64,000 bases of DNA, from the NCBI RefSeq assembly GCF_007197755.1, contig NZ_CP041636.1, positions 1,028,001 through 1,092,000 of the forward strand. The letters run 5' to 3'. The first letter of the stretch is position 1; each line of letters opens with the position of its first letter. A program made the position numbers and the translations under genes. Positions 1-64,000 of this stretch are shown one piece after another. Source of the stretch: Ferrovibrio terrae (lineage in GTDB: Bacteria > Pseudomonadota > Alphaproteobacteria > Ferrovibrionales > Ferrovibrionaceae). Below the pieces are notes generated by a model. It had not been told where the DNA came from and did not search any database. It worked only from the letters and a program-made list of their open reading frames with translations.

Positions 1-306
1 CTCACCGGCGTAATAGCGACGTTCAACCGCATCGGCGATATCGTCCAGAAACAGGCCGATCGCCGCCGTCATCACGGCCGGGAACAGCAGCATCATGCCC
101 AGCAGGGAACCGAGGCTGGACAGGGCGGCAATCGCCCAGTCGAGCCAGGCGTAGCCAGTGGCAGGCACCACCAGCAGGGCGGACCACAACCCGACGCCCA
201 GCAGCACGAACACGACCAGGCTGACCAGCAGCGACTTCACCAGCACGCTGCGGAAGGCAGGGTCGGGAAGCTGCGCCAGCGCGCGCCGGAACGAGGCCGC
301 GATCAT
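1..306 (-). CDS. EI24/CysZ-like integral membrane protein (partial, C-terminus beyond window)
   Basis: The first 102 codons read from an ATG at 306 and run off the left edge. The product starts MIAASFRRALAQLPDPAFRS and has two strong hydrophobic segments (about residues 22-48 and 58-82), then an acidic/aromatic stretch ending LFLDDIADAVERRYYAGE. That pattern fits the EI24 (formerly DUF540) membrane family, which includes the sulfate transporter CysZ. Its ATG overlaps the stop of the upstream amidase gene (ATGA), so the two are probably translationally coupled. Family assignment rests on pattern memory; the transported substrate cannot be inferred. Confidence 0.75.
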   Translation of the reverse strand, partial: MIAASFRRALAQLPDPAFRSVLVKSLLVSLVVFVLLGVGLWSALLVVPATGYAWLDWAIAALSSLGSLLGMMLLFPAVMTAAIGLFLDDIADAVERRYYAGE

Positions 307-1766
307 GCCACCTTCCCGCTGACTTGGCCTTCTATCGGATTCACCGGCACCCGCTCGCTGAGGCCGAAATCGGCTTCGAGCAACGCCGAGAAGGCCAGCA
401 GTTCGGCCTCGCCGCGCGGACGCGCCACGATCTGCAGTCCGACCGGCAGGCCGCTTTTCGTAAAGCCGCAGGGAATCGAAATCGCCGGCGTGCCGGTGAT
501 CGTGATCGCGAAGGTCAGCACCAGCCAGGAAATGTAGGTGTCGAATTTGCGCCCGGCGACTTCTTCCAGATAGCGCAGGCGATGATCGAACGGCGGCGCC
601 ACGCAGGTGGGCAATACGAGGAAATCGTTCTTCTCGAAGAAAGCAGCCACGCGGTTGTAGATCTGGCCTTGCACCTGCAATGCGCGGGCCTTTTCCTCGC
701 CGGTGAGCTTGAGCCCCTTCTCGGCGTTCCAGATCACTTCGGGCTTCACCAGATCGGTCTTGTCCTTGATCTTGGGCCAGACCGTAACGGCGAAATTGGC
801 GGCACGCAAAACCTGGAAACACTCTTCCGCCCCACTGAAATCAGGTACATCCTCGCTCACCGTCGCGCCCAGCCTGGCAATGCGCTGCACGGCGGCTTCG
901 CAGATGGCGAGCACTTCGGCATCGACCGGCGACAGACCAAGATCCGGCGACCAGCCGATACGACAGCCACTAGCAAAGCGACTCGGCAAACGGCCAGTGA
1001 CCATGGCGTGATCGACAGCGGAAACGTAGCTGTTGACGGGTGCGGGAATGCTCAGGGGATCGCGCGGTTCGAAGCCGCTCATCGCATCCAGCATCAGCGC
1101 GCAGTCGCCGACATTGCGCGCCATCGGGCCATAGACCGAGAGCGGATCGAAGGGCAGCGCGCGCGGGCCGAAGGCGACGCGACCGGGCGACGGACGCAAG
1201 CCGACCACGCCGGTGAAGCTGGCGGGAATACGCAGGCTGCCGCCGAGATCGGAGCCATCGGCGAGCCAGACCTCGCCCGCCGCAAGGCAGGCCGCCGCGC
1301 CGCCTGACGAGCCGGCCGGCGTGGTGGCGGTGTTCCACGGATTGGTGGTGGTGCCGAACACATCGTTGAAGGTCTGCGAACCGGCGCCGAATTCAGGCGT
1401 GTTCGACTTGGCGACGATCAGCGCGCCGTTGCTTTCCAGCCGCTCGACCGACCAGCCGGATTTCGTCGGTACGTAGTCGGCATAGACGCGGCTGCCCTGG
1501 GTGGAGCGCACGCCGGCCACATCGACCAGGTCCTTGGTGGCGATCGGCAGCCCGTAAAGATAACCCGGCGGCGCCGGATCGGGCGGGGTCAGCTTTGCCG
1601 CCATGGCCCGGGCACGGTCCAGGCAGAGCGTCGGCAGGGCATTGATTTTGGGCTCGACCTCGGCAATCCGCTTGGCGGCGGCATCGATCAGGTCCGCCGG
1701 CGTGATGTCGCGGGCCTTCAGGGCGGCCACGGCCTGGCGGGCGGTCATGCGGATCAATGCGTCCAT
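303..1766 (-). CDS. Amidase signature (AS) family amidohydrolase
   Basis: A 487-residue protein of the amidase-signature family, which hydrolyses carboxylic amides with a Ser-cisSer-Lys triad. The triad is visible: Lys78 in ATKDLVD, cis-Ser153 in AGSSGGAA, and nucleophile Ser177 in GSDLGGSLRIP, with the usual 24-residue gap between the two serines. Length fits a stand-alone amidase. There are no gatB or gatC neighbours, so a GatA role in tRNA amidation is unlikely. No signal peptide is seen, so it should be cytoplasmic. The ATG lies divergent to the adenosine-kinase gene across about 65 bp. The substrate amide is unknown. Confidence 0.9.
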   Translation of the reverse strand: MDALIRMTARQAVAALKARDITPADLIDAAAKRIAEVEPKINALPTLCLDRARAMAAKLTPPDPAPPGYLYGLPIATKDLVDVAGVRSTQGSRVYADYVPTKSGWSVERLESNGALIVAKSNTPEFGAGSQTFNDVFGTTTNPWNTATTPAGSSGGAAACLAAGEVWLADGSDLGGSLRIPASFTGVVGLRPSPGRVAFGPRALPFDPLSVYGPMARNVGDCALMLDAMSGFEPRDPLSIPAPVNSYVSAVDHAMVTGRLPSRFASGCRIGWSPDLGLSPVDAEVLAICEAAVQRIARLGATVSEDVPDFSGAEECFQVLRAANFAVTVWPKIKDKTDLVKPEVIWNAEKGLKLTGEEKARALQVQGQIYNRVAAFFEKNDFLVLPTCVAPPFDHRLRYLEEVAGRKFDTYISWLVLTFAITITGTPAISIPCGFTKSGLPVGLQIVARPRGEAELLAFSALLEADFGLSERVPVNPIEGQVSGKVA

Positions 1767-1830
1767 ATTTGCCTTCCTTCTGTCGAACGGCTACAGAGTA
1801 ACGAGATTCGACCACTCCGGGAAACCCTCT

Positions 1831-2826
1831 ATGTCCAAGCCCAAAAACAACGTGCTCGCCATCGGCAACGCCATCGTCGACGTGCTGGCCCGTGTCGACA
1901 ATGCCTTCCTCGACGAGCATGGCATGCCCAAGGGCGGCATGACCCTGATCGATGGCGGTCGCGCCGAGCAGCTGTACGGCGCCATGGGCGAGACCACGGA
2001 AGTGTCCGGCGGTTCGGCCGCGAATACCGCCGCCGGCATCGCCGCGCTGGGCGGCAGCGTCCAGTTCATCGGCCGGGTGCGCAACGACACGCTGGGCGAT
2101 GTGTTCGGCCGCGACATCAAGGCGCTGGGCGTGCAGTACGACACCGCCCCGGCAACGGATGGCCCCTCGACCGCGCGCTGCATGATCATGGTGACGCCGG
2201 ACGGGCAGCGCACCATGAACACCTATCTGGGCGCCTCCATCGACCTCACGCCGGACGATATCGAAGCGAGCGCTGTCGCCGCCGCCGAGATCACCTATCT
2301 GGAAGGCTATCTGTGGGATCAGCCGATGGCCAAGGAAGGCATGCGCAAGGCGATGCGGCTGGCGCATGATTCAGGCCGCCGCGTGGCGATGTCGCTGTCG
2401 GACAGTTTCTGCGTCGACCGCCATCGCGAGGAATTCCAGCATCTGGTGGAACACCATATCGACATCCTGTTTGCCAACGAGGCGGAGATCATCTCGCTCT
2501 ACCAGTCGAGCGATTTCGATTCGGCACTGCAGAAGGTGCGCCCCCATGTCGATGTCGCAGCTTTGACGCGTTCCGAAAAAGGTTCAGTGATCCTGGCCGG
2601 CGAGGAAGTGCATATCATCGACGCCATCAAGGGCGTGAGCGTGATCGACACCACCGGCGCCGGCGATCTTTACGCGGCCGGTTTCCTCTATGGCTTCACG
2701 CATGATTTCGACCTGCATGCCGCCGGCCGGCTCGGCTCGCTCTGCGCCGCCGAGGTGATCAGCCATATCGGGCCACGGCCGCAGAAGCCGCTGAAGCCCT
2801 TCGTGGCGGAAGCCCAGAAAGCCTAA
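1831..2826 (+). CDS. PfkB-family sugar/nucleoside kinase, adenosine kinase-like
   Basis: A 331-residue ribokinase/PfkB-fold kinase. The ATG at 1831 is chosen because the homologous N-terminus (NNVLAIGNAIVDVLARVD) starts there; upstream codons cross the promoter region of the divergent amidase. The N-terminal Gly-Gly signature (VSGGSAANTAAGIAALGG, about 58-75) and the C-terminal ATP/anion-hole motif DTTGAGDLYAAGFLYG are both present, with Asp279 as the expected catalytic base. Overall pattern matches the alphaproteobacterial 'adenosine kinase' group, which phosphorylates a nucleoside or sugar from ATP. True substrate is not decided by sequence. Confidence 0.9.
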   Translation: MSKPKNNVLAIGNAIVDVLARVDNAFLDEHGMPKGGMTLIDGGRAEQLYGAMGETTEVSGGSAANTAAGIAALGGSVQFIGRVRNDTLGDVFGRDIKALGVQYDTAPATDGPSTARCMIMVTPDGQRTMNTYLGASIDLTPDDIEASAVAAAEITYLEGYLWDQPMAKEGMRKAMRLAHDSGRRVAMSLSDSFCVDRHREEFQHLVEHHIDILFANEAEIISLYQSSDFDSALQKVRPHVDVAALTRSEKGSVILAGEEVHIIDAIKGVSVIDTTGAGDLYAAGFLYGFTHDFDLHAAGRLGSLCAAEVISHIGPRPQKPLKPFVAEAQKA

Positions 2827-2853
2827 ACAGAAGGGCAGATCAGCCCGTTCTGA

Positions 2854-3426
2854 TTAAAACGGCTTGTCGACGGCTGCGAGGAGCACATGGCGCTCATCCA
2901 GCCGCACCGAGGCGCTGTAGGCCGAGACGATGGCATGGCCGGCGCTGGGCAACATGTTGCGGTTCTGGGCGATATTCACTCGCATCACCATCTCGTTATG
3001 CGCCATCACATTCAGCACGGTGACGGGGCGGTCGCCCTTCAGCTTGCAGTTCACGCCGAGCCCGCCATCGAACCAGTAAACTTCAAACGGCTTCACCACG
3101 TCGAAGGACGTGCCGTCGGCAAATTCCATCGTGAAACCGGGGCCCGAGACCAGCACGATCCAGCGCGATACATTCGGGAAGCTTGAGAAAGGCCCGTCGC
3201 GCTCAATCACCGCGCGACTGACGCGCCAGCGGAAATTCGAGGTATTGGCCTCTGGCGGATCGACAACGATCTGATAGGTGGTGCCGCCGCCATTCTTCCA
3301 AGGCTCGGCATCCAGCGAGGCAAGCGAGATCAGCCGGTTGGCTTCCACCGCACCCGGTTTCTCGGCCGCCACCTGCCGGTTCCTGCCGGAGAAAAGACTG
3401 CCTAGTTGATCTTTGTCAGAGCCCAT
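2854..3426 (-). CDS. HutD/Ves family cupin protein
   Basis: About 190 residues with the HutD/Ves hallmark PWKNGGGTT (residues 42-50) followed by cupin-like beta-strand sequence (FRWRVSRAVIERDGPFSSFP). HutD proteins often sit in histidine-utilisation operons and have been proposed to govern that pathway, but no other hut gene is nearby, so the role here is open. The ATG at 3426 lies inside the last codons of the heparinase gene (25-bp overlap). A downstream GTG giving VEANRLISL would produce a length closer to the family norm and is an alternative start. Probably co-transcribed with heparinase and rpe. Confidence 0.8.
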   Translation of the reverse strand: MGSDKDQLGSLFSGRNRQVAAEKPGAVEANRLISLASLDAEPWKNGGGTTYQIVVDPPEANTSNFRWRVSRAVIERDGPFSSFPNVSRWIVLVSGPGFTMEFADGTSFDVVKPFEVYWFDGGLGVNCKLKGDRPVTVLNVMAHNEMVMRVNIAQNRNMLPSAGHAIVSAYSASVRLDERHVLLAAVDKPF

Positions 3427-5051
3427 TTGAACACCAGGGGTTCGGCACCTGCCGAACCCGCCATCACGATCTGCTGCGTGCGGCGGACATCGCCGCCGAC
3501 GCCAAGATAAACACTATCTTCCAAACGTACTACGCCGCCCATGCCGCGCCAGCGCCAGCCCTGCCCGCTAGAGGTCTTCAGGATCACGGTGTCGCCGCTG
3601 CCCAGCAGCGAGGCATGCATGCCCGGATGCAGATGCAGCCGCAGCACGGCCTCGACCGGCATGCCATTTGTCGGATTGGCACCCTCAGAGACTATATCCT
3701 CACCGCGCAGGTCTTCGCCGCCGGCCGAGAGATACAACCGCCGGCGATAGATCCGGTTGCAGGCGGCGCGCCAGCCATCATGCTCCGCTTCGAACCAGAT
3801 CGCGCCATCCTGCTCGTTGCGCGAGACGGAAACGGCGGCGCTGGCGGCTGGCTCTTTGCCGCCGAGGCAGAGCGTGGAATGCGCCGACACGCTGCTGAGT
3901 GCCGTAGCCCAGTTGCCGCCCATCCGGCGCGAGGCGCCGCAATTGGAGATCAGGCGGTCCTTGCCATGGCTGAATTCAAACGACAGCAGGCCGGAATGTG
4001 GTTTGGTGCCCGCGACGCGTGGCGGCGGTCCGGCTGCATCGAGCAGCAGCAGCGCGCGTTTGGCTGCGGCGCGCTCGAAACCGCTATGCGTGGCCGAGGC
4101 CAGCGGCTTGCCCTTGGCATCGGAAAGCTCAAGCAACAGATCGATCTGCGCGGCATTCTCTTCTTCGCCGCCGTGGAACAGCGCCAACCCGCCATCGCCG
4201 TGCCGCAGGGTACGCAGCATCGGAGCCATGCGGTCGAGGTAAGGCTGCAGCATGGCCGCGCGTTCGGGATCGACCGCTTGCAGGAAGCGCCACAGCGCCA
4301 CCAGATCGCGCAGCATGCGATAGAGCAGCGAGGGATTGCGCGACACATGGCCGCCATCGGCCAGCACCTGCGCATCCAGTGCCGCGCACAGCGCCTGGAT
4401 CGCAGACTTGTCCTGCGCATGGCCGAGCGCTTCGGCACCATAGACGGCGCCGAGCGTGGCATCGAAGCGCGGCCAGCCGGCCGGTGCCGTGGCGCTGGCG
4501 CGTTTCAGATACGCGGCATGACGCGCGATGCTGAGCAGGAAATCATGGCCGAAGGCATCGTCGGCGCCATCGAGCAGGAAATGCGACGCCACCAGCCACT
4601 GCGTCAGCCGCCGTCCGGCGATCGCAGGCTGCCAGGGCAGGCCACGGATCGACAGCGAATGCCGGGCGATCCAGTCGGCCACCAGGCTGCGTGCCATGCG
4701 CCGCGCCATGTCGCCGCCCTGGCTGGAGAAATCGCGCAGCCAGACAAACCCATGCAGGCCGGCGGCCCAGGCAGCATGACTGGCAGCATCGAGACCGGCT
4801 TCACCGGGCGTGATCGACCAGGGTGCCGCATGTGGCGACGCAACTTCCGCGCCGGCAAACACAAAACGCCCCTGGAACAAACGGTCGGCATTGCCCACCG
4901 TACCGGTCCAGGGATCGTCGGGGAGAACGGGGAGTTCGAGCGGCGCCTTGCGCGGCAGCGTCAGCGCATAAAGCCGCGTGCCATACCAGGCCGCCGCCAG
5001 GCGACGCAGCAGTTTACGACCGGTGGAGTCCTGCAGCGAGGCCGCAGTCAC
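3402..5051 (-). CDS. Heparinase II/III-like family protein
   Basis: A 549-residue protein of the heparinase II/III type: an all-alpha N-terminal toroid (about 1-330, rich in W and H, with DARLAG-like helices) and a C-terminal beta domain containing the HSTLCLGG motif typical of the family. Related alphaproteobacterial proteins are encoded beside rsmB, rpe or purH and are only loosely annotated; enzymatic lyase activity is not established for them. Translation appears to begin at GTG (5051): the nearest ATG is out of frame and closes at once, and a GAGA Shine-Dalgarno-like run precedes the GTG. It lies 6 bp after rpe, so one transcript is likely. Confidence 0.85.
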   Translation of the reverse strand: MTAASLQDSTGRKLLRRLAAAWYGTRLYALTLPRKAPLELPVLPDDPWTGTVGNADRLFQGRFVFAGAEVASPHAAPWSITPGEAGLDAASHAAWAAGLHGFVWLRDFSSQGGDMARRMARSLVADWIARHSLSIRGLPWQPAIAGRRLTQWLVASHFLLDGADDAFGHDFLLSIARHAAYLKRASATAPAGWPRFDATLGAVYGAEALGHAQDKSAIQALCAALDAQVLADGGHVSRNPSLLYRMLRDLVALWRFLQAVDPERAAMLQPYLDRMAPMLRTLRHGDGGLALFHGGEEENAAQIDLLLELSDAKGKPLASATHSGFERAAAKRALLLLDAAGPPPRVAGTKPHSGLLSFEFSHGKDRLISNCGASRRMGGNWATALSSVSAHSTLCLGGKEPAASAAVSVSRNEQDGAIWFEAEHDGWRAACNRIYRRRLYLSAGGEDLRGEDIVSEGANPTNGMPVEAVLRLHLHPGMHASLLGSGDTVILKTSSGQGWRWRGMGGVVRLEDSVYLGVGGDVRRTQQIVMAGSAGAEPLVFKWALTKIN

Positions 5052-5057
5052 GTCATC

Positions 5058-5732
5058 TCACTTCGACGGCTTTGCGCGCACCCGCGCAATGTTGTCGGCA
5101 TAGGCCGACGGGCCGCCCTGGAACGTGGCGGTGCCGGCCACCAGCACATCGGCGCCGGCATCGACGGCAAGCTGCGCGGTTTCGGCATTGATGCCGCCAT
5201 CCACTTCCAGGTCGATGGCGCGGCCGGAGGCGTCGATCGCCTTGCGCAGCACCTTGATCTTGTCGAGCTGGGTATGGATGAACTTCTGGCCGCCGAAACC
5301 GGGATTGACGCTCATCACCAGCACGAGGTCGACCATGTCGAGCACGGCAAGCGCGGCTTCCACCGGCGTACCCGGATTGAGCGACAGGCCGGCCTTCTTG
5401 CCCAAGCTGCGGATGAGCTGCAGCGTGCGATGCACATGCGGACCGGCTTCAGGATGCACGGTGATGATATCGGCGCCGGCCTCGGCGAATTGCGGAATGA
5501 ACGCATCGATCGGCGAGATCATCAGATGCACGTCGAACGGCCGGGCCGTGTGCTTGCGGAGTGCGGCGACCACGCTGGGGCCGATGGTGAGGTTCGGCAC
5601 GAAATGGCCGTCCATCACGTCGATATGGATATAGTCGGCGCCGGCCTTGTCGATGGCGGCGACCTCGGCCCCGAGCTGGGCGAAGTCGGCCGAAAAGATC
5701 GAGGGGGCGATTCGGGTGGCTTGCTGCGGCAT
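5058..5732 (-). CDS. rpe: Ribulose-phosphate 3-epimerase
   Basis: 224 residues, the normal length for this TIM-barrel enzyme, which interconverts D-ribulose 5-phosphate and D-xylulose 5-phosphate in the pentose-phosphate and Calvin cycles. Family signatures are clear: [14 protein letters not shown] near the N-terminus, the metal-ligand motif [19 protein letters not shown], the [13 protein letters not shown] phosphate loop and EVDGGI near the C-terminus. It is the first gene of a minus-strand unit with heparinase and HutD, divergent from rsmB across 145 bp in which I see no clear operator. Confidence 0.97.
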
Positions 5733-5877
5733 GGCGCAGGCTTAGCAAATTTGGCCTGCTACGCCAAGCAAGCGGGTTTGCGGTATTCGGTCACGAAATG
5801 CGACGAATCCGGGGTTTTTCACCCTCGAATCGCCCTCCGCCTCGACGCCCGGCGAGTCGGGGGCTAGAAGAAGCGCC

Positions 5878-7203
5878 ATGTCTGACGCTTCCGCCTTCCC
5901 CACCGTTCCCGGCCCGGCCTCCGCGCGCCGCGTGGCCGCCAACCTGGTCGATATGGTGCTGGGCAAGGGCCGCGCACTGGACGACGCCCTGGCCGACCCG
6001 AGATCGGGTTTCCGCGATCTCAGCGATCGCGACCGCGCCTTTGTGCGTCGCCTGGCCACCACAACCCTGCGCCGACGCGGCCAGATCGATGGGTGCTTAC
6101 GCAAATTCCTCACGCTCTGGCCCAAGGGGCTGCCGCGCGAGGCGATGCGGCTGGGGGCTGCCGAGCTGCTGTTCCTCGACGCACCGGCCCATGCCGCCGT
6201 GGGCGAAGCCGTCAACCTGATGCATCCCGAGCAGAAGAAGCCGCGCGGCCTGATCAACGCGGTATTGCGAAAAGTCGCCATCGAAGGCCAGGCCATCGTG
6301 GCCGAACAGGATGTCGCCCGGGCCAACACGCCGGACTGGCTGTGGCAGAGCTGGGTGAATTTTTATGGCGAGGATGTCGCCCGAGATATCGCCATGGCGC
6401 ATCTGCAGGAAGCGCCGCTGGATATCAGCCTGAAAGACGGCGATCCGGCCGACTGGGCGGAGACGCTGCAAGCCGAGGTGTTGCCGACCGGTGGCCTGCG
6501 CCGCATGGGCGGCGGCGCGGTCGAGAGCCTGCCGGGCTTTACTGCGCCGGAAGACGGCAGCGGCAGTGCATGGTGGGTGCAGGATGTGGCCGCCACGCTG
6601 CCGGCGAAGCTGCTGGGCGATATCGCCGGCAAGCGCGTGGCCGATCTCTGCGCCGCGCCCGGCGGCAAGACCGCGCAGCTGGCCGCACTGGGCGCCAGCG
6701 TCATGGCAGTGGATCGTTCCGACCCGCGACTGAAGCGGCTGAAGGAAAACCTGAAACGCCTGGGCTTCAAGGCCGACGTGCGAACCGCCGAGATCGAACA
6801 GTGGCAGCCCGAAGAGAGCTTCGATGCCGTGCTGCTGGATGCGCCCTGCACCGCGACCGGCACGATCCGCCGCCATCCCGATCTGCCGTACCTCAAGGAT
6901 GAAACCGACGTGGCGAAGCTGGCCGAGCTGCAGCGCCGCCTGATGGTTGCTGCCTGGGCGATGCTGAAGCCCGGCGGGCGGATGGTCTATTGCGTCTGTT
7001 CGCTGCAGCCCGAGGAGGCCGAGTACCAGATCCGGCATCTGCTGGCGCTGCCCGGCGCCGAGATCATTCCTGCCGATGCCGGCAGGCTGCATCTGCCATC
7101 CGAAGCCGTGACACATGAAGGCGCGTTGCGCACCCTGCCCTCGATGTGGTCGGGCCGCGGCGGCATGGACGGCTTCTTCGCCATCTGTTTGCAGAAGAAC
7201 TAG
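5878..7203 (+). CDS. rsmB: 16S rRNA (cytosine-967-C5) methyltransferase RsmB
   Basis: A 441-residue RsmB/Sun protein. The N-terminal NusB-like RNA-binding domain (about 12-145) precedes a Rossmann methyltransferase domain. SAM motif I is VADLCAAPGGKTAQL around Asp256. The two catalytic cysteines of m5C RNA methyltransferases are present: Cys324 in DAPCTATGTIRRHPD and Cys374 in VYCVCSLQPEE. It methylates C967 of 16S rRNA in the cytoplasm. The stop overlaps the stop of the convergent DUF2798 gene by a few bases. Confidence 0.96.
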   Translation: MSDASAFPTVPGPASARRVAANLVDMVLGKGRALDDALADPRSGFRDLSDRDRAFVRRLATTTLRRRGQIDGCLRKFLTLWPKGLPREAMRLGAAELLFLDAPAHAAVGEAVNLMHPEQKKPRGLINAVLRKVAIEGQAIVAEQDVARANTPDWLWQSWVNFYGEDVARDIAMAHLQEAPLDISLKDGDPADWAETLQAEVLPTGGLRRMGGGAVESLPGFTAPEDGSGSAWWVQDVAATLPAKLLGDIAGKRVADLCAAPGGKTAQLAALGASVMAVDRSDPRLKRLKENLKRLGFKADVRTAEIEQWQPEESFDAVLLDAPCTATGTIRRHPDLPYLKDETDVAKLAELQRRLMVAAWAMLKPGGRMVYCVCSLQPEEAEYQIRHLLALPGAEIIPADAGRLHLPSEAVTHEGALRTLPSMWSGRGGMDGFFAICLQKN

Positions 7204-7442
7204 AAGCGCGGCGGCTCCACGAAGATCGCCACGATGCGCCGCACCACCGGCAGCACGAACAGCATGATCGGGAAGGCGACAATCCAGGACAGGCCCCAAG
7301 CCTGCATCCATTTCGCCACAAAACCCTCGGCAAGGCCGAGGCTGTTGACCGTGGCAATGCCCGAAACGATGCAAGTCATCATCAGCGACAGCAGCAACGG
7401 CACGGCGATGGCGTTGTAGCGGGCGGGCAGTTTCTGGCGCAT
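7200..7442 (-). CDS. DUF2798 family small membrane protein
   Basis: A roughly 80-residue protein starting MRQKLPARYNAIAVPLLLSL with two predicted membrane helices, the second in WGLSWIVAFPIMLFVLPVVRR. This sequence is the DUF2798 pattern, a family of short alphaproteobacterial and other membrane proteins with no assigned function. The start at 7442 is preferred because family members begin at M-x-KLPARY; an in-frame ATG at 7487 would add 15 residues. It converges with rsmB, overlapping by 4 bp at the stop codons. Confidence 0.8.
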   Translation of the reverse strand: MRQKLPARYNAIAVPLLLSLMMTCIVSGIATVNSLGLAEGFVAKWMQAWGLSWIVAFPIMLFVLPVVRRIVAIFVEPPRF

Positions 7443-7509
7443 CGGTTGATCCGATTGATGGCGGCGGCAGATGTTTACCGCATCCACCGCCGCCCTGCCA
7501 TAGCCAAGC

Positions 7510-8676
7510 TTAGTCCAGCAATTCCCTCATCACCTTGTAGAGTTCGGCCTTGGCCTCGAAACCAACACCGGGAATCTGCGGCAAAGAGACATAACTGTCG
7601 TTTACCGCGATGCCGTCGGCAAAGCCGCCGAAGGGCTTGAACACATCGGGATAGCTCTCGTTGCCGCCCAAATGTAAGCCTGCCGCAATATTGAGCGACA
7701 TCTGGTGGCCGCCATGCGGCACCACGCGGCGGCTCGACCAGCCATGCTCCTTCAGCACATCCAGCGTGCGCAGGTATTCGACCAGGCCGTAGCTGAGCGC
7801 GCAGTCAAACTGCAGGAAATCGCGCTCCCTGTTCATGCCGCCGAAGCGGATCAGGTTGCGCGCATCCTGATGCGAGAACAGGTTTTCGCCGGTCGCCATC
7901 GGCTTGTCGTAATGCCTGCCGAGTTCGGCCTGCAGGGCATAGTCCAGCGGATCGCCGACTTCCTCGTACCAGTAGAGATTATACGGCCGGATCGCGTTGC
8001 CGTATTCGATCGCTGTCTTGATATCGAAGCGGCCGTTGACGTCGACGCAGAGATTCTGGCCGTCGCCGACGATCTTCAGCACGGCTTCGATGCGCTTGAG
8101 ATCGTCCTTCAGCGGTTCGCCGCCGATTTTCATCTTCACGACGCGATAGCCGCGGTCGCGATAGCTCTTCATCTCGTCCTGCAGCGCCGACAGGTCCTTG
8201 CCCGGATAGTAGTAGCCGCCGGCGGCATAGACCCAGACCTTGTCATCCGCAACGCCGCCACGATAGCGATCCGCCAGCAGGCGCCAGAGCGGCACGCCGG
8301 CGATCTTGGCCACGGCGTCCCACACGGCCATATCCAGCGTGCCGACGGCGACCGAGCGTTCGCCATGGCCGCCCGGCTTCTCGTTCTGCATCAGCGTCTT
8401 CCAGATCGCAAACGGATCCAGGTTGTTGTTGGCCGTATCGACCAGCGTCTCCGGATTGGCTTCCATCAGGCGCGGCAGGAAGCGTTCGCGCATCAGCGCT
8501 CCTTGCCCGTAGCGGCCATTCGAGTTGAAGCCGAAGCCGACCACCGGCTTGCCGTCGCGCATCTGATCGGTGATCACCGCCACCACCGAGCAGGTCATCC
8601 TGGAGAAATCGATATAGGCATTGGCGATCGGCGAGGCGATCGAGGCGGTTTTCTCGCGGACGTCTACGATACGCAT
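7510..8676 (-). CDS. tarD: D(-)-tartrate dehydratase-type enolase superfamily enzyme
   Basis: 388 residues of the mandelate racemase/muconate-lactonizing branch of the enolase superfamily. It resembles, from memory, Bradyrhizobium D-tartrate dehydratase (TarD) nearly motif for motif, including ANAYIDFSRMT, GFGFNSNGRYGQG and NEKPGGHGERSVAVGTLDMA. Catalytic KxK is at Lys181/Lys183; Mg ligands fit Asp212, Glu239 and Glu264; the general acid His321 is in PHGGHQMSLN. The expected reaction is dehydration of D-tartrate to oxaloacetate. The start is the ATG at 8676 (MRIVDVREKT); 21 upstream in-frame codons lack family similarity. It is divergent from a LysR gene that probably controls it. Confidence 0.88.
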   Translation of the reverse strand: MRIVDVREKTASIASPIANAYIDFSRMTCSVVAVITDQMRDGKPVVGFGFNSNGRYGQGALMRERFLPRLMEANPETLVDTANNNLDPFAIWKTLMQNEKPGGHGERSVAVGTLDMAVWDAVAKIAGVPLWRLLADRYRGGVADDKVWVYAAGGYYYPGKDLSALQDEMKSYRDRGYRVVKMKIGGEPLKDDLKRIEAVLKIVGDGQNLCVDVNGRFDIKTAIEYGNAIRPYNLYWYEEVGDPLDYALQAELGRHYDKPMATGENLFSHQDARNLIRFGGMNRERDFLQFDCALSYGLVEYLRTLDVLKEHGWSSRRVVPHGGHQMSLNIAAGLHLGGNESYPDVFKPFGGFADGIAVNDSYVSLPQIPGVGFEAKAELYKVMRELLD

Positions 8677-8735
8677 GGGAAATATCAGCTCCTTGGGTCG
8701 ATGGCCGCATCCTAGACATGGACAGGAACCCTTAG

Positions 8736-8777
8736 CCAATGCCAGATTCGGATTTGATCATTCCGATCCCGCATTGG
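8736..8777. promoter_or_regulatory. Nested inverted repeat in tarD/lysR divergent spacer
   Basis: Three dyads share nearly one centre at about 8757: CCAATGC (8736-8742) with GCATTGG (8771-8777), TCGGA (8748-8752) with TCCGA (8762-8766), and TGATCA (8755-8760). The block lies 12 bp before the lysR ATG and about 60 bp before tarD. Concentric symmetry in a divergent LysR/target spacer suggests the regulator's binding site; that is inference. Confidence 0.5.
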
Positions 8778-8788
8778 GACAATCGTCT

Positions 8789-9685
8789 ATGGAATTCAAC
8801 TGGCTGGAAGATTTTCTGGCGCTGGCCGAAGCGGGCAATTTCTCTCGCGCCGCCGAAGCCCGGCATATGACGCAGCCGGCCTTCAGCCGCCGCATCCGCG
8901 CGCTGGAGGACTGGGCCGGCGTGATGCTGTTCGACCGTTCGGCCCAGCCGGTGAAGCTCACGGCCGCCGGCGAGCAGTTCATGCCCGCAGTGCGCGACAT
9001 GCTGCGCCGTCTGGCGCAGGCGCGCGACGAGGCGCGCCAGGCCGAACAGGCCGAGACCGCGACACTGATCTTCGCCGCGACGCAGGCGCTGTCGCTCACC
9101 TTCTTCCCCGGCTGGCTGCGCGGGCTGGATATCGCGGCACGCCTTGGCGCGATCCGCCTGATGTCGGGCAGCATGCAGGCCGGCGAGGAAGCTCTTTTAC
9201 AGGGCCAGAGCCAGTTCCTGCTCTGCCACGGCCATGATGCCGTGGCCAACCGCCTGCCACCGGATCGCTTTCTCTATCGCCGGCTGGCGCAGGATCGCCT
9301 GCTGCCGGTCTGTGCACCCGACGCAAACGGCGGGCCTTCGCACGCGCTGGATGGCGCGAAGCAGCCCCTGCCCTATCTCGCCTATGCCGAGGATTCAGGC
9401 CTCGGCCGTATCGTCACGGCCATGCTGGGCCGGCGCGAGACGAGTCTGCCCTTGCGTGTCAGCTTCATCGCGCCGCAAGGCACCGTGCTTCGTGCCATGG
9501 CGCGCGACGGACGCGGCATCGCCTGGCTGCCCGACAGTTTGATCGAGGACGATCTGGCGGCCAAAACGCTGGTGCTGGCGGGCGACGAAGCCTGGATCAT
9601 CCCGGTCGATATACGGCTCTATCGCCAGCGCGAGCGCGGCACCAGAATCGCGGAGGATTTCTGGTCAGCCGTGCAGGAAGCCTGA
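8789..9685 (+). CDS. LysR-family regulator, HypT-like subgroup
   Basis: 298 residues with an N-terminal winged helix-turn-helix (about 5-62; FSRAAEARHMTQPAFSRRIRALE) and a periplasmic-binding-fold effector domain. Several stretches (NWLEDFLALAEAGNFSRAA, PAFSRRIRALE, DGRGIAWLPDSLI) recall E. coli HypT (YjiE) and its relatives. It is divergent from tarD across 112 bp containing a nested inverted repeat (8736-8777), so it probably regulates tarD and itself. Its 3' end overlaps the convergent TSUP permease gene by 21 bp. Whether it senses an oxidant, as HypT does, or a tartrate-like ligand is unknown. Confidence 0.87.
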   Translation: MEFNWLEDFLALAEAGNFSRAAEARHMTQPAFSRRIRALEDWAGVMLFDRSAQPVKLTAAGEQFMPAVRDMLRRLAQARDEARQAEQAETATLIFAATQALSLTFFPGWLRGLDIAARLGAIRLMSGSMQAGEEALLQGQSQFLLCHGHDAVANRLPPDRFLYRRLAQDRLLPVCAPDANGGPSHALDGAKQPLPYLAYAEDSGLGRIVTAMLGRRETSLPLRVSFIAPQGTVLRAMARDGRGIAWLPDSLIEDDLAAKTLVLAGDEAWIIPVDIRLYRQRERGTRIAEDFWSAVQEA

Positions 9686-10426
9686 GAGGCCGTCCCATAA
9701 GAGTTTCAGCGCTGTGATCACCAGCAGGCTGTAGCAGGCACGATAGAGCTGGCGCTGGTCGAGCCGCTCATGCAGGCGCCAGCCGAGCCAGACGCCGAGC
9801 GGCGCCACCGGCAGGCAGACCGCCATCAAGACCCAGGTCTTAGCATCGGGCTGGCCGAGATAGAGCCACGGCCCAACCTTCACGGCATTCGCCACGGTGA
9901 AGAACAGGCTGGTCGTGCCGGCATACACCACTTTGGAAAGACCGAGCGGCAGCAGATACATCGCCAGCGGCGGTCCGCCGGAATGCGCCACCATGGTCGT
10001 AATGCCAGAGGCAAATCCCGCGAGCAGGCCTTTCGCGGGCACGCGCGGTTTCGTCTGCACCTGCCCGCCGCTGCGGAACCAGAGCCCGGCGAACAGCAGC
10101 GTGATCAGCGCCATTGCGATCTCGATGAGATGGCGATCCAGCACCGACAGCAGCAGCCAGCCGGCCGCGATGCCTATCACCAGCATTGGCAGCAACAGTT
10201 TCGCATCCGGTTTCGACCAGGTGCCCGGCCGCCAGAAGAAAAACGCGACGATGTCGATGGCGATGAACAGCGGCGCCAGCACCGTGCCCGCTGTGATCGG
10301 GTCCATCGCCAGCGACAGCACCGGAATGCCAACAATGGCAAAGCCGCCGCCGAACGCGCCGCGCATGAAGGCGATCAGGAAGACGCCGAGGGAGGCGACA
10401 AGAAAGGGAAAGAGTTCGGGGAGCAT
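9665..10426 (-). CDS. TSUP (TauE/SafE) family membrane permease
   Basis: 253 residues with about eight hydrophobic segments and the TSUP landmarks: an N-terminal FGGGFAIVGIPVLSL repeat, then GITTMVAHSGGPPLAMYLLP in the second half. Members export or import sulfite, sulfonates, organic anions and similar compounds. Its location beside tarD and a LysR regulator suggests it might move a carboxylate linked to that pathway, but no sequence feature fixes the substrate. It is convergent with lysR (21-bp overlap) and is preceded at its 5' side by a palindromic repeat element. Confidence 0.88.
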   Translation of the reverse strand: MLPELFPFLVASLGVFLIAFMRGAFGGGFAIVGIPVLSLAMDPITAGTVLAPLFIAIDIVAFFFWRPGTWSKPDAKLLLPMLVIGIAAGWLLLSVLDRHLIEIAMALITLLFAGLWFRSGGQVQTKPRVPAKGLLAGFASGITTMVAHSGGPPLAMYLLPLGLSKVVYAGTTSLFFTVANAVKVGPWLYLGQPDAKTWVLMAVCLPVAPLGVWLGWRLHERLDQRQLYRACYSLLVITALKLLWDGLSGFLHG

Positions 10427-10434
10427 CTTCTATA

Positions 10435-10512
10435 CCGTCACCCCGGCCTTGACCCGGGGTCCCATTTGTTGGGACAGAAAAATGGGATTCCCGCTTTTCG
10501 CGGTAATGACGA
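10435..10512. repeat. Palindromic intergenic repeat, subfamily alpha (copy 1)
   Basis: An element bounded by CGTCA and TGACG with two internal hairpins: CCCCGG-CCTTGA-CCCGGGG and CCCGC-TTTT-CGCGG, joined by an arm CCCATTT ... AAATGGG. It closely matches the copy at 55994-56069. It sits between the start of the TSUP gene and the stop of the N-acetylmuramoyl amidase gene. Transcribed, it could fold into a Y-shaped structure. Confidence 0.85.
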
Positions 10513-10524
10513 ACTATGCGCCGA

Positions 10525-11358
10525 TCACGCCTCGCGCAGGTCCATCGCGACGGGGGCGATCTGGTCGGCAAGGTAGCGCGCCAGGTCAGCGCGGGATTTC
10601 GCGTTGCGCAGGATTTTCTCATCCTGCGGATTGGACAGGAAACCGGTTTCGATCAGCACGCTGGGCAAAGCCGGCGAACGCAGCACGGCGAAATTCGCCG
10701 CCCGCATCGGGTTTTCCAGCAGCTGCACGCGATGGCCCACGCCAGTGACAATACGCTTCTTGGCGGACAGCGAAGCATTGTGGCCATGGCGGCGCGCCAG
10801 ATCGATCAGGATCGCCGCGGTCTGCTTGTCGGTCGCGCCGGCATCGAAGCCGTAGATCGCATCGACCTGGTTCTCGCGGTCGGCGAGCCGGCGAGCGAAG
10901 TCATCCGTCGCCTTTTCAGCGCGGGTATAGGCCGAGAGGCCACGCGCTGACCTGTTCGGTGCGGCATCGGCATGGATCGAGATGAACAGATCGGCATGCT
11001 TCTCATGCGCAAACGCCACACGGCTGGGCAGCGGGATGTAAGTGTCGCGGTCACGGGTGAGGAAGACCTTGATGTCGGAACGGCCGGCCAGCGCCTGGCG
11101 GATGCTCTGGCAGACCGAAAGCGTGACGTCCTTCTCTTCCGTTCCGGTGACGCCGATGGCGCCCGGGTCGCGGCCGCCATGGCCCGGATCGAGAATGACG
11201 ACGGCCGGCGCGCGCGGCGGCATTTTCGGCGCATTGGGCGTCGGCTTGCGGCCCGGCAGCGGCGGCGACTTGCGCGCAGCAGCGTCCGCCCATGACGGCA
11301 CTGCGGCACTGCCAAGCAGGCCGACCAGCGATGAGATGATGAAGCGACGCGTATACAT
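10525..11358 (-). CDS. N-acetylmuramoyl-L-alanine amidase (AmiC/Amidase_3 type)
   Basis: 277 residues. An N-terminal MYTRRFIISSLVGLLGSAAV leader with a twin arginine and a hydrophobic stretch suggests export, possibly by Tat. The catalytic Amidase_3 domain spans about 52-270, with zinc ligands His60 (DPGHGG), Glu75 and His129 (SIHADA) and catalytic Glu237 (LIETGFLSN). It cleaves the bond between muramic acid and the peptide stem during cell separation or turnover. There is no AMIN domain, unlike E. coli AmiC, so septal targeting must differ or be absent. Confidence 0.93.
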   Translation of the reverse strand: MYTRRFIISSLVGLLGSAAVPSWADAAARKSPPLPGRKPTPNAPKMPPRAPAVVILDPGHGGRDPGAIGVTGTEEKDVTLSVCQSIRQALAGRSDIKVFLTRDRDTYIPLPSRVAFAHEKHADLFISIHADAAPNRSARGLSAYTRAEKATDDFARRLADRENQVDAIYGFDAGATDKQTAAILIDLARRHGHNASLSAKKRIVTGVGHRVQLLENPMRAANFAVLRSPALPSVLIETGFLSNPQDEKILRNAKSRADLARYLADQIAPVAMDLREA

Positions 11359-11506
11359 GACCGAATCGGGAGCCTGTTTGCGAATCGGTGGAAACTGCGC
11401 GGACGATAGAGTCCGCCGGACTCCTCTGCAAGAAAAGTCCGTAACTTAGCCTGTCAGCAGATGGTGAATGCTTCGTTAAGGGCGATCGCCGGTGGGGTCG
11501 ACAGAC

Positions 11507-12484
11507 TCACTCGACCGTGTATTTCGCCCGCACGTCGTATTTGTTCGTCTTGGCCCAGCCCTCGATCAGCTTCTCGAGCGCCGAATTCGGCTTCTCCGGC
11601 AGCACCAGCTTCAGCTTCACATACTGGTCGCCGCGCTGGTCCGAAGCGCCGCCCTTCAGCGGGAAACCGCGACCTTTCAGGCGCAACGTGGTGCCCGAAC
11701 TGGCGCCCTTGGGCACGCCGACCGCCACCATGCCATCGATGGTGGGCACAGGAATCTTGGCGCCGAGAATGGCTTCATCCAGCGTGACCGGCAGTTCGAG
11801 ATGCAAGTCGTCGCCCTGGCGGCTGAAAAAGGCATGCGGCTCGACCGTCACCTCGATCAGTGCGTCACCGGCTTCGCCGCTGTTGCGGCCGGCATCACCC
11901 TGGTGGCGCAGGCGGATCTGCTGGCCATCGCCCAGGCCGGGCGGAATGGTGACATCGAGCTGCTTGCCATCGGGCATGGTGAGGCGGCGCTTGCAGCCAC
12001 GCGCGGCATCAAGGAAGCCGATCTTCAGATTGAAATGACGGTCGGCACCACGCATCGGCCGGTTGGCATTGCGCGCGCCGAAACCGGCACCAGCGCCACC
12101 AGCCCCGCGGCCGCGCCGCATCTGGCCGAAAATCTCGTCGAAAATATCCTCACCGCCGGCATTGGGATCAAAGCCGAAGCCGCCGCCGGCAGCGCCGCCG
12201 AACGGCCCGCCGCCCGCACCACCCGCGCGATGAGCGCCGCCACCGAAACCGCGCGCCCGCGGCTGGCCGGCGGCATCGATCTCGCCGCGATCGTATTTGC
12301 CGCGTTTGTCGGCATCGCCGAGCAGATCGTAGGCCGCCGAGATTTCCTTGAAGCGGTCGGACGCCTTTTCATTGCCCTGGTTGCGGTCGGGATGGAATTC
12401 CTTCGCCAGCTTGCGATAGGCCTTGCGCAGGTCTTCGTTGCTGACACCGCGCGCCACACCCAGAACCTGATAGGGATCACGCAT
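11507..12484 (-). CDS. J-domain chaperone, CbpA/DnaJ-like without zinc finger
   Basis: About 325 residues. The N-terminal J domain carries HPD (residues 31-33 from the ATG at 12484) in KEFHPDRNQGNEKA. A long Gly/Ala/Phe-rich linker follows (about 70-140), then the two beta-barrel substrate-binding domains (FNLKIGFLDAARG ... VTIPPGLGDGQQIRLRHQG ... VPTIDGMVAVGVPKG). The CxxCxGxG zinc-finger repeats of true DnaJ are absent, so it is a type II (CbpA-like) co-chaperone for DnaK. A TTG nine bases upstream is an alternative start. The gene follows a Sel1-repeat gene by 12 bp on the same strand. Confidence 0.92.
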   Translation of the reverse strand: MRDPYQVLGVARGVSNEDLRKAYRKLAKEFHPDRNQGNEKASDRFKEISAAYDLLGDADKRGKYDRGEIDAAGQPRARGFGGGAHRAGGAGGGPFGGAAGGGFGFDPNAGGEDIFDEIFGQMRRGRGAGGAGAGFGARNANRPMRGADRHFNLKIGFLDAARGCKRRLTMPDGKQLDVTIPPGLGDGQQIRLRHQGDAGRNSGEAGDALIEVTVEPHAFFSRQGDDLHLELPVTLDEAILGAKIPVPTIDGMVAVGVPKGASSGTTLRLKGRGFPLKGGASDQRGDQYVKLKLVLPEKPNSALEKLIEGWAKTNKYDVRAKYTVE

Positions 12485-12496
12485 CCTGCTCAATCC

Positions 12497-13435
12497 TCAA
12501 GGCTTGCTGTCCTGGCCATCAGCAGGCGGTTCGGCCGTTTCGTCCGGCGACGAGGTGAAGATATCAGGGATCGAGACGCCACCACCCGAAGAAATCGCCG
12601 AATAGAAACGGCTGAGGAAGCCGGGCCGGCCGTCGTCTGCCGGCTGCTCGTCAGCAGCCGGAGGCGACGGGAGAGTCGCTGGGGGTTCGGCGGGCGCGGC
12701 AACGACCGGCGGGGGCGCCGGAGTTGCCGGCTGGGCCGGCATCGTTGCGGCGGTTTCGGTTTTGCTGTCGGCAGCAGCCGCCTGCGGGACAGGCATTTGC
12801 GGGACAGGTGTCTGCGCTGCGGGCACCGGCGGCGCGGCAGTCTCCGCGACGGGCAGATTGACGCCCGAGACCAGTGGCGGTTCGGTCGCCTTCACCAGCT
12901 GCGACAGGCGCTCGATCGCTTCCGGCTGACCCGACTTGGCGGCGAGATTGTACCAGCCGAGCGCGCGCGCCTCGTTCTTCTCGACGCCGAGGCCCAGTTC
13001 ATACATCAGACCGAGATTGTATTGTGCCACCGCCAGATTCTGCACGGCAGCGGCGGCAAACCATTTATGCGCCTCGTCGTAGTCGACCGGCGTGCCTTCT
13101 TCGCCCTGCAGATAGATCGCGGCGAGATTGGCCTGCGCCCGCGAGAAACCCTTCTCGGCCGCAAGGCGATACCAGTGAATGGCCTGGGCAATGTCCTTCT
13201 CGACGCCCTGACCCCAGCGGTAGAGATGGCCGATGTTGCGCATCGCCGCCACGTCGCCGCGATTGGCCAGCGGCAGCCAGGCCTCGTAGGCCGCCTTGTG
13301 GTCGCCGGCCTCGTAGGCGCGCACGCCCTGCACGAAATCCGCTTTTGCCGCCGGCGCAAACAGCAGCGCGCAGCTCAGCAGCGCGACCTGCGCCACGGCC
13401 AGCAGCGCGTGAGGCTTATGTGCGGCTGCAGGCAT
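12497..13435 (-). CDS. Sel1-repeat (TPR-like) exported protein
   Basis: About 312 residues with an N-terminal signal peptide (LLSCALLFAPAAKA then DF). Four or so Sel1 repeats follow (about 35-180), for example AMRNIGHLYRWGQGVEKDIA and AQYNLGLMYELGLGVEKNEA. The C-terminal third is Pro/Ala-rich low-complexity sequence. Sel1 proteins scaffold protein-protein contacts, here probably in the periplasm. The ATG at 13435 is chosen over a TTG nine bases upstream that overlaps the stop of the preceding gene. Spacing suggests one transcript with the glycine-zipper lipoprotein and the J protein. Specific partners cannot be named. Confidence 0.85.
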   Translation of the reverse strand: MPAAAHKPHALLAVAQVALLSCALLFAPAAKADFVQGVRAYEAGDHKAAYEAWLPLANRGDVAAMRNIGHLYRWGQGVEKDIAQAIHWYRLAAEKGFSRAQANLAAIYLQGEEGTPVDYDEAHKWFAAAAVQNLAVAQYNLGLMYELGLGVEKNEARALGWYNLAAKSGQPEAIERLSQLVKATEPPLVSGVNLPVAETAAPPVPAAQTPVPQMPVPQAAAADSKTETAATMPAQPATPAPPPVVAAPAEPPATLPSPPAADEQPADDGRPGFLSRFYSAISSGGGVSIPDIFTSSPDETAEPPADGQDSKP

Positions 13436-13440
13436 GCGGA

Positions 13441-13941
13441 TCAACCGTTGACGACTTTCCAGCTGCCGTCGGGCTGGCGGCAGGCAGTGCCAAAGGCCTG
13501 CTCGGTCTTGCCGCCCACCGTGACGGACTGCTGGAACTCGCGGCAGTAATCGCCATTGCTGGCGGTGCCTTCGCGCGTCGGCGTCACCGTGCCGGAATTG
13601 CCGCTGTCAGGATTGCGCCAGGAAATCGGCTGGCCGATCGGCGCGGTGGTGGCCCGGTTGCTGGCCTTTTCCATTTCCGCCTTGTCGGCCTTGTCCAGCG
13701 AAGAGCCGATCTGGTTGCCGAGATAGGCGCCCGCCAGCGCGCCGGCCGCGACGCCGACCAACTGGCCGGTGCCCTTGCCGAACTGCGCGCCCAGCACAGC
13801 ACCGCCGATGCCACCCAGCACCGTGCCGACATTTTCCTTGTTCATCCCGCCGGAGCCATCGTTGTTCTGGCAGCCGGAGACCAGCAGGGCGCTGGCCAGT
13901 GCAGGGATCAGGAGCAGGCGGACAGGAAGACGGACGGTCAT
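13441..13941 (-). CDS. 17-kDa surface antigen-like glycine-zipper lipoprotein
   Basis: 166 residues. The signal peptide ends in a lipobox (ALLVSGC, Cys24), so it should be lipidated and probably placed in the outer membrane. Residues about 38-80 form a glycine-zipper membrane motif ([18 protein letters not shown], then GAALAG-like repeats). The C-terminal part holds the conserved CREFQQSV and [12 protein letters not shown] segments of the Rickettsia 17-kDa antigen/Omp17 family. These are abundant envelope proteins of unclear function. The stop is only a few bases from the Sel1 gene start. Confidence 0.88.
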
Positions 13942-14091
13942 CGGAAAGCCTCATGCAATGCGAAATGGCGCCGCGGTGCCGCGTGTTGCGGGCCGTCCGG
14001 CTGCGTTAACACACAGTATATTGGGCGGGTTAACGCCCCCGCAAGGCGGCGGCCCGGCGATTGCCGGCCCGAATCGTTCCCGGCCCGGCAC

Positions 14092-14122
14092 AAAAAAGCC
14101 GGCCCGGGGGTCCGGGCCGGCT
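14092..14122 (-). terminator. Intrinsic terminator of the Bax-like gene
   Basis: On the minus strand an 11-bp perfect GC stem AGCCGGCCCGG / CCGGGCCGGCT with a 4-nt loop is followed by six T. It lies 26 bp after the stop of the glucosaminidase gene and ends that transcript before the lipoprotein gene. Confidence 0.88.
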
Positions 14123-14148
14123 CTGGCGATCCGACTGAGACCGCTGAA

Positions 14149-15363
14149 TTACGATTTGCCGAAGAAATCCAGCGTGGTCAGCAGCGGCGAGGGCTCGTCG
14201 GCCAGTTTGGCGCTGTCGAACTGGTCCAGCGCGTTCGACTTCATGATCGAACGGATGGTGCGGATGTAATCCTGGCCGCGCACCGAATAGCGATGCAGCG
14301 TGCCGGCCAGCTGATAGCTGTCGGTCGTCTGGCTGCGGTCGCGCATGCCGGCGCGCTTGTCGCGGAACTCGCGATAGCTCGCCTTGGAATTCAGGTTACG
14401 CATATAGGCGGCGACCGAATTCTCCAGGCTCTTGAAGCGCTGCACTTCATAGGTCTCGCCTTCGGGGCGGTTTTCCGGCACCAGGCCGGCGCCCGGAGTC
14501 CAGGTCCACATGCCGAAGACGGCGTTGCCCATCAGCGCGAAACGCGAAGTGCCCCAGCCCGATTCTTCCACGGCCTGGGCCAGCGCCAGACCCGGCGGGA
14601 TCGCATCGACGCGATTCAGAAGTTCGGCGGTGTCGATGTCTTCGACGCCATAGAGTTCGGCCATCTGTGCCAGCCACTGCTGGTCGCGGGCCGACAGCGC
14701 AGCGCCGATCTGGGTGCGCTGATGCAGCTGCTCCAGACGATTGCGGTCAGCGGTGATGCGCTCGTTCTCGCGCAGGATATGCGGCAGCATCACCTTCAGG
14801 AAGGCGCGCTTGCGCTTCTCGGTCAGGTTGACGTCGGCGATATCGACCGGCAGTGAGGCGAGGAAGATGCGCGGCACTTCCACTTGGCCGGCGGGATTGC
14901 GCAGCTCGGCGAGATCAAAGCCCTGCTGCTCGAAACGCGCCAGCATGGCATCGACGGTGCGTTCGGTTTCGGCGCGCATGGCGGTGCGATGCGGCGAGAA
15001 CTGGCGCACTTCGGCAATGCGGCGCGAGGCTTCTGCCGCGCTGATCGCCGGCGCGTCGTCTTTCTTCTCCCTGGAGACGGCATCGGCCACCACGCTGCTG
15101 CGCGGTTCGACCACGGCACGCCAGTCGAGCTGCGCGATCTGGCGCAGACGATCCCAGGCATCATGTACGGATTCGCCCACCGACTGGCTCGGCGCGACCT
15201 GCGCCACCTGCATGTCGGGCACGCGCGAAAGCTGGCGGCTCGAAAGCCAACCTACCCCCACTCCGGAAACCAGGCCGACGGCCAGCAACAGGCCAAAACC
15301 GGCAAAAATCAGACGTACGTCCGATCCAATGGCAAGCAATCGCCGATCGCGATGTGCTGTCAT
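14149..15363 (-). CDS. Bax-like membrane-anchored glucosaminidase-domain protein
   Basis: 404 residues. One N-terminal membrane helix (about 16-40, LIFAGFGLLLAVGLVSGVGV) anchors a long helical spacer and a C-terminal glucosaminidase domain. The catalytic region reads ALAQAVEESGWGTSRFA with Glu266 as the likely catalytic acid, followed by the lysozyme-fold segment MGNAVFGMWTWTP. E. coli Bax and relatives share this layout and are predicted to cut glycan strands in the periplasm. The isolated gene ends in a strong terminator; 155 bp separate its start from the nfu gene, with nothing recognisable in between. Confidence 0.88.
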   Translation of the reverse strand: MTAHRDRRLLAIGSDVRLIFAGFGLLLAVGLVSGVGVGWLSSRQLSRVPDMQVAQVAPSQSVGESVHDAWDRLRQIAQLDWRAVVEPRSSVVADAVSREKKDDAPAISAAEASRRIAEVRQFSPHRTAMRAETERTVDAMLARFEQQGFDLAELRNPAGQVEVPRIFLASLPVDIADVNLTEKRKRAFLKVMLPHILRENERITADRNRLEQLHQRTQIGAALSARDQQWLAQMAELYGVEDIDTAELLNRVDAIPPGLALAQAVEESGWGTSRFALMGNAVFGMWTWTPGAGLVPENRPEGETYEVQRFKSLENSVAAYMRNLNSKASYREFRDKRAGMRDRSQTTDSYQLAGTLHRYSVRGQDYIRTIRSIMKSNALDQFDSAKLADEPSPLLTTLDFFGKS

Positions 15364-15518
15364 GGGTCAAACCTCCACAGTTATCAGCGCCAAGCCCACG
15401 GCACAGCCGGCATATCTTCGCCGTACTGCACCGGGCGCTGCCCTATGTGCGATCCCCCACTCAGGAAACGCGGCAAACTGCCGTCAGTTCCGGGAAACCC
15501 CCGAAAACTGGCGGCGAC

Positions 15519-16088
15519 TCAAACGGCCCGAACTTCGGAAACCTCGGGAACGTAATGCTTCAGCATGTTTTCAATGCCGTAGCGCAGGGTTGCCGTCGAA
15601 CTCGGGCAACCGGAACAGGACCCCTGCATCTGCAGCAGGACCACGCCGCGGTCGAAACCGCGGAAAATAATATCGCCGCCATCCTGGGCCACGGCGGGCC
15701 GGACGCGGGTTTCGATCAGTTCCTTGATCTGGGTGACGATCTCGCCATCGGCCGGATCAAACATCTCCTCGACGCCGGAACTGCCGGCATCGGCGTTCAT
15801 GACCGGCAGGCCGGACATGAAATGCTCCATGATGCCACCCAGCAGGGCCGGCTTCAGGACCGTCCAGTCCTGCGCCTCGGCCTTGGTCACGGTCACGAAG
15901 TCGGATCCCAGGAAAACGCCCTCGACGCCGGTCACCGCAAACAGGCGGGTGGCGAGCGGAGATGCCTTGCCCGATTCGGCATCGGTGAAGTCGACCGAGC
16001 CGCCCACGAAGTCGCCACCCAGCACGTCGCGGCCGGGAAGGAACTTCAGGGTCGCCGGATTCGGCGTAGTCTCAGTCTGGATAAACAT
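15519..16088 (-). CDS. NfuA-type Fe-S cluster scaffold/carrier protein
   Basis: 189 residues: an Nfu_N domain (about 1-90, MFIQTETTPNPATLKFLPGR) and a C-terminal NifU-like domain with the cluster-binding pair Cys158-x2-Cys161 in GSCSGCPSSTATL. Such proteins carry 4Fe-4S clusters to apo-enzymes in the cytoplasm. The ATG at 16088 is chosen because the Nfu_N consensus starts there and GAGAGA lies about 10 bp upstream. It is divergent from the cyclase gene. In many alphaproteobacteria this gene follows usp and trpS, as it roughly does here. Confidence 0.94.
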   Translation of the reverse strand: MFIQTETTPNPATLKFLPGRDVLGGDFVGGSVDFTDAESGKASPLATRLFAVTGVEGVFLGSDFVTVTKAEAQDWTVLKPALLGGIMEHFMSGLPVMNADAGSSGVEEMFDPADGEIVTQIKELIETRVRPAVAQDGGDIIFRGFDRGVVLLQMQGSCSGCPSSTATLRYGIENMLKHYVPEVSEVRAV

Positions 16089-16260
16089 GGTCTGGTCTCT
16101 CAGGGTGGACTGGAAATTGGTTGTCGGGTCCGCAAATATCAAGGCTGAAGGCAGTGGCGAAACCGTGGCCGAGACATGAAATTGCGTAGGCAGCGCCAGT
16201 TTTGGAAGATTTTGAATCAATGTGGATAAAATCGCAGGTTGTCCCCAGGGCTGTGGAGCA

Positions 16261-17544
16261 ATGAAGGCACCGGCCGAGGGGGTCACGGAGCTTCCCAACT
16301 GGCCCGATTCGCGGCTTGTTCTGCCGCGCGCCGCCCAGTGGCTGATCGATCACGACGGCAAAGTGACGCCGGTGAGCGAGCTGCTGGACGGATTCTGCCG
16401 TCAGCTGGTGGACGAAGGCGTGCCGCTGTTCCGGGTCACCACCGGACTGCCCTCGATGCATCCCCTGACCCTGACCCGCGCCTTCATCTGGCAGCGCGGC
16501 GAGGGGGTGACCATGGCCGAACGCGGCCATGACATCATGCAGACCGACGAATATCTGAAAAGTCCGATCGCGGTGATCCATCAGGGTGCCGCCGCGATCC
16601 GCCGCCAGCTCGAGCTGCCCGAGACCCCGATGGATTTCGGCATCCTGCCCGAGCTGAAACGGGCCGGGGTGACCGATTACCTGGTACTGCCGATGCGCTT
16701 CACCCAGGGGCCGGGCATGGGGCAATCGGCCGGCCAGAATGTCTCCTTCATGAGCTTTGCCACTGACCGCAAGGGCGGCTTCCGGCCCGATGAGCTGAGT
16801 TACCTGATCGAACTGATGCCGTTGATCTCCCTGCGGCTGGAGCTGGAAGCCTCCCGGCGCATGACCCGCGATCTGCTGACCACCTATCTGGGTCAGAGCG
16901 CGGCCGAACGGGTGCTGAACGGCGATATCCGGCGCGGCCGCGGCTACGAGGTGGAAGCCGCCATCTGGCTGTCCGACCTGCGCGGCTTCACCCAGTTTTC
17001 CGACCGCAACGAGACGGTGGAAGTGGTGGCGACGCTGGATCGCTATTTCGATGCCATGGCCGGACCGATCCAGACGCATGGCGGCGAGGTGCTGAAATTC
17101 ATCGGCGATGGCGTGCTGGCAATCTTCCGCGTCGAGGACGGCAATACGCTGGAAGCCGCCTGCCGCCGCGCGCTGACCGCAGCAGAAAACGCCTTTGCCG
17201 GCCTGCATGAACTGAACCAGGGCCGCGCGATTGCCGGCGTGGCGCCGCTGAAAGTCGGCTTGGGGCTCCATGTCGGCAAGGTGGTGTATGGCAACATCGG
17301 CTCGCGCGACCGGCTCGACTTCACCGTGATCGGCCGCGCGGTGAACGAGGTGGCGCGGCTGGAAGCGCAGACCAAGGCGATCGACAGGCCGCTGCTGGCT
17401 TCGGCCGCCTTCGCCGCGGCGATCAACGGCGATGCCGCCGCGCCCTATCATCTCGATTCAGTCGGCTTCCATGCGCTGCGCGGCGTGCGCGAACCGCAGG
17501 AGCTGTTCACCATGCCGACGGAACGGCTGGCCGGTTACGAATAG
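16261..17544 (+). CDS. Class III adenylate/guanylate cyclase
   Basis: 427 residues. Residues about 15-195 form a GAF-like N-terminal sensory region (unassigned); about 225-400 form the class III cyclase catalytic domain. Metal-binding Asp239 (WLSDLRGFTQFS) and Asp283 (FIGDGVLAIF) are 44 apart, as usual, and the transition-state pair Asn362/Arg366 is in NEVARLE. It therefore looks catalytically competent, making cAMP most likely. The ATG at 16261 follows a GTGGAG ribosome-binding site; a GTG at 16222 is an alternative. No membrane helix, so cytosolic. The signal sensed is unknown. Confidence 0.9.
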   Translation: MKAPAEGVTELPNWPDSRLVLPRAAQWLIDHDGKVTPVSELLDGFCRQLVDEGVPLFRVTTGLPSMHPLTLTRAFIWQRGEGVTMAERGHDIMQTDEYLKSPIAVIHQGAAAIRRQLELPETPMDFGILPELKRAGVTDYLVLPMRFTQGPGMGQSAGQNVSFMSFATDRKGGFRPDELSYLIELMPLISLRLELEASRRMTRDLLTTYLGQSAAERVLNGDIRRGRGYEVEAAIWLSDLRGFTQFSDRNETVEVVATLDRYFDAMAGPIQTHGGEVLKFIGDGVLAIFRVEDGNTLEAACRRALTAAENAFAGLHELNQGRAIAGVAPLKVGLGLHVGKVVYGNIGSRDRLDFTVIGRAVNEVARLEAQTKAIDRPLLASAAFAAAINGDAAAPYHLDSVGFHALRGVREPQELFTMPTERLAGYE

Positions 17545-17567
17545 GGCTGATCAGGTCAGCCAATACT

Positions 17568-18068
17568 TCAGGTCAGGCGGTCGATCTGTTCGTCGCTGAG
17601 CCCGCCCGGAATCACCGTGATCGGGAATTTCAGATCGCCGGCCATCTGGCCCGCGAGCGCCGAGACCAGCGGACCCGGCCCTTCGCTGCCTGCACTGGGC
17701 GCCGCCGCCAGCACCAGCATGCGGATATTGGGATCCTCATCCACCAGCGCGAGGATTTCCGTCTTGGCGACGCCTTCACGGATCACCAGTTCCGGCATCA
17801 AACCGGATTCCTGGTTCACCTGTTCGGCCAGTTTCTGCAGCAGGTTCTCGGCCGCTTCATGCGCTTCGGAACGCATCATCTCGGCCACGCCGGCCCATTG
17901 CTGGAAATCGACGGGTTCGATCACGCGCAGCATCACCACGCCGCTGCGCACATTGCGGGCGCGCCGCGTGGCATAGCGCACGGCAACGCGCACCTCGTCG
18001 GTATCGTCGACGACGACGAGGAACTTGCTGCGCCGCTTGGCTTCGGCTTCCGCCTTGGTTTCGCTCAT
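17568..18068 (-). CDS. Universal stress protein (UspA) family protein
   Basis: 166 residues with the Usp fold: KFLVVVDDTDEVRVAVRYATRRAR at the N-terminus, the helix-rich middle, and VLAAAPSAGSEGPGPL near the C-terminus. The last stretch sits where ATP-binding Usps have G-x2-G-x9-G-S/T, but the spacing is not standard, so nucleotide binding is doubtful. The ATG at 18068 is chosen at MSETKAEAEAK. It overlaps the stop of the upstream LysR gene (ATGA), indicating coupling, though in related genomes usp pairs with trpS and nfu instead. Confidence 0.88.
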   Translation of the reverse strand: MSETKAEAEAKRRSKFLVVVDDTDEVRVAVRYATRRARNVRSGVVMLRVIEPVDFQQWAGVAEMMRSEAHEAAENLLQKLAEQVNQESGLMPELVIREGVAKTEILALVDEDPNIRMLVLAAAPSAGSEGPGPLVSALAGQMAGDLKFPITVIPGGLSDEQIDRLT

Positions 18069-19030
18069 GCGGTCAAGGTTGCCATTGCCGGCCCATCCGA
18101 TGCAAGTATCGGAGGTGGCGGCTGCGCTGCCGAGAATGCAGCAGCCTCGCCAGACAGCCATTGCGCGAAAATCCGCGCAGAGTTACGGGCCTGTTTTGGC
18201 AGCAATGCCGTATAGTGATGACCGGTCGGCATGAAACCGAAGGGCGCCACCAGGCGCCCGCTGCGCACGTCATCGGCCACCAGATGCCAGAAACCGATGG
18301 CGACGCCGAGGCCACCCATCGCGGCCTCCAGCATAAAATAGAAATGCTCGAACACTTGCCCGTCGCCACTCTGTGGAGTCGAGGGCAGATCGCGCGCAGC
18401 AAGCCACTCCGGCCAGGCATCGCGGCGCGTCACTGTATGCAACAGCGGCGCCCCTCTTAGCATAATCGGGTGCAGATCCTTCGCTGCGCGAATGCCGAGC
18501 TGCTGCGCCAGGGACGGCGACAGCACCGGACCGGCGCATTCGGCAAATAACGGCACGGCGTCTGTATCGGTGGGCCAGGGCGCAGTGCCGACGCGGATGG
18601 CGACATCGAACGCGCCGCCGCGCAGTGTGTCATTCGTTGTGTCTGTCGTGGTGAGGCGGACGATCAGACCGGGATGCGCCGCCTGAAATCCATGCAGGCG
18701 CGGGATCAGCCAGCGCATGGCGAAACTGCCGAAGCTGGACACCGCGACATCGCCGGCGGCATCGGCGCAGACCGCGTCGATGCCGCGCGAGATCCGCCCG
18801 AAGGCATCTTCCAGAACGGCCAGCAGACTCTCGCCCGACGCGGTGAGCTGCAGCCGTCCGCGATGGTTTTCCAGCAGCGACAGACCGAGCTGCGCTTCCA
18901 GGCCCCGCACCTGCCGGCTGACCGCGCCATGGGTGACGCCCAGCGTATCGGCAGCGCGTGTCATGCTGCCGTGGCGGGCGGCGGCTTCGAAGCTGCGCAG
19001 CGCGGTGAGGGAAGGCAAATGGCGGGGCAT
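18065..19030 (-). CDS. LysR-family regulator, GcvA-like
   Basis: 321 residues. The helix-turn-helix (about 3-62) has the GcvA-type signature LTALRSFEAAARHGSMTRAA and GVTHGAVSRQVRGLE; the effector domain follows (SSFGSFAMRWLIPRLHGFQ). It is divergent from a tautomerase gene. A perfect 9-bp inverted repeat lies 10 bp before its start codon, a plausible autoregulatory operator. The tautomerase is the likeliest target; the effector is unknown. Confidence 0.9.
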   Translation of the reverse strand: MPRHLPSLTALRSFEAAARHGSMTRAADTLGVTHGAVSRQVRGLEAQLGLSLLENHRGRLQLTASGESLLAVLEDAFGRISRGIDAVCADAAGDVAVSSFGSFAMRWLIPRLHGFQAAHPGLIVRLTTTDTTNDTLRGGAFDVAIRVGTAPWPTDTDAVPLFAECAGPVLSPSLAQQLGIRAAKDLHPIMLRGAPLLHTVTRRDAWPEWLAARDLPSTPQSGDGQVFEHFYFMLEAAMGGLGVAIGFWHLVADDVRSGRLVAPFGFMPTGHHYTALLPKQARNSARIFAQWLSGEAAAFSAAQPPPPILASDGPAMATLTA

Positions 19031-19039
19031 GATGCACCA

Positions 19040-19062
19040 TACTGTGAGTATTTCTCACAGTA
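19040..19062. promoter_or_regulatory. Perfect inverted repeat (candidate LysR operator)
   Basis: TACTGTGAG, five bases TATTT, then CTCACAGTA: a flawless 9-bp dyad in the 131-bp divergent spacer between the LysR gene and the tautomerase gene. It is 10 bp upstream of the LysR ATG, so binding could both repress lysR and control the neighbour. Confidence 0.65.
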
Positions 19063-19161
19063 ATGCGGAAAAATCATCGCTTTTCAATTAGATAATTGAG
19101 TTTATGAAGACACCATTCGTGATTTCAAATCACTCCATACCAAACGCAAAGGCCGCTTCCC

Positions 19162-19569
19162 ATGCCGTTCATCCGCACCCTGGTGCCCCGGGGCACCGAG
19201 TCTGCCCGCAAGCAGGCCATCGTCATGGGCATCCATCAGGCCCTGATCGATGCCATCGGCATGCCGAAGGACGAGCTGTTCAACGCCGTGGCCGAATATT
19301 CACCCGACGACTTCTTCTATGACCGCAGCTTCAACGGCATCGCCCGGTCGGACAATCTGGTGGTGGTGGAGCTGACCATGCGGCGCGGCCGCAGCGACGC
19401 GATGAAGCGCGACCTCTATGCGCGGATCGCCGCCAACCTGGAACGCGACGCCCAGGTCAGCCCGCGCGACGTGTTCATCTTCACGCATGAGAACGACTAT
19501 TCCGACTGGTCGGTCGGCAATGGCCAGTTTGCGATGAATATCGTGCAGCAGCGCGGCAGCGACAGCTGA
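19162..19569 (+). CDS. Tautomerase superfamily (4-OT/MIF-like) protein
   Basis: 135 residues beginning MPFIRTLVPRGTESARKQAI. After removal of Met1, Pro1 would be the catalytic amine of the tautomerase superfamily, which handles enol-keto tautomerisation and related dehalogenation. At about 135 residues it fits the two-beta-alpha-beta long form rather than the 62-residue 4-OT. Conserved acidic stretch SPDDFFYDRSFNGIARSD follows. The gene is divergent from a LysR regulator and convergent with the DUF2333 gene. Substrate unknown. Confidence 0.85.
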   Translation: MPFIRTLVPRGTESARKQAIVMGIHQALIDAIGMPKDELFNAVAEYSPDDFFYDRSFNGIARSDNLVVVELTMRRGRSDAMKRDLYARIAANLERDAQVSPRDVFIFTHENDYSDWSVGNGQFAMNIVQQRGSDS

Positions 19570-19573
19570 TCGC

Positions 19574-20539
19574 TTACTTCTGCAGAATATTGATGATCTC
19601 GTAGATCTGGGTGCGCGAACGCTCGACGTAGAAGCCCGTCGAGCCCAGATGGTTGGGCAGGATGAAGGCGTCGGGTTTCGCATTCCACACCACCAGGGGC
19701 TTCAGACTGGCGCCGGCGGCAAATGAGGCCAGCATCTGATCCCAGGTGCCGGCCAGTTCGCGGTCGCGCACCAGATTGGGATAATCCTGCTTCAGCTCGC
19801 GCAGAATCAGGTAATACGCGTACATCTGGCCTTTGACGCTGTAGAAGACGTCGTCGGCTTCCCAGTCGATAAAGGTCGCATTGCCGTCCTGGATACGGCG
19901 GTCGATGGCGGCCGAGGCCGAGCCGATGTCCAGTGCAATCCGCTCCAGCGTCGCCTGAAGATTATCGGCGCGGCGTTCGAACACCGCGTTGCCGGTGCTG
20001 AGGCGCTGGTTGTAGTTCAGCAGCGATGCGCGAGCCTTGCGATACTGTTCTTCCGATTTCGCCGTCGGCAGCAGCGAGGTGGAGAAATCGAAAATCCACT
20101 TGGTGCCGGAATACTGCAGCAGGCCGGCGGCTTCCTGCAGGTCGCGGTCGGTCTGGCTCGAGCCGCGCGTGCGGCCGATCTGGTCGACAAGCTGGAAGGC
20201 AAAACGCCCGAGCGCATGGATCATGCCGAGCTGATAGTTCGGCATGTTGTCGAGCATCGAGCCCGGCATGAAGAAGGGATCGTTGGCCACCCAGCCGTTG
20301 CGATTGACTTCGCGGTCGATCAGGGCTGCCGCCATCGCCACAGTCCGGCTGCCGCCGGCCGGCAGTTCGGCCGCCGGCACTTCGTAATCCATGCGATCGT
20401 CGATCTTATGCGCGATCAGCATGCCGACCGGGTAATACAGGCCGAAGACCAGCACGACGGCAATGACGGTCACCGGCAGCCAGCGGCTGCGCAGCCAGGC
20501 AGTGAAAGCGGAGCGGGAGGCGGCGGTGTCCATTGTCAT
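19574..20539 (-). CDS. DUF2333 family membrane-anchored protein
   Basis: 321 residues with one N-terminal membrane helix (about 20-45, WLPVTVIAVVLVFGLYYPVG) and a large, mainly helical exported domain. Conserved sequence includes RTVAMAAALIDREVNRNGWVANDPFFMP and SGTKWIFDFSTSLLPT, the pattern of DUF2333, a proteobacterial family of unknown function. It lies downstream of trpS on the same strand but is separated by a triple 17-bp repeat and a terminator-like hairpin, so it probably has its own promoter. Confidence 0.82.
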   Translation of the reverse strand: MTMDTAASRSAFTAWLRSRWLPVTVIAVVLVFGLYYPVGMLIAHKIDDRMDYEVPAAELPAGGSRTVAMAAALIDREVNRNGWVANDPFFMPGSMLDNMPNYQLGMIHALGRFAFQLVDQIGRTRGSSQTDRDLQEAAGLLQYSGTKWIFDFSTSLLPTAKSEEQYRKARASLLNYNQRLSTGNAVFERRADNLQATLERIALDIGSASAAIDRRIQDGNATFIDWEADDVFYSVKGQMYAYYLILRELKQDYPNLVRDRELAGTWDQMLASFAAGASLKPLVVWNAKPDAFILPNHLGSTGFYVERSRTQIYEIINILQK

Positions 20540-20546
20540 TGGCCGG

Positions 20547-20581
20547 AAAAATGTGGCGGGCCTTTAATGTGGGCCCGCCAC
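20547..20581 (-). terminator. Intrinsic terminator downstream of trpS
   Basis: On the minus strand GTGGCGGGCC pairs with GGCCCGCCAC across a 9-nt loop and is followed by ATTTTT. It lies about 65 bp beyond the trpS stop and just upstream of the DUF2333 start codon, so it should end trpS transcription. Confidence 0.75.
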
Positions 20582-20584
20582 CCT

Positions 20585-20635
20585 CATCATTCAAGACTGG
20601 GCATCATTCAAGACGGAGCATCATTCAAGATCGCC
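20585..20635. repeat. Three tandem 17-bp direct repeats
   Basis: The 12-bp core CATCATTCAAGA begins at 20585, 20602 and 20619, giving three units with an exact 17-bp period; the remaining five bases per unit vary (CTGGG, CGGAG, TCGCC). They sit between the trpS stop codon and its terminator, so they are in the 3' part of the trpS transcript. Confidence 0.85.
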
Positions 20636-20643
20636 TGCCGTGA

Positions 20644-21654
20644 TTACGGACGCAGGAAACCAACCGTGTCGTAGACTTCCTTCACCACCGGCGCCGACAG
20701 CGCGCGCGCCTTCTCACCGCCCTCGCGCAGGATACCGTCCACGTAGCCCGGGTCGGCCATCAGGCGCCGCATCTCCGAGGTGATCGGATCCAGCACCGAA
20801 ACGGCGGTTTCGGTCAGCAGCTTTTTGAAATCGCCCCAGCCCTTGCCGGCGGCGACGGCGACGGCCTGGTCCAGCGTCTGGCCCGACAGCGCCGCATAGA
20901 TGCCCATCAGGTTCTGCGCTTCTGGCCGGCCTTCCAGGCCGGCTGCCGTATCAGGCAGCAATTCCGGGTCGGTCTTGGCGCGCTTGATCTTGTCGGCGAT
21001 CATGTCGGCCGTGTCGGTCAGGTTGATGCGCGACTGATCGGAAGCATCCGACTTCGACATCTTCTTGGCGCCGTCGCGCAGGCTCATCACGCGCGTCGCC
21101 GTACCGAAGATCAGCGGCTCGGTGATCGGGAAGAGCTCGGTCGCATAATCGTGGTTGAACTTCTGCGCGATGTCGCGCGTCAGTTCGATATGCTGTTTCT
21201 GGTCCTCGCCGACCGGCACATGCGTCGCCTTGTAAACCAGGATGTCGGCAGCCATGAGCGCGGGATACGCGTAAAGCCCGAGCGAGGCATTCTCGCGGTC
21301 CTTGCCGGCCTTTTCCTTGAACTGCGTCATGCGGTTCATCCAGCCGAGCCGGGCAACGCAGTTGAAGATCCAGGCCAGCGTGGCGTGATCGGGATTCTGC
21401 GACTGGTTGAACAGGATGTTCTTCTTCGGGTCGATGCCCGAAGCGATCATCGCGGCGGCCAGTTCGCGCGTGCTGTTGCGCAGCTCGTCGGCATTGAGCA
21501 GCGATGCGGTGATCGCATGCATGTCGACCATGCAGAAGATGCACTCATACTCGTTCTGCAGCGCGACCCAGTTGCGCACCGCGCCGAGATAGTTGCCGAG
21601 ATGGAGATTGCCGGTGGGCTGGATGCCCGAGAAGATGCGCCGTTGGAAGGCCAT
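20644..21654 (-). CDS. trpS: Tryptophanyl-tRNA synthetase
   Basis: 336 residues, the usual length of bacterial TrpRS, a class Ic synthetase that charges tRNA-Trp. The HIGH-equivalent motif is in [10 protein letters not shown] (HLGN at 18-21) and KMSKS is at 199-203 ([12 protein letters not shown]). Typical family segments [18 protein letters not shown] and [16 protein letters not shown] are present. It follows murJ by about 100 bp on the same strand, as in many alphaproteobacteria. Confidence 0.98.
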
Positions 21655-21757
21655 GGAAGTCCCTGATGATGTGGGGCGGTGGAAGGCCCCGGTTGTGGGA
21701 AAAGAATAAGGCGGCCGGTTATCGCCGGGCGGCCTGCCCTCGTCAAGACGGACCGCG

Positions 21758-23338
21758 TCAAGCGGGCGGCAGAGTTTTCGGCGGCTTGCGCAGCATCGCC
21801 TTCCATTCTGCCGGGCGCGTGGCGCGGATCGCCACGGCCGCGACCAGGAAGGTCAGCAGCCCGGCCGCGACCAGCACCGCCAGTGCGGCCAGCCGCAGCG
21901 GCTCGGGCCCGGCATACCAGGCGGGCAGCACAAAACGGTCGAGGCCATGGAGAACCAGCGCCATCGCCAGCGCGGCGACCAGAATGCGCCAGGCCCGGCT
22001 TTTCAGCCGCGCATCCGGATGCCAGTGGCCGCGCCGGTGCAGCAGCCAGCCGAGCAGCAGCGTATTGACGAGGGCGGCGATGGCAGTGGCCAGCGCCAGG
22101 CCGACATGCTGCAGACTCAGCATCAGCGCCGCGCCGAGGCCGAGATTGATTGCGATGGTGACAAAGGCGATGCGCACCGGCGTTCTGGTATCCTGCCGGG
22201 CATGGAAGCTGGGCGTCAGGCTGCGCGACAGCACATAGCCGGGCAGGCCAATGGAGTAAGCCAGCAGGGCATCGGCGGTCGCGCGCGCCGAGGCCGCGTC
22301 GAATTCGCCGCGCTGGAACAGGATCGAGATGATCGGAAACGGCACGCTGATCAGCGCGGTGGCGGCCGGCAGCGCCAGCAGCAGACCGAATTCCAGCGCG
22401 CGGTTCTGGTTGGCGACCGCAGCCGCCACCTCGCCGCGCGCCAGCTGCGCCGAGATGGTGGGCAGCAAGGCCGTGGCGATGGCGACGCCGACCACGCCGA
22501 CGGTGAGCTGGTTGATGCGGTCGGCATAGAACAGGAAGGACACCGCGCCGGCCGGCAGCAGTGAAGCCAGCATCAGCCCGACGATCAGATTGACCTGGGT
22601 GGCGCCGGCGCCGATGGCGGCTGGCACGACCAGGCGGAACAGTTCGCGCACTTTCGGACTGAGTTTCGGCCAGCGCAGCGTCAGGCCCAGGCCGGCGCGG
22701 CGGGCTTCCCAGGCGAGCCAGAGGAACTGCACGATGCCGCCGACCAGCACCGACCAGGCCAGCGCTTGGCCCGGTCCACCGACATGCGCCTGCATCAGCG
22801 GCAGGCCGGCGATCATCACCAGATTGAGCAGGATCGGCGTCGCCGCCATCGCGGCAAAACGCCCGACGCTGTTCAGCATCGCGCCATACAGCGCCGCCAA
22901 ACTGACAAAAACCAGATAGGGAAAGGTGATCGTGGTGAGCAGCACCGCCAGTTCGAACCGGCCATCGGCGAGGCCGCGCTCGGCGGCAAAGCCCGGCGCC
23001 AGCGCGAAGACCACTGCCGGCATGGCCAGCTGCGCCAGCAGGCTGAACACAAATGTGGCCGGCAGCAGCACGCTGAGCGCCTGTTCGGCGAAAGTCCTGG
23101 CCGCCGCGCGGCCCTCGTTCGCCTCCATGCGGCTGAACAGCGGTAGGAAGCCTACCGTGAAGGCGCCCTCGGCAAATAGCGAACGGAAAAAGTTCGGCAG
23201 CCGCAGCGCGACGAAGAAGGCATCCGCCACCGGGCCGGTGCCGAGATAGCGCGCGATCAGCAGGTCACGGGCAAAGCCGGCGACACGGCTGACCATGGTC
23301 AGGCCGCCGACAGTGGCGATGGCGCGGAAAAGGGACAT
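21758..23338 (-). CDS. murJ: Lipid II flippase MurJ
   Basis: 526 residues with about 14 membrane helices, the size of MurJ/MviN. N-terminal family sequence ([20 protein letters not shown], then [20 protein letters not shown] and [15 protein letters not shown]) is diagnostic. MurJ flips undecaprenyl-linked lipid II across the inner membrane for peptidoglycan synthesis. Arginines in the SR-x-G-F-x-R motif match the residues lining the central cavity. It starts 12 bp after the glnD stop, giving the conserved glnD-murJ-trpS order. Confidence 0.97.
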
Positions 23339-23350
23339 CGGCGGGGGGCT

Positions 23351-26143
23351 TTACGCGGCCTTCGCGGCCTTGGCGGCGGCGGGCTTTTCCTTGTCGTCGG
23401 CCTGCGTGATCTGCTTCATCAGGTGCTTTTCGATCTGCTGCAGCCGGCGCTTATCGGTCAGCTTCATGCCGGTCAGATCCTGCAGATAGAAGACGTCGAC
23501 CGCGCGCTCGCCATAGGTGGCGATATGCGCCGAGCCGATGGTGAGGTTGAGATCGTAGAGTCCGCGGGTGACGTCGTAGAGGAAGCCCGGCCGGTCGCGG
23601 CCGTTCACCTCCACCACCGTGTAGCGGTTGGAAGCTTGGTTATCGATCAGCACGCGCGGCGCCACCTTGAAGACGCGGGTGCGGCTGGTGGTGCCGGGCT
23701 TTTCCGGCGCGATCGCCGAACGCAGCTTGAGATCGCCCGACAGCGCGCGTTCGATCGCCGTCGACAGCTTCTTCAGCCGGTCGGGCTTGTCGAAGGCACC
23801 GCCTTCCATGTCCTGGATATAGAAGCTGTCGAGCGCCATGCCGTCATTGGTGGTGAAGATCTTGGCGTCCACGATATTGGCACCGGCTGCGGCCATCGCG
23901 CCGGCGACACGGGCAAACAATCCCGGATGGTCGGGCGCATAGAGCGTGAACTCGGTGACCGAGCGGAATGTGTCAGACCGCGTGCCGGTGGTCAGCGTGC
24001 GCTTGGCGGCATCGGCCTCGCGCATCAGCCGCGCATGGCGCAGGATCATCTCGACGTCGCTGGAATACCAGTAATTCTCGTAATGCCGCTTGAGCAGCCG
24101 GTCGATCTCGGCCTTGCTCCAGTCGGTCAGGCCGGCACGCACCTTGTCCTTGGTCTCGGCGATGCGCTCCTCGCGACGGCGACCGGAGAAACCGCCCGAG
24201 AGATATTCCTCGGCGCGATAATACAGCTCGCGCAGCAGCTGGCCCTTCCAGCCGTTCCAGATCGTCGGTCCCACGGCACGGATATCGGCCACCGTGAGGC
24301 AAAGCAGCAGGCGCAGGCGTTCCGGGCTCTGCACCAGCTGGGCGAAGTCGACCACGGTTTTCGGATCGGCGATGTCGCGCTTGAAGGCGGTTGCCGACAT
24401 GGCGAGATGCCAGCGCACCAGCCAGCCGACGGTTTCGGTTTCCGCCGCCGTCAGGCCGAAACGTGGCCCGAGCTTGTCGGCCACCTTCTCGCCCAGGATG
24501 GAATGGTCGCCGCCACGGCCCTTGGCGATATCATGCAGCAGCACGGCGACATAGAGCACACGGCGCGACAGGACTTCCTTGATCACGTTCACTGACAGCG
24601 GGTGATCTTCCTTCAGCGCGCCGCTTTCGATGCGCGAGAGAATGCCGATGGCGCGGATGGTGTGCTCGTCCACGGTATAGGTGTGGTACATGTCGTGCTG
24701 GGTCTGCGCCACCACGCGACCGAAATCGGGCACGAAACGTCCGAACACGCCGGCCTCGTTCAGCCGCCGCAGCGTGGTTTCCGGATCCTGCTTCGAGCAC
24801 AGCATGTCCATGAACAGCCGGTTGGCTTCCGGGTCGTTGCGGATCTTGCCGTCAATCAGCTTCAGATGCCGGCGCACCAGGCGTAAAGCCTCGGGATGAA
24901 CATCGAGCCCCTGCTCCTGCGCCAGATGGAACAGCCGCAGCATCTTGATCGGCTGCTGCTCGAACATGGTCTCGCTGCCGACATTGACGCGGCCGCCGGC
25001 AATATCGAAGCCGTCGATCTTTTTCGCCCGCTTGATCTTGGCCCTGAAGGCGGCGAGCGGCGCCACCTTCTTGTGGCGCTCTTCGAGCGCTGCGGCAAAG
25101 ATGCGCGTCAGGTCGCCGACTTCCTTGGCGACCAGATAGTATTTCTTCATGAAGCGTTCGACGTCGCTGCGACCCGGACGGTCGGCATAGCCCATCGCCT
25201 TGGCGATCTCGACCTGCATGTCGAAGGTGAGGCGCTCTTCGGCGCGATTGGCCAGGTAATGCAGGTGGATGCGGACGGCCCAGAGGAATTCCATCGCCTG
25301 GGTGAAGCTGCGCTGCTCCTCGGGCAACAGCAGTCCGCGCGCGACCAGATCGGCGCTATCCTCGATGCCGTAGAGATACTTGTTGATCCAGACCAGCGTG
25401 TGCAGGTCGCGCAACCCGCCCTTGCCTTCCTTCACATTCGGCTCGACCACGTAGCGGCTGTCGCCCATGCGGCGATGCCGCTCGTCGCGCTCGGCCAGTT
25501 TCTTCTCGATGAAATCCGCGCCGGTCTTGGCGACGACCTCGGACTGGAATTTCAGCTTCAGCTGCGCGGCGAGCTCCTGGTCGCCCCAGATCCAGCGCTG
25601 CTCGAGGATCGCGGTGCGGATGGTGACGTCGCTCAAACTCAGCCGGATGCACTCATCGACCGACCGCGTGGCATGGCCGACCTTCAGGCCAAGGTCCCAC
25701 AGCAGGTAAAGCATGTATTCCACCACCTGCTCGCCCCAGGGGGTCTGCTTGTAGGGGAACAGGAACAGCAGGTCGACATCGGAGAACGGCGCCATCTCGC
25801 CACGGCCATAGCCGCCGACGGCAACGACGGAGAGTTTCTCGGCCGCAGTGGGATTGGGCAGGCGATAGACGCGGTTGACCGTGAAGTCATGCACCAGACG
25901 AATGATCTGGTCGACCAGATAGGCAAAGGCCTGCCGGGTGGGCAGCGCCGGCGTGCCGGACTGGAAGCGCTGCTGGATCACCTGCCGGCCCTGGCCAAGG
26001 GCTGCCTTGAGCAGCACCAGTGCCTGCTTGCGCTGCTCGGCACTGCCATGCTTGCCCTCACCGCCCAGGGCATCGAGCTGCAGGGTCAGGGCGCGGCGGT
26101 CGATGATGGCGCGCGGGTCGGCGATCTGCGGACGGAGATACAT
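23351..26143 (-). CDS. glnD: Bifunctional uridylyltransferase/uridylyl-removing enzyme GlnD
   Basis: 930 residues. The nucleotidyltransferase motif GGYGRGEMAPFSDVDLLFLF (residues 110-129, metal Asp122/Asp124) is followed by the HD phosphohydrolase site LLHDIAKGRGGDHS (His537/Asp538) and two C-terminal ACT domains (about 735-810 and 850-920) that bind glutamine. GlnD uridylylates PII proteins when nitrogen is scarce and removes UMP when glutamine is high. All four parts are intact. No strong Shine-Dalgarno precedes the ATG at 26143, so the start is less certain than the rest. Confidence 0.97.
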   Translation of the reverse strand: MYLRPQIADPRAIIDRRALTLQLDALGGEGKHGSAEQRKQALVLLKAALGQGRQVIQQRFQSGTPALPTRQAFAYLVDQIIRLVHDFTVNRVYRLPNPTAAEKLSVVAVGGYGRGEMAPFSDVDLLFLFPYKQTPWGEQVVEYMLYLLWDLGLKVGHATRSVDECIRLSLSDVTIRTAILEQRWIWGDQELAAQLKLKFQSEVVAKTGADFIEKKLAERDERHRRMGDSRYVVEPNVKEGKGGLRDLHTLVWINKYLYGIEDSADLVARGLLLPEEQRSFTQAMEFLWAVRIHLHYLANRAEERLTFDMQVEIAKAMGYADRPGRSDVERFMKKYYLVAKEVGDLTRIFAAALEERHKKVAPLAAFRAKIKRAKKIDGFDIAGGRVNVGSETMFEQQPIKMLRLFHLAQEQGLDVHPEALRLVRRHLKLIDGKIRNDPEANRLFMDMLCSKQDPETTLRRLNEAGVFGRFVPDFGRVVAQTQHDMYHTYTVDEHTIRAIGILSRIESGALKEDHPLSVNVIKEVLSRRVLYVAVLLHDIAKGRGGDHSILGEKVADKLGPRFGLTAAETETVGWLVRWHLAMSATAFKRDIADPKTVVDFAQLVQSPERLRLLLCLTVADIRAVGPTIWNGWKGQLLRELYYRAEEYLSGGFSGRRREERIAETKDKVRAGLTDWSKAEIDRLLKRHYENYWYSSDVEMILRHARLMREADAAKRTLTTGTRSDTFRSVTEFTLYAPDHPGLFARVAGAMAAAGANIVDAKIFTTNDGMALDSFYIQDMEGGAFDKPDRLKKLSTAIERALSGDLKLRSAIAPEKPGTTSRTRVFKVAPRVLIDNQASNRYTVVEVNGRDRPGFLYDVTRGLYDLNLTIGSAHIATYGERAVDVFYLQDLTGMKLTDKRRLQQIEKHLMKQITQADDKEKPAAAKAAKAA

Positions 26144-26223
26144 GGCGTCATATATATAGTGCCGGGCCGCCCGCCGTCACCGGCCTAATCCGGGCCGAAA
26201 CCCGGCCCGGAAGGCTTGGCCGC

Positions 26224-27003
26224 TCAGACCGACTGGAAATTCACCATGCCACCGCCGTCGATCACCATGGTCTGGCCGGTCATGAACTGGCCGGCGGCCG
26301 AGGCCAGGAACACGGCGGCACCGGCGATCTCGTCCGGCTCGCCGATGCGGCGCAGCGCATAGCCCTTGGTGGCTTTCTTGGCGATCTCGGGATTCTCCCA
26401 CAATGCGCGGGCGAAGTCGGTCTTGACCAGGCCGGGCGCGATGCAGTTGGCGCGAATATTCTGCGGGCCCCATTCCACAGCCAGGTTGCGCACCAGCTGC
26501 ATGTCGGCCGCCTTCGAAATGGCATAGGCGCCCAGCGTATTTGACCCGAACAGCCCGCCCACGGACGAGATCACGATGATCGCGCCATGGCCACGCTCGG
26601 CCATGCCCGGCGCCACCATGTTGGCGAGCCAGTGATTCGACTTGATGTTGACGGCCATGATCTTGTCGAAGGCATCGTCGGGGATGTCCTTCGACGGACC
26701 GAAGAAGGGATTGACGGCGGCGTTGCAGACCAGCACGTCGACGCGGCCCCACTGCTTCACGGTGGCATCCACCAAAGCCTGCAACTGCGCCTTGTCCGAC
26801 ACGTTGCAGGGCACGACGATGGCGTCACCGCCAGCGGCCTTGATTTCGTCCGCCACCTTCTCGCAGGCATCGGCCTTGCGGCTGCTGACCACGACTTTCG
26901 CGCCATGCTGCGCCATGCGGATGGCGATGGAGCGGCCAATGCCGCGGCTCGACCCGGTGACGATGGCGACTTTGTCGGACAGGTCAAAAAGATTGGCTGA
27001 CAT
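26224..27003 (-). CDS. Short-chain dehydrogenase/reductase (classical SDR)
   Basis: 259 residues. The cofactor loop is TGSSRGIG (residues 16-23); the catalytic set is Asn119, Ser147, Tyr160 and Lys164 (GAYAISKAAD). The C-terminus reads GQTMVIDGGGMVNF, as in FabG-like enzymes. Arg41 after the second strand (SSRKAD) suggests NADPH preference. The sequence resembles oxidoreductases annotated as acyl- or 3-oxoacyl reductases linked to acyl-CoA dehydrogenase gene sets, but no such gene is adjacent, so the substrate is open. Confidence 0.92.
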   Translation of the reverse strand: MSANLFDLSDKVAIVTGSSRGIGRSIAIRMAQHGAKVVVSSRKADACEKVADEIKAAGGDAIVVPCNVSDKAQLQALVDATVKQWGRVDVLVCNAAVNPFFGPSKDIPDDAFDKIMAVNIKSNHWLANMVAPGMAERGHGAIIVISSVGGLFGSNTLGAYAISKAADMQLVRNLAVEWGPQNIRANCIAPGLVKTDFARALWENPEIAKKATKGYALRRIGEPDEIAGAAVFLASAAGQFMTGQTMVIDGGGMVNFQSV

Positions 27004-27108
27004 ATGGGCGTTTCCTGCGTTTCTCGTGATGTTGCCATCTTATGATGAAGACGGCAGCTTAAGCCGGCTTCACCCGATCTGGGAACTGCCGCGCACGTGA
27101 CCTATATA

Positions 27109-27615
27109 ATGTCGATGATGAAACGCCTGCTTGCCCTTGCGATACTTGCCGTTGCGGCAACCGCCTGTTCGCCTTCGGCGCCGCCACCGCCACGCGTCGC
27201 CGTGTGGCAGGGCGAAACCAGCGGCCTGCTGTTCATGCGCGTGATCTCGACAGAGGCATTGCGCGACGCCCGCCTGACCACGCCGGATGGCCGCAAGATT
27301 TTGGCGCAGCGCGTCGGCCTGCCTGAACCCGCCCCGGCCAGCGGCGAAAGCTGGGCCGGACGACCCAGCGTGGGTGTCGGCGGCTCGGCCGGATCGAGCG
27401 GCGGCTTCGGCACCGGCATCGGGCTGAGTTTCCCAGTCGGCGGTTTTGGGGGCGGTAGCGGCGGCCAGACCAGCGCGGCCGGACGGTCGACCCAGGTGGA
27501 GTTCGCCCTCGACCAGGCTTTGCTGCGCGACTACCGCTCACGGCCCGGCGCCTGGCAGCTTGAGCTCAACTTCGGCAGCCGGGTCGATACCCTGCCGGCC
27601 CCGGCCCTGCCCTGA
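27109..27615 (+). CDS. Glycine-rich putative lipoprotein, unknown function
   Basis: About 168 residues. A short signal peptide (MKRLLALAILAVAATAC) ends in a lipobox-like AATAC, then a Pro-rich linker. The middle (about 85-130) is strongly glycine-rich (GVGGSAGSSGGFGTGIGLSF); the C-terminus (RSTQVEFALDQALLRDYRS, then WQLELNFG) is more regular and beta-like. I do not recognise the family. Start could be any of three ATGs at 27109, 27115 and 27118; all leave the signal peptide intact. It is divergent from the SDR gene. Confidence 0.6.
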   Translation: MSMMKRLLALAILAVAATACSPSAPPPPRVAVWQGETSGLLFMRVISTEALRDARLTTPDGRKILAQRVGLPEPAPASGESWAGRPSVGVGGSAGSSGGFGTGIGLSFPVGGFGGGSGGQTSAAGRSTQVEFALDQALLRDYRSRPGAWQLELNFGSRVDTLPAPALP

Positions 27616-27616
27616 C

Positions 27617-27664
27617 GGATTTACCTGTCTGGCCCGACCGAATCGGGCGACATTAGGTAAATCC
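27617..27664. other. Nested double inverted repeat
   Basis: Outer arms GGATTTACCT (27617-27626) and AGGTAAATCC (27655-27664) are perfect 10-bp complements; inside lies GCCCGA (27632-27637) with TCGGGC (27643-27648). It begins 2 bp after the lipoprotein stop. It could act as a transcript 3'-end structure, although no T-run follows, or as a protein-binding site. Confidence 0.65.
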
Positions 27665-27777
27665 TGCCCGTCGGGCCGAAACTGACAAGATTATTTGCTG
27701 GATTTCGGCCATTTTAACCATGGCACGAGGCTTGCTCTTATCTGGACAGGAACACTGCCGGATAAGGGACCATCGTT

Positions 27778-28305
27778 ATGGGTATTGCTCTGCTGTCGCT
27801 GCGCCAGGCCGAAAAGGTCGAACCCCAGCTCAAGGCCGCGATCAACGCGGTGCCTGCCGCGCAGGCTGCGCTGGCCCGGGTGGCCGCCTCTGCCGCCAGG
27901 CCGAAGACGCTGGCCGATGCCGGCCTCTCGGCGCGCGAACGCCTGGCGCTGCGTGAAGGCCCGGCCGAAGCCGTCGCCGCCGCGCTGAATGCCCGCCAGT
28001 ATGTGCAGCAGATCGCCGACAAGGACCGCGAGATGACCCGCTCGCAGATGGTCTGGGCGCTCGGCCGCATCGAACCGAATGAAATCGACACCATGCTGCG
28101 GTCGCTCGCCAAGATGCGCGGCCGCTACGCGACGCTGGTGCTGGAATACGCGCAGACGGAACGGCCGATCGGCCACGTCGCGCTCGAAGAACTGCGCGGC
28201 CTCCGCGAACGCATCGAAGAATTCGAACGCGGCCTGGAGACCATCAAGACGGCCATCCTGGAAGGCACCGCTGAAGTGGCGGGCGTGAAGGTCGCGCAGA
28301 TGTAA
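27778..28305 (+). CDS. Conserved-looking helical protein of unknown function
   Basis: 175 residues preceded by AAGGGA about 8 bp before the ATG. The sequence is almost entirely helical and charged, with likely coiled-coil stretches at about 95-165 (for example LEELRGLRERIEEFERGLE). There is no signal peptide, membrane helix or cysteine. I do not recognise the family. Codon use and GC pattern match neighbouring genes, which supports it being real. It converges with the lysE-family gene with only 12 bp between the stops. Confidence 0.7.
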   Translation: MGIALLSLRQAEKVEPQLKAAINAVPAAQAALARVAASAARPKTLADAGLSARERLALREGPAEAVAAALNARQYVQQIADKDREMTRSQMVWALGRIEPNEIDTMLRSLAKMRGRYATLVLEYAQTERPIGHVALEELRGLRERIEEFERGLETIKTAILEGTAEVAGVKVAQM

Positions 28306-28317
28306 TTGACGACCGGC

Positions 28318-28956
28318 CTAGCGCCGGTCAAACGCGAGGCGAAGGGCCAGCGCGGCAAACACGCCGCCGAGCAGGCGGTTCTGCCAGCGAACGAAAGCCG
28401 GGCGCGACGAGAGAAACTCGCCGAGGCGCCCGGCTGCCATTATGATTCCGCCATTGACCAGACCGCCCGCGACATTCAGCACGCTGGCGAGGATCAGTGC
28501 CTGCGCCACCGCCGTGTCGGGATCGGGCTGCATGAATTGCGGAAACAGCGCCAGGAAAAACAGCGCCACTTTCGGATTGAGGATGTTGGTCAGCAGACCC
28601 TGACGGAACAGCACGCCCAGCGCGATACGCGGCGCCATGCCGTCTTTCGCGGCCGGCGCCTGAAATCCACCCGCGCCGCGAAACGCCTGCATGGCGAGAT
28701 ACAGCAGATAGGCCGCGCCGGCCCAGCGGATGATCTCGAACATCACCGGCGCCAGCAGCAGCACGCCGCTTAAGCTGAGACCGGCGATGATCGCGTGGAA
28801 ATAGCAGCCGAGGCTGATGCCGGCGAGCGTGATGAAGCCCGCCATGCGGCCCTGCGCCACGCTGCGCGTCATGATCAGCAGCATGTCGGGGCCGGGCGTC
28901 GCCGCCAGCGCGAAAGCTGCGAGCGTGAAGGTGAGCAGGGTGGCGAGATCGATCAT
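28318..28956 (-). CDS. LysE/RhtB family amino-acid exporter
   Basis: 212 residues with about six membrane segments. The diagnostic LysE-family N-terminus ATPGPDMLLIMTRSVAQGR is present, and NPKVALFFLALFPQF marks the third helix region. Members export amino acids or homoserine lactones; the exported compound here is unknown. The ATG at 28956 is chosen because MIDLATLLTF begins the first helix; 25 upstream in-frame codons lack similarity. Confidence 0.9.
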   Translation of the reverse strand: MIDLATLLTFTLAAFALAATPGPDMLLIMTRSVAQGRMAGFITLAGISLGCYFHAIIAGLSLSGVLLLAPVMFEIIRWAGAAYLLYLAMQAFRGAGGFQAPAAKDGMAPRIALGVLFRQGLLTNILNPKVALFFLALFPQFMQPDPDTAVAQALILASVLNVAGGLVNGGIIMAAGRLGEFLSSRPAFVRWQNRLLGGVFAALALRLAFDRR

Positions 28957-29025
28957 GGCGGAAAGGTGCGCGCTGCCGAATACAGAATCAAGTGTGGCAT
29001 TGTCACTGAGGCAATTACAGGAAAC

Positions 29026-29056
29026 CGTCATCCTCGGGCTTGTCCCGAGAATGGCG
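29026..29056. repeat. Palindromic intergenic repeat, subfamily delta, single half (copy 2)
   Basis: CGTCATCCTCGGG-CTTG-TCCCGAGAATGGCG: one hairpin unit of the delta type, matching half of the element at 45877-45981. It lies between the dioxygenase stop and the lysE-family start. The right flank has drifted from TGACG to TGGCG. Confidence 0.7.
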
Positions 29057-29063
29057 ATAAAAT

Positions 29064-29666
29064 TTAAGCCAGCACGAAATCATACCGCGCGATCATCTGC
29101 TCGGCGTCGCCGGCCGTGTTCATCAGCAGGCGTTTGTCAAAAATGCGGTCGCGCGCATTGCCGGCGACATCGCTGGGGAAATAGAGCTGCGTGGTAAGAA
29201 TCTTTCCGCCGCGCGGCTGCAGTTTCACGTGCAGATGCCGGGTGCGGCCGACATAGATCGCCGGCAGCACAGAGTCGAACTGCCAGCGGCCTTCGGCATC
29301 GGTGAACTGGTGCCCGCGCAGGCGATAGCCCGCATTGTCGTAGCGCCCCTGCGCATCCGCCTGCCACAGATCGACCAGCACGTTTGATAACGGCCGGCAG
29401 GCGCGATCCAGCACCAGGCCGCCGACGCGTAAGCGCGTGCCGTCCATGCCCGGTTCATACAGCGCGGTGCGTCGCGGCGAGTTCGGCGTGAAATACGGCC
29501 CCTCGGTCTGAGCCGGAGTCGCGCCATGGCCGTCGCCGCAGGCTGGAGTCGGGTCGAGGCGCCCGGATGGCCCGGCCGGCTGGGCGAGGACATCGCCCGC
29601 CCCGGTCAGCGGAAGGGCGGCGAGCGGCAGGGCGGCCAGCAGCAGGTCGCGACGCGTTTTCTTCAT
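29064..29666 (-). CDS. Intradiol ring-cleavage dioxygenase-like protein (exported)
   Basis: 200 residues. An N-terminal KKTRRDLLLAALPLAALPL leader has a twin-arginine and a hydrophobic core, suggesting Tat export. The rest matches the intradiol dioxygenase fold: GPYFTPNSPRR, the LVDLWQADAQGRYDN block, and RTRHLHVKLQ. Two tyrosines and two histidines are placed like the Fe(III) ligands of protocatechuate and catechol dioxygenases (QGRY, PAIY, RHLH). Exported homologues form an ill-characterised subgroup, so the aromatic substrate is uncertain. A TetR gene is divergent from it and may regulate it. Confidence 0.85.
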   Translation of the reverse strand: MKKTRRDLLLAALPLAALPLTGAGDVLAQPAGPSGRLDPTPACGDGHGATPAQTEGPYFTPNSPRRTALYEPGMDGTRLRVGGLVLDRACRPLSNVLVDLWQADAQGRYDNAGYRLRGHQFTDAEGRWQFDSVLPAIYVGRTRHLHVKLQPRGGKILTTQLYFPSDVAGNARDRIFDKRLLMNTAGDAEQMIARYDFVLA

Positions 29667-29811
29667 ACAGGAACTCCCCGGGTTGACTGCGGGAGTCTAC
29701 GCCCGGACAGCCCGATCCCTGCGCTCACAAGCCGGGGATCCGGGCGATTTAGCCGGCTTCCGGCCGGGTTTGTGGCCCACGTCACATCCGGCGACTGGTT
29801 TTCGCTTGCGC

Positions 29812-29831
29812 TTACGAACGACCGTTCGTAA
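29812..29831. promoter_or_regulatory. TetR-type operator palindrome
   Basis: TTACGAACG-AC-CGTTCGTAA: perfect 9-bp arms around two bases, 9 bp upstream of the TetR start codon. Position and symmetry are typical of an autoregulatory TetR operator; it could also control the divergent dioxygenase gene. Confidence 0.75.
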
Positions 29832-29840
29832 AGTAAATCC

Positions 29841-30440
29841 ATGAGCAAGGGACAACAGACTCGCGCCATCATCCTCACCGAAGCGCTTCGCGCCGCCAGC
29901 GTCGAAGGTTTCCAGGGAATTTCCATCGGCATGCTGGCCGACCGGCTCAAGATGTCCAAATCCGGCCTGTTCGCCCATTTCGGCTCGAAGGAAGAGCTGG
30001 AGAAGGCCCTGCTGGATGAGGCCGCCCAGCGTTTCATGGAAGCGGTCTGGCAGCCGGCGATGAAAGCCCCGCGCGGCCGCCCGCGGATCGAAATCCTGTT
30101 CAGCTCCTGGCTCGCCTGGAGCATCAATCACGAAGACCTGCCCGGTGGCTGCCTGTTCGTGGCGCTGGCATCTGAAGTGGACGACAAGCCCGGCCCAGTG
30201 CGCGACCATCTGGCTGACCTGCAGAACCAGTGGCAGGCGATGATGATGCGCAGCGCGCAGATCGCCATCCAGGAAGGCCATTTCCGCGCCGATCTCGATC
30301 CCCGCCAGTTCGCCTATGAACTGCAGGGCATTTTCCTGGCGATGAACTATTACCGCCGCCTGTTGCGCGATACGGCGGCCGTCGAACGCGCCGAAGAGAG
30401 TTTCCGCAGCCTGATAGACCGCGCTGCGGCCCTGCACTGA
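29841..30440 (+). CDS. TetR/AcrR family transcriptional regulator
   Basis: 199 residues. The N-terminal helix-turn-helix reads GISIGMLADRLKMSKSGLFAHFGSKEELEKALLD (segments at about 24-58), the canonical TetR pattern. The C-terminal domain (WLAWSINHEDLPGGCLFVALASE, FAYELQGIFLAMNYYRRLL) resembles the TetR_C group that binds hydrophobic ligands. A 20-bp palindrome immediately upstream indicates autorepression. The divergent intradiol dioxygenase is the nearest candidate target. Confidence 0.93.
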   Translation: MSKGQQTRAIILTEALRAASVEGFQGISIGMLADRLKMSKSGLFAHFGSKEELEKALLDEAAQRFMEAVWQPAMKAPRGRPRIEILFSSWLAWSINHEDLPGGCLFVALASEVDDKPGPVRDHLADLQNQWQAMMMRSAQIAIQEGHFRADLDPRQFAYELQGIFLAMNYYRRLLRDTAAVERAEESFRSLIDRAAALH

Positions 30441-30554
30441 ATAGATGGCACTGAGAAGACGGCACTGACAGGTTTTGACATCAGTCCAGGTTACGTTTGA
30501 GTTCAGTCTCCCCAGACTTCCAAAGAACGCCCCCCAGAAGAAAAGAGCCTCCCC

Positions 30555-30971
30555 ATGACGACCTTAGCTCCCTTTGCCCAGCCGGCCCTTGTAAAAAAGC
30601 ACGATCGTTCTGATGCACTGCAGCGTGCGCGGCGGCTGCAGCCCACCGGCGAACGGCCGGCCTGGCTCGGCGCGCCGAATATCGCAGCTCCCAGTAAGGC
30701 CGAGCTCGGCTGGCTGGACGGCGTCAGCACCCCGGCCGTCTTCGATGGTCTCGCCCGGCCGTGGTGGCAGCAGGTGCTGCCGGCCTTTGCCACCGCCTTC
30801 GCCATCTGGCGGCAGCGCGCCCGCATGCGGCAGGACCTGACGCAGATCGATGCGCGCACCTTGCGGGATGCCGGCATCTCGCCCGGTTCGGCGGCGTTTG
30901 AAGCCTCGCGTGGCTTCTGGGAGGCGCCGACCTCGTTGCGCGATTATCCGGACGACAAGACGCCGGCCTGA
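30555..30971 (+). CDS. DUF1127 domain protein with long N-terminal extension
   Basis: 138 residues. The C-terminal 50 (about 80-130, AFAIWRQRARMRQDLTQIDARTLRDAGISPG) carry the DUF1127 motif, an arginine-rich helix pair shown in some alphaproteobacteria to bind RNA and affect phosphate or nitrogen metabolism. Most DUF1127 proteins are about 50-75 residues, so the 80-residue N-terminal part is unusual; it has no recognisable domain. AAGAGCC-like purines precede the ATG. It stands alone between the TetR gene and the TRAP transporter. Confidence 0.8.
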   Translation: MTTLAPFAQPALVKKHDRSDALQRARRLQPTGERPAWLGAPNIAAPSKAELGWLDGVSTPAVFDGLARPWWQQVLPAFATAFAIWRQRARMRQDLTQIDARTLRDAGISPGSAAFEASRGFWEAPTSLRDYPDDKTPA

Positions 30972-31111
30972 TCGCTAGGATGAAATCTGTACCGCGCCGC
31001 GCCGATCTCGTGGTCCGGCATGGTACAGGTTGATCCTCTCCCGCGCTCTCCCCTACACTGCCGGTCCGACAATCCGACCGGCAGCATAAGCCGGCGCAGG
31101 GAGGGCTACCG

Positions 31112-33154
31112 ATGCAGAAGGCTGCCGGCACCGATGGTGCCGACACGGGCGTTCGCGCCGAGACCGAGTCCGCGCTGACGGCCGGGGAGATTTCGCCCGC
31201 CGACCGCATGGTCGAGGAACTGGCCTACCGCATCCTGCCGGTCTGGCTGCAGGCCGCTTTCGGCACGCTGACCCTGGCGGCCATGGTGCTGGTGCTGAAC
31301 CAGCAGTTCAACCTGCACCTCTTCGGCTTCACCCTCGTCGAAAACCGCTATCTCTTCCTGCTGGCCGTGGCCACCCTGCCGCTGGTCTTCCTCGCCTATC
31401 CCTGGCATCCGCGCGCCGCACGGTCGCCGCTCTGGCTCGGCATCGACATTGTGCTCTGCCTTGCCACCATGGCGGCGCTTTTTTGGTTCAGCTGGAAGGC
31501 CGAAGCCATTCTCGGCGAAGGCTGGGAATTCTCCGCCCCCATCATGGCGAAGATCCTCGGCGCCGTGCTGTGGGTGCTGATCCTGGAAGCGCTGCGCCGC
31601 ACTGGCGGCACCGCGATCTTCATCATTGTCACCATCGTTTCTCTGTATCCGGTGATCGCCGGCAAGCTGCCGAGCCCGCTGAACGGCATCGACCAGCCCT
31701 TAAGCGATACGCTGGCCTATCACATCGTCTCGGCCGAGAGCGCCTTTGGCATTCCGATGCGCGCCTTTGGCGAGATCGTGATCGGATTCATCGTCTTCGG
31801 CGTGGCGCTCAACCACACCGGCGGCGGCAAGTTCTTCAACGACGTGGCCTTTGCGCTGGTCGGCCGCTGGCGCGGCGGTGCCGCACAGGTCGGCGTGATC
31901 TCGTCCGCTTTGCAGGGTTCCATTTCTGGCAGCGTGATCTCCAACGTGATCTCGTCGGGTGTCGTCACCATTCCGGCGATGAAGCGCACCGGCTTCCGCG
32001 CCGATTATGCCGGCGGCGTCGAGGCTGTCGCCTCCACCGGTGCGGTGCTGATGCCGCCGGTGATGGGCTCGACCGCCTTTGTGATGGCGAGCTTCCTCGG
32101 CATTTCCTATAGCGAGATCGCACTGGCCGCCGCCGTACCGGCCTTGCTGTTCTATTTCGGCCTGGCCATGCAGATCGACGCCTATGCCGCGCGCCTCGGC
32201 CTGAGGGGTATGGCGAAGGAAGAACTGCCGTCGCTGAAACAGACCCTGAAGGACGGCTGGCTTTATATCTTCGTCTTCGCCGTGCTGGTCTATCTGATGA
32301 TCAACGAGCAGCAGGAAGCCGTGGCGCCCTTCATCGCCACCGGGCTGCTGCTGGCGATCAACCAGATCCTGCCGAAGAACCGCCTGAGCTGGAAAAGCTT
32401 CGTCGACCTCGTGCTCGCCACCGGCCGCGCACTGGCCGAACTGGTGGCGATCCTGGCTGGCGTCGGCTTCATCATCGGCGCCTTCTCGGTGACCGGACTG
32501 GCCGGCACGCTGGCCAACGACCTGGTCTATCTCGCCGGCGACAGGCCGATCGTGCTGCTGCTGATGGGAGCCATCACCAGCTTCATCTTCGGCATGGGGA
32601 TGACGGTGACCGCCTGCTACATCTTCCTCGCCATCGTGCTGGCGCCGCCACTGATCAAGGCCGGCCTCGATCCGCTCGCCGTGCATCTCTTCATCATGTA
32701 CTGGGGCATGATCTCCTTCATCACGCCGCCGGTGGCACTCGCCACCTTTGCCGCGGCGCCGCTTGCGCGCACCTCGCCGTTCAAGATCGGCTTCCAGGCG
32801 GTGCGGCTCGGCGCGGTGATCTACATCGTGCCCTTTTTCTTCGCGCTCAACCCGGCGCTGATCCTGAAGGGCGAACCGACGGAAGTGGTCTCGGTGATCG
32901 TCACCGCCTTCATCGGCGTCGGACTGATCGCCGCCAGCATCCAGGGCTGGCTGATTGGCGCGGGCCGGCTGGATGGCTCACCGCTGCGCCTGCTGGCGCG
33001 CATCATGCTCGCCATCGGCGGCTTCGCCCTCGCGGCACCGGGCGGCAATCTCATTCCCGTGAGCAACACAACGCTTGCGGTGATCGGCGCAAGCCTGGCA
33101 CTCGGCGCTTTCCTGTTGCTGAAACTGGGAAAGCAAGAGACACTTGCCGCATAA
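31112..33154 (+). CDS. TRAP transporter fused permease (4TM/12TM), TAXI type
   Basis: 680 residues with many membrane helices. The N-terminal DctQ-like part (about 40-130) is fused to a DctM-like large subunit, the arrangement of TRAP-TAXI permeases. Typical large-subunit segments are visible: GSISGSVISNVISSGVVTIP, VASTGAVLMPPVMGS, and YWGMISFITPPVALATFAAA. It uses an ion gradient and the TAXI binding protein encoded 30 bp downstream to import a small organic acid, often a dicarboxylate or glutamate-like compound. A strong AGGGAGGG ribosome-binding site precedes the ATG. Confidence 0.95.
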   Translation: MQKAAGTDGADTGVRAETESALTAGEISPADRMVEELAYRILPVWLQAAFGTLTLAAMVLVLNQQFNLHLFGFTLVENRYLFLLAVATLPLVFLAYPWHPRAARSPLWLGIDIVLCLATMAALFWFSWKAEAILGEGWEFSAPIMAKILGAVLWVLILEALRRTGGTAIFIIVTIVSLYPVIAGKLPSPLNGIDQPLSDTLAYHIVSAESAFGIPMRAFGEIVIGFIVFGVALNHTGGGKFFNDVAFALVGRWRGGAAQVGVISSALQGSISGSVISNVISSGVVTIPAMKRTGFRADYAGGVEAVASTGAVLMPPVMGSTAFVMASFLGISYSEIALAAAVPALLFYFGLAMQIDAYAARLGLRGMAKEELPSLKQTLKDGWLYIFVFAVLVYLMINEQQEAVAPFIATGLLLAINQILPKNRLSWKSFVDLVLATGRALAELVAILAGVGFIIGAFSVTGLAGTLANDLVYLAGDRPIVLLLMGAITSFIFGMGMTVTACYIFLAIVLAPPLIKAGLDPLAVHLFIMYWGMISFITPPVALATFAAAPLARTSPFKIGFQAVRLGAVIYIVPFFFALNPALILKGEPTEVVSVIVTAFIGVGLIAASIQGWLIGAGRLDGSPLRLLARIMLAIGGFALAAPGGNLIPVSNTTLAVIGASLALGAFLLLKLGKQETLAA

Positions 33155-33183
33155 ACAAAGCATAAAACAGGAGGAGACCACCC

Positions 33184-34338
33184 ATGCGTCATTACACTTA
33201 CGGCCTGCTCGGCGCTGTTGCCGCGCTCGCGCTTTCGGCATCTGCTTTCGCGCAGAAGCTGCCCGACCAGATCACCTGGACCGCCTATGACGTCGGCTCG
33301 GGTGGCTACAATCAGGCGGTTGCCGTCGGCAATGCGCTGAAGAACAAGCACAACATCACGCTGCGCGTGCTGCCCGGCAAGAACGACGTGTCGCGCACCG
33401 TGCCGCTGCGCGATGGCAAGGTGCCCTTCTCCGCCAACGGCGTCGGCGGCACCTACATGGCGCAGGAAGCGGTCTATGAATTCGGCGCCAAGGACTGGGG
33501 TCCGCAGCCGGTGCGGTCGCTGCTGCTGAACAATTCCGATGCGCTGCTCACCATCATGACGGCGAAAGACGCCAATATCAAAACCATGGCCGACCTGAAG
33601 GGCAAGCGGGTTGCCTGGGTGATCGGCGCGCCGTCGCTGAACCAGAACATCACCGCGCTGCTGGCCTTTGCCAACCTGACCTGGAACGATGTGCAGAAGG
33701 TCGAGTTCGGTGGTTTCGGCCAGGCGATGCAGGGCATGATCTCGGGTCAGACCGACGCCGCCTTCGGCTCGTCGATCTCGGGCCCGGCGTATCAGCTCGC
33801 CTCCAGCCCGCGCGGCATCCAGTATCCGACCGTGCCGCACAGCGACAAGGCCGGCTGGGCGCGGCTGAAGGCGAAGGCGCCGTTCTTCGTGCCCTTCATG
33901 GGCGCGGAAGGTCCGGAACTGAGCGCCACCAAAAAGGTGGAAGCCGCCACATATCCCTATCCGGTGCTGATGACCTATTCGAATGCCGATGCGGGCATGG
34001 TCTATGCCATGACCAAGGCGATGGTCGAACTCTTCCCTGACTACAAGGACGCCGCACCGGGCAACGGCGGCTGGGATATCAAGCGCCAGGTCTTCGACTG
34101 GGTGGTGCCGGTGCATGAAGGCGCCATCAAGTACTTCAAGGAGATCGGCGTGTGGAAGCCCGACTATGACAAGAGCAACGCCGCCCTGATCGAGCGTCAG
34201 AAGGTGCTCGCCGACGCCTGGACCGCGCATAGCAAGGGCAGCCATGCCGACGAGGCGGCCTTCATGAAGGCCTGGCAGAAGGCGCGCGCCGATGCGCTGA
34301 CCAAGGCCAAGATGGAACCGGTTCTGACCGAGTGGTAA
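33184..34338 (+). CDS. TAXI-family TRAP transporter solute-binding protein
   Basis: 384 residues with an N-terminal signal peptide (LLGAVAALALSASAFA, cleavage before QKLPD). The mature protein has TAXI features: TAYDVGSGGYNQAVAVGNAL near the N-terminus, then LKGKRVAWVIGAPSLNQNI. It captures substrate in the periplasm for the fused permease upstream. Perfect SD (AGGAGGAG) before the ATG. At 384 residues it is a little longer than the common 310-330, with a helical C-terminal tail (FMKAWQKARADALTKAKM). The ligand is unknown. Confidence 0.94.
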   Translation: MRHYTYGLLGAVAALALSASAFAQKLPDQITWTAYDVGSGGYNQAVAVGNALKNKHNITLRVLPGKNDVSRTVPLRDGKVPFSANGVGGTYMAQEAVYEFGAKDWGPQPVRSLLLNNSDALLTIMTAKDANIKTMADLKGKRVAWVIGAPSLNQNITALLAFANLTWNDVQKVEFGGFGQAMQGMISGQTDAAFGSSISGPAYQLASSPRGIQYPTVPHSDKAGWARLKAKAPFFVPFMGAEGPELSATKKVEAATYPYPVLMTYSNADAGMVYAMTKAMVELFPDYKDAAPGNGGWDIKRQVFDWVVPVHEGAIKYFKEIGVWKPDYDKSNAALIERQKVLADAWTAHSKGSHADEAAFMKAWQKARADALTKAKMEPVLTEW

Positions 34339-34363
34339 TCCACGCCGTCATCGCCTAAGTAAC

Positions 34364-34395
34364 AACGGCCCGCCCTCACCCGGCGGGCCGTTTTC
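34364..34395 (+). terminator. Intrinsic terminator of the TRAP operon
   Basis: AACGGCCCGCC (34364-34374) pairs with GGCGGGCCGTT (34382-34392) and is followed by a T-rich TTCC run. It begins 26 bp after the TAXI gene stop and ends the TRAP transcript. Confidence 0.85.
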
Positions 34396-34411
34396 CTTTT
34401 GGAGCGCTCCC

Positions 34412-34765
34412 ATGCCGGCCATCGCCATCCTGCCGTCTGCCAATCTGGACCGCACCGCCGCCTTCTACCGTCGCCTCGGCTTCGACCGGCAGAACCGCTA
34501 CCCGGATTACCTGGTGATCGTACGCGACGAGTTCGAACTGCATTTCGCCGATTGCAGCAGTGCCGCGCCGATCCTGCTGGAGCCGAAAAACAGCATGTCG
34601 GCCTGCTACTTCCGCTGCCAGGATGCCGACAAACTGCATGCGGAATGGCAGGCGCTGGGCCTGCCGCGCTTCAGCGCCATCGAAGACCGCCCCTGGGGTT
34701 TACGTGAATTCCACTTTGCCGATCCGGACGGCAACCTGGTCCGGGTCGGCCATCAGATCGGTTGA
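34412..34765 (+). CDS. VOC-family (bleomycin resistance protein-like) protein
   Basis: 117 residues. The sequence has the glyoxalase/bleomycin-binding fold pattern: LPSANLDRTAAFYRRLGF at the N-terminus, ACYFRCQDADKLHAEWQALGL in the middle, and LREFHFADPDGNLVRVG at the end. It matches short Ble-type proteins that bind drugs as dimers without catalysis, but many family members have other roles. A GGAG ribosome-binding site lies 8 bp upstream. The C-terminal His/Glu metal ligands seen in VOC enzymes are only partly present. Function is assigned at family level only. Confidence 0.88.
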   Translation: MPAIAILPSANLDRTAAFYRRLGFDRQNRYPDYLVIVRDEFELHFADCSSAAPILLEPKNSMSACYFRCQDADKLHAEWQALGLPRFSAIEDRPWGLREFHFADPDGNLVRVGHQIG

Positions 34766-34833
34766 ATTTCCCGCGATTGCAGCGGGACAATTCCGCGCTT
34801 CGCACCACAGGGCCGTCGCCGTAAGCTGCGGCC

Positions 34834-35346
34834 ATGCCCCAAACCATACTCACCGATCACGTCCGCCGCTTCGCCCGTTACAACCGCTGGGCCAACCGGC
34901 GCGTCTATGAGGCCTGCGCACAGCTGTCGTCAGAAGATTATCACGCGCCGCGCCCGAGCTTCTTCGGCTCGATCCATGCCACGCTGAATCACCTTCTGGT
35001 CGGCGACAGCATCTGGTTCGGCCGCTTCACCGGCAACGTGCCAACGCATATGACCCGGCTCGACATGATCCTGCACGAGACCCTGGCCGAGCTGCGCGCC
35101 GCGCGGCAGGCCAAGGACGAAGAGATCATTGCCTTCGCCGATTCACTCGACGCGGCGAAACTCAGCGACACATTCTCTTACGCCAACATGGCGGGGCAGC
35201 GTTTTACCGATCCGCTGTTCCCGCCGCTGATGCATGTGTTCAACCATCAGACCCATCATCGCGGCCAGGTGCATGGCCTTCTGAGCCATGCCGGCGCCAG
35301 CCCGCCATCGCTGGACATGATCTATTTCATGCGCGAGCCGGCCTGA
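34834..35346 (+). CDS. DinB family metal-binding protein
   Basis: 170 residues of the DinB/YfiT four-helix-bundle family. Metal-site histidines are placed as expected: His in IHATLNHLLVGDSIW (about 50) and the pair in FNHQTHHRGQVHGLL (about 137-143). The N-terminus (RFARYNRWANRRVYEAC) is also typical. Such proteins bind a divalent metal and include thiol-dependent transferases; many have no known role. Length fits. It is separated from the VOC gene by 68 bp on the same strand and converges with the PAS gene. Confidence 0.9.
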   Translation: MPQTILTDHVRRFARYNRWANRRVYEACAQLSSEDYHAPRPSFFGSIHATLNHLLVGDSIWFGRFTGNVPTHMTRLDMILHETLAELRAARQAKDEEIIAFADSLDAAKLSDTFSYANMAGQRFTDPLFPPLMHVFNHQTHHRGQVHGLLSHAGASPPSLDMIYFMREPA

Positions 35347-35352
35347 GCCGCC

Positions 35353-35844
35353 TCACTTCAGCGGCGTGAAAATCTGCGCGATCAGAATGGTGCTGACCGC
35401 ATCGTCATGCTCGGCCACCGGCAGCAGCAGGAACTCGATGCGGAACTGACGGCCCTCGATGACGCGGTCGGCGCGGGCATGGATCGGCCGGCGCGACTTC
35501 ACCACCAGATCGCAGGCCCGCATCGCCTGCACGGCGAACTCGGCTTCCGGATGCTGGTCCATATAGGTGCCGGACGGATCGACTTTCAGCGCCTCGATGA
35601 AATGCCGGCCCGCACTGCGATAACGGTAGCGGCAATGGTCGTCTTCGCAATTCTCGACATCGACCACCAGCAGCATGCCGTCGAGATAGCCGTGCCGCTT
35701 CGGATCGAGGAAGTCGCGGCCCGGCAGCACGGTGCCATGCGTGGCCTGTCGCCAGTCGCGATACAGCTGATTCAGCCGCAGGGTTTCCAGCTGCTCTTCG
35801 GCAGACAGAAGACTGAAGTTGCTGCCACTGCTGGTGAAGCTCAT
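35353..35844 (-). CDS. PAS_5-type single-domain protein (first of tandem pair)
   Basis: 163 residues. The pattern (LRLNQLYRDWRQATHGTVLPG, then DPKRHGYLDGMLLVVDV, RYRYRSAGRHFIEALKVDPSGTYMDQ) is that of PAS_5 (PF07310), a stand-alone PAS-like family common in Rhodospirillales and Rhizobiales, usually without effector domain. The conserved FRYRLVGT-like and TGxYMDQ motifs are present. A related protein is encoded 15 bp upstream on the same strand, so the pair is probably one unit. Ligand and partner are unknown. Confidence 0.82.
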   Translation of the reverse strand: MSFTSSGSNFSLLSAEEQLETLRLNQLYRDWRQATHGTVLPGRDFLDPKRHGYLDGMLLVVDVENCEDDHCRYRYRSAGRHFIEALKVDPSGTYMDQHPEAEFAVQAMRACDLVVKSRRPIHARADRVIEGRQFRIEFLLLPVAEHDDAVSTILIAQIFTPLK

Positions 35845-35859
35845 TTTACTCCCGTCAAC

Positions 35860-36393
35860 TCACACACTGGCGCTGCCATAGGGCAGGCGCGGCGTCTCCG
35901 GCGGATAGATCTGCGCCGCGACCAGCCGGTCAATGATCTTACCGCCGGCATCGACCAGTGGCAGCACGATATATTCGAGCGGATAGTGCTTTTCAAACAT
36001 ATGGCGCATCGCCGTCAGGTAAACCGGCCGGCGCTGTTCAACCGCCAGCCCGCAGACCAGCGGACCGGTGCTGGCGACGCCAGGATCGAAATGCTGGTCC
36101 ATGAAGTCGCCGGTGACATCGCGCCGGCGCCGCGCCACCACATCGGTGCCGACCAGGCGATAGCGGAAACGCAGATCGCCCGCATTCTCTGGCCGCACCA
36201 CATCCATCACCACCAGCAGGCCGAGCAGATAGCTGAGGCGCAGCGGATCGGCGAAGCCATGACCGGGAAGGCCCTCAGGTGGTGTCGCCGCCAGCCAGTC
36301 GTCATGCAGGCGACGGATCAGCGGATGCTGCAACTGGTCGGGCGCGTCGACGACGCCGTAGACGAAATCCGTGATGCCGTCCGCGCCCGCCAT
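35860..36393 (-). CDS. PAS_5-type single-domain protein (second of tandem pair)
   Basis: 177 residues, paralogous to the neighbouring PAS_5 protein: HDDWLAATPPEGLPG corresponds to YRDWRQATHGTVLPG, and LRFRYRLVGTDVVARRRRDVTGDFMDQ to its central motif. The RRRRD insertion beside the conserved Gly-x-Asp is particular to this copy. It starts 9 bp after threonine synthase on the same strand, so all three genes may be co-transcribed. No DNA-binding or catalytic domain is attached. Confidence 0.82.
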   Translation of the reverse strand: MAGADGITDFVYGVVDAPDQLQHPLIRRLHDDWLAATPPEGLPGHGFADPLRLSYLLGLLVVMDVVRPENAGDLRFRYRLVGTDVVARRRRDVTGDFMDQHFDPGVASTGPLVCGLAVEQRRPVYLTAMRHMFEKHYPLEYIVLPLVDAGGKIIDRLVAAQIYPPETPRLPYGSASV

Positions 36394-36402
36394 GATCCGG
36401 GC

Positions 36403-37644
36403 CTAGAGCTTGGCGTAGTCGATCGGACCGTGGCGATCCAGCGGCGTGCCGCCATCGGCCATCGGGTATTTCAGCCCCGCCGCGCAGTTCCACAGCACCA
36501 CGCGATCGCTCTTTTTCACGCGGCCATCGCTGAGCGCCTGTTTCCACGCCGCATAGGTGGCGGCGCCCTCGGGACACATCAGAAAGCCCTCTTCCTTCGC
36601 CACTTCATCCAGCGCCGCCGTGATGGCGGCATCTTCCACAGCCAGAGCGAAGCCGTTCGAGTTGCGCACGGCATCGAGGATGAGGAAATCACCGATCGCG
36701 GCCGGCACGCGGATGCCGGCGGCCACCGTATGCGCATTCTCCCACAATTTGGCGTGGCGCTCGTTGCCTTCCCAGGCGCGCACGATCGGCGCGCAGCCGG
36801 TCGCCTGCACGGCGATCATCTTCGGGCGTTTACTGCCGATGAAGCCGATGGCCTCCAGCTCCTCAAACGCCTTCCACATGCCGATCAGCCCGGTGCCGCC
36901 GCCGGTGGGATAGAAGATCGCATCGGGCAGTTCCCAGCCGAGCTGTTCGGCGAGCTCCAGCCCCATCGTCTTCTTGCCCTCGATGCGATAGGGCTCCTTC
37001 AGGGTGGAGGTATCGAACCAGCCGGCGGTCTCTTTTCCTGCGCCAACCAGTTTGCCGCAGTCGTTGATCAGGCCGTTGACCTTGTAGAGCCGCGCGCCCT
37101 GCAGCACGATCTCGTTCATGTTCACCTGCGGCGTGTCGTCCGGGCAGAACACCACGCTCTCGATGCCGGCGCGGCTCGCATAGGCCGCCAGCGCCGCACC
37201 CGCATTGCCGTTGGTCGGCATCGCCATTTTCGTCACGCCGAGTTCCTTGGCCATGCAGACGGCCAGCGCCAGCCCGCGCGCCTTGAACGAGCCGGTCGGC
37301 AGCCGACCTTCATCCTTCACGATGATATCGCCGGTGGCGCCATGCTTTTTCGCCAGCCGCGGCAGATTGAGCAGCGGCGTCATCACTTCGCCGAGCGAGA
37401 CGACATTCTCTGTTTTGCGCACCGGCAGCAGCTCGCGATAGCGCCACCAGTTCGGCGCGCGGCTGGCGAGCTTCTCCCTGGTCAGCGCCTTCTTCACGCC
37501 GGCCAGGTCGTAGCGCACCAGGATGGGAAAGCCCTGGGGCGAGAGATTGTGCAGCTGTCCGGCCGGCAGCTTCTCGCCGGTCATGCCGCATTCGAGATGG
37601 GTGACGAAATTGGGGGTTTCGGGAACCAGACCGGCAAAACTCAT
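36403..37644 (-). CDS. Threonine synthase-like PLP enzyme
   Basis: 413 residues of fold-type II PLP enzymes. The Schiff-base lysine is Lys121 in DEGRLPTGSFKARG; the phosphate loop is TGGGTGLIGM. The N-terminal segment (LECGMTGEKLPAGQLHNLSP) resembles the plant/archaeal-type threonine synthases whose N-terminus carries a zinc-ribbon-like region, here with only one cysteine. The expected reaction is O-phosphohomoserine to threonine. The ATG at 37644 is preferred to one 15 codons upstream because MSFAGLVPETPNFVTH matches homologues. Other fold-II lyases remain possible. Confidence 0.85.
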   Translation of the reverse strand: MSFAGLVPETPNFVTHLECGMTGEKLPAGQLHNLSPQGFPILVRYDLAGVKKALTREKLASRAPNWWRYRELLPVRKTENVVSLGEVMTPLLNLPRLAKKHGATGDIIVKDEGRLPTGSFKARGLALAVCMAKELGVTKMAMPTNGNAGAALAAYASRAGIESVVFCPDDTPQVNMNEIVLQGARLYKVNGLINDCGKLVGAGKETAGWFDTSTLKEPYRIEGKKTMGLELAEQLGWELPDAIFYPTGGGTGLIGMWKAFEELEAIGFIGSKRPKMIAVQATGCAPIVRAWEGNERHAKLWENAHTVAAGIRVPAAIGDFLILDAVRNSNGFALAVEDAAITAALDEVAKEEGFLMCPEGAATYAAWKQALSDGRVKKSDRVVLWNCAAGLKYPMADGGTPLDRHGPIDYAKL

Positions 37645-38015
37645 GGGACGGGGACTCTCATGCTGCTGGAAAAATGAAAACGCCCCCACAGCCTAGACCA
37701 GGCCGAGGCCCGGGCGGGAGGGTGATGACAGGCTTCGTTGCGGTTCGTTTCGCTTCGCTGGTGTTCGCAGCGCTTCGTAGGTGTTCGTGAGCGTTCGTGG
37801 GTGTTCGCGGCGGTTCGCTGGCGTTCGTGGCGGTTCGTGCGGGTTCGCCGGCCCTGGCGCATTACATACAATGGTATTCAATTTCCGGCGTTCCGGCCGT
37901 ATGATGAGAACATATATAGTACACTCAAATCGCACTGCAAGCTGACGGTTGCAGGCTGCGACCTTGCAGGTTATATAACCTTCTGGTTAATCACAGGATG
38001 GCGGGAGACAGACAG
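37645..38015. other. 371-bp intergenic region with repeat array and AT-rich tract
   Basis: No convincing gene. It holds the 12-unit 10-bp array (37731-37850), then an AT-rich stretch at about 37860-37990 unlike its GC-rich surroundings. That stretch contains a perfect 12-bp palindrome GGTTATATAACC (37969-37980), 35 bp before the GFA-family start codon, and probable promoter DNA for that gene. Confidence 0.7.
37731..37850. repeat. 12 x 10-bp tandem array with invariant TTCG
   Basis: Twelve consecutive 10-bp units, each with TTCG at unit positions 4-7 and no insertion or deletion; flanking positions vary (consensus about NNKTTCGYNG, K = G mostly). Examples: GTGTTCGCAG, CGCTTCGTAG, GTGTTCGTGA, GCGTTCGTGG. 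The period equals about one DNA helical turn, so TTCG recurs on one helix face. No reading frame survives, since 10 is not a multiple of 3. Confidence 0.92.
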
Positions 38016-38378
38016 ATGAGCGAGAAGCGGACCTATCAGGGCGGCTGCCATTGCGGCGCGGTGCGCTATTCGGTGGTGACCGACCTCAACCCGCCGGTGA
38101 TCTCGTGCAACTGCTCGATCTGCTCCAAGAAGGGTTCGCTGCTGGCCTTCGTGCCGGCCGATGATTTCAAGCTGCAGCGCGGCAAGGATGCGGTGAGCGA
38201 CTACCAGTTCAACACCATGAACATCCATCACCTGTTCTGCAAAACCTGCGGCATACAGTCGTTCGGCACCGGCACCGCGCCGACCGGCGACCGCATGGTG
38301 GCGATCAACGTGCGCTGCCTGGACGGTTTCGACCTCGACGCCGTCGAACCGGTGAAATACGACGGGAAGAGCATGTGA
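38016..38378 (+). CDS. GFA (glutathione-dependent formaldehyde-activating)-fold protein
   Basis: 120 residues. The zinc-binding cysteines of the GFA/CENP-V family are visible: Cys11-x-Cys13 in GGCHCGAVRY, Cys31-x-Cys33-x2-Cys36 in SCNCSICSKKG and a CKTC pair in LFCKTCGIQSFG. Family members include S-(hydroxymethyl)glutathione synthase, but the activity is disputed for many homologues. The ATG at 38016 has GGGAG about 12 bp upstream; an ATG at 37998 would add six residues. Its stop overlaps the GTG start of the next gene. Confidence 0.9.
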   Translation: MSEKRTYQGGCHCGAVRYSVVTDLNPPVISCNCSICSKKGSLLAFVPADDFKLQRGKDAVSDYQFNTMNIHHLFCKTCGIQSFGTGTAPTGDRMVAINVRCLDGFDLDAVEPVKYDGKSM

Positions 38379-38869
38379 CGAAAACTTACGGCTTCCGTCG
38401 CATGACGGAGGCCGACCTGCCGCTGTTGCGGCAGTGGCTGCAGACGCCTGCCGCCAGTGAATGGTGGGGCGAGCTGGAGGACGAGATGCAGAATCTCGCC
38501 GCCGACCTGCAGGAACCGGGCATGCGGCTGTGGATCGTCAGCCTGGATGATACGCCCTTCGCCTTCCTGCAGGATTACGACCCGCATAGCTGGGACTGGC
38601 ATCCGTTCAACGATCTGCCGCCGGGCACGCGCGGCATCGACCAGACGATTGGTGTGACCGACATGCTGGGCAAAGGCCATGGCAGCGCGTTCATCGCGCA
38701 GCATGTGCAGCGGCTGTTCGACGAGGGCGCGCCGGTGGTCTGCACCGATCCCGATCCGGGCAATGCACGCGCCATCCGCGCCTATGAAAAGGCTGGGTTC
38801 ACGCGCTTCGAGCAGCGCAGCACGGAGTGGGGCGACTGCCTGCTGATGCTGGCGCGGGTTTCAATATAA
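38375..38869 (+). CDS. GNAT acetyltransferase, AAC(6')-like (Acetyltransf_8)
   Basis: 164 residues starting at GTG (38375), which overlaps the preceding stop as GTGA. The sequence (YGFRRMTEADLPLLRQWLQ, FAFLQDYDPHSWDWHPF, GIDQTIGVTDMLGKGHGSAFI, CTDPDPGNARAIRAYEKAGF) is very like the AacA4/aminoglycoside 6'-N-acetyltransferase branch. The acetyl-CoA loop is in GKGHGSA. Environmental homologues are not proven resistance enzymes; substrate specificity is unconfirmed. Translational coupling to the GFA gene suggests co-expression. Confidence 0.88.
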   Translation: MTKTYGFRRMTEADLPLLRQWLQTPAASEWWGELEDEMQNLAADLQEPGMRLWIVSLDDTPFAFLQDYDPHSWDWHPFNDLPPGTRGIDQTIGVTDMLGKGHGSAFIAQHVQRLFDEGAPVVCTDPDPGNARAIRAYEKAGFTRFEQRSTEWGDCLLMLARVSI

Positions 38870-38940
38870 TCGTCATGCCCGCGCAGGCGGGCATCCAGAC
38901 TACGGATCGACTGGACTCCCGGCTTCGCGGAGTGACGATT
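38868..38940. repeat. Palindromic intergenic repeat, subfamily beta (copy 3)
   Basis: Outer arms AATCGTCA and TGACGATT are perfect 8-bp complements. Inside are hairpin TGCCCGC-GCAG-GCGGGCA, a central TCCAG ... CTGGA pairing, and CTCC ... GGAG. The element is 73 bp and matches the copy at 52150-52230. It lies between the GNAT and YkgJ-family genes, which are convergent. Confidence 0.88.
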
Positions 38941-38957
38941 TCTCTTTTGTTGATTTC

Positions 38958-39284
38958 TTAAACCGGAAAGCCGAAATGCCGCCTGGCGATCAGGCATTCC
39001 TCATCGCCGGGCTGGCAGTCGCGGCACACGATGGGCCGCACGTCATAGACGCGGCAGGCAACGTGTTCGCCGAGCGTGCCGCTCAGGGCCGTGCAACGGT
39101 TGTCGATGCTGAGCATGCAGCCGACCGCGTCATTGACGAATTCGGCCGGGATACGCGCGATATCATCTTCGGATTCAAGTGAGAAGCGGGGCCAGTCGCG
39201 CGAATAGGCGCAACAGGCCCCACAGCTCTGGCAGTCAAAGACTGCCGCGCCCTCGGACTGATCCTGGGGCGCGTTCTGGATCAA
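38958..39284 (-). CDS. YkgJ-family cysteine-cluster protein
   Basis: About 108 residues with the YkgJ (UPF0153) cysteine set: CQSCGACC near the N-terminus, then [33 protein letters not shown]. The family is predicted to bind zinc or an Fe-S cluster; function unknown. No in-frame ATG or GTG precedes the conserved cluster, so the start is taken as TTG at 39284, overlapping the cold-shock gene stop (TTGA). Probable translational coupling to that gene. Confidence 0.8.
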
Positions 39285-39490
39285 GCGGCCTTGATGCTAC
39301 GAACGGCGACCTTGCCCGAACGGCTGTCCTGCTCGGTGTCGAACGAGACCTTCTGGCCTTCCGAGAGCGGGCTCATGCCGGCGCGCTCGAGAGCGCTGGC
39401 GTGGACGAACACGTCCTTGCCGCCGTCTTCCGGCTGAATGAAACCAAAGCCCTTGGTGGAGTTGTAGAATTTGACGATGCCCGTCTGCAT
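39281..39490 (-). CDS. Cold-shock domain protein
   Basis: 69 residues forming a single cold-shock domain, a beta-barrel that binds single-stranded RNA/DNA. RNP1-like KGFGFIQ and RNP2-like DVFVHAS are present, and the start [14 protein letters not shown] is the standard alphaproteobacterial form. The gene has over 260 bp of non-coding DNA upstream with a good candidate promoter about 155 bp from the ATG, implying a long 5' leader as in many csp genes. A YkgJ-type gene overlaps its stop. Confidence 0.95.
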
Positions 39491-39645
39491 GGGAATATCC
39501 TAAAGTTTGATGCAAGAAGGGAACAAGCCGCAGCAATGCTGCAGCCGGCACCCGGTTTTCGATTTTTTGGAGAGAAGGTCAGATCATGCGCCAGGCAGAG
39601 CCAGACGGACAGCCAGAAGGTCCGGCCAAAAATGTCGATGGCTGA

Positions 39646-39674
39646 AGTCTATGCTTTAATTGCGGCCAATTCAA
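39646..39674 (-). promoter_or_regulatory. Candidate sigma-70 promoter for the cold-shock gene
   Basis: On the minus strand a TTGAAT (39669-39674) and TAGACT (39646-39651) are spaced by exactly 17 bp. Transcription from here would give a 5' leader of about 150 nt. Proposed by inspection only. Confidence 0.4.
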
Positions 39675-39753
39675 GGCGGATAGCTCGGAGGGATTCAGGG
39701 CTGCATTATTTTAGCCAGCCATTCTAAAGACTTCGCCGCCAGAACCGGGATAT

Positions 39754-40284
39754 ATGCCGCGCATGTCTGACCGCCGTCCCATCATCCCCGACCTGCTGCG
39801 GCCCGGTTTGCGGCTGGTTTTCTGCGGCTCGGCGCTGGGAACGGCGTCAGCAAAGGCGAAAGCTTATTACGCCAAACCGGGCAACAAATTCTGGCCGACA
39901 TTACATGACATCGGACTGACGCCGCACCGCTTCGCGCCCGGTGACTATCCGGCGCTGCTGGAGCTGGGCATCGGGCTGACCGATATCAACAAGACGCAGT
40001 CGGGCAACGATGACGCGCTCGCGCCCGAGCATGACGATGTGGCCGGGCTGGCCGCCAAGATCGAACGGTATCGCCCGGCCATCCTGGCCTTCACGGCCAA
40101 GCGCCCGGCGCAGGTGTTTCTGCGCGACAGCTTCGGCCTGCAGGGCCCGCCACCTTACGGGCTGCAGCCGCAGCGCATCGGGCGCACGCGGCTGTTCGTG
40201 CTGCCGTCGACCTCGGGCAGCGGCGTGCGCTACTGGGATATCGCACCGTGGCGGGAGTTGAAGATACTTTTCGACGGCCTTTGA
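39754..40284 (+). CDS. Mug-type (mismatch-specific) DNA glycosylase with altered motifs
   Basis: About 176 residues of the Mug/TDG (family 2) uracil-DNA glycosylase fold: LRLVFCGSALGTASAKA, then PGNKFWPTLHDIGLTP, GIGLTDINK, and LPSTSGSG near the C-terminus. Mug removes U, ethenocytosine or T opposite G. In E. coli the catalytic Asn lies in CGINPG; here the same place reads CGSALG (Ala27), and the NPSG helix motif reads STSGSG. An ATG three codons downstream (39763) is an alternative start. Divergent from the cold-shock gene. Confidence 0.85.
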   Translation: MPRMSDRRPIIPDLLRPGLRLVFCGSALGTASAKAKAYYAKPGNKFWPTLHDIGLTPHRFAPGDYPALLELGIGLTDINKTQSGNDDALAPEHDDVAGLAAKIERYRPAILAFTAKRPAQVFLRDSFGLQGPPPYGLQPQRIGRTRLFVLPSTSGSGVRYWDIAPWRELKILFDGL

Positions 40285-40332
40285 ACCAAAGCTGGTCTGC
40301 GCCATTTCTCTCTGAAAAGCAGGAGAAACCCC

Positions 40333-40686
40333 ATGACCGAAGGTCGCCCAGCCCTCTTCCCCACCGTGGCCCGCATCTGGCGCGGTCGCGTCAAGCGCGA
40401 CCGCGCCGACGAATACGCCACCTATCTGTATGAACACGGCATCAAGCCGCTGGAGCAGAAGGCGCAGGGCGTGCAGCTGCTGCGCGAGGATGGCGAGACC
40501 GAGAGCGAGTTCGTCACCATCTCGTACTGGGAATCAGTCGAGGCGATGTCGCGCTTCGCCGGACCCGACCCGATGAAGATCCATCACCTGGAGCGCGACA
40601 GGGAATTCCTGATCGAGCTGCCGAAAAGCGTGCAGGTGCTGCAGTTCCTGCACAGCCATGGCCGGATGGACCGGAACGGGGAGTGA
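40333..40686 (+). CDS. Antibiotic biosynthesis monooxygenase-like (ABM fold) protein
   Basis: 117 residues with a dimeric alpha/beta-barrel pattern: ARIWRGRVKRDRADEYATYLYE at the N-terminus, FVTISYWESVEAMSRFAG in the middle. Similar small proteins are annotated as ABM-domain or DUF proteins of unknown role; no heme- or flavin-binding residue can be assigned. AGGAGAA lies 8 bp upstream of the ATG. It stands between the Mug gene and a repeat element, with mutS convergent beyond. Confidence 0.75.
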   Translation: MTEGRPALFPTVARIWRGRVKRDRADEYATYLYEHGIKPLEQKAQGVQLLREDGETESEFVTISYWESVEAMSRFAGPDPMKIHHLERDREFLIELPKSVQVLQFLHSHGRMDRNGE

Positions 40687-40693
40687 GGAAGCG

Positions 40694-40775
40694 AAGACGT
40701 GGATGGCCGGAACAAGTCCGGCCATGACAATCTATATTGTGTCATGCCCGGGCTTGACCCGGGCATCCACGTCTT
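40694..40775. repeat. Palindromic intergenic repeat, subfamily gamma (copy 4)
   Basis: Perfect 12-bp outer arms AAGACGTGGATG and CATCCACGTCTT enclose two hairpin units: GGCCGG-AACAAGT-CCGGCC and CCCGGG-CTTGA-CCCGGG, with CATGACAA and TGTCATG facing each other in the middle. The same unit recurs at 48137-48227 in the opposite pairing. The right arm ends within the mutS stop codon. Confidence 0.88.
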
Positions 40776-43431
40776 AAGTCTTGATCAGCGCCTTGAGCTG
40801 ATACAGCAAATCCAGCGCCTGTTTCGGCGACAGTGCGTCGATGTCAGCTTTTTTCAGCGCGCCTTCGACTTCCGAGGGCGGCGCAGCAGCAACCGCTTTC
40901 GCCGGCGCAGCCAGCGAGAACAGCGGCAGGTCATCGACCAGCTTGGCCGACCTGCCGGTCTGATCAGACTGCTCCAGCGCATGCAGAACTTCCGACGCGC
41001 GCTGCAGCACGCCATCCGGCAACCCGGCGAGCTTCGCCACCTGGATGCCGTAACTGCGGTCGGCCGCACCGGGGCCGACCTCGTGCAGGAAGACCAGCTC
41101 GCCCTCCCACTCCTTCACCTTCAGCGTATGATTGGACAGCTGCGGCAGCTTTTCGCTGAGCGCGGTGAGTTCGTGGTAATGCGTGGCAAAGAGCCCGCGG
41201 CAGCGGTTCTTTTCATGCAGGTATTCCACCACCGCCCAGGCGATGGAGAGGCCGTCAAACGTCGCGGTGCCGCGGCCGATCTCGTCCAGGATCACCAGCG
41301 CGCGGCTGCCCGACTGATGCAGGATCGCGGCGGTCTCGACCATTTCGACCATAAACGTGCTGCGCCCGCGCGCCAGGTCGTCGGCGGCGCCGACGCGGCT
41401 GAACAGGCGATCGACCACGCCGAGCTCGGCCTTCATCGCCGGCACGAAGCTGCCCATCTGCGCCAGCACGGCAATCAGCGCGTTCTGGCGCAGGAAGGTG
41501 GATTTACCCGCCATGTTCGGGCCGGTGAGCAGCCAGAGCTTCTGGCCTTCCGAGAGATCGCAGTCATTCGCCACGAAACGCTCGCCTTGGCCGGCGCGTT
41601 CAAGGGCTGACTCCACCACCGGATGACGGCCGCCGGTGATGCAGAACCTGAGAGAGTCGTCGATCTGCGGTCGCACCCAGCGGCGCTGCACGGCCAGTTC
41701 GGCCAAAGCGGATGCGACATCCAGCGCCGCCAGCGCGGCGGCTGCGCGTGTGATCGATTGCGCGTTGCCGAGCACCTCGCTGCACATCCGGTCGAAGATT
41801 TCCAGTTCCATGGCCAGCGCGCGGTCGCCCGCCTGGCTGATCCTGCTTTCCAGCTCGCCGAGTTCGGGCGTGGCGTAGCGCATGGCATTGGCCATGGTCT
41901 GGCGATGGATATACTGCTGGCCCATCTTCGGCGCATGCGCGGGCGTGATCTCGATGTAATAGCCCAGCACGTTGTTGTGCCGGATTTTCAGCCCGCTGAT
42001 GCCGGTATCGGCCGCATATCTGTCCTGCAAAGCCGCGATATGCCGGCGGCTTTCGTCACGCAGCACGCGCAACTCATCCAGCGGCGCATGATAGCCGGCG
42101 CGAACGAAATTGCCGTCACGCTGCATGAGCGGCAGTTCCTCGGCCAGCGCTTCACTCAGGCTCTGCACCAGCACGGCATGGTCGCCGAGCGCATCGCGCA
42201 GGGAGATCAGCTCGGGCGGCAATGCGCTTTCGCCGGCCAGACGCTGGCGCAATGCGCCGGCCTGGCTCAGGCCATCGCGCAGACTGCTGAGATCGCGCGG
42301 ACCGCCACGGCCCAGCGATACCCGCGACAAGGCGCGCGCCAGATCCGGCACCTTGCCCAGCGCGGCACGAATATCGGCACGCAGCCGCGTGGTGTCGACG
42401 AGATACGCCACGGCATCATGCCGCGCGGCGATGGCCTGCGGATCGGTCAGCGGCGCCTGCAGCCGTTGCGCGAGCAACCGCGCGCCGGCGCCAGTCAGTG
42501 TCGCGTCGATGCAGTCGAGCAGCGCGCCATCGCGCTGGCCCGAGGTGGTTTCGACCAGTTCGAGATTGCGTCGTGTCGCCGGGTCGATCGCCATCACGCT
42601 CAAGGGCGGCTGCTTCACCGGCGGATCGAGCCGGGGCAGCCTGCCGCATTGCGTCAGGTCGACATAATCGAGCAAAGCGCCGGCGGCGCAGAATTCGGCG
42701 CGGCTGAAATGGCCGAAGGCATCCAGCGCCGAGACGCCGAGTGCTGCCTTGAGTCGCCGTTCGCCGGCCTGGCTGTCGAACCGCGCCGAGGGCAACGGTG
42801 AGAGCGCGGTATCAAGCTGTTCGAACATCGCCCGCATTTCGGCACGTGCCAGCAGGCCCTCGGGCAGCACCAGTTCGCGTGGGGAAACACGGGCCAGATC
42901 GGCGGCGAGGCCGGCCTGCGTGGTTTCGGTCAGGCCGAATTCGCCAGTGGAGAGATCAAGCCAGGCGAGTGCGAACTGGCCATCAGAGCCGCCGGACTGT
43001 GCAAGTGCAGCAAGATAATTGTTGCGCCGCGCATCGAGCAGGCTGTCTTCGGTGATGGTGCCGGGCGTGACCACCCGCACCACTTCGCGCCGCACAACCG
43101 ATTTCGACCCGCGCTTCTTCGCTTCTGCGGGATCTTCGACCTGTTCGCAGACACCAACCTTGAAACCCTGGCGGATGAGACGGGAGAGATAGGCGTCCGC
43201 CGCATGGACCGGCACGCCGCACATCGGGATCGGCTCGCCATCATGCTCGCCATGTTTGGTCAGCGCGATATCCAGCGCCCGGGCGGCTTTCACCGCATCC
43301 TCGAAGAACAATTCGTAGAAATCCCCCATGCGATAGAACAGGACGCAGTCGGGATATGCCGCCTTGATGCTCAAATATTGAGCCATCAGGGGGGATGTTC
43401 CGGGGGGAAGATTGAGTTCGGGTTTGTTCAT
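40774..43431 (-). CDS. mutS: DNA mismatch repair protein MutS
   Basis: About 885 residues. The mismatch-recognition motif [15 protein letters not shown] near residue 33 holds the Phe-x-Glu wedge. The ATPase domain has Walker [10 protein letters not shown] (Lys643), Walker [12 protein letters not shown] and the conserved [10 protein letters not shown]-terminal tail reaches residue 885, longer than the minimal core, consistent with a tetramer tail. The ATG at 43431 is chosen at [11 protein letters not shown]; an earlier ATG (43485) would add 18 residues lacking family similarity. Divergent from maeB, a common alphaproteobacterial arrangement. Confidence 0.97.
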
Positions 43432-43585
43432 GCCGGTGACGAGAAAGGCGCGACTCGGATGTGAAATCGGGAAGGCCGCAGACATACCACAGGCGGCGGC
43501 CCTTTTAACCCCTCCGGCCTTGGCCTTATGATGCTGTCGGGAGCGAAATACCTCGCGCATCAAAACCGGAAAACCGCAGAGAAAA

Positions 43586-45862
43586 ATGAGCGACTCGAAA
43601 AGCCCGTCCCTTTACGACGACGCCCTCGAATTTCACAAGATGGGCCAGCCCGGCAAGCTGGAAGTTGTGCCCACCAAGCCGATGGCGACCCAGCGCGATC
43701 TCAGCCTGGCCTACAGCCCCGGCGTCGCCGCGCCCTGCCTGGCCATCGCCGAGAATCCCGATCTCGCCTACGACTACACCTCGCGCGGCAACATGGTGGC
43801 CGTGATCTCGAACGGCACCGCCGTTCTGGGCCTTGGCAATCTCGGTGCGCTCGCCGGCAAGCCGGTGATGGAAGGCAAGGCGGTGCTGTTCAAGCGCTTC
43901 GCCGATGTCGATTCCATCGATCTGGAAGTCGACACCGAAGAGGTCGAGGAATTCATCAACGCGGTGCGCTATCTGGGGCCCAGCTTCGGCGGCATCAACC
44001 TGGAAGACATCAAGGCGCCGGAATGCTTCGTCATCGAGCAGCGCCTGCGCGAGCTGATGGACATTCCGATCTTCCATGACGACCAGCATGGCACGGCGAT
44101 TATCGCCGCCGCCGGCATGATCAATGCGCTGCATCTCACCGGCCGCGACTTCAAGAACGCGAAGATGGTGGTGAATGGCGCGGGGGCCGCCGGCATCGCC
44201 TGCACCGAGCTGGTCAAGGCGATGGGGATGAAGAACGAGAATGTCATCCTCTGCGACACCAAGGGCGTGGTCTATCAGGGCCGCACCGAGGGCATGAACC
44301 AGTGGAAGTCCGCGCATGCCGTGAAGACCGATGCACGCACGCTGGAAGAAGCCATGAAGGGCGCCGACATCTTCTTCGGCCTGTCCGTGAAAGGTGCGGT
44401 GACGTCCGAGATGCTGCGTTCGATGGGGCCGAATCCCATCGTGTTTGCCATGGCCAACCCGGATCCGGAAATCACCCCGGAAGATGCGCTGGCCACGCGC
44501 GGCGACGTGATCATGGCGACGGGTCGTTCGGATTACCCGAACCAGGTCAACAACGTGCTGGGCTTCCCGTATATCTTCCGCGGCGCGCTGGATGTGCGCG
44601 CCAGCACGATCAACGACGAGATGAAGATTGCCGCTGCCGAGGCCATCGCCATGCTGGCGCGCCAGGACGTGCCGGATGAAGTGGCCGCCGCCTACAAGGG
44701 CGACCGGCCGAAATACGGCCCGGGCTATATCATCCCCTCGCCCTTCGATCCGCGCCTGATCGTGGAAATCCCGCTGGCCGTCGCAAAAGCAGCGGTGAAG
44801 TCGGGTGTGGCGCGCAAGCCGATCACCGACTGGGCCGGCTATGCCGCCAAGCTGCGCGCCCGGCTCAACCCCACCGTCGGCTCGCTGCAGATCTTCTTCG
44901 ACCAGGTTGTGCAGAATCCGAAACGCGTCGTCTTCGCCGAGGGCGAGGAAGAGACCGTCATTCGCGCCGCGCTGGAGTTCAAGGCGGCTGGCTATGGCAC
45001 GCCGATCCTGATCGGCCGCAGCGAGCGGATCGAGGCGACGCTGAAGGCCATCGGCCTGCACAATCTGGAAGGCTGCGAAATCCACAATGCCCGCATCAGC
45101 GAGCATAACGCGGATTACACCGACTTCCTCTATCGCCGCCACCAGCGCCGCGGCCTGCTGCACCGCGACGCCCAGCGCTACGTCAATCTCGACCGCAACA
45201 TCTTCGCCGCCTGCATGGTCGCCCAGGGCCATGCCGATGCGATGATCACCGGCGTGACCCGCACCTATTCGGTCAGTTACGACGGCATCCGCATGGCGAT
45301 CGACGCCCAGCGCGGCCAGCGCGTGATGGGTCTCAGCATCATCGTCGCCAAGGGCCGCACGGTCTTCGTCGCCGATACCTCGGTGACCGAAACGCCGACC
45401 GCGAGCGATCTCTGCCAGATCGCCATCCATGCGGCACGCGCCGCCCGTCAGCTCGGCGCCGAGCCGCGCGTCGCGCTCTTGTCGCATTCCAACTTCGGCA
45501 ATGCGCCCGGCGGCGTGGTGGAAGTGGTGCGCCAGGCGGTGATGGAACTCGACGCGCTGGAATCCGGCGGCCACAAGGTCGACTTCGAATATGACGGCGA
45601 GCTGAATGCCCGCGTGGCGCTCAACCCGGAACTGATGAAGCTCTATCCCTTCTGCCGCCTGTCTGGTCCCGCGAACGTCCTGATCATGCCCGGCCTGCAT
45701 TCGGCTTTGCTGTCGACACAGCTGATGCAGGACCTGGGCGGCGGCACCGTGATCGGTCCGCTGCTGATCGGCCTGGAAAAGCCGGTGCAGATCGCGCAGA
45801 TGGGCGCCAGCGTCAGCGACATCGTCAACCTCGCGGCGCTGGCGGCGTATAACGCGCGCTAA
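43586..45862 (+). CDS. maeB: NADP-dependent malic enzyme with C-terminal phosphotransacetylase-like domain
   Basis: 758 residues, the size of multimodular MaeB. The malic enzyme part (about 1-430) has [20 protein letters not shown], the metal-binding [15 protein letters not shown] and the nucleotide-binding [14 protein letters not shown]. The C-terminal domain (about 435-758, [18 protein letters not shown] ... [12 protein letters not shown]-like) is a phosphotransacetylase fold that in related enzymes is regulatory and binds acetyl-CoA. It decarboxylates malate to pyruvate with NADP reduction. Intact in both halves. Upstream spacer to mutS is 154 bp. Confidence 0.97.
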
Positions 45863-45876
45863 GCATGTACATCAAC

Positions 45877-45981
45877 CGTCACCCTCGGCCTTGTGCCGAG
45901 GGTCCATCCCAACTCTCCGCGCATCTGCTGGTGCAGATCGGCACTGACAGATGGATCCTCGGGGCAAGCCCGAGGATGACG
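45877..45981. repeat. Palindromic intergenic repeat, subfamily delta, full element (copy 5)
   Basis: CGTCA (45877-45881) and TGACG (45977-45981) bracket two hairpins: CCCTCGG-CCTTGTG-CCGAGGG and CCTCGGG-GCAAG-CCCGAGG. A third small hairpin ATCTGC-TGGT-GCAGAT lies between. The right half reads MDPRGKPEDD in one frame and creates a spurious upstream start for the next gene. Confidence 0.87.
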
Positions 45982-45992
45982 AAACAGGTTAC

Positions 45993-46799
45993 ATGAGCAC
46001 CGCCGAGACCTACTCCAACACCCTGAGGGTCACCTTCAATCACTTGGCGCAGCAGCATCCCGAACTGCTGCCCATCGCTATCGTGCATGCGCGGCGCAAC
46101 CTGTCGGAACGCATCCGGCTGCATTATGCCAACACCATCGGCCATGGCCCGTTCAAGGGGCTGAAGCTGGTGGAAGACGCGCACTGGGGCTCCGCCGATC
46201 TCGGCGGCATGATCCTCGGCCTCTACGAGCAGGAAATCCTCAACGAACTGGCCGGCCTGGGCCGCAAGCCGCGCAGCTTCATCGATCTCGGCGCCGCCGA
46301 CGGCTATTACGGGCTGGGCGTGCTGGCCGGCGAACTGTTCGAGAAATCCTACTGTTTCGAGATCACCGAGAAGGGCCGCGAGGTGATCGCGCGCAACACC
46401 GAACTCAACGGCCTGCAGGACCGCGTGACGATCCTGGGCGAGGCCAAGCCGGATTTCTTCAAGGAAATCGCAGCAGACGATCTGGAAGACGCCCTGCTGC
46501 TGGTCGATGTCGAGGGCGCGGAATTCGACATTATCAACGCCGAGACTTTCAAGGCCTTTGCGAAATCGACCGTGATCATCGAAGTGCATGAATGGTATCC
46601 CGACATCCAGGACAAGCTCCAACGCCTGCTGCAGCAGTCAGCCGCGACGCATGTCGCGCGCCGCTTCTCGACCGGCGCGCGCGACCTGTCAGGTTTTCCA
46701 GAGCTGAAGGTGATCACCGACAACGAACGCTGGCTGCTCTGCTCCGAAGGCCGCCCCTATCTGATGTCGTGGTACAGATTCGACCCGCGTGCAGGTTGA
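45993..46799 (+). CDS. SAM-dependent methyltransferase-like protein (FkbM-like)
   Basis: 268 residues. SAM motif I is FIDLGAADGYYGLGVLAG (about 91-108); later acidic motif LLLVDVEGAEFDIINAETF is typical of FkbM-type methyltransferases. The N-terminal 80 residues are helical and unplaced. The acceptor is unknown. The ATG at 45993 is preferred because the earlier ATG lies inside a repeat element. No sugar- or polyketide-synthesis genes are near, so no pathway can be named. Confidence 0.75.
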   Translation: MSTAETYSNTLRVTFNHLAQQHPELLPIAIVHARRNLSERIRLHYANTIGHGPFKGLKLVEDAHWGSADLGGMILGLYEQEILNELAGLGRKPRSFIDLGAADGYYGLGVLAGELFEKSYCFEITEKGREVIARNTELNGLQDRVTILGEAKPDFFKEIAADDLEDALLLVDVEGAEFDIINAETFKAFAKSTVIIEVHEWYPDIQDKLQRLLQQSAATHVARRFSTGARDLSGFPELKVITDNERWLLCSEGRPYLMSWYRFDPRAG

Positions 46800-46913
46800 G
46801 CCGGGGTGCAGCGCTGATAATTATCAGCACACATCCATTTATTTGAGCGCGCCGCGTCTTGTAACGCCGCAGGTTTTTCTTACCTTGCGCCCAGCTTCGC
46901 TGTGCTGGGGACC

Positions 46914-48128
46914 ATGATGCGTATTCTCGCTTTTGCCGCTGTGCTTTTCACTGCCGCCACATCTTACGCGCAGGCACAGGTGCCGGTGCGCATCGCCTTC
47001 ATCGATCCGCTGTCGGGTCCGGCCGCGGCCGTCACCGAGAATGCGCTGAACCATCTGCGCGTCATGGGCGAGCGGCTGAGCGGCAAGGACGCGCGCTACG
47101 AGATCACCGGCTTCGACAACAAGCTGAACGCGCAGGAAGCCATCATCCAGGCGCAGAAGGCCATCGATGCCGGCATCCGCATTTTCATCGCCGGCAATTC
47201 CTCGGCGGCCGCCGGCGCGCTGAACGAATTCGTCGCCAAGCACAATGAGCGCAATCCGCAGCAGGCCGTGCTGTTCCTCAACATCTCGGCGATCGATCCG
47301 GCGCTGACCAACGACAAATGCAGCCCGGCGCATTTCCGTTTCGATGCGCATGCCGACATGAAGATGCTGGCGCTGGTGAAGTTCATCGCCACGCAGCCGC
47401 AGATCAAACGCGTCTACCTGATCAACCAGGATTATTCGTTTGGCCAGGCGGTGCGCGCCGCAGCGCTGGCCATGCTGAAGCAACACCGCCCCGATATCGA
47501 GGTGGTGGGCGACGAGCTGCACCCGCTGGCGAAGATCAACGACTTCTCGCCTTATGTGGCCAAGATCAAGGCCAGCAACGCCGACAGCGTGATCACCGGC
47601 AACTGGGGCAACGATCTGGCGCTGCTGCTGAAGTCGGCGGCCGACGCCAACCTGCAGACCGGCTGGTACACCTATTACGCCAGCGGCATCGGCAGCCCGA
47701 CGGCCGTGCGCCAGACCGGACTCGCACACAGAGTTTTCGCGGTGATCGAAGGCCATTCCAATATGCAGATGAGCGACGGCCTGGATGCCGACTATCGTGC
47801 GCGCTACGGCGGCAGCTTCAATGTGCCGCGCGCGCGACTGCTGATGGACATGCTGCATGATGCCGTGGTGAAGGCGAAGAGCGCCGAGCCCAAGGCGCTG
47901 GCCGCCGCGCTGAGCGGGGCGTCGCGCGCCACGATGTACGGCGGCACCGCGACGATGCGCGCCAGCGACCACCAGGTGCTGCAGGACCTGTATGTAACGT
48001 CGTTTGGGCCGCTGGAAGGCAGCATGAAATTCGATGAAGAGAAAACCGGCTGGGGCTGGAAAACCGCCGGCGTGGTGAAGGCGGCCGAAACCGCGCTGCC
48101 GACGAGTTGCCGGATGGCGGCGTTCTGA
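46914..48128 (+). CDS. Liv/HAAT-type ABC transporter substrate-binding protein 1
   Basis: About 404 residues with a signal peptide (MRILAFAAVLFTAATSYAQA). The mature protein starts VPVRIAFIDPLSGPAA, the type I periplasmic-binding fold of the leucine/amide (HAAT) family. Highly conserved blocks (FVAKHNERNP, DPALTNDKCSPAHFRFDAHAD, YLINQDYSFGQAVR, GDELHPLAKINDFSPYVAKIKASNAD) recur in the second binding protein at 50844-52094. A GGGG ribosome-binding site precedes the ATG pair. Paralogous but with a separate promoter. Confidence 0.92.
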   Translation: MMRILAFAAVLFTAATSYAQAQVPVRIAFIDPLSGPAAAVTENALNHLRVMGERLSGKDARYEITGFDNKLNAQEAIIQAQKAIDAGIRIFIAGNSSAAAGALNEFVAKHNERNPQQAVLFLNISAIDPALTNDKCSPAHFRFDAHADMKMLALVKFIATQPQIKRVYLINQDYSFGQAVRAAALAMLKQHRPDIEVVGDELHPLAKINDFSPYVAKIKASNADSVITGNWGNDLALLLKSAADANLQTGWYTYYASGIGSPTAVRQTGLAHRVFAVIEGHSNMQMSDGLDADYRARYGGSFNVPRARLLMDMLHDAVVKAKSAEPKALAAALSGASRATMYGGTATMRASDHQVLQDLYVTSFGPLEGSMKFDEEKTGWGWKTAGVVKAAETALPTSCRMAAF

Positions 48129-48136
48129 CATCTTCC

Positions 48137-48227
48137 TTGTCATGGCCGGGCTTGTCCCGGCCATCCACGTCTCGGCGACGTCAACATAGGAAGGCGTGGA
48201 TGCCCGGCACAAGGCCGGGCATGACAA
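48137..48227. repeat. Palindromic intergenic repeat, subfamily gamma (copy 6)
   Basis: Arms TTGTCATG (48137-48144) and CATGACAA (48220-48227) flank two hairpin units, GGCCGGG-CTTG-TCCCGGCC and GCCCGG-CACAAGG-CCGGGC, each ending in CATCCACG / CGTGGATG towards the centre. It is built from the same unit as the copy at 40694-40775 but paired the other way round. It lies between two convergent genes. Confidence 0.87.
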
Positions 48228-48245
48228 CTTTGTTTTTGAAAAGCC

Positions 48246-49007
48246 CTACGCCATCGCCGAGGGCGCGGTGACCAGATCGACCGGCTGGTCGAGGTCGTTG
48301 CCGGTGCGCTCGAAGCCCTTGCGCCAGTCATTCAGGTGACGGCGCGTCCATAGCCGGCCCAGTTCGACATCGCGCAGCTTCAGCGACTGCACCAGCATGC
48401 GATGCGCTTCCACCAGGCGGCGGCCGCCCTGTTCGGTGCCCTGCACCGCCACATGCGTGGTGGGATAGATCAGCATGTTGGAGGGTTCGCGCGCCAGTTC
48501 GAGCACGCGGTTGCGCGCGGTCTTTTCCAGCATGACGTGGAATTCGCTGTCATAGGCGGCGACGGCGGACGGATCGTCGAGCGAGGCCTCGGTGGCGTCG
48601 ATATTGGCTTCCAGCGTTGCGATCTCTTCCTGGGTGGCGCGTTCCACGGCGAGGTCGATGGTCGCCAGGCTGAGCGCCATGGTCGCTTCCCACAATTCGC
48701 GGAAGGTGACCTGGTGCAGGATCAGCGCGCGGCTGGCGCGGGTGGCGAGCTGGTCGTAATGCGGCAGGCCGACGGCAAGGCGGCGGCTGGAATCGCGCTG
48801 CACCATGCCGCTCTGTTCCAGCAGTCGGATGCCTTCACGCACGGTTGATCGGTTGACGCCGAACTGGCGCACCAGCTGCGCCTCCGTGCCGATCGGGTCG
48901 CCGGGGCGCAGGCGGCCGGACAGAATCTCGCGCTCGATGGCTTCGGCGACCATCTGGTAAGCGGGCACCGGCGTGAGCCGCGCAAATTTCTCGGCAACCT
49001 CAGACAT
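48246..49007 (-). CDS. GntR-family regulator with FCD effector domain
   Basis: 253 residues. The N-terminal winged helix (about 12-80) has the GntR pattern AIEREILSGRLRPGDPIGTEAQLVRQFGVNRSTVREGIRLLE in segments; the C-terminal all-helical FCD domain includes the metal-site stretch AYDSEFHVMLEK and HRMLVQSLKLRD. FCD regulators usually repress catabolic or uptake genes until a small organic acid binds. Its own start is preceded by a 14-bp palindrome, and a perfect FadR-type site lies before the divergent serine hydrolase. It probably controls the 46.9-56 kb transport cluster. Confidence 0.92.
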   Translation of the reverse strand: MSEVAEKFARLTPVPAYQMVAEAIEREILSGRLRPGDPIGTEAQLVRQFGVNRSTVREGIRLLEQSGMVQRDSSRRLAVGLPHYDQLATRASRALILHQVTFRELWEATMALSLATIDLAVERATQEEIATLEANIDATEASLDDPSAVAAYDSEFHVMLEKTARNRVLELAREPSNMLIYPTTHVAVQGTEQGGRRLVEAHRMLVQSLKLRDVELGRLWTRRHLNDWRKGFERTGNDLDQPVDLVTAPSAMA

Positions 49008-49017
49008 TTAATCCCCC

Positions 49018-49031
49018 GACGAACGTTCGTC
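49018..49031. promoter_or_regulatory. 14-bp perfect palindrome upstream of gntR
   Basis: GACGAACGTTCGTC, perfectly symmetric, 10 bp before the gntR start codon. It could be an autoregulatory site, though it does not match the TNGTNNNACNA consensus found nearer the serine hydrolase; another regulator is possible. Confidence 0.55.
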
Positions 49032-49183
49032 CGCATAATCGGAAACTGACATCAGCATCGACGCAGACGCGAATCGTTCGAAAACACCCGTGTACTCTAG
49101 CGGCCGCAGTTCTACCGGCGACCCATACCATGGTCCAGCAGCCCGGCCGGTTCCTGGCATCGAACAGTGTTTGACTTGGGTCG

Positions 49184-49198
49184 GATTGTCCGACAATC
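49184..49198. promoter_or_regulatory. FadR/FCD-type GntR operator
   Basis: GATTGTC-C-GACAATC is a perfect 15-bp palindrome containing TTGTCCGACAA, an exact match to the FadR-subfamily consensus TNGTNNNACNA. It is about 46 bp upstream of the serine hydrolase start, on the side away from gntR, as expected for repression of that operon. Confidence 0.75.
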
Positions 49199-49244
49199 AT
49201 AGCCTCCAAGCAAAATAAAAATCGGCCCGGGAGGCCAAACGCTG

Positions 49245-50525
49245 ATGAAGAGCCTGACCAGGCTGGCCGCCACGGCCAGCATTGCCATCCTTGCGCTCAA
49301 CGCCCCGCAGGCTCTGTCGGCCGAGCTGCTGCCCAAGGCCGATCCGGCCAGTGTGGGCTTTTCCGCCGAGCGGCTGGCGCGCATCGGCACGCGCCTGAAG
49401 GCCGACTCCGAGGCCGGCACCATTCCCGGCGCCGTGGTGCTGGTCGCCCGCGAAGGCAAGATCGCCTATTTCGAGGCCTTTGGTGTGCAGGACCCGCAGA
49501 CCAAGGCGAAGATGACGCGCGACAGCATCTTCCGCATGTATTCGATGACCAAGCCGATCGTCACCGTCGCGGCGATGATGCAGGTGGAGGAAGGCCGCTA
49601 TCACGTCAGCGACCCCGTCGCGCGCTTCATCCCGTCGTTTGGCAAGGTGCAGGTTGGCGTCGAAAAGCCGCCTGCCGAGGCCGGTGGCAAGCCGACACTG
49701 GAGCTCGTGGCGCCGCGCCGTGCGATGAGCGTGCAGGACCTGATGCGCCACAGTTCAGGCATTACCTATGGCTTCTTCGGCGTCGGCGCCGTGAAGGCGA
49801 TGTATGGCGAGGTGCTGAACGGCGATCCGGACAATGCGGAATTCGCCGAACGCATCGCCAAACTGCCGCTGGCCTATCAGCCCGGCACGGTGTGGGATTA
49901 CAGCCATTCGACCGACATTCTCGGCCGCGTGGTGGAAGTGGTCGACAAGAAGTCGCTGTACAATTCGCTGAACGACCGCCTGCTCAAGCCGCTGGGCATG
50001 AAGGACACCGCCTTCTATGTCACCGATGCCGCCAAGCAGGGCCGCGTCGCCGAGCCCTTCCCCGATGACCGCAGCCTGGGCGGCGGCGTCGAATTCTTCG
50101 ATCCGCGTAAAAGCGGCAAATTCGAAGGCGGCGGCGGCGGCCTGACCGGCACCGCGATGGATTACGCGCGCTTCCTGCAGATGCTGGTGGATGGTGGCGC
50201 GCAGAACGGCAAGCGTTACCTGAGCCCCAAGATCCTCGCCTATATGACATCGGATCACATGGGCACCGGCGTAACGCCCGGCCCGTATTACCTGCCAGGC
50301 CCCGGCTATGGCTTCGGCCTCGGCTTCGGCGTGCGCACGGCGGCCGGCGTGTCTGCCGATCCCGGCAGCGTCGGCGATTATTACTGGGGCGGCGCGGGCG
50401 GTACTTACTTTTGGGTCGACCCGAAAGAGAAGATGTTCGTCGTCTTCATGATGCAGTCGCCCAAGCAGCGCCTGACCTATCGCGCAGCGATGCGCGACAT
50501 GGTCTACGCCGCCATGACCAAATGA
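49245..50525 (+). CDS. Exported serine hydrolase, beta-lactamase/EstB (family VIII esterase) type
   Basis: 426 residues with a signal peptide (MKSLTRLAATASIAILALNA ... ALSA). The class C beta-lactamase-like catalytic site is clear: Ser100-Met-Thr-Lys103 and Tyr219 in WDYSHSTD. GGGGGLTGTAMDYARF and YWGGAGGTYFWVDP near the C-terminus match the third motif region of family VIII esterases and EstB-like enzymes. It probably hydrolyses an ester or amide in the periplasm. The FadR-type operator in front and the binding proteins around suggest the product is imported by the neighbouring ABC system. Confidence 0.9.
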   Translation: MKSLTRLAATASIAILALNAPQALSAELLPKADPASVGFSAERLARIGTRLKADSEAGTIPGAVVLVAREGKIAYFEAFGVQDPQTKAKMTRDSIFRMYSMTKPIVTVAAMMQVEEGRYHVSDPVARFIPSFGKVQVGVEKPPAEAGGKPTLELVAPRRAMSVQDLMRHSSGITYGFFGVGAVKAMYGEVLNGDPDNAEFAERIAKLPLAYQPGTVWDYSHSTDILGRVVEVVDKKSLYNSLNDRLLKPLGMKDTAFYVTDAAKQGRVAEPFPDDRSLGGGVEFFDPRKSGKFEGGGGGLTGTAMDYARFLQMLVDGGAQNGKRYLSPKILAYMTSDHMGTGVTPGPYYLPGPGYGFGLGFGVRTAAGVSADPGSVGDYYWGGAGGTYFWVDPKEKMFVVFMMQSPKQRLTYRAAMRDMVYAAMTK

Positions 50526-50740
50526 GCATGACTGTGCTGCGCCGGCTGTTCGCGCGCCTGTTTGCCATGCTGCGTCCCGCGCGGGCGCCGGCACAGGCGC
50601 GCGGCAACGCCGCAGCGCATGTGCCCATCAGCAGCTTCCATCGTCGCTTTCCGGGCCGCACGCCGGCGCAGGACCTGCGACGCAATCTGGGCTGGGTCGC
50701 CGTCTTGCCGGCCCGCTCGCATCGGGATCGCCGCGCTTGA
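50522..50740 (+). CDS. Possible small basic protein (uncertain)
   Basis: A 72-codon reading frame whose ATG overlaps the serine hydrolase stop (ATGA). The product is very Arg/Ala-rich (MSMTVLRRLFARLFAMLRPA ... FHRRFPGRTPAQDLRRN) with a weakly amphipathic N-terminus. The overlap geometry supports translation, but high-GC DNA readily opens such frames, and I recognise no family. If it is not real, 50526-50843 is a leader region for binding protein 2. Confidence 0.3.
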   Translation: MSMTVLRRLFARLFAMLRPARAPAQARGNAAAHVPISSFHRRFPGRTPAQDLRRNLGWVAVLPARSHRDRRA

Positions 50741-50843
50741 GTGGGCCGCAGGGCCGGATTTTCAGCGCGACCACGGCATTCGCTGCAATGACGGTGAATC
50801 GGCGGAGCAGAAGCCGCCGCAACAAAACAGGATGGAGGAAATG

Positions 50844-52094
50844 ATGTCCAACGGTTACCGGACAGGCTTGACCGCGCTCGCGCTCGGCCTCGGATTGTCG
50901 GCCCTGGCAGTGCCCGCCATGGCGCAAGTGAAGATCGCGTTCATTGATCCGCTGTCGGGTGCCATGGCGCCGATCGGTGAACACGGCGTGAAGCATTTCC
51001 AGCACATGATCGAGAAGATCAATGCGGCAGGCGGCGTGAATGGCCAGAAGATGGAACTTCTGACCTATGACAACAAGCTGAGCCCGCAGGAGACCGTGAT
51101 CGCGGCGCAGAAGGCCATCGATGCCGGCGCGCGCGTGCTGACGCTGGGCAACGGCTCGGGTGCCGCGGCGGCGATGATCGACTTCGTCAACAAGCACAAC
51201 GAGCGCAATCCCGGCAAGGAAGTGGTCTACCTGAACTATGCCGCGGTGGACCCGGCCTTCACCAACGACAAGTGCAGCTACTGGCATTTCCGCTGGGACG
51301 CGCATAGCGACATCAAGATGCAGGCGCTGACCAGCTACATCAAAACCCAGCCCGGCATCAAGAAGATCTACCTGATCAACCAGGACTACTCGTTTGGCCA
51401 GGCCGTGCGTAAAGCCGCCAACGAAATGCTGAAGGCCAAGCGGCCGGATATCCAGATCGTCGGCGACGAGCTGCATCCGCTCGCCAAGATCACCGACTTC
51501 GCGCCCTATATCGCCAAGATCAAGGCCAGCGGCGCCGACACCGTGATCACCGGCAACTGGGGCAGCGACATTTCGCTGCTGCTCAAGGCCTCGGCCGATG
51601 CCGGCCTGCAGGTGAATTACTACACCTACTATGCCGGTGGCGCCGGCGGCCCGACCTCGGTGAAGCAGACCGGCCTGAAGGACAAGGTGTTCCAGATCAC
51701 CGAAGGCCTCGCCAATATCAACACCAAGGAAAACTTCGCCTGGGAAGAAGACTTCCGCAAGAAGTCGGCCGGCCATGGCTGGTGGTATCCGCGCGTCCGC
51801 AACGAGATGGACATGCTGGCCAAGGCGATGAACGAAGCCAAGTCGAACGACCCGAAGGTGTTTGTCGAGAAGCTGCGCGGCATGAAGTACAAGGACATCT
51901 ACGGCAAAGACACTTACATGCGCGCCGAAGACCACCAGTTCTTCCAGAACATCTACATCTCCGCCCTCACTCCGATGGCTGGCGATATGAAGTTCGATGA
52001 AGAGAATACCGGCTGGGGCTGGAAGCTGACGGCCACCGTGCCGATGGGCGAAACCGACGTGCCCACCAGCTGCAAGATGGCGAAGCCGAGCTGA
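50844..52094 (+). CDS. Liv/HAAT-type ABC transporter substrate-binding protein 2
   Basis: About 416 residues. The signal peptide (SNGYRTGLTALALGLGLSAL ... AMA) precedes QVKIAFIDPLSGAMAPIG. The start at 50844 gives ideal spacing to GGAGG; ATGs at 50832 and 50841 are alternatives but fit the ribosome-binding site less well. It is paralogous to binding protein 1, sharing KHNERNP, DPAFTNDKCSYWHFRWDAHSD, YLINQDYSFGQAVR and the GWGWK ending. It delivers substrate to LivHMGF downstream, from which it is separated by a terminator. Confidence 0.95.
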   Translation: MSNGYRTGLTALALGLGLSALAVPAMAQVKIAFIDPLSGAMAPIGEHGVKHFQHMIEKINAAGGVNGQKMELLTYDNKLSPQETVIAAQKAIDAGARVLTLGNGSGAAAAMIDFVNKHNERNPGKEVVYLNYAAVDPAFTNDKCSYWHFRWDAHSDIKMQALTSYIKTQPGIKKIYLINQDYSFGQAVRKAANEMLKAKRPDIQIVGDELHPLAKITDFAPYIAKIKASGADTVITGNWGSDISLLLKASADAGLQVNYYTYYAGGAGGPTSVKQTGLKDKVFQITEGLANINTKENFAWEEDFRKKSAGHGWWYPRVRNEMDMLAKAMNEAKSNDPKVFVEKLRGMKYKDIYGKDTYMRAEDHQFFQNIYISALTPMAGDMKFDEENTGWGWKLTATVPMGETDVPTSCKMAKPS

Positions 52095-52106
52095 CGACCT
52101 GAGAGG

Positions 52107-52142
52107 CGGCGGCCCCGGAGCATCGGGGCCGCCGTTTTTTCC
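52107..52142 (+). terminator. Intrinsic terminator after binding protein 2
   Basis: CGGCGGCCCCG (52107-52117) pairs with CGGGGCCGCCG (52124-52134) and six T follow. This can produce more binding-protein mRNA than permease mRNA, a common arrangement in ABC importers. Confidence 0.88.
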
Positions 52143-52149
52143 GATAAGA

Positions 52150-52230
52150 TCGTCATGTCCGCGAAAGCGGGCACCCAGCAAAACGAACGACTGGACTCCC
52201 CCGGATGAGTTTCTGGCGCGGGAGTGACGA
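52150..52230. repeat. Palindromic intergenic repeat, subfamily beta (copy 7)
   Basis: TCGTCA ... TGACGA outer arms, hairpin GTCCGC-GAAA-GCGGGC, central CTGGACTCCC and right arm GCGGGAG. It is 81 bp and matches the copy at 38868-38940. It lies between the terminator of binding protein 2 and the livH start. Confidence 0.85.
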
Positions 52231-52278
52231 AACAAATAAGAATGATACAGGGTCGCATCTGCTTAACGGGGGCGTGCA

Positions 52279-53229
52279 TTGCTCGAACTGGTGATCTTCT
52301 CCACGCTGAATGGCGTGCTGTACGGTATGCTGCTGTTCCTGCTGGCCAGCGGCCTGACCCTGATCTTCTCGATGATGGGCGTGCTGAATTTCGCCCATGC
52401 CAGCTTCTACATGCTGGGCGCCTATTTCGGTTTCCAGATCAGCCAGTGGCTGGATTTCTGGGTCGCGCTGTTTGTCGCTCCCGTCTGCGTCGGCCTGGTC
52501 GGCGCCGCGGTCGAGCGCTGGGGTCTGCGCACCGTCCATAAATGGGGCCATGTGCCCGAACTGCTGTTCACCTTCGGCCTCGCCTTCGTGATCGAGGAAA
52601 TGGTGCAGATGATCTGGGGCAAGCTGCCGGTGGACTACCGCGTGCCGCGGCTGCTGGATTTCCCCGCCTTCGAACTGTTCGGCACCACCTATCCCGCCTT
52701 CCGCATGTTCATGCTGCTGATCTCGGTGGCGATCTTCCTGGTGCTGCTGATGATCCTGACGCGCTCGCGCATCGGCCTGATCATCCAGGCAGCCCTTACG
52801 CATCCGAACATGGTGGCGATGCTGGGCCATAACGTGCCCAAGGTCTTCATGATGGTGTTCGGCTTCGGCTCGGGTCTTGCCGGCCTCGCCGGCGTGATCG
52901 CCGGCCCGGCACTGGTGACGCAGCCCAGCATGGCGCATGTGCTGGGCCCGATCCTGTTTGTGGTCGTTGTGTTCGGCGGGCTGGGCTCGCTGCCCGGCGC
53001 CTTCATCGCCTCGCTCATGATAGGCCTGATCCAGACCTTTGCCATCGCGATCAACTATTCGATCGGCGACCTGCTCAGCACGGTCGGCATGGCGCGGCCG
53101 GTGCAGGGCATGCTGAGCGATCTGTGGCAGGTGACGGTGGCGCAGGTCGGCCCGGTGGTGCCGTATCTGATGCTGGTGCTGATCCTGATCTTCCGGCCCA
53201 CGGGCCTTATGGGCACGCGGGAGAGCTGA
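52279..53229 (+). CDS. livH: ABC transporter permease LivH-type
   Basis: 316 residues with about eight membrane helices and the LivH landmarks GVLYGMLLFLLASGLTLIFSM, GVLNFAHASFYMLGAY and GGLGSLPGAFIASLMIGL. It forms the membrane channel with LivM for a HAAT-type importer. Translation appears to start at TTG (52279) after a GGGGGCG run; no in-frame ATG lies before the first helix. LivM begins 2 bp after its stop. Confidence 0.95.
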   Translation: MLELVIFSTLNGVLYGMLLFLLASGLTLIFSMMGVLNFAHASFYMLGAYFGFQISQWLDFWVALFVAPVCVGLVGAAVERWGLRTVHKWGHVPELLFTFGLAFVIEEMVQMIWGKLPVDYRVPRLLDFPAFELFGTTYPAFRMFMLLISVAIFLVLLMILTRSRIGLIIQAALTHPNMVAMLGHNVPKVFMMVFGFGSGLAGLAGVIAGPALVTQPSMAHVLGPILFVVVVFGGLGSLPGAFIASLMIGLIQTFAIAINYSIGDLLSTVGMARPVQGMLSDLWQVTVAQVGPVVPYLMLVLILIFRPTGLMGTRES

Positions 53230-53231
53230 CG

Positions 53232-54524
53232 ATGACCGATACGACTTTGACTGCTCCGCGCGGTAATCCGGCGCTCGACCTGCTGCGGCGCTATGGCATC
53301 TGGGTGATCGCGCTCATCGTGATGCTCGTGCTGCCGAAGATTTTCACCTCGGGCGCCGCGCTCACCACCATGTGCCTGATGGGCATCATGATCGTGTTCT
53401 CGCTCGCCTATAACATGCTGCTGGGCCAGACCGGCATGCTGAGCTTCGGCCATGCGGTCTATTACGGCCTCGGCGGCTTCCTGGCCGTGCATGCGATGAA
53501 CGTGATCTCGGCCGGCAAGCTGCCGATCCCGCTCCCCGTCGTGCCGCTGGTCGGCGGCCTGATGGGACTGATCTTCGGCTTCATCTTCGGCGCAGTCTCA
53601 ACGCGCCGCGCCGGCACGGTCTTCGCCATGATCTCGTTAGGCCTTGGCGAATTGATTGCGTCCCTCTCACTGATCCTGCGCGGCTTCTTCGGCGGCGAGG
53701 AAGGCATCAATGCCAACCGCACCAAGATGCTGTCGCTATGGGGCGTGCGCTTCGGGCCGCAGATCGAGGTCTATTACCTGATCGCCAGCTGGTGCTTTGT
53801 CTGCATGATCGCCATGTATGCCTTCACCCGCACGCCGCTGGGCCGCATGTGCAACGCGGTGCGCGACAATCCCGAACGCGCCGAATTCGTCGGCTATTCC
53901 ACGCAGATGGTGCGGTTCATCACCTTCTGTATTTCAGGATTCTTTGCCGGCATTGCTGGCGGCCTGGCCGCGATCAATTTCGAGCTGATGAATGCGGTGA
54001 ATATCTCGGGCGCGCAGTCGGGCTCGGTGCTGCTGATGGCTTATATCGGTGGCATCGGGCATTTCATGGGCCCGGTGCTGGGCGCGGTCTTGGTGGTGCT
54101 GCTGCAGGTGTTCCTGAGCGACCTGACCGGCGCCTGGATGCTCTATTTCGGCCTGATCTTCATCATGATGGTGATGTTCGCGCCAGGCGGCATCGCCGGG
54201 CTGATCATGCTGCATCTGCCGCTGTGGCAGCGCGGCACCCTGCTGCAGATCGTGCCGGCTTACGCCGTCATGCTGGTGCCGGCGCTGATGGGCGTGGCCG
54301 GAGCCGTCGCGCTGATCGAGACCGCGCATCACCAGCTGGTCAAGACCGGCACCGAAGGTCCGGCGATGAAACTGTTCGGCATCGCCTACAATTCCAACAC
54401 CGTGCTGCCCTGGATCGTGGCGCTGGCGCTGATCGGCGGCGGCGTGGTGCTCGGCAAACTCTGGGGGCCGCACATGGCCGATGCCTATTCCAATGCCGCC
54501 CATGGCAAGGAGGCCTCGAAATGA
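53232..54524 (+). CDS. livM: ABC transporter permease LivM-type, long C-terminus
   Basis: 430 residues. The core is LivM-like: SLAYNMLLGQTGMLSFGHAVYYG, then SLGLGELIASLSLILR and GFFAGIAGGLAAINF. The core ends near residue 320 (FAPGGIAGLIMLH). About 100 further residues carry two more hydrophobic segments and an alanine/lysine tail, not seen in standard LivM. The start codon at 53232 is chosen over an upstream one inside livH. Its stop overlaps the livG start (ATGA). Partner of LivH in the channel. Confidence 0.93.
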   Translation: MTDTTLTAPRGNPALDLLRRYGIWVIALIVMLVLPKIFTSGAALTTMCLMGIMIVFSLAYNMLLGQTGMLSFGHAVYYGLGGFLAVHAMNVISAGKLPIPLPVVPLVGGLMGLIFGFIFGAVSTRRAGTVFAMISLGLGELIASLSLILRGFFGGEEGINANRTKMLSLWGVRFGPQIEVYYLIASWCFVCMIAMYAFTRTPLGRMCNAVRDNPERAEFVGYSTQMVRFITFCISGFFAGIAGGLAAINFELMNAVNISGAQSGSVLLMAYIGGIGHFMGPVLGAVLVVLLQVFLSDLTGAWMLYFGLIFIMMVMFAPGGIAGLIMLHLPLWQRGTLLQIVPAYAVMLVPALMGVAGAVALIETAHHQLVKTGTEGPAMKLFGIAYNSNTVLPWIVALALIGGGVVLGKLWGPHMADAYSNAAHGKEASK

Positions 54525-55276
54525 CTGCCTTGGGCCTGCATGACGTCCACAAATCCTTCGGCATCACGCCGATCATCCGCGGCGTGTCGCTGGATGTCGG
54601 CAGGGGCGAACGCCACGCCATCATCGGCCCGAACGGCGCCGGCAAGTCGACGCTGTTCCACCTGATCTCGGGCCGCTTCCCGCTGAGTGAGGGCAGCATC
54701 AGCCTGAATGGCGAGAATATCACCGGGCTGAAACCCTACCAGATCAACCGGCGCGGTCTCTCCCGCTCGTTCCAGGTCACCAATATCTTCCCCAAGATGA
54801 CGGTGTTCGAGAATGTGCGCTGCGGCGTGCTGTGGCATCTGGGCTACCGCTATTCCTTCTGGCACAACACCCGCAAGCTGAAGGATGCCAACGACCGCGC
54901 CATGGCGGTGCTGCAGCAGATCGGCCTGGCCGACCGCGCCATGCTGCCGGCCAGCTTCCTGACCTATGCCGAGCAGCGCGCACTGGAAATCGGCATCACC
55001 ATCGCCGGCGGTGCCGAGGTGGTGATGCTGGACGAACCGACGGCCGGCATGAGCCGCTCCGAGACCGCGCATTTCGTCAGCCTGATCCGCAAGGTGACGG
55101 AAGGACGCACGCTGGTGATGGTGGAGCATGACATGGGCGTGGTGTTCGATCTGGCCGACCGTATCTCGGTGCTGGTCTATGGCCAGATCATCGCCTGCGA
55201 TACACCGGCCAACATCCGCAACAGCAAGGCGGTGCAGGAAGCTTACCTGGGCCAGGCCATGGAGGCCGAACACTGA
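54521..55276 (+). CDS. livG: ABC transporter ATP-binding protein LivG-type
   Basis: 251 residues. Walker A is GPNGAGKST (Lys42), Walker B VVMLDEP (167-173), switch His in VEHDMG. The signature motif reads LTYAEQRALEI (147-157), in place of the usual LSHGEQR or LSGGQ, a variant common to Liv-type ATPases. The ATG (54521) overlaps the livM stop and follows an AAGGAGG box. It powers the importer together with LivF. Confidence 0.95.
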   Translation: MTALGLHDVHKSFGITPIIRGVSLDVGRGERHAIIGPNGAGKSTLFHLISGRFPLSEGSISLNGENITGLKPYQINRRGLSRSFQVTNIFPKMTVFENVRCGVLWHLGYRYSFWHNTRKLKDANDRAMAVLQQIGLADRAMLPASFLTYAEQRALEIGITIAGGAEVVMLDEPTAGMSRSETAHFVSLIRKVTEGRTLVMVEHDMGVVFDLADRISVLVYGQIIACDTPANIRNSKAVQEAYLGQAMEAEH

Positions 55277-55983
55277 TGTCTGAAGCAATGCTGCAAGTCC
55301 GCGACCTGCATGCCTATTACGGCAAGAGCCATATCCTGCATGGCGTGAGTTTCGAGGTGAAAACCGGCGAGATCGTCTCGCTGCTGGGCCGCAACGGCGT
55401 CGGCCGCTCGACCACCATCAAGGCGATCATGGGCGATGTGCCGCCGCAGGGCTCGATCCTGTTCAAGGGCGCCGAGATCGCCGGCAGGAAGCCGCATGAG
55501 ATCGCGCGACTGGGGCTCGGCTACGTGCCCGAGAACCGCGACATCTTCCCGGCACTGACGGTGCGCGAGAATCTCTATCTCGGCCAGAAGGACACCAAGG
55601 CCAGCGGCCGCTGGTCGATGCAGGACATGTTCGAGATCTTCCCGCGCCTGGAAGAGCGCGCCGACACCCAGGCCGGCGTGCTGTCGGGCGGCGAGCAGCA
55701 GATGCTGACCATGTGCCGCACGCTGATGGGCGACCCCGACCTGATCATGGTGGACGAGCCGACCGAAGGCCTCTCCCCCATGATGGTGGAGCGCGTGGCC
55801 GAACTGCTGGAGCGCATCGCCAGCCGCGGCGTCTCGATCCTGCTGGTCGAACAGAAGCTGACGATCGCGCTGAAGATCTGCCAGCGGCTCTATGTGATGG
55901 GCCACGGCCATATGGTCTTCGAGGGCACGCCGCAGCAGCTGAAAGACAACGCCGCCATCCGCAAGGAATGGCTGGAGGTTTAA
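55276..55983 (+). CDS. livF: ABC transporter ATP-binding protein LivF-type, Walker A Lys to Arg
   Basis: 235 residues. LivF features: RDLHAYYGKSHILHGVSFEV, signature LSGGEQQMLTMCRTLM, Walker B LIMVDEPTEGLSP and switch VEQKLTIA. The Walker A loop reads GRNGVGRST: the catalytic lysine is Arg44, encoded CGC. This normally weakens ATP hydrolysis, so LivF may form a degenerate site while LivG holds the active one. TGATG overlap with livG. The rest is intact, so it is not a pseudogene. Confidence 0.94.
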   Translation: MSEAMLQVRDLHAYYGKSHILHGVSFEVKTGEIVSLLGRNGVGRSTTIKAIMGDVPPQGSILFKGAEIAGRKPHEIARLGLGYVPENRDIFPALTVRENLYLGQKDTKASGRWSMQDMFEIFPRLEERADTQAGVLSGGEQQMLTMCRTLMGDPDLIMVDEPTEGLSPMMVERVAELLERIASRGVSILLVEQKLTIALKICQRLYVMGHGHMVFEGTPQQLKDNAAIRKEWLEV

Positions 55984-55993
55984 AGACCTCCAT

Positions 55994-56069
55994 TCGCCAC
56001 CCCGGCCTTGAGCCGGGGTCCCATTTATTCGTTTATAAAATGGGATACCCGCTTTCGCGGGTATGACGA
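55994..56069. repeat. Palindromic intergenic repeat, subfamily alpha (copy 8)
   Basis: CACCCCGG-CCTTGAG-CCGGGGT, an arm CCCATTT ... AAATGGG and CCCGC-TTTC-GCGGG, ending TGACGA. It is nearly identical to the copy at 10435-10512. It lies between the livF stop and the convergent SMR exporter gene. Confidence 0.85.
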
Positions 56070-56077
56070 CTAAGGCT

Positions 56078-56398
56078 TCAAACCGGCGTCACTACTTTCA
56101 GCCCGACAATGCCGGCGACGATCAGCCCGATGCAGACCAGCCGCAGCACGGTGGCGCTTTCGCCGAACAGGTAGATGCCGAGGATCGCGGTGCCGACCGT
56201 GCCGATGCCGGTCCAGATCGCATAGGCCGTGCCGAGCGGCAGCGTCTTCAGCGCGATGCCGAGCAGCACGATGCTGACCACCATCGAGAGTCCGGTCAAG
56301 ATACTCGGCCATAACCGGGTGAAGCCGTCAGTGTATTTCAGGCCGATGGCCCAGCCGATCTCGGTGAGGCCGGCGATGACCAGGATGATCCATGCCAT
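56078..56398 (-). CDS. sugE: SMR-family guanidinium exporter (Gdx/SugE type)
   Basis: 106 residues with four membrane helices. Glu13 (ion/substrate site) is followed by [13 protein letters not shown], the Gdx/SugE pattern that separates guanidinium exporters from EmrE-type multidrug members. SugE/Gdx exchanges guanidinium for protons as a dimer with dual topology. Two ACGA-loop hairpins upstream in its leader fit a guanidine-II riboswitch, which supports the functional call. Transcribed away from the chemoreceptor gene's direction of travel (same strand, downstream of it). Confidence 0.9.
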
Positions 56399-56453
56399 GG
56401 CGAATTTCCTTTCGCTCTAGCGGCGCGCGGCACGCAGTGGCCGGCGCTCTGCT

Positions 56454-56508
56454 GGCAGGGTCGTCCCCGCCCGATATGCAAAGAAAAAGCCGGGTCGTCC
56501 CGGCTTTT
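56454..56508 (-). promoter_or_regulatory. Candidate guanidine-II (mini-ykkC) riboswitch
   Basis: On the minus strand two hairpins with identical ACGA loops: stem AAAAGCCGGG-ACGA-CCCGGCTTTT (56485-56508), 13 nt, then GGCGGGG-ACGA-CCCTGCC (56454-56471, one G-U pair). The GGG-ACGR-CCC loop pair is the hallmark of mini-ykkC. The second hairpin is about 55 nt before the sugE start. The first hairpin is also followed by T-runs and could terminate the upstream chemoreceptor transcript. Confidence 0.78.
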
Positions 56509-56545
56509 CCTCATATGGGGCCTGAAATTTGGAAAGGCAAGAGGA

Positions 56546-59053
56546 TCAGAATTCCTGCCAGTCGTCGTCAGCATTGGCGGCAGGCGCCGGAGACGGACGC
56601 GGGGCCGGAGACGGAGCCTGCCGCGGCACGGGCCGAGGGGCGGCCTGAGCCTGCTGCACGGTTTTGGCAGCGACCACCGGCTTGGCAATGACCGGCTTTG
56701 CCGCCACCACCGGCTTCGGCGCTGCGGCCGGCGCAGCAGCGACGGGCCGCGCCACGGCCGGTGCGCCGCCGGTGCGGAAGAAGCCGACCAGTTCAGACAG
56801 CTGGCGACCCTGATCGGCGAGCGACTGCGCCGAAGCCGACGTCTCTTCGACCAGCGCGCCATTGCGCTGCGTCATTTCATCCATGCTGCCAACGGCGGTG
56901 TTGACCTGCTCCAGGCCGGTGGCCTGTTCGCGGCTTGCCGCCGCGATCTCGGCCACGATATCCGACACCTTCTTGATGGCGCCGACGATCTCGGTGAGCG
57001 AGGCGCCGGTCTGGTTGACCAGCGTGGCGCCGGTCTTCACCTGTGCATTCGACTCACTGATCAGCGCCTTGATGTCCTTCGACGCATTGGCGGAGCGCTG
57101 CGCCAGCGCACGCACTTCCTGCGCCACGACGGCAAAGCCCTTGCCGGCTTCACCCGCACGCGCGGCTTCGACCGACGCGTTCAGCGCCAGCAGATTGGTC
57201 TGGAAGGCGATCTCGTCGATCAGCCCGACGATGTCGCTGATCTTCTGCGCGCTGGCTTCGATCTGCGTCACGGCCGACACCGCATCGCTCACCACGCTGC
57301 CGCCCTTTTCGGCAGTGTCGCGCGCCACGGTCGCCAGCTGGCTGGCGGCCTGGGCGTTATCCGCATTCTGCTTCACCGTGGCAGTGATCTCGTGCATCGA
57401 GGCAGCGGTTTCTTCGATCGAAGCCGCCTGGCTTTCCGTGCGGCTGGCCAGATCCTGGCTGCCGCTGGAGATTTCCGCCGAGGCGGTGCGCACCGTCTCC
57501 GAGCTTTCCGCCAGCTTGCCGGCAAAGTCGCGCAGGCGGGTGACCGTTTCACGCGCGGCACCGGCCAGATCGCCGAAGGCGCCCTTATACTGGCCCGAGG
57601 CCGTGGCGGTGAGATCGCCATGGCTGAGGCCCTGCAGCACGCGGCCAAGATCGCTCAGCACGCTCTGCAGCGTATCGGCCAGGCCGTTCATCTGCTGCGA
57701 CAGGTCGCGGAACACGCCATCCTTGCCGGCCATGTCGATGCGGCGCGAGAAGTCGCCATCGCCGACGGCAACGCAGAACTGCGCGATCTCGCGGCTGATC
57801 GCCGCTTCGCTTTCACGCTGTTCGGACAGGCGGCCGCGTTCGGCATCGGCGCGGCTGCGTTCGTCGGCTTCCATCTGCGCCTTCTCGTCGGCGTTGCGGC
57901 GGAAGACGGTGAGCGCCTTGGCCATGTCGCCCACTTCGTCGGTGCGATCGGCATAGCCGATCTCGGCCGACTGGCCTTCGGCGATGCGCGTCATCGTCGT
58001 GGTCATGGTGCCCAGCGGCGAGATCACGCGGCGCAGGAAGAAGATTGTGCCAAGGATCAGCAGGATGGCCGAAATCGCCGCAATGACAGTGTCGATCACC
58101 AGGGTGCTGGTGCGCTCGGCAATGATGGCATCGGCCAGCTTCAGCGTATCGGTGATCGCCACGTCGCGCAGATAGCCCGCCGTGTAGAGCTGCGGATTCT
58201 GCCGGCCGCGAAAATCGGCCATGGTGAAGGGATAGGCCTCGCCCTTGTCGCTGGCGGCGCGGATCGCGGCATAGATCGGCGGCAGGGTTTCGTAGAAGGC
58301 CTTGCGGGTCTCTTCCACCTTGGCCTTCATCTCGGCCGAGGCATCTATCGCCTGCACACCCATGACGATACGCGCCCAGATCGCATCCACCCTGCCGGTC
58401 TGTTCGGCCAGCATGATGGAGGTGTTCGGCGGAATCGGCTTGCCCGAGGCGACCACATTGACCGTGGCGGTGCCGCGCACGCTGGCCTCGGCGCGCATGT
58501 CGGCCGCCAGGCGCGCGATTTCCATCGGCGCAGAGATGTCGCCATCGGCGTGATTGATCGCGGCGCCGATCTGGTTGAGCATCGGCATGACATCGTTCAC
58601 CACCTTGGTGAGCGCCGGCACATAGCCGTTCATCACATCGGCGGGGCGGTCGGCCAGCGGCCGGGAGATCGCCGCCTCGGTGCGGGCGCGCCAGTCGTCC
58701 AGCGTCGCCTTCATCGCTTCGATGCGGCGGATGTCGATGGCCGGATGACCGGAGGCGCGTGCCGCCGCCAGCGCCGCGGCAATCGTGTCGTCGGTGGTCT
58801 TGCGCGGCTTGGCGATGAACTCGCCCTTCGGATCGGTGGTCTTTTCGTCGCGCAGCGCCGCGTTATAGGCGCCGCGCTCGATGCCGAGCAGTTCGACGAT
58901 GCGCAGCAACTCGCCCTGGGTGGCGGCAAGGCCGCGCGCGGTGACGGCATTCTGGCGTTCCCCATAGCCGTCGTGGATCACCTGCCCAGATTCAAAGAGT
59001 ATGATGCCGGCGAGGATGGCGATGAAAAGCAAAAAGCTGGCGCGGATGCGCAT
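56546..59053 (-). CDS. Methyl-accepting chemotaxis protein (large sensor)
   Basis: 835 residues. A membrane helix (about 4-24), a 300-residue periplasmic sensor, a second helix ([20 protein letters not shown]), HAMP region, then the signalling domain with the hairpin tip [20 protein letters not shown] and [18 protein letters not shown]. The last residues DDWQEF resemble the W-x-x-F tether that docks CheR/CheB in some receptors. The start is ATG at 59053 with a CAGGAGA site; an upstream ATG is not needed. Ligand unknown; the periplasmic part is long and helical. Confidence 0.94.
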
Positions 59054-59364
59054 GGCGGTCTCCTGACACCCGGGGCGGGTAATCTCCAAGGGCGAGATTT
59101 AAGCTGACGCGAGCGCAACCGGCCATGGGGGATTACCGATAGTTACCGGTATTTAATCTCCGCCACCGCTGCGTATAACTTTTCCGTAAAGTTTCTGCCG
59201 CGGACCAGGCCCGGAGCCGATAAGAGCCGGCATATCGGCCACCTCCGGTGGCAAACCCCGTCAGCCATCGCGACAAGAAAAAGCGGCTGCCATCTTGCGA
59301 TGGCAGCCGCTGGATTGTCCGGACGGAGGGGCGAAGAGCCCGGACAGGTCTGCGATGTGTCGCG
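59054..59364. other. Intergenic region mcp-ahpD
   Basis: About 310 bp with no supported gene. It carries the mcp promoter on one side and, at 59277-59311, the terminator of the ahpC-ahpD unit. Nothing else recognised. Confidence 0.6.
59277..59311 (-). terminator. Intrinsic terminator of the ahpC-ahpD unit
   Basis: On the minus strand a 13-bp perfect stem AGCGGCTGCCATC / GATGGCAGCCGCT with a GCAA tetraloop (the plus strand shows TTGC) is followed by TTTTC. It lies about 55 bp beyond the ahpD stop. Confidence 0.9.
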
Positions 59365-59928
59365 TTACTCGGCGGCGGCGGCGATCTCGCCGCTCAGCGC
59401 CTTTTCGCCATCGATCACGGCGGCGACGGCATGCACCACAGCGGCGATGCGCACGGCCTGCTGCACCTGTTCCTCGCTGAAGCCATGCTTGCGCAGCTGC
59501 GCCTCATGGCTCTCGACGCACATGCCGCAACCATTCACCGCCGAGACGGCGAGCGACCAGAGTTCGAAATCGGCCTTGTCGACGCCCGGCTTGCCGATGA
59601 CGTTCATGCGCAGTTTGGCCGGCATCGTCTTGTAGTTGGCGCTCGGCTCATGCGCCATCATATGGACGAAGCGGTAATAGATGTTGTTCATGCCCATGAT
59701 CGCGGCGGCGGCCTTGGCGGCTTCCAGCGCTTCCGGCGACAGCCTGGGCGCGAATTCGGCAACGATGGCCTGGATCACGCTGGCTTCGCGCGAGGCGAGC
59801 GCGGTGGCGATGAAGGTGCCGGCGCGCTGCTGTTCGGTCAGGCCCGGTTCAGTGGCCAGCGAACCCAGGTTGAGCTTGAGGTCGCGGGCATATTCGGGCA
59901 GGCGGGTCTTCAGGCTGTCGAGGCTCAT
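59365..59928 (-). CDS. ahpD: Alkyl hydroperoxide reductase AhpD (carboxymuconolactone decarboxylase fold)
   Basis: 187 residues. The redox site is Cys134-Gly-Met-Cys137 with His141 ([11 protein letters not shown]), matching AhpD of mycobacteria, which reduces AhpC via lipoamide. The N-terminus [20 protein letters not shown] and the [15 protein letters not shown] block are typical. Encoded downstream of a mycobacterial-type ahpC, separated by about 105 bp. Both are divergent from an OxyR gene and so probably peroxide-induced. Confidence 0.94.
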
Positions 59929-60033
59929 GGCGGAATCCTTTTTTATCTTAGCAGGTCTGGGGAGGCTTTCGCCGCGCGCCCGGGGAGAGCACGCGGCGAT
60001 TCCTGACTCTGGATGGGCCTTGCTGAAACCGGC

Positions 60034-60576
60034 TTAGGCGGCCGGCTTCAGAACCTCTTCGCCCTTCTGCCAGTTGCAGGGGCAGAGTTCGTCGGTCTGC
60101 AGTGCGTCGAGCACGCGCAGCACTTCAGCCGGGTTGCGGCCGACGCTGAGATCGTTCACCGACACGAAGCGGATGATGCCTTCCGGATCGACGATGAAGG
60201 TGGCGCGCAGGCAGACGCCCTCGGCCTTGTCGAGGATGCCGAGTTCCTGGCTCAGCTCGCGCTTGATGTCGGCCAGCATGGCGAACGGCAGATCCTTCAG
60301 GTCGGCGTGGTTGTTGCGCCAGGCCAGATGGACGAATTCACTGTCGGTCGACACGCCGTAGACGACGGTGTCGCGGTCGTTGAAGTCACCATTCAGCTTG
60401 CCGAAGGCGGCGATCTCGGTCGGGCAGACGAAGGTGAAATCCTTCGGCCAGAAGAACACCAGCTTCCACTTGCCCTTGTCGGACTCGCTCGAAATGTCGG
60501 TGAAGGCTTTCTTCAGGTCGGTCGAAACGACGGCCTTCAGGTTGAAGGCGGGAAACTTGTCGCCAATGGTCAGCAT
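60034..60576 (-). CDS. ahpC: Peroxiredoxin AhpC (mycobacterial type)
   Basis: 180 residues. Peroxidatic Cys51 is in FTFVCPTEI; the C-terminal CPC (Cys165 and Cys167, DELCPCNW) holds the resolving cysteine, as in M. tuberculosis AhpC, which has an extra C-terminal Cys. The sequence from MLTIGDKFPAFNLKAVV onward fits that branch. It reduces peroxides and peroxynitrite in the cytoplasm, with AhpD as reductant. The ATG at 60576 is chosen; a more upstream ATG adds 18 unrelated residues. Divergent from oxyR across 223 bp with two palindromes. Confidence 0.96.
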   Translation of the reverse strand: MLTIGDKFPAFNLKAVVSTDLKKAFTDISSESDKGKWKLVFFWPKDFTFVCPTEIAAFGKLNGDFNDRDTVVYGVSTDSEFVHLAWRNNHADLKDLPFAMLADIKRELSQELGILDKAEGVCLRATFIVDPEGIIRFVSVNDLSVGRNPAEVLRVLDALQTDELCPCNWQKGEEVLKPAA

Positions 60577-60719
60577 GGGTAATCGCTCCTCTAACTTTGC
60601 TTGGTCTTGGTTCAGGCCCGGCCAAGTCATCTGGCCAAGCCTATCTGGGGGCGGCGGCGGGCTGGTCCCCGCGCCATGGCCAAAAACAGGCCCGCGCAGG
60701 TCTCGTCCCGCTCAGGAGT

Positions 60720-60744
60720 GATAATTAGACGCTTTCTAATTATC
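60720..60744. promoter_or_regulatory. Candidate OxyR site 1
   Basis: GATAATTAG-N7-CTAATTATC, perfect 9-bp arms around seven bases, in the ahpC/oxyR divergent spacer. It lies about 55 bp before oxyR and 145 bp before ahpC. The AT-rich symmetry and location suit an OxyR or RNA polymerase site; it does not follow the E. coli ATAG consensus exactly. Confidence 0.6.
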
Positions 60745-60770
60745 GTTCAAACTGATAATTCCGATAGAAA

Positions 60771-60789
60771 TAATCGATTTTATCGATTA
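60771..60789. promoter_or_regulatory. Candidate OxyR site 2
   Basis: TAATCGAT-TTT-ATCGATTA, perfect 8-bp arms around three bases, just 10 bp upstream of the oxyR ATG. It probably mediates autoregulation or steric repression of oxyR. Confidence 0.55.
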
Positions 60790-60799
60790 AATAGCATCC

Positions 60800-61753
60800 A
60801 TGCTCAGCTCTCCCTCGCTCCGGCAATGGCAGTATCTGGTCTCCCTGGCGGAAAACCGGCATTTCGGCCGTGCCGCCGAGGCCTGTTTCGTCACCCAGTC
60901 GACGCTGTCGGCCGGCATCCAGGAGCTCGAAACCCAGCTGGGCGCGGCTCTGGTCGACCGCACCAAACGAAAAGTCGTGCTGACTCCGCTGGGCGAGGAT
61001 CTGGCGGGCCGGGCGCGCGAACTGCTCGGCCAGGCCGAAGACATGGTGCTGATGGCGCGCGCCGCCTCGGTGCCCTTGAGCGGACCTTTGCGGCTGGGCG
61101 TGATCCCGACGATTTCGCCTTTCCTGCTGCCGCGCGTGCTGCCCGCTTTGCGCAAGCGCTTCCCGGCCCTGCGGCTGTTCCTGCGCGAGGACCTGACCGC
61201 GCGACTGATCGAGCAGCTGCAGGCCGGCAAGCTGGACCTGCTGCTGATCGCCCTGCCCTATGAGGGCGGCGCACTGGATACCATGACGCTGCTCGACGAC
61301 GATTTCCTGGTGGCCTGCCGCGAGGATCACCCGCTGGCGCGGCGCAACGCGGTCAAACTCGACGAACTGAGCGAGACGCCGCTGCTGCTGCTGGAAGACG
61401 GCCACTGCCTGCGCGACCACGCGCTGGCCGCCTGCCGCCTGACGCCCTCACCACGCCATGACGGTTTCGCCGCCACCTCGCTGCACACGCTGGTGCAGAT
61501 GGTCGATAGCGGACTCGGCGTCACACTGTTGCCGCGGCTGGCGCTCGACGCCGGCATCCTGCGCGGCACCGACGTGACGACGCGGCCGCTGAACGATGAC
61601 GGCGCGGCCTCGCGCCAGATCGGCCTGGCCTGGCGGCGCGGCACGCAGCGCGCCAAGGAATTCACCCTGTTCGGCGAAGCGCTGGTGACCGGCCTGCGCA
61701 AGCCCGAGCGCTCTTCACCTGCCGCTTCATCGTCGCATTCCAGGAAAGCCTGA
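60800..61753 (+). CDS. oxyR: Hydrogen peroxide-sensing regulator OxyR
   Basis: 317 residues of the LysR family. The helix-turn-helix (HFGRAAEACFVTQSTLSAGIQELE) and effector domain are those of OxyR. The redox pair is Cys203 (LEDGHCLRDH) and Cys212 (ALAACRLTP), nine apart, exactly as Cys199/Cys208 of E. coli OxyR. When oxidised it should activate ahpC-ahpD, which are divergent. Ends 6 bp before a GNAT gene on the same strand. Confidence 0.96.
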   Translation: MLSSPSLRQWQYLVSLAENRHFGRAAEACFVTQSTLSAGIQELETQLGAALVDRTKRKVVLTPLGEDLAGRARELLGQAEDMVLMARAASVPLSGPLRLGVIPTISPFLLPRVLPALRKRFPALRLFLREDLTARLIEQLQAGKLDLLLIALPYEGGALDTMTLLDDDFLVACREDHPLARRNAVKLDELSETPLLLLEDGHCLRDHALAACRLTPSPRHDGFAATSLHTLVQMVDSGLGVTLLPRLALDAGILRGTDVTTRPLNDDGAASRQIGLAWRRGTQRAKEFTLFGEALVTGLRKPERSSPAASSSHSRKA

Positions 61754-61758
61754 TCCGT

Positions 61759-62271
61759 ATGTCGAAAACCCTGATCCGTCCCGCCACCATCGCGGATGCC
61801 GAAACGATTCTCTCGCTGGTGCAGGCGCTGGCGATCTATGAGAAGGAACCGCTGAGCAGCGTGAAGGCAACGGCAGAGGATTTCCGCCGTGATGGCTTTG
61901 GCAATGAGAAACGCTTCGAGGCGCTGATCGCCGAGCTCGATGGTGCGCCTGTCGGCTTCGCGCTCTACTTCCACAACTACTCGACCTGGGAAGGCCGCGC
62001 CGGACTGTTCGTCGAGGACCTGTTCGTGCTGGAAACCGCGCGCGGCCATGGCCTGGGCCGCCAGCTGATCACGGCACTGGCGGCGATTGCCGATGCGCGC
62101 GGCTGCAAGCGTCTCGATCTCAATGTGCTCGACTGGAATCCGACGCGCGAATTCTATCATCGCCTCGGCATCAACCACAAAACCGAGTGGCTGCCTTACC
62201 GGATGACGCAGCCCGAGCTCGCCCAACTGGGCGAGCAGGCCGATCCGGCCTGGTTTCCCCGCAGGCCATAA
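61759..62271 (+). CDS. GNAT-family N-acetyltransferase, SSAT-like
   Basis: 170 residues. The acetyl-CoA loop is ARGHGLGRQLITALA (about 93-107), preceded by RAGLFVEDLFVLE, and WNPTREFYHRLGI marks the fourth motif. The pattern resembles diamine N-acetyltransferases (SSAT-like). Its start is 6 bp after the oxyR stop, so it may be co-transcribed with oxyR; a link to polyamines or oxidative stress is speculative. Confidence 0.88.
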   Translation: MSKTLIRPATIADAETILSLVQALAIYEKEPLSSVKATAEDFRRDGFGNEKRFEALIAELDGAPVGFALYFHNYSTWEGRAGLFVEDLFVLETARGHGLGRQLITALAAIADARGCKRLDLNVLDWNPTREFYHRLGINHKTEWLPYRMTQPELAQLGEQADPAWFPRRP

Positions 62272-62377
62272 CCGGCAGCCCTGAGCGCAGCGCGGGGACA
62301 AAAGCCTTTGTCGTTCCACGCCCGAGTGTGACAAACTGACCTCCGGGCATCAGGCCCGGGGAGAGAAACCACCCGGC

Positions 62378-64000
62378 ATGGACAGGCGCGACGCTGCCAC
62401 AGAATCCGTAAGCCCGCGACGCTGGCGCGGCAGTCTGCCGCGCGGATTCGTTCCCCTGATCGTGGCTGTCGTGCTGCTGCTCGCCGCCACCGGTGGTCTC
62501 GCGCTGTCGCTCGTGCTGAACCAGCGCAGTGCCGAGCAGGATCGCACCGTGCTGCAGGGTGCAGGACTCACGCGCACGCTGGCCGATGCCGCCCAACGCC
62601 AGATCGACGTGGCCGACCTGCTGCTGCAATTCGCCGCCGCCGAAGCCAGCGACCGCATCAGCCGCGGCCTGACGCCAAGCGATGCCGTGGTAGCGCTGCT
62701 GACCGACCGCATCGCCGCCATGCCGCAGGTCGATGCCGTGCATGTCTACGACGAGCGCGGCCGTTTCTGGTTCGCCGTCGGCGAAGGGTCGATGCCGCTG
62801 GAAATCGGCTGGCATCCGGATTTCCAGCGCCATCGCGACGGCGCGGTGCAGCAGATTGTGGCCGCCCAGCTGGCGGGTGATCCGCGCGTCTGGCTCAGCC
62901 GCCGCATCAGCCGCAACGATGGCAGCTTTGCCGGCGTGCTGATCTCCACATTGCGCATCGACCTGCGCGCCCTGCTCGATCCCGGTTATTCGCCGCTGTC
63001 GGTGGCGACACTGGCACTGGTGCATGACGAAGGCCGGCTGATCACCGGCTGGCCGCAGCCGCGCGCCGTGCAACTGGCTGGCCTGCTCGGCTTCATCAGC
63101 GGCCTGCAGGGTTACAGCGCCACCGAAGCCGAGCCGCTGTACTGGGCGCGATTGAACGAACTGCCGATCACCCTGCTGCTGCAGCTCGAACCGTTGCCGG
63201 CCGACAGCGCATGGCGGCGCGCTGCCGTCGGCTTCGGCATCCTGTTCGGCATCGTCATGCTGGGCGCCATCGCCGCCGTCTGGGGCACCTGGCGCCAGCT
63301 CAGGCGCCGCATCGCGACGGAATCGCTGCTGCGCGGCCTGATGGACAATCCACCGCTGGTGATGACGCTGCAGGATCCGCAGGGCCGCTACCTGATGGTG
63401 AACCGGCATTTCGCGCAGCAGTTCCGCCGCACCGAGGAAGACCTGGCCGGACGCTTCGCCAATGAAATCTTCCCGCCCGAACTGGCAGCAAGGCTGACCC
63501 AGCAGGTGGAGGAAACCGTGCGCGCCGGCTCGCCGCAGACCTACGACATGCGCATCCCCGACATCAAGGGCGAGTTGCGCGACTACATGCTGGTGCGGTT
63601 TCCGATCTACGACCAGGACGGCACGCTGCTGGCGGTCGGCAGCATCGCCACCGAGATCACCGAACGCAAACGGCTGGAAGCGGCGTTGCGCGAACAGGCC
63701 GAGGTGCGCGAGCGCCTGGCCGAGAATTATGCGCGCCAGCGCGAAGTGGCCGAGACCGCCAACCGCGCCAAGAGCGAATTTCTCGCGCATATGAGCCACG
63801 AACTGCGCACGCCGCTGAATGCCATCATCGGCTTCGCCGACATGATCGCCGGCCGCATGCTGGGTCCGCAATCGGCCAAGTATTTCGAATATGCCGAGGA
63901 TATCAGCGGCAGCGCGCATCACCTGCTGGGCGTGATCAACGACATCCTCGATGTCTCGAAAATCGAAAGCGGCCGCTTCGAACTCGAACTGCGGGAGCAC
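62378..64000 (+). CDS. PAS sensor histidine kinase, N-terminal part (partial)
   Basis: 541 codons are visible and the frame stays open at the right edge. An N-terminal membrane helix (about 25-47) and a second helix (AVGFGILFGIVMLGAIAAVW, about 285-304) flank a periplasmic PDC-like sensor domain. A cytoplasmic PAS domain follows (about 325-440), then HisKA with phospho-acceptor His474 in HMSHELRTPLNAIIGFADM and KIESGRFELE. The ATPase domain and any receiver lie beyond the window. GGGGAGAG precedes the ATG by about 12 bp. An opposite-strand open frame over the same DNA is a shadow. Confidence 0.93.
   Translation, partial: MDRRDAATESVSPRRWRGSLPRGFVPLIVAVVLLLAATGGLALSLVLNQRSAEQDRTVLQGAGLTRTLADAAQRQIDVADLLLQFAAAEASDRISRGLTPSDAVVALLTDRIAAMPQVDAVHVYDERGRFWFAVGEGSMPLEIGWHPDFQRHRDGAVQQIVAAQLAGDPRVWLSRRISRNDGSFAGVLISTLRIDLRALLDPGYSPLSVATLALVHDEGRLITGWPQPRAVQLAGLLGFISGLQGYSATEAEPLYWARLNELPITLLLQLEPLPADSAWRRAAVGFGILFGIVMLGAIAAVWGTWRQLRRRIATESLLRGLMDNPPLVMTLQDPQGRYLMVNRHFAQQFRRTEEDLAGRFANEIFPPELAARLTQQVEETVRAGSPQTYDMRIPDIKGELRDYMLVRFPIYDQDGTLLAVGSIATEITERKRLEAALREQAEVRERLAENYARQREVAETANRAKSEFLAHMSHELRTPLNAIIGFADMIAGRMLGPQSAKYFEYAEDISGSAHHLLGVINDILDVSKIESGRFELELREH

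Follow-up and report, generated by a model that had tools for sequence, protein, structure and literature searches.

A guanidine-II riboswitch before gdx in Ferrovibrio terrae and the probable second use of its first hairpin as terminator of a chemoreceptor gene

Among the described systems, the guanidine-II (mini-ykkC) riboswitch (RF01068), the intrinsic (Rho-independent) terminator, the guanidine-IV riboswitch and the bifunctional terminators stand closest to the locus considered here. According to papers on the guanidine-II class, guanidinium stabilises a loop-loop contact between the two hairpins, P1 and P2, and raises translation (PMC5486947, PMC9094411, PMC7544219, PMC12186494), the linker between the hairpins measures 7-40 nt (PMC7544219), and a putative anti-Shine-Dalgarno (anti-SD) sequence is placed within this linker (PMC9094411, PMC7544219). 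In the guanidine-IV class, as outlined in PMC12186494, the aptamer loop lies within a terminator hairpin that belongs to the regulated gene itself, and guanidine prevents its formation. Hairpins that act both as a terminator and as another element have been described as bifunctional terminators, in a passage that deals with transcription-factor sites or sequestration of the ribosome-binding site, not with an aptamer hairpin that serves the preceding gene (PMC2965389). A search of the open PMC literature, subscription papers being outside its scope, found no report of an aptamer hairpin acting as the terminator of the preceding gene. The parts of a riboswitch are usually assumed to act on the downstream gene alone.

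Here, a stretch of 64,000 nt from F. terrae (contig NZ_CP041636.1; hereafter the window) was analysed, in which an element of this kind precedes gdx. It shares with other guanidine-II riboswitches the two G-C-closed ACGA-loop hairpins, the short linker and the position upstream of sugE/gdx, and differs from them in two respects: its P1, which is followed by a T-run and lies close behind another gene, is strongly terminator-like, and its P2 and ATG are 55 nt apart (56399-56453), a distance for which the median is 20 nt in 123 gdx-type leaders, 11 of them having at least 55. Viewed as an intrinsic terminator, it has the G+C-rich hairpin and the U-tract, 42 nt past the stop codon (56548-56546, minus strand) of a chemoreceptor gene, but has an ACGA loop and makes up one half of the aptamer of the next gene. 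Aptamer loop and terminator would share one hairpin as in guanidine-IV, whereas the terminator would here be that of the preceding gene and would not be controlled by guanidine in cis. We consider it quite probable that the element is a guanidine-II riboswitch for gdx and that its P1 and T-run also form the intrinsic terminator of the chemoreceptor gene in three species. The hairpins with their loops, the T-run, the order of the genes and the conservation can be read from the DNA, whereas the binding of guanidine, the termination and the position of the start site are predicted.

The riboswitch and its neighbouring genes

From two minus-strand ACGA-loop hairpins, 13 nt apart and followed by a leader of about 55 nt to gdx, the initial annotation had proposed a candidate mini-ykkC riboswitch. 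All of these parts were located as it had claimed (Table 1), and the covariance search agreed: RF01068 scored 41.9 bits, above the gathering score of 32 and with an E-value of 5.8e-5 for the window, and was the sole Rfam match above cut-off when the 64 kb were scanned at gathering scores. Both hairpins carry ACGR loops closed by G-C pairs, and the gene downstream is of the guanidine exporter type (SugE equivalog). The earlier description of P1 as a 10-bp stem followed by a T-run was also borne out, A-T pairs being included in this length and TTTTTCTTT following directly after the P1 core; with G-T pairs counted, the stem reaches 14 pairs. The linker, which measures 13 nt from the 10-bp P1 to P2 and 17 nt from the 6-bp core, is inside the range for guanidine-II riboswitches by either count, and comparison of leaders revealed that both ACGR loops are kept in relatives. 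Judged by its sequence, the minus-strand element at 56506-56456 is certainly a guanidine-II riboswitch, and an ordinary one of its class.

Table 1. Features of the gdx leader and its flanking genes, in window coordinates.
Feature	Position	Strand	Remarks
Guanidine-II (mini-ykkC) riboswitch aptamer	56454..56508	minus	two ACGA-loop hairpins; RF01068 match 56506-56456
P1 core GCCGGG-ACGA-CCCGGC	56489..56504	minus	first aptamer half and candidate terminator hairpin of the chemoreceptor gene; d = 34.8
T-run TTTTTCTTT	56480..56488	minus	3' of P1 core, within P1-P2 linker; candidate terminator U-tract
GAGGAAAA	56505..56512	minus	5' of P1 core; predicted by folding to pair with the T-run, giving a 14-pair P1 in transcripts from the chemoreceptor gene
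P2 hairpin GGCGGGG-ACGA-CCCTGCC	56454..56471	minus	
gdx/sugE	56078..56398	minus	SMR-family guanidinium exporter; NF008512 140.4 bits; Multi_Drug_Res
Chemoreceptor (methyl-accepting chemotaxis protein) gene	56546..59053	minus	835 aa from the ATG used, plus stop; MCPsignal and HAMP domains
Candidate gdx promoter TTGCCT-N17-CATATG	56512..56540	minus	start predicted at P1 base
Hairpin GCGAA-AGGAAA-TTCGC	56400..56415	minus	Shine-Dalgarno AAAGGAAA (56412-56405) in loop; predicted by folding

The gdx product passes the cut-off of the NCBIfam SugE equivalog NF008512 (126 bits), in line with the Gdx-type SMR gene called earlier, and stays below the cut-offs of the other 20 SMR models. Its best PDB match, 6wk5/6wk8, which we take to be Gdx-Clo, was found at E 2.3e-31 with 111.5 bits, against 49 for EmrE. 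By these comparisons the product is placed nearer to SugE/Gdx than to the Qac/EmrE SMR proteins, and regulation of gdx by guanidine would follow from the class of the riboswitch. Farther upstream of the chemoreceptor gene and on the same strand, ahpD and a gene for an AhpC/TSA-family peroxiredoxin occupy 59365-60630; a peroxiredoxin-like gene is also found near gdx in one further genome of the genus (G007).

RF01068 occurs in 8/10 genomes of the genus and 11/18 of the order, and in 40/386 and 101/397 genomes drawn from the class and the phylum, respectively. In one genome of the genus (G008), the gdx leader (L247) combines a canonical P1 with an ACGC loop in P2 and scores 27.5 bits, under the RF01068 cut-off; its riboswitch is perhaps decaying or altered. 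A variant two-hairpin element was observed before gdx in Rhizobium, Sinorhizobium, Ensifer and relatives (L054, L067, L072, L073, L075, L079, L080, L087, L090, L096), in which a P1 closed as CAG-ACGR-CTG is followed by an extra hairpin of varied sequence, a canonical P2 and gdx. The extra hairpin folds in 10/10 leaders, none of the six leaders tested gave an RF01068 match with an E-value of 1 or less, and the element is possibly a guanidine-II variant missed by Rfam. Two other gdx leaders (L249 and L250, from G015 and G017) have one canonical ACGG hairpin and no clear first ACGR hairpin.

P1 as a candidate terminator

A possible second role of P1, in ending the chemoreceptor transcript, had been suggested with the first description of the locus, and the suggestion is mostly supported: by the rank of its terminator score, by a scan of the window and by the distribution of the T-run, and more strongly by Caulobacteraceae. 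The score d of d'Aubenton-Carafa was used. With both strands of the window counted, only four sites have d of at least 30, at 52107 on the plus strand and at 59310, 56504 (P1) and 14121 on the minus strand, and all four lie 13-55 nt past the end of a long same-strand ORF, homology having been checked for ahpD alone (site 59310) among the ORFs before the other three. Six one-strand Markov copies of the window contained no site with d of at least 30. P1 ranks second among 174 P1 hairpins, and d is above 0 for 10 of these 174, compared with 0/175 P2 hairpins. P1 was absent from the list of a simpler terminator scan because its stem extends through the T-run. From these features, P1 is probably shared as the terminator of the chemoreceptor gene in the window.

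The distribution of the T-run within the genus follows the gene order. The chemoreceptor gene lies directly 5' of the riboswitch and gdx in three genomes (G000, G001, G002), and the T-run is found only where it adjoins the gdx leader (L001, L005, L009), with d from 33.9 to 34.8 and ranks 2 to 4. A PAS-type gene precedes the riboswitch in G003, G004, G006 and G007, and the order chemoreceptor, PAS-type gene, riboswitch, gdx is seen in G005 and G008; the label rests on a Pfam PAS_5 test for G003 and G007 and on sequence likeness for the remainder. In these six genomes the T-run is absent and P1 has d from -16.5 to -49.7. A co-directional gene is close by in all genus leaders with a called upstream gene, and the T-run is thus not obligatory behind such a gene. 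In the lineage of the window, the dual use would count as one event across three species, without a riboswitch-free orthologue for comparison.

The same strand and the gap of 42 nt before the P1 core would also suit one operon of the chemoreceptor gene and gdx, in which transcription continues through P1 and the guanidine-dependent gdx is expressed together with the receptor, for example for guanidine taxis. This is highly unlikely, given the strong terminator-like hairpin between the two genes, the promoter-like elements in the gap, the chemoreceptor as neighbour in three genomes only, with a different gene in the other six that have a recognisable leader, and the abundance of chemoreceptor-type genes in the genus (up to 23 matches per genome). 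On this evidence, a joint transcript for guanidine taxis was set aside.

As for the promoter-like elements, a TTG-type hexamer followed at 16-17 nt by CATATG or CATATC is present just 5' of P1 in L001, L002, L004, L005, L009 and G008. In 150 non-redundant leaders, hexamers with at least 4/6 matches to TATAAT that start 19 to 9 nt before P1 were counted in 60; shuffles gave 31.3 +/- 4.6, and three control stretches farther upstream gave 25-26. This enrichment of -10-like hexamers just 5' of P1 suggests that the gdx transcript probably starts at the base of P1; a stricter consensus promoter scan of 55900-57000 found no promoter.

In the scheme that we favour, with P1 shared between both genes, a polymerase coming from the chemoreceptor gene would reach the G+C hairpin and the U-tract and stop, and in a transcript started from the gdx promoter just 5' of P1 this hairpin would form one half of the aptamer, the first to be made. 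Polymerases from the gdx promoter would have to pass the T-run often enough, after which guanidinium would bridge the ACGA loops of P1 and P2 and turn on translation of gdx, as proposed for the class. Some gdx transcripts should also be lost to a terminator placed so early in them. The order of transcription led to rejection of a control of this terminator in cis by guanidine, since P2 would still be untranscribed when the polymerase reaches the T-run. The same order speaks against P1 and the T-run being an attenuator of gdx, with a stop at about +30, a low basal level and no part for the chemoreceptor gene: every gdx transcript must indeed cross the T-run if it starts at the P1 base, but guanidine could presumably bring no relief before P2 is made, terminator-like P1 hairpins accompany a gene just upstream, and genomes that lack gdx there still have the hairpin. 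We regard such an attenuator as very improbable.

The Caulobacteraceae lineage and the wider set of leaders

A second lineage with a terminator-like P1 was found in the Caulobacteraceae, where RF01068 matches 50/199 genomes and where gdx in many genomes comes right after a conserved, unrelated gene whose 237-aa product matches no Pfam family. The comparison comprised 51 leaders, namely 48/49 from the family (in L297, with the P1 loop ATGA, the motif finder failed) together with L122, L030 and L033. The conserved upstream gene is present in 34 of them, with d above 0 in 31 (range 7.4 to 51.1) and at or below -2 in the exceptions L281, L286 and L290; among the 17 leaders without this gene, d is above 0 in none and ranges from -46 to -86. 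Fisher's test for 31/34 versus 0/17 gives 7.7e-11, which is not a true probability because the leaders are related. The typical P1 is GGCGCGGGG-ACGA-CCCCGCGCC-TTTTTGCTTTT; in L284, L285 and L030 it is CTGGAG-ACGA-CTCCAG, which falls outside the GGACGRCC pattern, so that these were wrongly labelled riboswitch-free in the tree. A hairpin shared by terminator and aptamer is well supported for the Caulobacteraceae by this pattern.

Orthologues of the upstream gene without a riboswitch were sampled in 40 of the 98 genomes that have the gene, and L339 and L378 among the 40 were found to carry a riboswitch. In L339 (G938), a guanidine-II-like pair was observed, with about 64 nt between two GGACGACC motifs, that is not among the RF01068 matches of the family. 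A hairpin with d of at least 20 lies within 120 nt in 15/40, and in others of the sample the upstream gene seems to abut the next gene at once. Seven genomes with the upstream gene and no riboswitch (L341-L347) have a hairpin 32 nt past the stop codon with d from 42 to 67, of the form GGCGCGGAGG-GTGA or GAGA-CCTCCGCGCC followed by a T-run. In the tree of the upstream protein, six of the seven form a clade (97/90) beside a genome with riboswitch and gdx, G935 (99/96); G851, the other riboswitch-free row, lies elsewhere. SMR matches in the L341-L347 genomes have at most 52% identity and none adjoins the upstream gene, and this clade seems to have lost gdx at the locus. Beside the conserved upstream gene, gdx is found in G935, G851, G584 and G889; G851 keeps it behind a terminator-like hairpin with a GCGA loop and a second hairpin with a CAGG loop, and G584 behind a terminator-like hairpin without the motif. 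The simplest reading of these sequences would be that gdx or sensing was lost and that the stem and T-run were kept for the upstream gene, the direction of change being inferred because the tree was midpoint-rooted, for drawing only.

Beyond these two lineages, the signal is restricted. The main set of leaders comprised 183 loci (145 model hits and 38/80 gdx loci with the motif), of which 176 were kept after omission of L013, L118, L119 and L161, for which the motif finder failed, and of the near-duplicates L102, L097 and L214; L006 and L016, probably one locus at two contig ends, were both retained. In 174 leaders with upstream genes called by a codon model, d showed no general increase where a gene in the same orientation lies close upstream (Mann-Whitney P 0.80). 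Values above 0 were found in 7/60 leaders for which a co-directional gene ends no more than 100 nt away and in 3/114 others (P 0.033), in 4/52 versus 3/113 with the genus of the window excluded (P 0.21), and the same association gave P 0.22 with cruder longest-ORF gene calls, which assigned an opposite-strand ORF to L030 and L033. The six leaders with the highest d all lie behind close co-directional genes (P 0.0014) and come from two lineages only. With no general shift of the score across leaders, the dual use would be restricted to a few lineages.

Pairing within the leader and significance

The published model of an anti-SD in the linker gained no support from the leaders compared here. 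Duplexes of the linker with its own Shine-Dalgarno sequence averaged -6.13 in 114 leaders, compared with -6.32 +/- 0.20 for permuted linkers (1639/2000 permutations at least as low), and were not better than those of shuffled linkers either (-6.47). Ensemble folding of 123 gdx-type leaders gave 1.07 linker:SD pairs versus 0.99 +/- 0.09 with permuted linkers. The power of these permutation tests is low because Shine-Dalgarno sequences resemble each other; as a family-wide rule, an anti-SD in the linker was set aside, there being no gain over permuted or shuffled linkers. Pairing between P2 and the Shine-Dalgarno sequence amounts, as a raw count, to at least 3 expected pairs in 54/123 leaders. 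In the window, the long spacer between P2 and the start codon (56399-56453) was seen to contain a hairpin of poorly conserved sequence; its stem GCGAA/TTCGC, with varied loops, also occurs in L004, L005, L009 and G008, in five genomes in all.

A rival reading that draws on the published linker model (PMC9094411, PMC7544219) takes the locus of the window for an ordinary guanidine-II riboswitch in which the T-run is part of the linker and, without guanidine, pairs as an anti-SD with AAAGGAAA, the chemoreceptor gene not being terminated there. In a fragment from the predicted start, 4.2, 8.2 and 3.8 T-run:SD pairs are expected for L001, L005 and L009, which have the T-run, and 0.00 for L002, L004 and G008; with a slightly shorter fragment the former values change to 5.35, 0.71 and 0.04, so that the pairing is not robust to the choice of fragment and 5' end. 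Taken together with the family-wide result and with the persistence of the T-run in Caulobacteraceae where gdx is gone, this renders the anti-SD explanation unlikely. In transcripts that read through from the chemoreceptor gene, GAGGAAAA is predicted to take up the T-run, and for all three species the expected pairing of linker and SD is then 0.00.

We incline, if only slightly, to the view that P1 of a guanidine aptamer would also be the intrinsic terminator of the preceding gene in two or more alphaproteobacterial lineages, one element thus serving two transcription units. The Caulobacteraceae would provide a natural knock-out, in which the loop for guanidine alone is lost and the stem and T-run are left as a plain terminator where gdx seems to be gone; read-through transcripts and those from the gdx promoter, which differ by GAGGAAAA holding the T-run, could then set the switch differently. 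Were the preceding transcript also to end at P1, an element of 24-40 nt would be common to two unrelated genes, each constraining the evolution of the other. The Caulobacteraceae series, which runs from an active riboswitch through a decayed riboswitch with gdx to a plain terminator without gdx, would amount to a set of natural mutants that could separate the sensing role of the loop from the stopping role of the stem and T-run. It would also mean that aptamer halves can hide in terminator predictions, and that terminators can hide in riboswitch surveys.
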